Virus record (IMG/VR): IMGVR_UViG_3300012954_000058
Coordinates: 1 to 27,109 of that record
DNA: 27,109 nt
From: a virus
Reading direction: 5' to 3' (one strand)
Positions 1 through 27,109 of this stretch are shown one piece after another (position 1 is the first letter of the stretch; every line of letters starts with the position of its first letter). The position numbers and the translations under genes were made by a program. Under the pieces are notes generated by a model. That model searched no databases. It worked only from the letters and a program-made list of their open reading frames with translations, and was not told where the DNA came from.

Positions 1-1
1 G

Positions 2-1333
2 GAAGATAGATTATTAGTTAGATGGATTATAGACCCTGATGGTCCAGAGTTTAAGAATATGCCTTTATATCCATCCATAGACGCTTATAGACTAGTTAGA
101 AGTGAAGAACTCTTAGGAGAATCCATAATCTTAAATGAACAACAAACACAAGAGATTAATTATACCAGTATTAGTGACCCCAAGTTTTATGGTAGGAATC
201 AACTTGTATTCTTAAATACTAAAGATAAAAATGTAAAAAAGCTACCAGGTGTAGAGGTGATAATATTAAAAGGCCCTCAGGATAACTACCCAACAATTAG
301 CCTTGACGCTTATGAAGTTAATAATGCTAAATATGGTGGTATACAAATTAACTATAATAAGGATACAAGAGGAGACCTAGACCTGGTGTTAAATAGACCA
401 GAAATAAATCAACCAGAACCAGAAGTAATTACACTGTTGAAGGGATATGGTGGTGGACCTTGTAAGTTATATAACATAGGGAAAAACGGGTGGAAATATT
501 GGGGTGACTATAGCAAAAAACAATTACAGCACACCATTAGAGAAATACTGATTGATGTGTACAAACAATATATAGCACCATTAGGTGAACCAACTGAACA
601 ACATATGCAAAATGGTTTTATTAATGTTCCAGGTACTGATGCTCCTGGAACTACTTACGGATGGTCTATTTTAAATTTTTTTGAAACCAATCCCTATGTG
701 AGAGACATATTGTTAAAAAATTACGAAAAGCACTTAAACGAAATTAATTACCCCTGTGTAGGGGCTGGTTGGTTCGATGTTAATCATTTTAATAATTGGT
801 TAAAAAATAATAGAAGAGAAATTTTTGGTCTTAATAGTCCTATTCTTAAAGCGTTAGTTAAAGCAAATCAAGGTAGTTGGGGAAAAGGACGTGAAAATGA
901 AATATCTGCAGTTAAAGAATTAAATACACTATACCCTCAGTGGGAACAAGACGGGGAGGTGGGGAATGAACCTGGAATTGCAGCAGATGCTCTAACTGGA
1001 GAAGATGTTGTAATTAAAAATAAATCTACAGGTGAAATAATGGCCATTCAAATCAAATCTTTATATGACTCTAATGATGTGGTGAAAAGAAAAGATGGGA
1101 AATACTGGGTAAAGTCGGGATGGTTAAAACAATATGGACCCAATGTCACACATTTCTTATTTGGCCCAACCAAAGTCGGAACTAAAGACAAAATATTTAT
1201 TTTTAAAAATGAGGGTAACAGACCAGTTTATGAAACGGTAAATGGGAAAACAGACCAATATATGATATTTAATTCACCACCTTTAGACCCAGAAACGATT
1301 AACGAATCAGTTTATAAGTCTTTCTGGAATTAA
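2..1333 (+). CDS. Partial phage protein with possible PD-(D/E)XK-like C-terminal domain (5' end outside window)
   Basis: The reading frame is open from base 2 with no stop before the ATG at 59, so the gene most likely begins outside the window; the ATG at 59 is then internal. I do not recognise the protein as a whole. Near the visible N-terminus is an L-G-E / I-L-N-E segment like the L-x-E sites in other virion-like proteins of this window. The last third contains GRENE (around 885-900), an Asp at 986-988 and IQIK at 1046-1057, a spacing that recalls the E...D...(E/Q)xK arrangement of restriction-endonuclease-fold enzymes. That is suggestive only, because the typical motif has E or D rather than Q two residues before the Lys. 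The stop codon overlaps the stop of the convergent minus-strand gene by four bases (TTAA). Confidence 0.8.
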   Translation, partial: EDRLLVRWIIDPDGPEFKNMPLYPSIDAYRLVRSEELLGESIILNEQQTQEINYTSISDPKFYGRNQLVFLNTKDKNVKKLPGVEVIILKGPQDNYPTISLDAYEVNNAKYGGIQINYNKDTRGDLDLVLNRPEINQPEPEVITLLKGYGGGPCKLYNIGKNGWKYWGDYSKKQLQHTIREILIDVYKQYIAPLGEPTEQHMQNGFINVPGTDAPGTTYGWSILNFFETNPYVRDILLKNYEKHLNEINYPCVGAGWFDVNHFNNWLKNNRREIFGLNSPILKALVKANQGSWGKGRENEISAVKELNTLYPQWEQDGEVGNEPGIAADALTGEDVVIKNKSTGEIMAIQIKSLYDSNDVVKRKDGKYWVKSGWLKQYGPNVTHFLFGPTKVGTKDKIFIFKNEGNRPVYETVNGKTDQYMIFNSPPLDPETINESVYKSFWN

Positions 1334-2241
1334 TTATCCAAATCCTCTAAACTTTTTTTCATGGCGTCTGCCATATAGGTGTACTCTAAACTTTTACTTA
1401 CTAGACCATCCACATCCAGTGTAGTTGTAGTGTTACCTTGATATAATGTCCATTCAGGTTCTACCAAGTTAGGTAGTGGTTCTGGATTAAAAGGTATTAC
1501 ATTACAATTATCTGATTTTACCTTTAATTCTTCTGACCTTTCCTTATCCCTCCCTTTAAAGTAATCTGAATTGGGTTGTTTAATGGTTAAATAATGGTCT
1601 AAAACAATTTGTGTAATTTTAGAAGGAACATTAAGGGTTAGTGAATCTACTTTCCTGTCCTCAACATCCCACCAACTCATCTCAACACTTTTCTCTTTTT
1701 CGAAGTACCAGTGAACACCATATTTTTCTTTTGTCCCCAATTTTATAACGTATAAAAGAACACCATCATTAGAATAATTATAAAAAGCTTTATCGTCTTC
1801 TCTACTACTAGTACACCACTTAGTTCCTGCACCATAAATTTTTGAAGATTCGTAACTTAAGGGTTTTAATACTAACCACTCTTTGTCTTTATATAAAATA
1901 GAAATTTCTTTTTTTAAATCTCTTTTTTTAAGTTTTAATTCGGCGTAAACTAGTTGTTCGTGTAAATCTCCAAAATCTTTTATCAAAGAAACATCCTTAA
2001 TTTCGGTTCGATTATTATCGAGATGATTATTAAAATCTTTTAATGCCCGTAAATTTTCCTTACCCATTAAATGCATAATCTCAAGTGTTATGTATTTTTT
2101 AAACTGAGAAGATTCTTCTTTGAAACGTTTAATTAATAGTGTTAGAAATTTATTTGTTTTTGAAGGGTCAAGTTCAGCGAGTATATCAATAATGTGAATT
2201 ACCAAATCTTTATGTTGGTTTTTTAAATCTTTTTTTCCCAT
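1330..2241 (-). CDS. Phage protein of unknown function with GTKWCTS motif
   Basis: This 303-aa protein has a Lys-rich helical N-terminal half (residues 1-120) and a central region with GTKWCTS at residues 139-145, followed by a hydrophobic VLLYVI strand and an aromatic, charged stretch. I recall similar G-T-K-W-C-(T/S) segments in hypothetical proteins of many large and marine phages, but know no established function for them. There is no signal peptide and no membrane segment. The start ATG (2241-2239) has A/T-rich sequence before it and no Shine-Dalgarno. The gene is transcribed against its neighbours, its stop overlapping that of the left-hand gene by 4 bp. A minus-strand TATTTATA lies at 2300-2293, 51 nt upstream of the ATG. 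Confidence 0.85.
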   Translation of the reverse strand: MGKKDLKNQHKDLVIHIIDILAELDPSKTNKFLTLLIKRFKEESSQFKKYITLEIMHLMGKENLRALKDFNNHLDNNRTEIKDVSLIKDFGDLHEQLVYAELKLKKRDLKKEISILYKDKEWLVLKPLSYESSKIYGAGTKWCTSSREDDKAFYNYSNDGVLLYVIKLGTKEKYGVHWYFEKEKSVEMSWWDVEDRKVDSLTLNVPSKITQIVLDHYLTIKQPNSDYFKGRDKERSEELKVKSDNCNVIPFNPEPLPNLVEPEWTLYQGNTTTTLDVDGLVSKSLEYTYMADAMKKSLEDLDN

Positions 2242-2324
2242 AAGATAATTGTATTAATTTTTTTTAATAAAGGAAATGTCTTTTGCTTACATTATAAATA
2301 CTTATTCTCAAAAATAATATCATT

Positions 2325-2471
2325 ATGGAATTGTACGACATTATAGAATTACTAAATGAAGCCATTCAAGACAATGACTGGGATTTGGTAGAAACATGTA
2401 AGAGCAAATTGGAGGAGGCTTATGATTTGAACGATGGTAGTCTAGACAATTATTTTGAAATAGAAGACTAG
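2325..2471 (+). CDS. Small acidic protein, 48 aa
   Basis: An ATG at 2325 opens a 48-residue acidic frame (starting MELYDIIELL, ending YFEIED) that reads like two amphipathic helices rich in Asp, Glu and Leu. It fills the gap between two minus-strand genes and its TAG stop overlaps the stop of the convergent lipoprotein gene in a 4-bp CTAG. That overlap matches the other convergent pairs in this window and supports the frame being real. A TACTTATT element (2299-2306) lies 18 nt before the ATG, similar to the TATTTAT motif seen before other genes. The minus-strand frame over the same bases is low-complexity shadow. Function unknown. Confidence 0.6.
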   Translation: MELYDIIELLNEAIQDNDWDLVETCKSKLEEAYDLNDGSLDNYFEIED

Positions 2472-3379
2472 TTAATTCGTTCCATCCAAACGTTAATAGA
2501 ACCAGAGGTTCCAAATATACCATTCATTGTAAGGTTATTTAATTCACCATCATCAATGAAAGACAATCCTACCTGCCCTGAATAATTACCATTAAATGTA
2601 ACACATTCATAAAGTGTTAAATTATGAAGGTTATTACCTGTGTTATTAGATAAGGAGTAAGTGTTAGGGTTTGAACCATTTATATCGTAAGACACACCAC
2701 TATTGAAATTAATTGTATCATTAGGGTAGACTGGAGTCATCCCATTATCATATCTAGTTATGACCCATGAAGTACCAGTTAACTGTAAGTGACCAGGAAC
2801 ATCTGAAGAAACCAAACTTACTGTACCACCATATTCGTAATTAAATTCACTAGTATACACACATGAAGGACAACTATAACCACTCTTTACAAAAGTTAAT
2901 ACAGTGTAGTAGTGGTAATTATCACCATGATTAGATTCATTGGATTCATATATTTGTACATGAAGTACATTTTCATCAAAATCTAAAATCCCTAAACTTC
3001 GAGAGGAACCATAAGGAGGTATACCTAAAAGTTTATATTGTTTTCTACTACCACTCCCATGGGTATCGTAATCATAAGTGTTACCGTTATCTAATGTAAA
3101 TGTACCATCTTCAAAATACCAAGTAGTGACATTTTGTTCTATGTTGTCAACATCTACCAAAGAACCACCAAATATATCTAAATTAGACGTAGTTTGATTA
3201 TCGTCAAAGTGGTCATAATAAGTTAATTCTCCAGTAGTCAAATTTTCAGTATAAACTCTACCGTTTACTAAAATCCACTCAGTTCCTTCGATAGTTGGGA
3301 TATCGACATCAAACTCATATTTTTCACAACTAGTGAAAACTAAACTTAATAAGGTGAGGTATAAAAAAATTTTATTCAT
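2468..3379 (-). CDS. Predicted lipoprotein with two lipocalin-like/beta-rich repeats
   Basis: This 303-aa protein starts with a classic lipoprotein signal: MNK, a hydrophobic core, and the lipobox FTSC with Cys18 as the expected lipidated residue. The residues after the Cys are charged (EKYEFDVD). In Bacteroidota, acidic residues just after the Cys can direct surface display, but the match to that signal is only partial. The mature part seems to contain two related beta-rich units, beginning GTEWILVNGR (about residue 31) and GTSWVITRYD (about residue 202), reminiscent of lipocalin-like domains in Bacteroidota lipoproteins. It has a strong host-type promoter (3453-3422), so early or lysogenic-type expression is plausible. 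A role at the host envelope, such as receptor masking or superinfection exclusion, is inference; the family is not identified. Confidence 0.85.
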   Translation of the reverse strand: MNKIFLYLTLLSLVFTSCEKYEFDVDIPTIEGTEWILVNGRVYTENLTTGELTYYDHFDDNQTTSNLDIFGGSLVDVDNIEQNVTTWYFEDGTFTLDNGNTYDYDTHGSGSRKQYKLLGIPPYGSSRSLGILDFDENVLHVQIYESNESNHGDNYHYYTVLTFVKSGYSCPSCVYTSEFNYEYGGTVSLVSSDVPGHLQLTGTSWVITRYDNGMTPVYPNDTINFNSGVSYDINGSNPNTYSLSNNTGNNLHNLTLYECVTFNGNYSGQVGLSFIDDGELNNLTMNGIFGTSGSINVWMERIN

Positions 3380-3421
3380 AGGTATATTGTTTTAAATGTG
3401 AGTATTTTGTGTTTAATAGTA

Positions 3422-3453
3422 CAAAGATAAATAATTATTATCTAATAACCAAA
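3422..3453 (-). promoter_or_regulatory. Bacteroidota-type promoter for the lipoprotein gene
   Basis: On the minus strand, TTTG (3453-3450) is followed after 20 nt by TATCTTTG (3429-3422), an exact match to the Bacteroidota -33/-7 consensus TTTG ... TAnnTTTG. Transcription would start near 3419, giving a leader of about 40 nt before the ATG at 3379. The spacing equals that of the tRNA/tmRNA operon promoter at 9306-9275. Confidence 0.75.
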
Positions 3454-3461
3454 TATTTATA
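3454..3461 (+). promoter_or_regulatory. TATTTATA motif, candidate phage late promoter
   Basis: TATTTATA sits 14 nt before the ATG at 3476, the first gene of the 3476-8483 run. The same motif recurs at similar distances before several other genes (5243, 10205, 17593, 27029). It is the reverse complement of the T4 late promoter TATAAATA. Confidence 0.45.
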
Positions 3462-3475
3462 GGAAAAAGTATAAA

Positions 3476-3799
3476 ATGGGTAACGCATTTAAATTAAGTC
3501 TTCATCTTGAACATATCGTAAAAGATATAGTTAACAAGAAAAAAGTGCACTATACTGAAGAAGGTTTAAAAGAAAATATATTTACCTTTCTAGATACTAT
3601 TTATGATAATAGGAAGAAGTTTAAATTGACGGAAGCTACAAAATTAATTAAGGGAGGTTTCAGAGACCAATTAATTGAGGAAGCTATATGTGAAATGTCT
3701 GATGATGAAGATTACCTGACTTCTACTATTAATAAAAGAATTAATAACCTTTCTAAACACTATATAAAAGAGTGGATAAATAAAAAAATAAGCAAATGA
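3476..3799 (+). CDS. Hypothetical protein, 107 aa
   Basis: This small basic, mostly helical protein (LSLHLEHIVKDIVNKKK near the N-terminus, KEWINKKISK at the C-terminus) resembles nothing I can name. It has no signal peptide, membrane segment or Cys motif. It opens the plus-strand run that continues with three leader-bearing proteins, and its stop overlaps the next start in an ATGA, so translational coupling is likely. The ATG at 3476 is preceded by AAAAAGTATAAA, an A-rich start context typical of Bacteroidota genes. Confidence 0.75.
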   Translation: MGNAFKLSLHLEHIVKDIVNKKKVHYTEEGLKENIFTFLDTIYDNRKKFKLTEATKLIKGGFRDQLIEEAICEMSDDEDYLTSTINKRINNLSKHYIKEWINKKISK

Positions 3800-4116
3800 A
3801 AAAAGTAGTAAGACTTACTGAATCAGAATTAGTTAGAATCATCGAAAATTTAACTTTAGGTCATGAATTAGAAGAAAAAAAAGAAGCCTCTAAGACAAAA
3901 AGTCAACCATTACCAAAGAGTGCAAGTCCAGTAGCTAAAGATATTTTTAAGAAAATCGAAGGACATTTAAATGCCACTAAAGGAGCTTTTAGTTTAAAAG
4001 ATAAAAATGTAACTGAAAACTTCGAAGATGATAAGTTGTATAAAAAATGGAATTGGAAAACTAATAATGGTAAAGTAAATGTGACTGTTACTGTTGATGT
4101 TAAAATGAACGATTAA
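3796..4116 (+). CDS. Small Lys-rich protein with virion-type N-terminal leader
   Basis: This 106-aa protein begins MKKVVRLTESELVRIIENL, a leader closely related to the N-termini of the proteins at 4119 and 7632. The leader is followed by a Lys/Glu-rich linker and a small beta-rich C-terminus (KVNVTVTVDVKMN). In T4, unrelated internal head proteins share an N-terminal capsid-targeting sequence that is cut at (L/I)-x-E by the prohead protease. By analogy this may be a packaged internal protein; that is inference. It overlaps the upstream gene by 4 bp and ends 2 nt before the next start. Confidence 0.75.
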   Translation: MKKVVRLTESELVRIIENLTLGHELEEKKEASKTKSQPLPKSASPVAKDIFKKIEGHLNATKGAFSLKDKNVTENFEDDKLYKKWNWKTNNGKVNVTVTVDVKMND

Positions 4117-4118
4117 TA

Positions 4119-5213
4119 ATGAAAAAGGTAACAGTAAGTGAAACTGAATTAATTACAATCATTAAAACAATGATTAGTGAACAAGAAGCAGGTACTTCTG
4201 GAGGTGGTGTTGAAGCTGGAACTTCAGACGCTGGTGGTACTGGTGCAAAAACTTGGGAAACTGGTTTAACCAGAGGTTCAGCTAATCCTGCTGGTGGTGG
4301 TGTAAGTCACTGGGCAGACTCTTATTCTATTAGTAGGGGTAAAGCAAATCCTTTATGGGAAGATAGTGACGAAGAAGGGATGTTTGATATTGAAATGGAT
4401 GATGACGGGTTCACAACCGCAGATAGAGATATTAGGTCTTATTATAATAAACCTTCTTTCGATGAAATGAAAAGAAAACACTCATTAGATTACGATACGG
4501 AGTTTGATGTAGATTTATTAAATGAAAGTAAGTGGTACAATACTTTTTTAGATTTTGTGGGAATTGTTGACCCAACAGGTATTGCAGATGGTATTAACGC
4601 CATGTCGTACTTTAAACAAGGAGACATTCTATATGGGATGTTAAGTTTAATATCTCTTGTACCTTACGTTGGGGATGCTATAGCTAAACCTTTCATTGGT
4701 TTAATGAAAGCAGGTAAAATAAACGCTAAAGCTATAAATGTTGGACTTAAAAGTGGTAATGCTGCTAAGGTAGCTTCAGAAATGGGTAAAACAAAAGCTG
4801 GTAAAGCGGTTCTTGAAACTATGAAAAACCCTTCCACACAAGGATTCTTAAGTAAAATAATAAGTAAAATAGGTAAATTACCAGGTTTTAGAGCTTTTTC
4901 TAAAGACGCTAAAACTTACGTTAGTGTATTTACACAAGCAGCAAAACAAACTGGAAAAGTTAAGATATTCCGTAAGAGTGGTGGGTTACTAACAAGAATG
5001 CAAAGAAAAGGATTATTAAATAGAACAAAATTATATTCTAAATTTATAAATTACCTTACAGGAACTGGTGTAGGAGCAGCAGCAATTGAGGGTATGGACG
5101 AAGGAACATTAAATGGAAAGTTTGAAGAATTTTTAAGGTCCGATGAAGGAAGTAACTTCTTTAACGATTTAAATAAACAAGACCAGGGAGATTTTGTAGA
5201 CGCCTTAAAGTAA
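4119..5213 (+). CDS. Putative virion protein with N-terminal leader and hydrophobic pretoxin-like segment
   Basis: The 364-aa product starts MKKVTVSETELITIIKTMISE, the second copy of the shared leader, with a candidate cleavage site at I-S-E (residues 19-21). A Gly/Ser/Thr-rich region with two similar blocks (TRGSANP and SRGKANP) follows, then an acidic stretch and LLNESKW near residue 137. The middle holds a hydrophobic segment (FVGIVDPTGIADGINAM ... LISLVPYVGDAIAKP) that resembles the pretoxin-type regions before toxin domains in polymorphic toxins and similar segments in large-phage proteins. The C-terminal part is basic and helical. It could be an injected, membrane-interacting virion protein; no enzymatic motif was found. 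Confidence 0.75.
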   Translation: MKKVTVSETELITIIKTMISEQEAGTSGGGVEAGTSDAGGTGAKTWETGLTRGSANPAGGGVSHWADSYSISRGKANPLWEDSDEEGMFDIEMDDDGFTTADRDIRSYYNKPSFDEMKRKHSLDYDTEFDVDLLNESKWYNTFLDFVGIVDPTGIADGINAMSYFKQGDILYGMLSLISLVPYVGDAIAKPFIGLMKAGKINAKAINVGLKSGNAAKVASEMGKTKAGKAVLETMKNPSTQGFLSKIISKIGKLPGFRAFSKDAKTYVSVFTQAAKQTGKVKIFRKSGGLLTRMQRKGLLNRTKLYSKFINYLTGTGVGAAAIEGMDEGTLNGKFEEFLRSDEGSNFFNDLNKQDQGDFVDALK

Positions 5214-5242
5214 TAAACAAGAAATTTTAATAGATAACTAAA

Positions 5243-5250
5243 TATTTATA
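5243..5250 (+). promoter_or_regulatory. TATTTATA motif, candidate phage late promoter
   Basis: TATTTATA lies 13 nt upstream of the ATG at 5264, in the 50-nt gap after the previous stop. The sequence between motif and start is almost pure A. Confidence 0.45.
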
Positions 5251-5263
5251 AAAAAAAACAAAA

Positions 5264-7618
5264 ATGGAAAAACCTAAAATGTCATTGACTGAAGAACTAA
5301 GAAAAATAGACCATTTAAATGGCTATAATAAAGAATTTACCTTAGAAGAGTCAAAAAACTACAACAAAAAAACTAAAAATCGTACTTACGATTTAAAAAT
5401 ATTAAAGGAGAATCGGGAAACTACTCAGAATAAAAAAATTCTTACGGAAGCAGAATTACTAACAGAGTGGGCTTTCTTAGCACCAATAGTAGGTGCAATA
5501 GGAAGGACAGCTTTAGGTAGAGGTTTAGCTAGTGTAGGAACTTGGTCAGCAAGAGCTGGTAGTAGAGGTCTATTAAGTAAAGCACCCAATTGGGCTAAAA
5601 GTTTACTTGGGTTTGGTAAAGTCTCTACTCGTGGATTAAAAACGGTTACTGGAAAAAATCTATCTAAGCAGTCAATAGGTAGAATAGCTACAGGAAGAGG
5701 ATTAGGTGGAGCGTCCTCTAGTATCGCAGGTTTAGCAAACAGGAATATGGCTAAAGGGATAGGTTCCTTACTTACATGGGGTACAGGAGCTTACTTACTT
5801 GGTGCTGGAGGTAATGATGGTACTCCTTTACCTGGAGATGCGGTAGGTGGACAACAAGATTGGTCCGAAGGTAAAGATGTGTCTAAAGAAGACTGGTTGT
5901 CTATGTGTTTTTCTCCAGCTTATTATGAAAGTTTAGTACAGATGGATAATGATGAAAGTGATATTACTGTAACTTTTCAGTCAGAATCAGATATTGCACA
6001 AATAGCCGCAGCTATTCATGACGCAACAGAAGGTGGTGAAAAATATTTTGGTAAAGGTATTGTAGATTTTATATCTTTCGGAGCAACTGAAGGAGCAGGA
6101 ACCGAAGAAGAAGATGTTTATAGAGCATTTCAAGCAATCAATACAGTAGGTGATTGTTCACACTTATCTAAAATATACCAATTAAAATATGACGTTCCTT
6201 TATTAGAAGAATTATTTGATGAAATGGATGAGAGTGATTTAAATCAAGTTTATAATATTTTAAAAGACAAACCATTAACCATCATAGATGGTAAAAAAAT
6301 ATTCAGTAACAAAGATTTAGAAAAAATTCTAAAAGAAAAAAGTGAAGACCTTATAGAAAGACCTGAAGGTTTACCAGCTTATAGAATTAAGTTTAAAACT
6401 TTATTTGGTGGAGAAACTGTAGATATATTTGTAGGTGTGGATGGTGCAGGAACAGCATCATTAGCTGCAGTATTTAAAGCAGGTAGTAAAGATTACTTAG
6501 GTCAGTTTCAGTACATAGAAAATTCAGATGAAAAATACTATTTCCAAACACCACAAGGACAAACTTATGGAATTGCTGATGACGAAGATAAAGCAAAACT
6601 AGCAAAAGTATTTGGTAACGCAGATGATGAAACTGATGCAGAAAAAGATATATTGATTTTAACTAAATCTATTGAGGTTGGTGGTCAAATTTATGAAGTA
6701 GATGAAAATCTAAATGATATTGAAGGTCCAGAAGGAACTGCTTCAGAATATATTGATGAATTAGTGAATGATAATCCTACAACAGCTAAACGGAAACCAA
6801 CAGCACTTCAAGGAGCTGCTATCGCATTAGCGATGGGTGTTAAAGATTTTGAGGTTTTAACAGAGTCAATTACTGGATTAGCCGAGGTTCTAGGTGAAAG
6901 TAAATTAATTGTAGAACAAAAATACTCAGTTAATTACAATAGAGATGATAATAAGTACTCAATTAGAAGAGTAAGAAGAACAACTGGAAATACTGAAGAA
7001 AAACCAGAAACTACAACAGATGATAGTAGTAGTAGTAGTTCATCATACGGAGTAGCACCTACTTTAACTGCAGTTGCAGCTGGTAATGGAATAATCAAAA
7101 AAGGTATGAGGGGAGATTCAGTAGCCGCAATACAAAGGATGTTGGGTGTGTCTCCTATAAATGGTATTTTTGACAATAAAACTTTAGAAGCTGTTAAAAC
7201 ATACCAGAACACTAACGGGCTTAAAGTTGACGGTATCGTCGGACCAAAAACAGCATCTAAAATGGTTAAGGGATTAAATACACCAACACCAACACCGTCT
7301 AAACCAGATGAAAATGTGGGTTCTGAGGAAGCTGAAATAAAAAACACTTCTGGAAGATTTACTAGTCAAAAAGCTGCAGAAACAAGTCTAGAGAACTTAG
7401 AAAATATAAATAAAACTAAAGCCACAAAAGATGAGTGTATTTTGGTTATAGGTGCAGCATCTAGAGCTTTACCAACAATTGGGGGACCTAACACCTATAA
7501 GGTATTACAATATTGTTACGCAGCGTATAACTTTGGTTTAGGAAAAGAAACTAGACGTGTTAAAAGAGAATATGGAATTAAAGGTGACGGAGATTTAAGA
7601 AATAAAAGAAGAAGATAA
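5264..7618 (+). CDS. Large virion-associated protein with peptidoglycan-binding domain
   Basis: This 784-aa protein is modular. Residues 1-65 are charged and end in KKILTEAELLTEW, related to the leaders of its neighbours and rich in L-x-E sites. Residues about 67-180 are Gly/Ala/Leu-rich and hydrophobic. Around residues 276-335, GTEEEDVYRAF ... SDLNQVYNILK resembles an annexin-type repeat as seen in some phage and contractile-injection proteins. A Ser run follows, encoded by an AGT microsatellite at 7025-7039. Residues about 608-667 match the PG_binding_1 fold (KKGMRGDSVAAIQRML ... GIVGPKTASKM), which binds peptidoglycan. The basic C-terminus ends NKRRR. A role at the cell wall during DNA entry or as a tail/internal protein is likely. 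No lytic catalytic residues were seen. Confidence 0.85.
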   Translation: MEKPKMSLTEELRKIDHLNGYNKEFTLEESKNYNKKTKNRTYDLKILKENRETTQNKKILTEAELLTEWAFLAPIVGAIGRTALGRGLASVGTWSARAGSRGLLSKAPNWAKSLLGFGKVSTRGLKTVTGKNLSKQSIGRIATGRGLGGASSSIAGLANRNMAKGIGSLLTWGTGAYLLGAGGNDGTPLPGDAVGGQQDWSEGKDVSKEDWLSMCFSPAYYESLVQMDNDESDITVTFQSESDIAQIAAAIHDATEGGEKYFGKGIVDFISFGATEGAGTEEEDVYRAFQAINTVGDCSHLSKIYQLKYDVPLLEELFDEMDESDLNQVYNILKDKPLTIIDGKKIFSNKDLEKILKEKSEDLIERPEGLPAYRIKFKTLFGGETVDIFVGVDGAGTASLAAVFKAGSKDYLGQFQYIENSDEKYYFQTPQGQTYGIADDEDKAKLAKVFGNADDETDAEKDILILTKSIEVGGQIYEVDENLNDIEGPEGTASEYIDELVNDNPTTAKRKPTALQGAAIALAMGVKDFEVLTESITGLAEVLGESKLIVEQKYSVNYNRDDNKYSIRRVRRTTGNTEEKPETTTDDSSSSSSSYGVAPTLTAVAAGNGIIKKGMRGDSVAAIQRMLGVSPINGIFDNKTLEAVKTYQNTNGLKVDGIVGPKTASKMVKGLNTPTPTPSKPDENVGSEEAEIKNTSGRFTSQKAAETSLENLENINKTKATKDECILVIGAASRALPTIGGPNTYKVLQYCYAAYNFGLGKETRRVKREYGIKGDGDLRNKRRR

Positions 7619-7631
7619 AATATAATAGATA

Positions 7632-8483
7632 ATGTCTAAAATACAATTTAAAGAATCAGAATTAGTGTCATTTATTGAAGATTTAGTAAATGAAGAAAAA
7701 TTAAAAAACAAAAAACCTATTCTTTCAGAATCAAAAGAGAGAAAAATAGGTCTTTGGGTGGACAGATTTAGTAGAAGAAATCATGGGAAATCTCCAGATA
7801 CTATATTTGAAAATTATGTACAAGAGGTACATAGGTTAAATAGAAATGGTATTACTACTGACGACTTATCAAATTATCTTGTAAAACACGAAAACATTCT
7901 TAATGAACAAGCTGCATTTTCAATGTCTCAAAATCAAGGAGTTATGGGCACATTGTGGGAAACAATTCGTGAAAAATTATATAGATGGATTTTAGGTTTT
8001 ATGGGTATTAAAGACGGTGAGTTAAAAGAGATATTAGCAACTTCATTAGGTAACGTCCCATTTACCCAGTTACCAAAATTAATGAACTGTGAGTACTTAA
8101 CACCTATATTAACTAAAGGTGTTTTAGAATATGGTGTAAGGAGACTTAACAGACAATTAACTGGTATGGGTGGAACAGTAGAACAAATATTTGGTAACTC
8201 ATTAACTAACTTAGGTGACAACCTAGAATTCTACAAAGAATTAGAAAAACAAGTAAGAGACTACTTGTGTGGAGCTTTAGGTAAGAAAAAGGACCAAGTA
8301 CAGGACGCTTTAAAAGATGTTGAAGAAAAGAAAAAACAACAATTTAAAGGACAAGACCTAGGTGGTGGTGGAGAAGTCCCACCTGAAACATCGGGTCAAA
8401 GTACCACATCCTCTGGTGGTGGTGGACTGAGTGACATAGCTCAAAAGTACTTCCAACAGTTTATGCAAAATCTAGGAAGATAA
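7632..8483 (+). CDS. Putative virion protein with N-terminal leader
   Basis: The 283-aa product starts MSKIQFKESELVSFIEDLVNE, the third copy of the leader, with candidate cleavage sites V-N-E (residues 19-21) and I-L-N-E near residue 94. The central part is helical (LYRWILGFMGIKDGELKE ...) with two Cys, and a Gly/Ser-rich linker precedes a short amphipathic C-terminal helix ending FMQNLGR. I do not recognise the family. It is the last gene of the 3476-8483 run and is followed by a strong terminator hairpin at 8507-8532. Confidence 0.75.
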   Translation: MSKIQFKESELVSFIEDLVNEEKLKNKKPILSESKERKIGLWVDRFSRRNHGKSPDTIFENYVQEVHRLNRNGITTDDLSNYLVKHENILNEQAAFSMSQNQGVMGTLWETIREKLYRWILGFMGIKDGELKEILATSLGNVPFTQLPKLMNCEYLTPILTKGVLEYGVRRLNRQLTGMGGTVEQIFGNSLTNLGDNLEFYKELEKQVRDYLCGALGKKKDQVQDALKDVEEKKKQQFKGQDLGGGGEVPPETSGQSTTSSGGGGLSDIAQKYFQQFMQNLGR

Positions 8484-8506
8484 TTAGTAAAAATATATAA
8501 AAACAT

Positions 8507-8532
8507 AAAAGGTCCCAAACGGGACCTTTTTT
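8507..8532. terminator. Bidirectional rho-independent terminator
   Basis: A perfect 10-bp inverted repeat (AAAAGGTCCC, loop AAAC, GGGACCTTTT) is flanked by A on one side and T on the other, so it can end transcription in both directions: the plus-strand virion genes ending at 8483 and the minus-strand tmRNA ending at 8535. Confidence 0.9.
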
Positions 8533-8534
8533 AT

Positions 8535-8943
8535 TGGTGGAGATGGGGGGAATCGAACCCCCGTCTTGTCCATTGTCTATCGTACCTATCCTACACGCTT
8601 AGTTTATTCTTTTATCCTCGGACTTACCCTTCTAGAATAAACAACCATCCAGAAGCCCCAACCATAATGTTATTTAACCACCTTAATGGTATTGGTGCGT
8701 TCGATTTGTCTGTCGACACCTCATATACTAAAGACACAAATCTTAAATTCTTTAGACGAGATGGAGCCTTAGTCGTAATTTAATTACGCTACAGCCACAG
8801 TTGACTCCTCACGGACAAGACCGAGAGTTGTCATAGTATCTAATACGTTGCCGATTAGAAGTATAAACCAGTTTTACAAGGTTAGTTTAGCCTCGACGTG
8901 CTGATATCAATCAAACTAACGTCAATCAATTCCAGTCATCCCC
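8535..8943 (-). ncRNA. ssrA: Transfer-messenger RNA (tmRNA) with a 22-codon tag
   Basis: The 5' end (GGGGATGACTGG...) and 3' end (CATCTCCACCA) form a 7-bp acceptor stem with a G3-U70 pair, the alanine identity element. The T-arm (GGGGG TTCGATT CCCCC) is canonical and CCA is encoded. The tag frame fits the context TAATC-GGC-AAC, close to the E. coli resume site TAGTC-GCA-AAC, so GGC at 8852-8850 is taken as the resume codon. The frame runs 22 codons (starts GNVLD, ends STVAVA) to TAA at 8786-8784. The stop lies in a hairpin (GTAATTAAATTAC), as in helix 5 of known tmRNAs. Usual Bacteroidota tags, as I recall them, are short and end in LAA or similar; this one is long and ends in AVA. It would rescue stalled ribosomes and mark their products for proteolysis. 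Confidence 0.95.
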
Positions 8944-8961
8944 ATATTTTCAAAGAACTTA

Positions 8962-8969
8962 TATAAATA
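8962..8969 (-). promoter_or_regulatory. TATTTATA motif upstream of tmRNA
   Basis: Read on the minus strand this is TATTTATA, 18 nt upstream of the mature tmRNA 5' end at 8943. It is the same motif as before the plus-strand virion genes and could provide a second, phage-specific promoter for tmRNA alone. Confidence 0.35.
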
Positions 8970-8970
8970 C

Positions 8971-9001
8971 ACCCGATAAATTAAAAAATTTATCTTCGGG
9001 T
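8971..9001 (-). other. Stem-loop between the tRNA-like gene and tmRNA
   Basis: ACCCGA+TAAATT pairs with AATTTA+TCGGGT around an AAAA loop, with a 3-nt bulge on one side (8993-8995). It begins at the 3' end of the tRNA-like gene and has no U-run after it, so a processing signal or weak terminator is as likely as a true terminator. Confidence 0.5.
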
Positions 9002-9077
9002 AGACGGAATGGGACTTGAACCCACATGTAACCAGTTACCCTTTCTACAAGGTATAAGCTTGAGGGGATACCCGTCT
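9001..9077 (-). tRNA. tRNA-like gene, isotype uncertain, atypical D domain
   Basis: The ends form a 7-bp acceptor stem (AGACGGG with TCCGTCT, discriminator A), and there is a 5-bp T-stem with the canonical loop TTCAAGT, so this belongs to the tRNA fold. The 45 nt between acceptor and T-arm do not fold normally: there is no D-stem and no GG in the D-loop. The best anticodon-arm candidate (TACCT with GGGTA) has an 8-nt loop containing GTA, which would be Tyr. GTAAC/GTTAC could form a small variable arm. No CCA is encoded. It may be a diverged tRNA-Tyr, a degenerate tRNA or a tRNA mimic. Confidence 0.55.
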
Positions 9078-9085
9078 ATATTTAG

Positions 9086-9159
9086 TACACCCGATAGGAG
9101 TCGAACCTATGACCTACTGCTTAGAAGGCAGTTGCTCTATCCAGCTGAGCTACGGGTGC
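9086..9159 (-). tRNA. tRNA-Arg(UCU)
   Basis: A full cloverleaf is visible: acceptor GCACCCG/CGGGTGT, D-arm GCTC/GAGC with loop AGCTGGATA, anticodon stem ACTGC/GCAGT with loop CTTCTAA (anticodon TCT), and T-arm ATAGG TTCGACT CCTAT. CCA is not encoded. It reads AGA, the Arg codon most used by the surrounding AT-rich genes. It sits 8 nt from the next tRNA-like gene and 7 nt from tRNA-Leu. Confidence 0.97.
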
Positions 9160-9166
9160 ATTTGGG

Positions 9167-9251
9167 TACTCGGGGCGGGAATCGAACCCGCACGGCCACA
9201 ATGGCCAAGGGATTTTAAGTCCCTCGTGTCTACCTATTCCACCACCCGAGC
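9167..9251 (-). tRNA. tRNA-Leu(UAA)
   Basis: This is an 85-nt class II tRNA: acceptor GCTCGGG/CCCGAGT, anticodon stem AGGGA/TCCCT with loop CTTAAAA (anticodon TAA), a long variable arm (GGCCATTGTGGCC) and T-arm GCGGG TTCGATT CCCGC. CCA is not encoded. It reads UUA, the dominant Leu codon of these genes, and is the first gene of the minus-strand RNA operon. Confidence 0.97.
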
Positions 9252-9274
9252 ATGTTTGTGTGATGAATACATGA

Positions 9275-9306
9275 CAAATATAGAATATAATTTCAACTAA
9301 ACCAAA
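9275..9306 (-). promoter_or_regulatory. Bacteroidota-type promoter for the tRNA/tmRNA operon
   Basis: On the minus strand, TTTG (9306-9303), 20 nt and TATATTTG (9282-9275) match the host consensus exactly. Transcription would start about 20 nt before tRNA-Leu. Confidence 0.75.
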
Positions 9307-9350
9307 TTAAAAAAGTTTAAATTTTATTTTTTTCTTTAAAATATTATTTG

Positions 9351-9358
9351 TATATTTG
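9351..9358 (+). promoter_or_regulatory. Candidate -7 element of a near-leaderless promoter
   Basis: TATATTTG fits TAnnTTTG and ends only 4 nt before the ATG at 9363, so the mRNA would have almost no 5' leader. A clear TTTG at -33 is missing (the position is all T), which lowers confidence. Confidence 0.5.
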
Positions 9359-9362
9359 TAGT

Positions 9363-10184
9363 ATGAATAGAGAAACACTAAATAAATTAAAAAACTTACT
9401 TTCCGTCCCTACCCATACTTGGGAGGAGGATAGGCTCATAGAACACGTTATTAATTATATTAGTTCTCTAGACTCGGTTAATTATTATCAAGATAAGTTG
9501 GGGAGTCTCTATATTACTAAAGGAGACTCTTCGACCTATCCTTGTTTGGTGGCTCATCTTGATAGTGTGCATAATATTACCGAAATGGAAGTTAGAGAAG
9601 AACAACTACCTAATGCACAAGGAGACCTTAAATTAGCTTTAAAAGCTTATGATAAAGAAGAAGGTTTACCTACTGGTATTGGTGGGGATGATAAAGCAGG
9701 TGTATTCATCTGTCTACAGTTATTAGAAAAATTAGACTCTTGTAAGGTATTTCTACCAGTAGCGGAAGAAACAGGGTGTAACGGTTCTAAGGAAGCTGAC
9801 CCAGATTTCTTTACAAATGTAGGTTACGCTATTCAATTTGATTCCACAGAAAATGATACAATGAGTAAAACTCTTATGGGAGTTAAATTATATGAAGAAG
9901 AAAGTAAATTTTTTGGTTCAGTAAAAGATATAATTTTAGAACACGGATTTACGAAATGGTTGAATCACCCGTATACAGACACTATGATGTTAAAGAAAAA
10001 ATTTAACTTCCCTTGTTTAAATTTTGCCGCGGGTTATTATCGTTATCACACACCATATGAGTATGTTGTTGTGGAAGATGTCCAAAACGCTATAAATCTA
10101 GGTTTAAAAGTAGTAAAACAGTTAGGTAACAAAAAATACGAGTTTATTCACCAACCACAGTCTTACCCATACAATCTTTTATAA
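9363..10184 (+). CDS. M20-type zinc metallopeptidase (peptidase T-like), short form
   Basis: The 273-aa product keeps the metal and catalytic signature of the M20/M28 co-catalytic zinc peptidases: H65-x-D67 (AHLDS), GGDDKAG with D109/D110 as the bridging Asp, E135-E136 (AEETG) for the catalytic base and metal ligand, D160 (QFDST) and a final His in YHTPYE (H229). These enzymes hydrolyse di- or tripeptides or other amide bonds in the cytoplasm; there is no signal peptide. Only about 70 residues separate D160 from H229, so the dimerisation lid of M20 enzymes is small or absent. A frame extension to a TTG at 9348 is rejected because ATG 9363 gives the usual family start and the -7 element overlaps the extension. 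Substrate unknown. Confidence 0.85.
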   Translation: MNRETLNKLKNLLSVPTHTWEEDRLIEHVINYISSLDSVNYYQDKLGSLYITKGDSSTYPCLVAHLDSVHNITEMEVREEQLPNAQGDLKLALKAYDKEEGLPTGIGGDDKAGVFICLQLLEKLDSCKVFLPVAEETGCNGSKEADPDFFTNVGYAIQFDSTENDTMSKTLMGVKLYEEESKFFGSVKDIILEHGFTKWLNHPYTDTMMLKKKFNFPCLNFAAGYYRYHTPYEYVVVEDVQNAINLGLKVVKQLGNKKYEFIHQPQSYPYNLL

Positions 10185-10204
10185 TCTTATTTTATTCTAA
10201 GTAA

Positions 10205-10212
10205 TATTTATT
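10205..10212 (+). promoter_or_regulatory. TATTTATT motif, candidate phage late promoter
   Basis: It lies 14 nt before the ATG at 10227 of the fibre-like gene, the same distance as at 3454-3476. Confidence 0.4.
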
Positions 10213-10226
10213 GTAAAACAATAGAT

Positions 10227-11999
10227 ATGCCTTTACCAACACCTTTTTATTTGAGAACAACTCAAACTACAGCATTAACACATGCTGAGTTAGATGGAAA
10301 CTTTACCATTTTAAATACTAAAATAGATAATACTACATGTGGTAATGTGGGTACAGGTATTGGTGTATTTAGAGATAAAGAAGTTGGAAGTAATAACGGT
10401 GTAATGAATTTATATTCTTTATCTGGAAGTAATGGTATTACAATAGGTGTTACTGGTGATACCATTGTTATTGATGCTTCCAATGTTACAAGTAGTGGAT
10501 TTTGGGAAGAATTTGGTACATCTAATGGGGCTTTAAAAGACGTTAAAGGAACTTATGATACAACTGGTACATCTACAAACAGTTTAATTGCGGGTGGAGA
10601 CCAACATATAGTACATGATTCCATATCCAGTTTTGTTGGTGGGGGTCAAGCTAATTTCTTAGTTTCAGCAACTACCGCAACAATTATAGGGGGTAAAAAA
10701 AATACGATTAGAAATAACTTTAACCGGAATGGGACATTTAATGGTATAGTAAGTGGTCACCATAATCAAATAAACGACGGGATTGGGTGTAGTATTTTAG
10801 GAGGTTCAGGTAACACAAATACCTCATTATATAATACAGTTATGGGTACTGGAAATATAGTTTCTGGACAGACATCATTAGTTTTTGGTGGTCTTAATAA
10901 AACCGGTTATGGTGGAAATACAGTCATAGGTAAAGCTAATTTCGTAGGTGGTTCAATGGATAATGTAGATTCTGACTTTAATTACATTTTAGGGGTAGAT
11001 AATTTTTCTAGAGCAAATCGAGTGTATGTTTTAGGTTCACAGAATGAAGTAAATTCTGGAGGAACTAAAAACTCGGATTTTGTTTGTTCTTTTGTGGGAG
11101 GACTTAATAATTACTTAATTCAGGATACTCACCAAGCTACCGTTTTTGGACAACAGAACACAGTCGGTGGTCACGATGATGGTGAAACAGCTTACATATC
11201 CACTAATGTTTTTATGGTTGGTTTGGAGAATACAATTACGGGAAAAACACGACAATCTTCTATTTTAGCCGGTGAAAATAATAAACTCGGGGACCAAGTA
11301 GGTACCGAAGTTTCAAATTGTGCGATTTTAGCTGGAGCTAACCAATCTATAGGTAAGGGTGCTGCGGAAATCATTAAAAACAGTAGTATACTAGCAGGAC
11401 AAAAATTAACAGGATTTACCAATGATACCGCTTACTCAAGCAAGTTACAAGTTACCAACAAAGTCAGAGTTTCCAGTAACGACTACATAACTACTAATAG
11501 TATACAAGAATCAGATAGCCCAACTATTCATAATGTGGTTCATGATACTGCAGACATGTTAGCTATACCACAAAAAGAAGGGGGAGGAGAAATTGTAAGG
11601 TATGGTTTATGTGCTGCAGACGACCCGACGTATCTAGCTGGTCAGTTTGTATATTTAGATACAGATGGTTGTTGGAAACAAACTAATGTCCTTACAAGTG
11701 GATTTACTGAAGGAAAAATGGTAGGGTTCGCTTTATCCGACACCCCCCAAGTGGCAGGTAGAGGGAAAGGAATATTAATTAGAGGTCATTTAAAATTAAA
11801 TTCACTACCATCAGGTGCACTACCTGGGGAACCACTTTATTTAGATGCAAGTACACCAGGTACTGTAACAAAAACACCCCCAGCAAGTTCAGGAAATATA
11901 GTAAGAGCCGTGGGACATCTTATAGGTGGACCAACGGTTACACCATCAGGAGGTTATATGTTCCTTAATCCCGACATAACTTATTTACAAGTTAGTTAA
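10227..11999 (+). CDS. Fibre/adhesin-like virion protein with YadA-type head repeats
   Basis: The 590-aa product starts with a phage-fibre type N-terminus (ALTHAELDGNFTIL followed by a short helix). Residues about 130-400 contain about 14 units of the pattern x-(I/V/L)-x-G-x-x-N-x-(I/V), for example TIIGGKKNTI, NTVIGKANFV and SFVGGLNNYL, as in the left-handed beta-roll of trimeric autotransporter heads. A compact C-terminal domain (GQFVYLDTDGCW ... GEPLYLDASTPGTV ... GNIVRAVGHLIG ... YMFLNPDITYLQVS) is of a kind I recall in virion proteins of marine phages. A trimeric fibre, whisker or capsid appendage is the likely role. It is followed after one base by the Cys-rich gene, probably its partner. 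Confidence 0.75.
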   Translation: MPLPTPFYLRTTQTTALTHAELDGNFTILNTKIDNTTCGNVGTGIGVFRDKEVGSNNGVMNLYSLSGSNGITIGVTGDTIVIDASNVTSSGFWEEFGTSNGALKDVKGTYDTTGTSTNSLIAGGDQHIVHDSISSFVGGGQANFLVSATTATIIGGKKNTIRNNFNRNGTFNGIVSGHHNQINDGIGCSILGGSGNTNTSLYNTVMGTGNIVSGQTSLVFGGLNKTGYGGNTVIGKANFVGGSMDNVDSDFNYILGVDNFSRANRVYVLGSQNEVNSGGTKNSDFVCSFVGGLNNYLIQDTHQATVFGQQNTVGGHDDGETAYISTNVFMVGLENTITGKTRQSSILAGENNKLGDQVGTEVSNCAILAGANQSIGKGAAEIIKNSSILAGQKLTGFTNDTAYSSKLQVTNKVRVSSNDYITTNSIQESDSPTIHNVVHDTADMLAIPQKEGGGEIVRYGLCAADDPTYLAGQFVYLDTDGCWKQTNVLTSGFTEGKMVGFALSDTPQVAGRGKGILIRGHLKLNSLPSGALPGEPLYLDASTPGTVTKTPPASSGNIVRAVGHLIGGPTVTPSGGYMFLNPDITYLQVS

Positions 12000-12000
12000 A

Positions 12001-12432
12001 ATGGGAATTAGAGCAATATATGGTGTAGAATGGTGTGCCAAAATAGAAAAAGTTTTTGGTGGACGAGCAAAAGATGGACCTCACCATATAAGAAGTTTTA
12101 TGGGTCATGAATTAGAGACTTGTAGTGAAGGTGGGAGTTGTAATGCCATATCTTTAAAATCTAGTAAATCGGACTGTGAGAATAAATTAGGTCCTTGTGC
12201 AAGTACTACATGTAGTACTTTTTATAGTAATCAGTCAAACCCTTGTTTACTTAATACGGGTGATTACATATACGAAACTAGTGAATGTGTATGTACTGAA
12301 ACCTCAAAAACATTCCCAGCCTACTTTTCAAATGGAACAAGTAAGGTAGGTTGCCCAACATGTGAAGAAGGACAAATAGGGTGTTTTGCCAGAAATGAAG
12401 ACACCTGTCAAGTAACTAAAGTATCTTGTTAA
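12001..12432 (+). CDS. Small protein with 14 cysteines
   Basis: The 143-aa product has 14 Cys, mostly in the last 105 residues, in spacings such as ECVC and CPTC, with no signal peptide. The even number and the spacing suggest disulfides or metal sites; I cannot name the fold. Starting one base after the fibre-like gene, it is probably co-expressed with it and may be a virion surface component. The stop overlaps that of the convergent clp gene in a 4-bp TTAA. Confidence 0.75.
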   Translation: MGIRAIYGVEWCAKIEKVFGGRAKDGPHHIRSFMGHELETCSEGGSCNAISLKSSKSDCENKLGPCASTTCSTFYSNQSNPCLLNTGDYIYETSECVCTETSKTFPAYFSNGTSKVGCPTCEEGQIGCFARNEDTCQVTKVSC

Positions 12433-14465
12433 ACTGTAGTCACTAAAACATTATTATCTTTATCTACACTTAAAGAGTAATGAACATCTTCTAGAATTTC
12501 ACCTTTTAAAATATTTTCAGAAATAAAATCTTCTACTTTATTTTGAATTGCTCTTTTAATCGGTCTAGCACCAAATTTTTCATCATATCCCTCTTCAACA
12601 ATATATTTAGTCAATGAATTATCAAAAACAACATTGTAGTTTTTTTCAATTAACCTATCCTGTAATGATTTTAATTCTAATTTAACAATTTTGGATATTA
12701 CTCTTTTTTGTAATGGTTTAAATACGACAGTCTGGTCTATTCTATTTAAGAATTCTGGTCTAAATGTATTTTTTAAAGCTTTTTTAATAATAGCTTCCTT
12801 TTTTTCTTCCATTCTAGATTCAGTGTCTTTAGTGGAAAAACCTAAGGGTTTATTGAACTCTGAAACTTGTTTAGCTCCTACGTTAGAGGTCATGATAAGT
12901 AGAGTATTTTTAAAGTTAATTTTTCTACCTAAACCGTCCGTAATATGTCCATCGTCAAATATTTGAAGTAATAAATCGTAGATATCGGAATGTGCTTTTT
13001 CAATTTCATCTAATAAAATTACCGAGTAAGGTTTTTTTCTAACAGCTTCCGTTAATTGACCACCTTCATTGTACCCAACGTATCCAGGAGGTGAACCAAT
13101 TAATCTGGTAGAATTAAACTTTTCTTTATATTCAGACATATCTAATCTAATTAAGGCATCTTCACTACCAAAAATTTCTTTTGCTATAGCTTTAGCTAAA
13201 TGAGTTTTACCTACACCTGTGGAACCTAAAAACATGAAAGAACCTATCGGTTTTTTTACTTCACGAATACCCACCCTATTCCTACGAATGGCTTTTGCTA
13301 TTTTTTTAATAGCTTCATCTTGACCTATCACTAACTTTTGTAAAGACTTCTCTAAGTTTAACAAATTTTTAGTTTCGTTACTATCTAACTTGGTTAAGGG
13401 AATTTTAGTTATTTGTGATACCACTTCATAAATGTCTTCTTCAGTAACGTCAATCCTACTTTCTTCCATTTCTATTTCCCACTCTAGTTTTTTAGTGTCT
13501 AAAAGAGAAACTACATTTTTTTCTTCATCTCTTAATTCCGCTGCTTTTTCATATTTTTGTGATTTTACCACCTCTACTTTCTCTAATTTTAAATTAGCTA
13601 ATTTAGTTCTTAAGTCTTCTATTTCCTTAGGAAAAGCAACATCTACTTGTACTTTAGCTCCAACCTCATCCATAATATCTATAGCTTTATCAGGAAATTC
13701 TCTATGGGTTATATATCTTTCAGCTAACATAACACAAGCTGATAATGAATCGTCAGTAAAACTAACTTTATGGTGGTCCTCATACCTCTCTTTAAGATTT
13801 TTTAAAATCTGTAAAGTTTCTTCCATAGTTGTCGGTTCTACCATAACTTTTTGAAATCTCCTCTCTAAAGCACCATCTTTTTCTATATTTTCACGATACT
13901 CATCAATAGTTGTAGCTCCAATACATTGGACTTCACCTCTCGCTAAAGCGGGTTTAAAAATATTAGCAGCGTCCAAAGCACCAGAGGCATTTCCAGTACC
14001 CACAACAGTATGAATCTCATCTATAAAAATTATAATATCTTCATTATCTTTTAATTCATCTATAATAGCTTTCATTCTTTCCTCAAACTGACCACGATAT
14101 TTTGTACCCGCAACAATAGAAGTTAAATCCAAACCTATAATTTTTTTATCTAATAGGTTTCTAGGACACCTACCCTCACTAATTTTAATAGCTAACCCCT
14201 CTACTAAAGCGGTTTTACCACATCCAGGTTCACCAATTAAAACAGGGTTATTCTTTTTTCTTCTAGAAAGTATTTGAGCTATTCTATTTATTTCCGCTTC
14301 TCTACCTACTACAGGGTCTAATTTACCCTCTTCCGCATATTGTATTAAATCTCTAGAAAAATTATCTAAAACTGGTGTTCTACTTTTAATATTACTTTTT
14401 TCTTTTCTTGGTTTACTCTTAGAGTCGTCTGACTCGAAGTCGGCAAAATTTCCTTCTAATCTCAT
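12429..14465 (-). CDS. ClpC-like AAA+ unfoldase lacking the N-domain
   Basis: The 678-aa product has both Clp ATPase modules. AAA-1: Walker A GEPGCGKT (78-85), Walker B IFIDE (146-150), Arg finger ERRF (201-204). Middle: a short UVR-type helix (KYEKAAELRDEE, about 304-315) as in ClpC/ClpE. AAA-2: Walker A GSTGVGKT (414-421), Walker B ILLDE (483-487), sensor-2 GARP (632-635). LGF at 541-543, in the place of the ClpP-docking loop, suggests it hands substrates to ClpP. ClpC is normally over 800 aa with an adaptor-binding N-domain; here a stop lies seven codons before the ATG and about 30 charged, likely disordered residues replace that domain. No ClpP is in the window, so host ClpP would be the partner. 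It is divergent from dnaK. Confidence 0.93.
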   Translation of the reverse strand: MRLEGNFADFESDDSKSKPRKEKSNIKSRTPVLDNFSRDLIQYAEEGKLDPVVGREAEINRIAQILSRRKKNNPVLIGEPGCGKTALVEGLAIKISEGRCPRNLLDKKIIGLDLTSIVAGTKYRGQFEERMKAIIDELKDNEDIIIFIDEIHTVVGTGNASGALDAANIFKPALARGEVQCIGATTIDEYRENIEKDGALERRFQKVMVEPTTMEETLQILKNLKERYEDHHKVSFTDDSLSACVMLAERYITHREFPDKAIDIMDEVGAKVQVDVAFPKEIEDLRTKLANLKLEKVEVVKSQKYEKAAELRDEEKNVVSLLDTKKLEWEIEMEESRIDVTEEDIYEVVSQITKIPLTKLDSNETKNLLNLEKSLQKLVIGQDEAIKKIAKAIRRNRVGIREVKKPIGSFMFLGSTGVGKTHLAKAIAKEIFGSEDALIRLDMSEYKEKFNSTRLIGSPPGYVGYNEGGQLTEAVRKKPYSVILLDEIEKAHSDIYDLLLQIFDDGHITDGLGRKINFKNTLLIMTSNVGAKQVSEFNKPLGFSTKDTESRMEEKKEAIIKKALKNTFRPEFLNRIDQTVVFKPLQKRVISKIVKLELKSLQDRLIEKNYNVVFDNSLTKYIVEEGYDEKFGARPIKRAIQNKVEDFISENILKGEILEDVHYSLSVDKDNNVLVTTV

Positions 14466-14494
14466 AGGTGTATTTTTAATTTTTTAATTCCTTA

Positions 14495-14525
14495 CAATTA
14501 TACTACCAATAATCTTAATAATCAA
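14495..14525 (-). promoter_or_regulatory. Weak host-type promoter candidate for clp
   Basis: On the minus strand, TTG (14525-14523), 20 nt and TATAATTG (14502-14495) differ from the host consensus at one -7 position. The TGTC/GACA element array begins 4 nt upstream of the -33. Confidence 0.4.
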
Positions 14526-14529
14526 CCAT

Positions 14530-14563
14530 TGTCGTTGTGACATGTCCTCATGACAAAATGTCA
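14530..14563. promoter_or_regulatory. Tandem TGTC-N5-GACA inverted repeats between clp and dnaK
   Basis: Two back-to-back 13-bp units, TGTC-gttgt-GACA (14530-14542) and TGTC-ctcat-GACA (14543-14555), are followed by a further TGTCA so that TGACA-AAA-TGTCA (14551-14563) forms another perfect inverted repeat. The junction makes the palindrome GACATGTC. The position between two divergent chaperone genes suggests an operator shared by both. It is not the CIRCE sequence (TTAGCACTC-N9-GAGTGCTAA). Confidence 0.6.
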
Positions 14564-14594
14564 GTATTTTTTTAATGGTACACTATTTGACTAC

Positions 14595-14624
14595 TTGATT
14601 TAATGAAAAGTATTAATATATTTT
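14595..14624 (+). promoter_or_regulatory. Weak host-type promoter candidate for dnaK
   Basis: TTG (14595-14597), 19 nt and TATATTTT (14617-14624) match the host consensus except for the last base. Transcription would start about 35 nt before the ATG at 14664. Confidence 0.35.
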
Positions 14625-14663
14625 TCATAAATAAACAAATAACCATAAATAAAAATTAAACAA

Positions 14664-16526
14664 ATGGGAAAAGTAATTGGTATAGATTTAGGAACGACAA
14701 ATTCCTGTGTTGCCGTAATAGAAGGTAACGAACCTAAAGTTATTGTTAATGGTGAAGGTCAAAGAACCACACCATCCGTAGTAGCTTTTAAAAATAAAGG
14801 AGAAAGAGTAGTTGGTGACCCAGCTAAACGACAAGCGGTCACTAATCCTGAAAAAACTATCTACTCAGTAAAAAGATTTATGGGTAGTACCTACTCAGAA
14901 ATTAAAAAAGAGGCAAGTAAGATGCCCTACAAAGTATCAAAAATAAATAATAACGGTATCGGTATAGAAATAGACGATACTAAATACATTCCACAAGAAA
15001 TTTCAGCTGTGGTACTACAAAATCTTAAAAAAACAGCAGAAGAATATCTCGGTGAAACCGTAACAGATGCGGTTATTACCGTACCAGCTTATTTTAATGA
15101 TTCACAAAGAAACGCAACTAAAGAAGCTGGAGAAATTGCTGGATTAAATGTTCTAAGAATTATAAACGAACCAACCGCAGCTTCACTAGCTTATGGTCTT
15201 GACGATAATAAAGATAAAAAAGTTGTGGTATACGATTTAGGTGGTGGTACTTTTGATGTTTCCATTTTAGAAATGGGTGACGGTGTTTTTGAAGTATTAT
15301 CAACAAATGGTGACACTCATTTGGGAGGTGATAATTTTGATGAAATAATTATGGATTGGATAATTGAACAATTCAAAAAAGAAAACGGTGTTGATGTGAG
15401 TAAAGACCCAATGGCTTTACAAAGAATTAAAGAATCCGCTGAAAAAGCAAAAGTAGAACTATCTTCATCATCAAGTACAGAAATTAACTTACCTTATTTG
15501 ACCGCGGACTCTAATGGTCCTAAACACTTGGTTATGTCTTTATCTCGTTCTAAATTTGAAACTATGGTTGCTGACTTAGTTAAAAGAAGTATTAAACCTT
15601 GTGATAAAGCTCTTAAAGATGCTAAACTTAAGGTTGATGATATTGATGAAGTAATTTTAGTTGGTGGTTCTACAAGAATACCTATAATACAAGAATCAGT
15701 AGAAAAGTTTTTTAACCGTAAACCATCTAAGGGTGTAAATCCAGATGAGGTAGTAGCTATGGGAGCCGCTATTCAGGGTGGTGTATTATCTGGAGATGTA
15801 AATGACGTGTTATTATTAGACGTTACCCCACTTTCACTCGGTATCGAAACAATGGGAGGGGTTATGACACCACTTATTGAGTCTAACAGTACAATCCCAA
15901 CATCTAAGTCACAGGTATTCTCTACAGCAGTAGACAACCAACCATCTGTAGATATACATGTTTTACAAGGTGAAAGACCTATGGCTGTGGACAATAGAAG
16001 TCTAGGAAGATTCCAACTAACGGACATACCACCATCACCTAGAGGTATCCCACAAATTGAAGTGACTTTCGATATTGACGCTAATGGTATTATTAGTGTA
16101 AGTGCAAAAGATAAAGGTACTGGAAAATCTCAGAATATTAAAATTGAATCTGGAGGTACTTTATCGGATGAAGAAATCGAAAGAATGAAAATGGAAGCTG
16201 AACAAAACCAAGCTAAAGACCAGGAAAAAAAGGAAAAAGTGGAAAAGTTAAATGAGGCTGACACCATGATTTTCCAAACCGAAAAACAAATAAAGGAGTT
16301 TGGTGATAAGTTGAGTGATGAAGATAAAGAAAAGTTGACACAATCTCTGGATAAACTTAAAGAATCTCACAAGAGTGAAAATTTAGAATTGATAGAGGAG
16401 TGTTTAAAAAATCTTAACGAAGAATGGCAATCAATATCGACTAAAATGTATGAACAAACAGAACAACCACAAGAAGGTAGTGATAAAGAAGAGACAACTG
16501 ATGTTGAATACGAAGAAGTGAAATAA
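14664..16526 (+). CDS. dnaK: Hsp70 chaperone DnaK, full length
   Basis: The 620-aa product has all DnaK landmarks: phosphate-1 loop [14 protein letters not shown] (about 5-18), phosphate-2 [11 protein letters not shown] (about 190-200), adenosine motif LVGGSTRIP (about 331-341), the interdomain linker [12 protein letters not shown] (from about 382), a substrate-binding beta domain, a helical lid and the canonical C-terminal EEVK. ATP-driven cycles of binding unfold or protect client proteins, with DnaJ and GrpE as partners; neither partner is in the window. It is intact with no sign of decay, and reads like a bacterial DnaK taken from a host. It diverges from clp across the TGTC/GACA array and is followed after one base by the KTSC gene. 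Confidence 0.97.
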
Positions 16527-16527
16527 T

Positions 16528-16773
16528 ATGGGAGTGTTATCAGAAATATATAGTGGTGATAGAATTATTAACCAATACAAGTCTTCTAATATTAAAGGTT
16601 CAATATATAATAAAACCACTAAAAAATTAATAGTCGAATTTAATTCTGGACGTAAATACGAATATGAGGATGTAGATAGTAATACCGCTGCTGGATTAAG
16701 AATAGCTAAAAGTCAAGGTAGTTACTTCAACAAACAAATAGCAAAAAAGTATAAATATAAATTACTTGACTAA
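16528..16773 (+). CDS. KTSC-domain protein
   Basis: The 81-aa product matches the KTSC domain: a beta strand IVEFNSGRKYEYEDV, then helix TAAGLRIAKSQGSYFNKQI and the terminal KKYKYK. The domain is named for its occurrence at the C-terminus of a lysyl-tRNA synthetase and is common as a stand-alone phage protein; its function is not established to my knowledge. It starts one base after the dnaK stop and is probably on the same transcript. Confidence 0.8.
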   Translation: MGVLSEIYSGDRIINQYKSSNIKGSIYNKTTKKLIVEFNSGRKYEYEDVDSNTAAGLRIAKSQGSYFNKQIAKKYKYKLLD

Positions 16774-16790
16774 CTTACGTTAATATGAAC

Positions 16791-16798
16791 TATTTATA
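16791..16798 (+). promoter_or_regulatory. TATTTATA motif immediately before a start codon
   Basis: TATTTATAGG is only 3 nt before the ATG at 16802, an arrangement shared with the terminase gene (TATTTATTGG at 23115, ATG at 23126). If it is a promoter the mRNA would be leaderless or start inside the gene. Confidence 0.35.
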
Positions 16799-16801
16799 GG
16801 T

Positions 16802-17566
16802 ATGAACCTAGCAGATAGAATACTACAAAGTTTTGACCAAAAAAAAAGTTTAAATCCCGACATCTGGACTTTAGATAAAGATAAAAAATATCGTCTAAGG
16901 AAAGAAGTTCGGGATAAACTTTTGCTTAGTGCCGATGATTTTTTAAACTTTGTAGATTTAGATAATTTAGATTGTGATGTAGATACACAAAAATGTGACA
17001 TAGGAGACATCACAATAACTGGTAGTATCTGTAACTATAATTGGTCTCAGTATTCAGATATCGATTTACATATTTTAATAGATTTTGACCGTATAGATGA
17101 AAATGTTGATTTAGTGAAAAACATATTAAATACTAAAAAAAATTTATGGAATGCTTCTCACGACATTCAAATCAAAGGGTACGAGGTTGAGGTATACGCA
17201 CAAGATGTAGAAGAGGTACATCACTCTAGTGGAGTTTACTCCGTTTTATTTGACAAGTGGTTAGTCGCACCTACAAGAACTGATGTAGATGTAGATATGG
17301 GCAAAGTTCTAGAGAAATCACAAGGATGGATGGAAATTATAGATTCCATACAACATCAAGCATATCAAAAATCACCTAAAGAAATTTTAGATTTAATAGA
17401 AAAAATAAAAACAAAACTTAAGAAATTTAGAGCTACAGGATTAGAAAAGGGTGGGGAATACTCATATGAAAATCTGGCTTTTAAATTTTTAAGAAGAAGT
17501 GGTTATATTAAAAAACTCTTCGATTTAAAAAATAAAGTATTAGATTTAAGTCTAAGTTTAGATTAG
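16802..17566 (+). CDS. Nucleotidyltransferase-fold protein
   Basis: The 254-aa product carries the polymerase-beta type nucleotidyltransferase signature: ITGS at residues 72-75, D86-I-D88 within a YSDIDLHILID strand, and a third acidic site in YEVEVY (E128 or E130). Such enzymes transfer nucleotides to RNA, proteins or small molecules. I recall very similar GS...YSD(I/V)DLH proteins in many marine phages, substrate unknown. The C-terminal third is Lys-rich and helical. The first ATG available is 16802; no other Met is near. It could be a toxin- or tRNA-modifying type, but no antitoxin-like partner lies beside it. Confidence 0.8.
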   Translation: MNLADRILQSFDQKKSLNPDIWTLDKDKKYRLRKEVRDKLLLSADDFLNFVDLDNLDCDVDTQKCDIGDITITGSICNYNWSQYSDIDLHILIDFDRIDENVDLVKNILNTKKNLWNASHDIQIKGYEVEVYAQDVEEVHHSSGVYSVLFDKWLVAPTRTDVDVDMGKVLEKSQGWMEIIDSIQHQAYQKSPKEILDLIEKIKTKLKKFRATGLEKGGEYSYENLAFKFLRRSGYIKKLFDLKNKVLDLSLSLD

Positions 17567-17592
17567 AAAGGTTTTTTTTCTATTAGACTTAA
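17546..17592. repeat. 10-bp perfect inverted repeat around the end of the nucleotidyltransferase gene
   Basis: TTAAGTCTAA (17546-17555) and TTAGACTTAA (17583-17592) are exact reverse complements separated by 27 nt. They bracket the stop codon and a run of eight T (17572-17579). It could be a weak terminator or regulatory hairpin directly before the TATTTATA motif at 17593. Confidence 0.5.
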
Positions 17593-17600
17593 TATTTATA
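17593..17600 (+). promoter_or_regulatory. TATTTATA motif, candidate phage late promoter
   Basis: It lies 18 nt before the ATG at 17619, the first gene of the virion/packaging block, directly after the 10-bp inverted repeat. Confidence 0.45.
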
Positions 17601-17618
17601 TAAAAAAATAAACTTATT

Positions 17619-17978
17619 ATGGCAAATTACGCTGGACTATCATATGGAGAAGAATTGTACTGTGGTACAAGTATCCAACCCTATCTAACATCTACTGGTC
17701 AATTAACTGGTAAAACATGTACATCAGTTTTTGCAAGTAGTGGTGCGGTATCTGGTTTGGTAATAAACGGTGCTACTGTAGGTATAACTAATGGTAGTAC
17801 TTTAGATATAGTGATAAAAACAGTATCTGGGACATTAACTAATGCTTGTTTTGTATGTGATTGTAAAACATGTTTAGACCCCGATGGTAATGCTCAAAAA
17901 GCTACATATAGTGGAAGTACAACAATAAATCCTACAACCCCTTACACATTAATAGGTATGGGATTTTTACAAAGTTAA
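17619..17978 (+). CDS. Small Cys-cluster protein, probable virion component
   Basis: The 119-aa product is Gly/Ser/Thr-rich and beta-like, with a CFVCDCKTC cluster (C-x2-C-x-C-x2-C) near residue 87 and two further Cys. It begins MANYAGLSYGEELYCG and has no signal peptide. I do not recognise it. Position at the head of the virion block and the composition suggest a capsid decoration or small fibre protein; the Cys cluster could bind metal or form disulfides. Confidence 0.7.
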   Translation: MANYAGLSYGEELYCGTSIQPYLTSTGQLTGKTCTSVFASSGAVSGLVINGATVGITNGSTLDIVIKTVSGTLTNACFVCDCKTCLDPDGNAQKATYSGSTTINPTTPYTLIGMGFLQS

Positions 17979-18005
17979 ATAAAAAAAGAAATTAAATAAC
18001 AAAAA

Positions 18006-19880
18006 ATGGCAGATTTAAAACCAGTAGGGAGTGAGAAACTTCCATTAGATAAAAAACTCCAAAGAATTATGGAGATAGCTAACTATGGAATGAAACCTCA
18101 AGTTAAGACTCATAATACAGCTTCTTTAGAATATACAATTAAAGCGGCCGATGGTAACAAATATGGTATCATTAGAGAAAATGCACAGTATATGATATTA
18201 AAAGAAGGTACTGATGGGTATAATTACATGACTGGAATGAGAAATAATTCTAGATACACTTTTAATTCATACTCAGAAGCTCTAAAAAAGCTTAACTTAC
18301 TTATGAAACCTTTAAATGAAAACTATAATGGTGGAAAACAATTAAATTTAATTGGTGAACAAGAGGAGGAAGATACAAAATTTGTACTTAAACAACCAGA
18401 ATCAGAAGATACTGGTGGAGAAACTGAAGATTTAGGATTTGAAGACGCGATGGAGATGGGCGGTGAGGAAGAAACTACAGACATGGACTTTGAAGTGGAA
18501 GACGATTTAGGTGGAGAAGAAATTGAAGGTGAAATGGATGTGGAAGTAACTGACGATGAGGACGCTACTAAAGCCATTCAAAAATTAACTGGTAAATTAG
18601 GTCAAAAACTTAGAGACCTTCCTGAACCAGAAATGACTGCAGACATTATTAAGTACGTTCTTAACTCTGTTATTTCAGCCGTGGATTTAGAAAAATTAAG
18701 TTCTGATGACAAAGACGAAATTGTAGATAAGTTTGAAGACGAGGATATTGAATATACTGAAGAAGGTGAATTTGATGTTGAACTATCTGGTGATGAAGAA
18801 ATGGATTTAGGTGATGATGACATGGGAGGTGGAGACCTAGGTATGGATGACATGGAAGGTGAAGACCTAGATATGGATTTAGAAACTGAATTAGCTGAAG
18901 GTATGGTTATGGGTGACGATGAAGAAATAGATGAAAATCTAGGAGCTTTAGCAAGAATGGCAATCGGAGCTGCAGCAGCTGGTTTTGGTGAAAGAGCAGC
19001 AGACAAAGTTTTTAATGAAGAAAGAGAAATGAATGAAATGTTTGGTAGTCCTAGCATAGAAATGCTTGTAGATTTAATTATAAAAGACCCTAAATTAGCT
19101 CTGAAAGTTGTAAAAGCTACAATGAAATGTTTAAGTTTTAGTCAAATAGGGGACCTTGTCGAATTAATTGACTGGAGAAAACCTGAACACTGTGGTACAA
19201 TGATGAATATAGTCCAAAGAGATGAATGTATATTCGATTTTACAAAATATTTAACATCGGATAATTTTGAAGGGGCAACTTGTCTACTGAAAAAATTAGG
19301 ACCTGAGATGATGTCTTTAGCTACGGATAGTATCGGTGGGATATTTAACGAAGAAAAAGATATGGAAGAAAGTTTTGTTTTAGCCGCAGATGAAGCAAGA
19401 GATAAAGGTAAAAAACAATTTGAATACCCTAAGGGTAGTGGGAAAATGCACCCAGTAACAATTAAAACTGATATTGATGTTAATGAAGAAGACACAATAA
19501 ATTTTGCTGGTGATGAAGAAGACGTAGAAGCTGTATCAGCAGTCGCAGACGTATTTAATGAGAGTACAGTTAATAGAACTTTATCTAAGTACTTTCAGTT
19601 AACACCACAAGAAAAGAAACAAAAAAGAATTAGGCAACAACGAAAAATAGAAGAACAAAAAAGAAGAAAAGAAAACTTTTTAAATGAAAGTATTAAACAA
19701 GTAAAAAGAAAAAGATTAGTAGAATCTTCTTTTGGTTCATATGAACAAGAAAGAACAACTAAAAGATTTTTAAATGAAAATAAAAACTTTAACTACATGG
19801 GAAAAAACAAAAGAGGTGGTTTAGTTTTTAAAAGAAATAAAAATTTAGTAGAAATAACAAAAACAGGAAAAGTTATTTAA
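18006..19880 (+). CDS. Large acidic virion-like protein with L-N-E sites
   Basis: The 624-aa product has a compact N-terminal domain (about 1-100), a very acidic middle rich in Glu, Asp, Gly and Met (about 120-310), a Cys-containing helical domain (about 340-470) and a basic coiled C-terminal tail (KKQKRIRQQRKIEEQKRRKE). L-N-E or L-V-E sites occur at PLNENYNG, FLNESIKQ, RLVESSFG and RFLNENKN, matching the (L/I)-x-E consensus of T4-type prohead proteases. The acid/basic layout resembles scaffold or core proteins, but no family is recognised. Confidence 0.75.
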   Translation: MADLKPVGSEKLPLDKKLQRIMEIANYGMKPQVKTHNTASLEYTIKAADGNKYGIIRENAQYMILKEGTDGYNYMTGMRNNSRYTFNSYSEALKKLNLLMKPLNENYNGGKQLNLIGEQEEEDTKFVLKQPESEDTGGETEDLGFEDAMEMGGEEETTDMDFEVEDDLGGEEIEGEMDVEVTDDEDATKAIQKLTGKLGQKLRDLPEPEMTADIIKYVLNSVISAVDLEKLSSDDKDEIVDKFEDEDIEYTEEGEFDVELSGDEEMDLGDDDMGGGDLGMDDMEGEDLDMDLETELAEGMVMGDDEEIDENLGALARMAIGAAAAGFGERAADKVFNEEREMNEMFGSPSIEMLVDLIIKDPKLALKVVKATMKCLSFSQIGDLVELIDWRKPEHCGTMMNIVQRDECIFDFTKYLTSDNFEGATCLLKKLGPEMMSLATDSIGGIFNEEKDMEESFVLAADEARDKGKKQFEYPKGSGKMHPVTIKTDIDVNEEDTINFAGDEEDVEAVSAVADVFNESTVNRTLSKYFQLTPQEKKQKRIRQQRKIEEQKRRKENFLNESIKQVKRKRLVESSFGSYEQERTTKRFLNENKNFNYMGKNKRGGLVFKRNKNLVEITKTGKVI

Positions 19881-19881
19881 A

Positions 19882-20289
19882 ATGAAATTAGTATACATCA
19901 ATGGATTAGGTTCTAATTTCAGAGGTAACTATGTATACGAATTCATCTTTTCTTCTGAACTCGTAGACATATGGGGACCAGACTGGGACTCAAATCCTGC
20001 ACTAGGAAAACCATTACCTCCTGACATTGAGTATATTAGTAAAGTGGGAACACTTTCAAAAGAAGGTCTGGAATTTGAATTAGTTCAAAATTCAGACTAT
20101 TTTTCATTTACTGACGCAATTGATGATGTTATAGCATTAGGTTGGGAAAAGTACACTGAAGAAGAAGACATAAAAGATACTAGGTTGGTATTTAGGTTTG
20201 GAGAAACTATGGAATCTGTTACAGATAAACTATACTCAAGAGATTTAATTTTAACCTCAAATGAAACAGAAAAACATGAAAAAATTTAG
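19882..20289 (+). CDS. Hypothetical phage protein, 135 aa
   Basis: A small globular acidic protein (MKLVYINGLGSNFRGNYVYEFIFS ...), rich in aromatics and without Cys or a signal peptide. It follows the previous stop by one base and overlaps the next gene, so it is part of the same transcript. The family is not recognised; an internal virion or assembly role is suggested only by location. Confidence 0.75.
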   Translation: MKLVYINGLGSNFRGNYVYEFIFSSELVDIWGPDWDSNPALGKPLPPDIEYISKVGTLSKEGLEFELVQNSDYFSFTDAIDDVIALGWEKYTEEEDIKDTRLVFRFGETMESVTDKLYSRDLILTSNETEKHEKI

Positions 20290-21706
20290 TAAGATAGACA
20301 CATTATCCAAACTAGTAAAAGAAGGTTTTAACATTGATACACTTTTAAAGTTTGACAATAATCAACTTCAAGCTCTTAGAGAAAGAGTTTTAAATGAACA
20401 AACCACAACTCAATCAACTACTACTGAATATGATTTAAAAAATCCTGGACAAAAAGAATCTTTTATAGATAAAGTTACAACAGATGTGGATGACGCTGAA
20501 AATGTAGATATAGACACTACGGGAGATACAGCTAAAGTAACTGAAATGAACGAGGACCAGGAACTTACACCTACCAACACACCAATTCAAAAATATAGAA
20601 AAGGAGATAAGGAAGTTGAAGTTTTAGAGAAAGAGGATTTAGACGAAGTGATAATGGATATGGGAGCTGGTGATTTTGACGAAACTTCTTTTGAAAATCC
20701 AGATGATGGAGGATTTCACACATCTCAAGGACCGATGGATTCTTATTACTCAACAGATAATAAAGGAACTTTAATAGGTGCAGGTACAAAACAAAACAAA
20801 GGACAATATAGTGGAAACGCAAAATATTTAGACACACCATCATTCCATAATCCAGACGCTGAAGGTTTTGATTCAGACGGACCAATGGATTCTTATGGTG
20901 GAAATGGATGGGACGAAGAAGGTTTCGCTGGTGAATTAAATGAATTTGCACCAGAACCAAAATACTCATTTATGAATCCTGTAGCGAAAGGACATCAATC
21001 CGATGGACCAAGAGGACACAGTAGTGGTTTACATGAAGATGCGGAAGATGAGTTAGTACATGTACAAAAAGATGTGGCGGGAATGGATACAGACCAAGAC
21101 GCACCACAAAAAGGACCAGATAATGACGATAACTCAGATGATGGTATGGGCATGTTTGAAAGACATATAAGAAAGAAAGATTTGATGGAGGTCGCTAAAT
21201 CCAAATCACAATATAATTTTCACAAATTAGTATTAGCTTGTAAAAAAAGTAAGTATAAAGATTGTGGGGACGGTAGAAATGATGATGCTGTACGTAAGGC
21301 TGCTAAAGATATGACTATAAAAGCTATAACTGATTACACTAACACACCTAATCCAGAAAATTTACCAGAAAAAGTTGATGAACAAAAATTAACTGAAAAT
21401 TGGTTACTAGGATTAGTAGAAAAATATGAGAGACCTTCGATGACAAAATCACAATTTTTACAAACTTTAAATGAGATTGCTGTGGAAACACAAGATGTTA
21501 AAGTTATTGATAATGATGTGGAAGACGCAAAAGACGAGTTACCAGCATGGTTAGACTTTGATAGTTTATTTATGAACTCACCAGCACCCACAACAAAACC
21601 AGCACCGACTAAACCAGGTGTTTCACCAGGTACAAGACCAGGTAGAAGAAATCCATTTAAACCTAAACCAGGGCCTAACCCAAGACCAAAAGCTAGAACA
21701 AAATGA
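20276..21706 (+). CDS. Virion-like protein with three internal SFxNP...GP repeats
   Basis: ATG 20276 (MKKFSKIDTLSKLVKEGF) is preferred to ATG 20261, which would lengthen the overlap with the previous gene to 29 nt; the choice is not certain. The product is 476 aa. The N-terminal 40 residues end in RVLNEQ, an L-x-E site. Three repeats follow at S138, S189 and S231: SFENPDDGGFHTSQGPMDS, SFHNPDAEGFDSDGPMDS and SFMNPVAKGHQSDGPRGHS. The C-terminus is Pro/Lys/Arg-rich (GRRNPFKPKPGPNPRPK), likely disordered and nucleic-acid or surface binding. Function unknown. The stop overlaps the next start as ATGA. Confidence 0.75.
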   Translation: MKKFSKIDTLSKLVKEGFNIDTLLKFDNNQLQALRERVLNEQTTTQSTTTEYDLKNPGQKESFIDKVTTDVDDAENVDIDTTGDTAKVTEMNEDQELTPTNTPIQKYRKGDKEVEVLEKEDLDEVIMDMGAGDFDETSFENPDDGGFHTSQGPMDSYYSTDNKGTLIGAGTKQNKGQYSGNAKYLDTPSFHNPDAEGFDSDGPMDSYGGNGWDEEGFAGELNEFAPEPKYSFMNPVAKGHQSDGPRGHSSGLHEDAEDELVHVQKDVAGMDTDQDAPQKGPDNDDNSDDGMGMFERHIRKKDLMEVAKSKSQYNFHKLVLACKKSKYKDCGDGRNDDAVRKAAKDMTIKAITDYTNTPNPENLPEKVDEQKLTENWLLGLVEKYERPSMTKSQFLQTLNEIAVETQDVKVIDNDVEDAKDELPAWLDFDSLFMNSPAPTTKPAPTKPGVSPGTRPGRRNPFKPKPGPNPRPKARTK

Positions 21707-23097
21707 AAACTAGAAAAATATTAAGAGAATTTACTAAAAATATCTTTGAAGCACCGATTGATTATGGTGACAGACCTGAAAGAATGGACCCTACCTTACA
21801 AGGAAAATTAGAAACTGGAGAGTTTCCAGGTGCAGGTTCTGAAGCATATCCATCTGTACCACCAGAAGGTATACCGTCTAATTTCGAAGAGTTAATAGCT
21901 TCTGAAAGATTTAAGTCGGTAATAGAAAAAGTTAAAAATTATACAGGTTTAAGAAACGTTACCCCACAATCATTCATGCAATTACAACAAATGTTAATGG
22001 GTGCAACACAAAGAATATTACAACTAGAATCTCAACACAAACAAGAATTAGAAGAATTAGCTGTAAAAATAGTTAGAGAGGAAATGGCTATCCCACCAGA
22101 TGCTGTACAATACGATGCTAAAATTGTAGGTATGGGAGAAATTAGTAGCGAGGGAATGCAAGGTCAGTCTCAAGAACAACAACAAACTCCAGAACAACAG
22201 ATGGATGCTGAGGAAGAAGCAATGGAAGAGTTTGAGGAGTTTGACCTAGAAAAACAAAAAAGAAGATTTTTAAACCAATTAATTCAAGGAGCTTCCAAAA
22301 AAGGACATTATATGTTCCATTTGGTTGAAGAGGAACTTAACAATATTAGTCCTGACTTAATTAATTTATATGGTGTTATGATGTCAATCAACGATTTAGT
22401 TTATTGGATTATGCCAGACCAAACAACTATGATGATGGCACAAGCGGGTCAAAATATAGCTGGTAGAGAAGAACTTGACCCAGACACAGACCCACCCACT
22501 ATTAAAGCTAGAGGAATTACTTTCCCAGTTTTAGTACATGAATTAGTTAAAGGAACTATGGAATTACTCGCTACCCAAGGATTACCCGATGACCCTGGAA
22601 TGGCACAAAGAGTTATTGACTCAGAAGATACTCTAGTAGCTGAAGTTTGGGACTTAAGATTAGGTCCTGTAATTTGGGAAAAATTTAGAGAGGCTTACCC
22701 ACACGATTTATTACAAGACGATAAGAGAGTAATACAAAATTATTTATTTAGTGAATTTGCAAATATGGACGCTAAAGAAATGTTTACATTAGCTAAAAAA
22801 ATTCTAAGTGGGGGTGACGAAGGAAAAGAGGAGTTGGAAAGAATGGTTAAAGGAATCATATCTGATTTAAATCGAGAAGAATATGAAGACGCTACTGGTG
22901 ATTTTGGAGATGATGATGGTGATACTGCAGTTGCTGGTTCAGATACCGCAGATGTGCTAGGGACTTTAGACGTACCTAAACCAGATAGTGGTGAAGAATA
23001 TGATGTTGACGATATTTTAGATAAAATAGGTAGAAGTGGAATGTCCTCTTTAACTAAAGCAGAGTTAGAATTTCTTAGAAATCAATCGAAATCTTAA
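21703..23097 (+). CDS. Virion-like protein upstream of terminase, 464 aa
   Basis: It begins MKTRKILREFTKNIFEAP, which resembles T4 capsid-targeting leaders (basic-amphipathic with an I-x-E-A site). Residues about 45-130 hold helices (SFMQLQQMLMGATQRILQLESQHKQELEELAVKI has coiled-coil character), then a Gln/Glu-rich linker and a well-folded domain around 180-390 (HYMFHLVEEELNNI ... HELVKGTMELLATQGLP ... AEVWDLRLGPVIWEKF). The C-terminus is acidic. I have a sense of seeing this domain in other large phages but cannot name it. It ends 28 nt before the terminase gene. Confidence 0.75.
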   Translation: MKTRKILREFTKNIFEAPIDYGDRPERMDPTLQGKLETGEFPGAGSEAYPSVPPEGIPSNFEELIASERFKSVIEKVKNYTGLRNVTPQSFMQLQQMLMGATQRILQLESQHKQELEELAVKIVREEMAIPPDAVQYDAKIVGMGEISSEGMQGQSQEQQQTPEQQMDAEEEAMEEFEEFDLEKQKRRFLNQLIQGASKKGHYMFHLVEEELNNISPDLINLYGVMMSINDLVYWIMPDQTTMMMAQAGQNIAGREELDPDTDPPTIKARGITFPVLVHELVKGTMELLATQGLPDDPGMAQRVIDSEDTLVAEVWDLRLGPVIWEKFREAYPHDLLQDDKRVIQNYLFSEFANMDAKEMFTLAKKILSGGDEGKEELERMVKGIISDLNREEYEDATGDFGDDDGDTAVAGSDTADVLGTLDVPKPDSGEEYDVDDILDKIGRSGMSSLTKAELEFLRNQSKS

Positions 23098-23114
23098 TAA
23101 AGATTAAAATCAAG

Positions 23115-23122
23115 TATTTATT
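23115..23122 (+). promoter_or_regulatory. TATTTATT motif directly before the terminase start
   Basis: The motif is followed by GGTATG; ATG 23126 is 3 nt away and a second in-frame ATG (23132) is 9 nt away. The same TATTTAT(A/T)GGTATG arrangement precedes the gene at 16802. Confidence 0.35.
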
Positions 23123-23125
23123 GGT

Positions 23126-24850
23126 ATGGGAATGAATAAACAGGAACTCATACAAGAATATGTTAAATGCCACGGTGATACACCGTACGCACTTAAAAGT
23201 TATTTGCAAACCTACGACAACACCCAACAAAAACATGTCCCGTTTGAGTTGTTTCCTGAACAAAAGGAAATGATAAAGGATTTTGAAAATTATTCCGATA
23301 ATATAGTCCTAAAGTACAGACAAGCGGGTGTTTCTACCGCAACTGCTGGATGGATATCTAAAAAATTACAATTTGCTTCTAAAGAGTCACCAGAAAAAAT
23401 TCTTATACTAGCTAACAAGTTAGACACGGCTACTGAGATGGCAAATAAGATAAAAGGTTTTTTAAGACAATGGCCTGATTGGATAAACGTGGGATTTGAC
23501 AAAGATAAAAATTCCCAAAAACATTATAAACTTAATAATGGTTCGGAGGTAAAAGCAGTCGCGACTTCAGTCGATGCACTTAGAGGGTATACACCTACGA
23601 TATTAGTATTTGATGAAGCTGCGTATATTGAATCAGGTGGAGACTTATGGGCAGCATGTATGGCATCTTTAGCTACAGGAGGTAAAGTTATAGTTATTTC
23701 TACACCTAACGGATTTGACCAAATTTACTACGAAGTTTTTGACCAATCAGTTAGAGGATTAAATAATTTTCAAATAAGTTATTTAAGTTGGTATCATGAC
23801 CCTAGATTTACACAAGATTTAAGATGGGTTAAAACTAAAGATATTGTACATTTCCTTTTAAATAGAGATGAATATAAAAAGGAAGATGTTCTATCGGACA
23901 TAAATAAAGATGATTACCAAACTTATTTAGATAAGGGTTACAAACCATTTTCAGATTGGTTTGAGTCTATGTGTAAAAAATTAAAATTTGATAGACGAAA
24001 AATATCACAAGAGTTAGAATGTGCTTTTTTAGGTTCTGGTGACAATGTAATTAATAGTACAACCATGGACCAGTTACAAGAACATATATGTGAACCTACG
24101 GAAAAGTGGGTAGGTAACGGTTTGTGGATTTGGAAGGACCCAGTTCCTGGACATAAGTATATTATGGGCATAGATGTTTCTAGAGGTGACAGTGAAGATT
24201 CTAGTGGTTTTGTTATAATAGATTTTGATGAACGAGAGCAAGTAGTAGAATATTTAGGTAAAATTCCACCAGATATTGTTGCGGATTTGGCTAATAAATG
24301 GGCTACTAAATACAGGTGTTTTGTTGTAATAGATATTACAGGTGGTATGGGTGTAGCTACATCTAGAAAAATGTTAGAACTGGGATATAAAGATTTCTAT
24401 TATGATGGTGTAAAAGCAGAAGAAATGTGGAAATTTAATCCGGACACTAAAACACCTGGTATAAATTTTAATAGTAAAAGAGCACAGTTAGTACAAGCTT
24501 TAGAAGAACAATTAAGAACTGGATTTAAAATAAGGTCACAAAGATTAATGAATGAACTAAAAACTTTTGTTTACATAAATGGTAGACCTGACCATATGAA
24601 AGGTCATCATGATGATTTAATTATGTCTTTAGCTATGGCACTTTACGTTGCTCAAAATTCTTTCACACAATTAAAAAAGAATGTAGCACAAGCAAAAGCA
24701 ATGATAGATGCTTGGGTGACGGACGAAAGAAAATTTAACACTAGTAAAGGAGAACCAGTTTTTAAACCATCAAGAGCATCAAGTAACGCTTTACCACCAT
24801 CTTCTAACGACCCTAAAGACTATTTATGGATGTATACAGGATTAAAATAA
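23126..24850 (+). CDS. Terminase large subunit, T4 gp17 type
   Basis: The 574-aa protein drives DNA packaging into the prohead. ATPase: deviant Walker A YRQAGVST (64-71), Walker B ILVFDE (159-164), coupling motif ISTPNG (191-196). Nuclease (RNase-H fold): D350 in MGIDVSRGD, D403 in VVIDITGG and HDD at 495-497, the three acidic sites that bind metal. Length is close to T4 gp17 (610 aa). The start could be ATG 23132, two codons later, which begins MNKQELIQEY. It is followed by a 96-aa Cys-rich protein and the portal. No small terminase subunit is recognised in the window. Confidence 0.95.
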   Translation: MGMNKQELIQEYVKCHGDTPYALKSYLQTYDNTQQKHVPFELFPEQKEMIKDFENYSDNIVLKYRQAGVSTATAGWISKKLQFASKESPEKILILANKLDTATEMANKIKGFLRQWPDWINVGFDKDKNSQKHYKLNNGSEVKAVATSVDALRGYTPTILVFDEAAYIESGGDLWAACMASLATGGKVIVISTPNGFDQIYYEVFDQSVRGLNNFQISYLSWYHDPRFTQDLRWVKTKDIVHFLLNRDEYKKEDVLSDINKDDYQTYLDKGYKPFSDWFESMCKKLKFDRRKISQELECAFLGSGDNVINSTTMDQLQEHICEPTEKWVGNGLWIWKDPVPGHKYIMGIDVSRGDSEDSSGFVIIDFDEREQVVEYLGKIPPDIVADLANKWATKYRCFVVIDITGGMGVATSRKMLELGYKDFYYDGVKAEEMWKFNPDTKTPGINFNSKRAQLVQALEEQLRTGFKIRSQRLMNELKTFVYINGRPDHMKGHHDDLIMSLAMALYVAQNSFTQLKKNVAQAKAMIDAWVTDERKFNTSKGEPVFKPSRASSNALPPSSNDPKDYLWMYTGLK

Positions 24851-24860
24851 AAAAAATAAA

Positions 24861-25151
24861 ATGGCAATAGTTAAAAAACCTGGATTTGGTTCTAGTGGAA
24901 GATATAGGAGTGGTAAGTTACTAAGACAAGTATTAGGGACTACTGTTTACTCGTGGAGCCCTACTCCTCCTGATTTTGTAGTGAAAAACAGTAATGCACT
25001 TTCTAAAAAAATTAAAGATGTAGTTTGTTGTGAAAATTGTGGTGGGGTAACAGTAGATAATTGTGTAACTTATGTGTTCGGAGGAACCTGTGGTAATAAT
25101 ACAGGAACCCCAACAAATGCAGCATATGTAGAATGTGATTATGTTATTTAA
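24861..25151 (+). CDS. Small Cys-rich protein between terminase and portal
   Basis: The 96-aa product has a basic N-terminus (MAIVKKPGFGSSGRYRSGK) and a Cys-rich half with CCENCGG, DNC, GGTC and ECD. It lies 10 nt after the terminase stop. No match is known to me. Together with the proteins at 12001 and 17619 it forms a set of small Cys-rich, signal-less proteins, perhaps virion surface components. Confidence 0.7.
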   Translation: MAIVKKPGFGSSGRYRSGKLLRQVLGTTVYSWSPTPPDFVVKNSNALSKKIKDVVCCENCGGVTVDNCVTYVFGGTCGNNTGTPTNAAYVECDYVI

Positions 25152-25191
25152 GTATTTACTAGACTAAAAAATATTGTAAAATTATACAGTT

Positions 25192-27027
25192 ATGGCAGAA
25201 CAAAAAAATATGACAATATTTCAAAGGTTAAACAACCTTTTTGGTGCGGAAGGACCCTCAGCTCCTAAACGTACTTATAATTTTGATAAGAAAGATATAT
25301 TAAGAACTACTTCTAAAGTAGACTACGAAAGAACTAAACTAGAATTACAACAAGGTCAATACCTCTCCAATCAATGGCAAAAAATAGAATCTCAACTCTA
25401 TTCTCAAGCTGTTTATTATGAACCTACAAGATTGGCTTCCTATTATGATTATGAATCCATGGAGTTCACACCAGAAATATCAGCAGCTTTAGATATCGTA
25501 TCAGAAGAGGCTTGTACTATTTCTGAAAGAGGTTACATGTTAAACATTTATTCAGAATCAAAAAGAATTAAAGCTGTACTGGGTGACCTATTTAATAATA
25601 TTTTAGATATAGAATCTAATCTTCCTATGTGGGTAAGAAATACTTGTAAATACGGTGATAATTTTGTCTATCTTAAAATAGACCCAGAAAAAGGTATAGT
25701 CGGTGCTAGTCAACTACCCAATATTGAAATAGAGCGTATTGAGAAGGGGATGAATACTTATGAAACTAGAACGGGAGATAAAGAAGAAAGGGAAGTTAAA
25801 TTCATATGGAAAAATAAAAATATGGAATTTAACACATGGGAAGTCGCTCACTTTAGATTGTTAGCTGATGACCGTAGATTACCTTATGGTACTTCTATGT
25901 TAGAAAAGTCTAGACGTATATGGAAACAATTATTATTAGCGGAAGACGCAATGTTAATATATAGAACTTCTAGAGCACCAGAAAGAAGAGTGTTTAAAGT
26001 TTATGTGGGTAATATGGAAGACCAAGATGTGGAAGCTTATGTACAAAGAATTGCTAATAAATTTAAAAGGGACCCTATTGTTGATAAAGAAACTGGTAAT
26101 GTAGATTTACGTTATAATCAAATGGCGGTAGACCAAGACTTTTTTATACCAGTTAGAGATTTAGCGGCCCCTAATCCTATAGAAACTCTTCCAGGAGCGA
26201 CAAATCTTGCAGAAATTGCGGATATAGAATACATACAAAAAAAATTATTAGCAGCCTTAAGAATACCTAAAGCTTTTCTTGGTTTTGAAGATGTAGTTGG
26301 GGAAGGTAAAAATCTTGCTATTCAAGACATTAGATTTGCTAGAAGTATTAATAGGATTCAAAAATCTATAATACAAGAACTTAACAAAATTGCTATAATT
26401 CATTTATATATGTTAGGTTTCGAGGAAGAGTTAGGTAACTTTACTTTAGGCCTCACCAACCCATCAACACAATCGGAATTATTAAAGATTGAACAATGGA
26501 AAGAAAAAATTACTTTATATAAAGACGCTGTTACTGACCCAGGTTCTGGTATCCAAGCTGTATCCGCTACTTGGGGTAAAAAACACATACTTGGATTCTC
26601 TGACGAAGAAATTAAACTTGACTTACAACAACAACGTATAGAAAAAGCGGTAGGTGAAGAATTGAATCAAACTGCTACAATTATTAAAAATACGGGAATA
26701 TTCTCTAATATAGATAAACTTTATGGTGAAATGAAACCTGACGAAGGTGGTGCTACAGAAGCTGCAGCAGGTGGGGAAGAAGAATCTCCAGCTGATACTG
26801 GACTGGAAAGTGGGACAGAAGAAACCCCACCAACAGATTTAGGTGGTGATGATACTGGTGGTGATGATACTGGTGGAGGTGGTCTAGAGTTAGCTTCCAT
26901 AGATAAATCAAAATTACCTTTAATATTAGAAAGTATAGATAATAACAATTTTGACGTTAATCTTACCAGAGGTAAAGATAAATTAGAAGAGGTTTCTAAA
27001 AAGGTGGATAGTTTATTAAGTGAATAG
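25192..27027 (+). CDS. Portal protein, T4 gp20 type
   Basis: The 611-aa product matches the T4 portal in its conserved core: PEISAALDIVSEEACT near the N-terminus, the clip/stem region GTSMLEKSRRIWKQLLLAEDAMLIYR, and LPGATNLAEIADIEYIQKK followed by ALRIPKAFLGFE. Twelve copies would form the ring at the capsid vertex through which DNA passes. The C-terminus is acidic and Gly/Thr-rich, with a 15-nt direct repeat (26842-26856, 26857-26871) encoding GGDDT twice, and ends VDSLLSE. In T4, sheath and tube genes lie between terminase and portal; here only a 96-aa gene does. Confidence 0.95.
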   Translation: MAEQKNMTIFQRLNNLFGAEGPSAPKRTYNFDKKDILRTTSKVDYERTKLELQQGQYLSNQWQKIESQLYSQAVYYEPTRLASYYDYESMEFTPEISAALDIVSEEACTISERGYMLNIYSESKRIKAVLGDLFNNILDIESNLPMWVRNTCKYGDNFVYLKIDPEKGIVGASQLPNIEIERIEKGMNTYETRTGDKEEREVKFIWKNKNMEFNTWEVAHFRLLADDRRLPYGTSMLEKSRRIWKQLLLAEDAMLIYRTSRAPERRVFKVYVGNMEDQDVEAYVQRIANKFKRDPIVDKETGNVDLRYNQMAVDQDFFIPVRDLAAPNPIETLPGATNLAEIADIEYIQKKLLAALRIPKAFLGFEDVVGEGKNLAIQDIRFARSINRIQKSIIQELNKIAIIHLYMLGFEEELGNFTLGLTNPSTQSELLKIEQWKEKITLYKDAVTDPGSGIQAVSATWGKKHILGFSDEEIKLDLQQQRIEKAVGEELNQTATIIKNTGIFSNIDKLYGEMKPDEGGATEAAAGGEEESPADTGLESGTEETPPTDLGGDDTGGDDTGGGGLELASIDKSKLPLILESIDNNNFDVNLTRGKDKLEEVSKKVDSLLSE

Positions 27028-27028
27028 A

Positions 27029-27036
27029 TATTTATT
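27029..27036 (+). promoter_or_regulatory. TATTTATT motif, candidate phage late promoter
   Basis: It starts 1 nt after the portal stop and lies 15 nt before the ATG at 27052. Confidence 0.4.
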
Positions 27037-27051
27037 GTTAAAGACAATAAT

Positions 27052-27109
27052 ATGTTCGGAAAAACAAAAAATAGAATAGATAGTATTTTAGTTAATACAT
27101 TTTCACAAA
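27052..27109 (+). CDS. Start of a gene running off the right edge
   Basis: ATG 27052 opens a frame (MFGKTKNRIDSILVNTFSQ) that is still open at the end of the window. The spacing to TATTTATT and the tight packing behind the portal support a real start. In T4 the genes after the portal encode prohead core, protease and scaffold; 19 residues are too few to assign one. Confidence 0.6.
   Translation, partial: MFGKTKNRIDSILVNTFSQ

Follow-up and report, generated by a model that had tools for sequence, protein, structure and literature searches.

The window, i.e. the whole stretch of DNA that was analysed, is an entire IMG/VR virus record of 27,109 bp. It encodes a T4-type portal gene and contains a clp gene and a dnaK gene in divergent orientation, separated by a gap of 198 bp. 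The features of this locus are as follows (gene assignments by Pfam).

12429-14465, minus strand: clp gene, ClpC/ClpA-like, with two AAA+ domains and a UVR motif
14497-14525, minus strand: sigmaA-like clp promoter, TTGATT-N17-TATAAT, its -33 TTG 4 bp from the second operator
14530-14542, no strand: second, weaker operator TGTCGTTGTGACA (TGTCACAACGACA on the clp strand), its position kept in relatives, its sequence degenerate
14543-14555, no strand: middle dyad TGTCCTCATGACA of the earlier note, present, not conserved
14551-14563, no strand: main operator, the perfect 13-bp dyad TGACA-AAA-TGTCA, kept in all close relatives (alignment) and in distant loci
14576-14591, plus strand: sigma54-like dnaK box TGGTACACTATTTGAC of the -24/-12 type, 12 bp from the main operator, identified by its invariant core, phasing and host likeness
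14595-14622, plus strand: possible extra dnaK promoter of the sigma70/sigmaA type, TTGATT-N16-TATATT, from a consensus scan, kept in close relatives only
14664-16526, plus strand: dnaK gene (Hsp70)

A KTSC-domain gene (16528-16773) lies immediately downstream of dnaK. A tmRNA gene and then tRNA-Arg and tRNA-Leu genes are located on the minus strand (8535-8943 and 9085-9252), in a phage that also has its own Clp ATPase. An RNA-element search of the window retrieved nothing beyond the tmRNA and tRNAs, and no terminator was found in the clp/dnaK gap.

The conserved unit in related phages

The earlier note on this DNA described two exact back-to-back 13-bp dyads of the form TGTC-N5-GACA plus a third half-site. 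These are present as TGTCGTTGTGACA (14530-14542) and TGTCCTCATGACA (14543-14555), followed by AAA and TGTCA (14559-14563), and the whole window has no further exact TGTC-N5-GACA site. Among 20,000 dinucleotide-shuffled versions of the gap, none contains the tandem pair and 6 contain TGACA-N3-TGTCA.

Relatives were collected via clp and dnaK and their intergenic gaps were compared. The tandem 13-mers are not conserved as a unit in these relatives, and a scan of IMG/VR for the tandem TGTC-N5-GACA pattern gave two other contigs only. TGTC-N5-GACA as the conserved unit is not supported by the gaps of the relatives, their alignment and a spacing survey; the unit that is conserved is TGACA-N3-TGTCA, accompanied on the clp side by a second, weaker site at a distance of 21-22 or 30-32 bp. 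In the window this distance is 21 bp, or two helical turns. The left half of the middle dyad (14543-14555) varies in the alignment (TGTC, CATA, TGTA, TTAA or ATAC), and this dyad is, judging from the sequence, a by-product of the juxtaposed neighbouring half-sites.

In the spacing survey, covering 1.33 Mb of related loci, 45 unique copies of TGACA/TGTCA have a spacing of 3, against 0-3 copies at each other spacing from 0 to 15. The dyad occurs at 43 sites in 26 whole records, and a reversed control pattern at none. Nearly all dyads are found between divergent clp and dnaK genes, between clp and an hsp20 or UVR-motif gene, or before a dnaK or hsp20-like gene standing alone at another site of the same phage. 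It had been proposed to search for the dyad elsewhere, with conservation in related phages or hosts as the touchstone, and such conservation is seen: the dyad recurs upstream of dnaK, clp, hsp20 and groEL/ES in related phages and of dnaK, htpG, clpB and groES in hosts.

Several individual loci were also recorded. In viral contigs, groEL is found under a dyad element in L283, L313, L361 and L386, and groES in L344 and L384. In L128:2401-2844, L142:3110-3577 and many clp-adjacent loci, the gene divergent from clp under a dyad element encodes a small UVR-motif protein of ~150 aa with two UVR stretches. This protein may be a phage Clp adaptor by analogy with McsA and ClpC, in which UVR motifs are also found. 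A phage sigma70-family factor (L131:2189-2983, dyad at 3039) shows the layout of dyad, 12 bp and TGGTAY, as does a second locus (L326). With a sigma-factor gene under the dyad, a host stress signal may feed into the phage transcription cascade. Clusters of TGACA-N3-TGTCA without a sigma54-like box are located near small genes of a look-alike family with a motif resembling Y.G.C.Y (L136:2927, L139:2980, L141:2998-4051 and L144:2979-3876).

A sigma54-like box in helical phase with the dyad

The gap had been described as otherwise featureless, but it carries conserved promoter elements on both sides, and what gives the dyad its meaning, a sigma54-like box in phase with it, had been overlooked. 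On the dnaK/hsp20 side, a TGGYAYR-N4-TTG box is located 11-13 bp (21 loci), 22-24 bp (6 loci), 33-34 bp (3 loci) or 43-44 bp (7 loci) from the operator end, so that 37 of the 39 loci fall into classes running from 11-13 up to 43-44 bp. On the clp side, the same box is found in 0 of 36. The distances follow a helical repeat of ~10.6 bp (Rayleigh p ~2e-14, or 7e-6 when the 12-bp class is left out), values that are overstated since the loci are related.

The box was fixed as TGGYAY in the searches, so its GG and A are invariant by design, and the phage loci are not independent. With that in mind, position +6 is R in 35/39 loci; in the -12 element, +11 is T in 38/39, +13 is G in 31/39 and +14 is C in only 5/39. 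In the window, the -24 element reads TGGTAC and the -12 element TTGAC, and the alignment of relatives shows TGGTA and TATTTGA of this box to be invariant. The GG and G are spaced as in sigma54 -24/-12 elements, while the canonical -12 C is mostly absent in the phages and the window box fits only ~8/12 sigma54 positions.

The missing -12 C could mean that the box is a promoter element of unknown type or the site of a second factor, with dnaK being transcribed via sigmaA, and the TTGATT-N16-TATATT downstream in the window and its close relatives would suit such an arrangement. This is distinctly unlikely, given that the spacing of GG and G is that of sigma54 and that host promoters of like layout, which read TTGGCAY-N5-TTGCT/TTGTT, fall into the sigma54 class established by mapping in Flavobacterium.

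IMG/VR was then scanned without any gene query for the dyad plus box at set distances, and the downstream proteins were typed by Pfam. At N11-13, 74 of the 92 downstream proteins among the matches listed are of chaperone type (HSP20 25, HSP70 24, UVR 19, Cpn60 4, Cpn10 2), and one further protein of the 92 is a sigma70 factor. At N22-24, this holds for 41/74 among the matches listed (HSP20 20, UVR 19, HSP70 2). Half a turn off, at N16-18, only 3/64 among the matches listed are of this type (HSP70 2, UVR 1; Pfam). By BLAST to chaperone references, the counts among the matches listed are 0/95 at N27-29 and 1/102 when the dyad spacer is four bases (N4). The broad Hsp20 labels given by BLAST were dropped, as Pfam divides them into HSP20 and UVR-motif proteins. 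The -12 T, which lies outside the search pattern, is found in 83/108 and 57/103 of the matches listed in phase, versus 30/102 and 25/95 in the sets compared with them.

An inverted repeat upstream of a sigma54-like promoter, as expected for an enhancer-binding-protein site, is thus what is seen here. NtrC/NorR-type sites are likewise short inverted repeats upstream of sigma54 promoters, often in more than one copy, and NorR sites have a similar size and an N3 spacing. They differ in being further upstream and in half-site order, which is TGACA...TGTCA here. Enhancer sites are commonly found at -80 to -150; in 37 of the 39 loci, the dyad lies outside this range, its centre being at ~-45 to -77 relative to the sigma54-like promoters (~-45 in the window).

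The clp-side promoter and known heat-shock operators

On the opposite side, most loci have an operator separated by 3-6 bp from the sigmaA-like -33 TTG that follows it, with TATAAT or the Bacteroidota-type TAnnTTTG further downstream; the operator centre is at ~-42. The operators probably modulate this clp sigmaA promoter. The idea that one regulator controls both chaperone genes stands insofar as a regulator-type dyad serves genes on both sides; the half-site arithmetic behind it does not.

Since the sites abut the clp -33 element in most loci and repressors classically act on divergent chaperone genes, the dyad could also be a heat-shock repressor operator that represses both clp and dnaK with HrcA-, HspR- or CtsR-like logic. 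CIRCE/HrcA, the CtsR box and the HspR HAIR element are repeats before chaperone genes as well, yet they differ in sequence and geometry. As already stated in the earlier note, the dyad is not CIRCE: TTAGCACTC-N9-GAGTGCTAA has 0 matches with up to 3 mismatches allowed. HAIR (CTTGAGT-N7-ACTCAAG) is not found near the gap, its total in the window being at chance level, and the CtsR direct repeat GGTCAAA-N3-GGTCAAA is not found in the gap and is likewise at chance level. Moreover, the sites lie upstream of the dnaK box and not over it, at distances from 12 to 44 bp that keep strictly to the helical phase, which suggests polymerase contact, and the host chaperone promoters are of the sigma54 type, which needs an activator. 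Repression is therefore an unlikely function.

Host chaperone promoters and the proposed regulator

According to PMC9723704, groES-EL, dnaK, grpE-dnaJ, htpG, lon and clpB of Flavobacterium psychrophilum have sigma54 promoters by TSS mapping. The genome encodes three sigma54 activators, of which THC0290_0733 is near groES (0729) by locus number (PMC9723704). Bacteroidota chaperone genes are enriched in sigma54 promoters (PMC12316311). This sigma54 (RpoN) chaperone regulon (F. psychrophilum SM4; PMC9723704, PMC12316311) resembles the phage system in its targets (dnaK, groESL, htpG, clpB and hsp20) and in its box, TGGCAYR-N4-TTG. Phage boxes differ in often reading TGGTAY and in mostly missing the -12 C. 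The accessible sections of both papers give no activator site, whereas a defined, phased dyad is seen here, also in phages. No published activator site at Bacteroidota chaperone promoters was found, and a full-text literature search for the dyad gave no relevant match.

The closest cellular DnaKs in the collection are from Bacteroidota. Host promoters were sampled in 1.53 Mb of Bacteroides, Phocaeicola, Parabacteroides, Prevotella and Riemerella DNA, from the Bacteroidota records of a plasmid collection. This sample contains five cases in which WWWTGTCA precedes TGGCAY-N5-TYG by no more than 90 bp. All five are at htpG or dnaK, with distances of 12, 14, 21, 22 and 43 bp. Parabacteroides clpB has AGACAAAATGTCA 11 bp before TGGTAT, and TGTCA is found at 21 bp in Prevotella groES and at 23 bp in Parabacteroides htpG. 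The layout is thus present at the chaperone targets htpG, dnaK, clpB and groES, in Bacteroides, Phocaeicola, Parabacteroides and Prevotella. The first three host records contain no exact TGACA-N3-TGTCA; host copies are degenerate in one half. A scan of genome contigs matched a single Bdellovibrionales MAG, without the dyad at its dnaK. Upstream regions of host clpC (L151, L153, L155 and L156) have a sigma54-like box without the dyad, several with a sigmaA-like box downstream.

Dyad versions with two mismatches are at chance level in the window, as they would be for a chance or purely local palindrome devoid of function. Such an origin is hardly credible, being contradicted by the spacing survey, the reversed control, the host scan, the -12 T enrichment and the Pfam typing of the scans.

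No sigma54 gene was found in the phage records searched and no enhancer-binding protein (PF00158) in 26 phage records; therefore, both would be the host's. In Parabacteroides, a PF00158 protein was considered as the chaperone activator and dropped, as it sits with a kinase and ABC permeases and gives no sign of such a role. The region (NZ_OY725812.1, 97971-118173) has several sigma54-like boxes, FtsX-type ABC permeases, a kinase and a PF00158 response regulator.

Alternatively, the protein on the dyad might be an auxiliary activator of another kind, with the enhancer-binding protein acting from elsewhere or from solution; this auxiliary factor may also serve clp as a class II activator at its sigmaA promoter. 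A precedent is Borrelia BosR beside a sigma54 promoter, as described in the accessible part of PMC3037356. The operator centres, ~-45 for the sigma54-like promoter and ~-42 for the sigmaA-like one, resemble class I/II activator geometry, and the 1.77-Mb Prevotella replicon record with the groES element contains RpoN and no PF00158 protein. Two factors would be needed, no candidate was found for the auxiliary one, and short-range phasing is equally expected of an enhancer-binding protein on stiff DNA, which makes this arrangement rather unlikely.

The best explanation, with a probability of about 60%, is that the phage chaperones are under the host sigma54 chaperone regulon and that the dyad serves their activation, probably by a host enhancer-binding protein, in the manner of an enhancer-type or class I/II site at a sigma54 chaperone promoter. 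Against it speak the mostly missing -12 C, the short distance between dyad and box, the possible extra sigmaA promoter of dnaK in the window, and the Prevotella record with RpoN and the groES element in which no PF00158 protein was found. The conservation of the dyad, its phasing to the box, its gene specificity and the matching host layout are observed; sigma54 use in this phage, the identity and sign of the regulator, its effect on clp and the timing during infection are inferred. Membership of the sigma54 class is probable for the host genes and likely for the window promoter, and the sequence suggests the dyad as a candidate binding site for a host regulator. A dimeric host regulator, most likely the enhancer-binding protein of the host sigma54 heat-shock/chaperone regulon, would occupy a single face of the DNA by binding TGACA-N3-TGTCA and, 21 bp from it, the weaker operator. 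Once bound, it would activate the sigma54 form of host RNA polymerase at the -24/-12-like box, which lies at a distance of 12 bp, leading to transcription of the phage dnaK; in other phages, the activated gene would be an hsp20, UVR-motif, groEL/groES or sigma factor gene. The operators directly upstream of the clp -33 element would act on clp from the same position.

Huge Bacteroidota 'moraphages' are similar in being large phages with dnaK, hsp20 and ClpA-type genes, and their DnaK is of host (Bacteroidota) origin; the accessible part of that paper treats the chaperone genes and does not describe their regulation (PMC12619734). We give even odds to the wider proposal that TGACA-N3-TGTCA is the undescribed site of the Bacteroidota master heat-shock activator, unusually near its sigma54 promoters and strictly phased, and that many large phages adopted it for Hsp70, Hsp20, chaperonin, Clp-adaptor-like and sigma-factor genes. 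If so, the regulator could be fished out with one oligonucleotide, the phage dyads being cleaner than the host copies and offering a precisely defined bait of 13 bp together with a rule for the spacing. A host-type switch before phage heat-shock genes suggests that the host stress response runs the phage chaperones. Their synthesis would then track the host protein-stress response during infection, and large phages would sense the stress state of the host to time their own chaperones.
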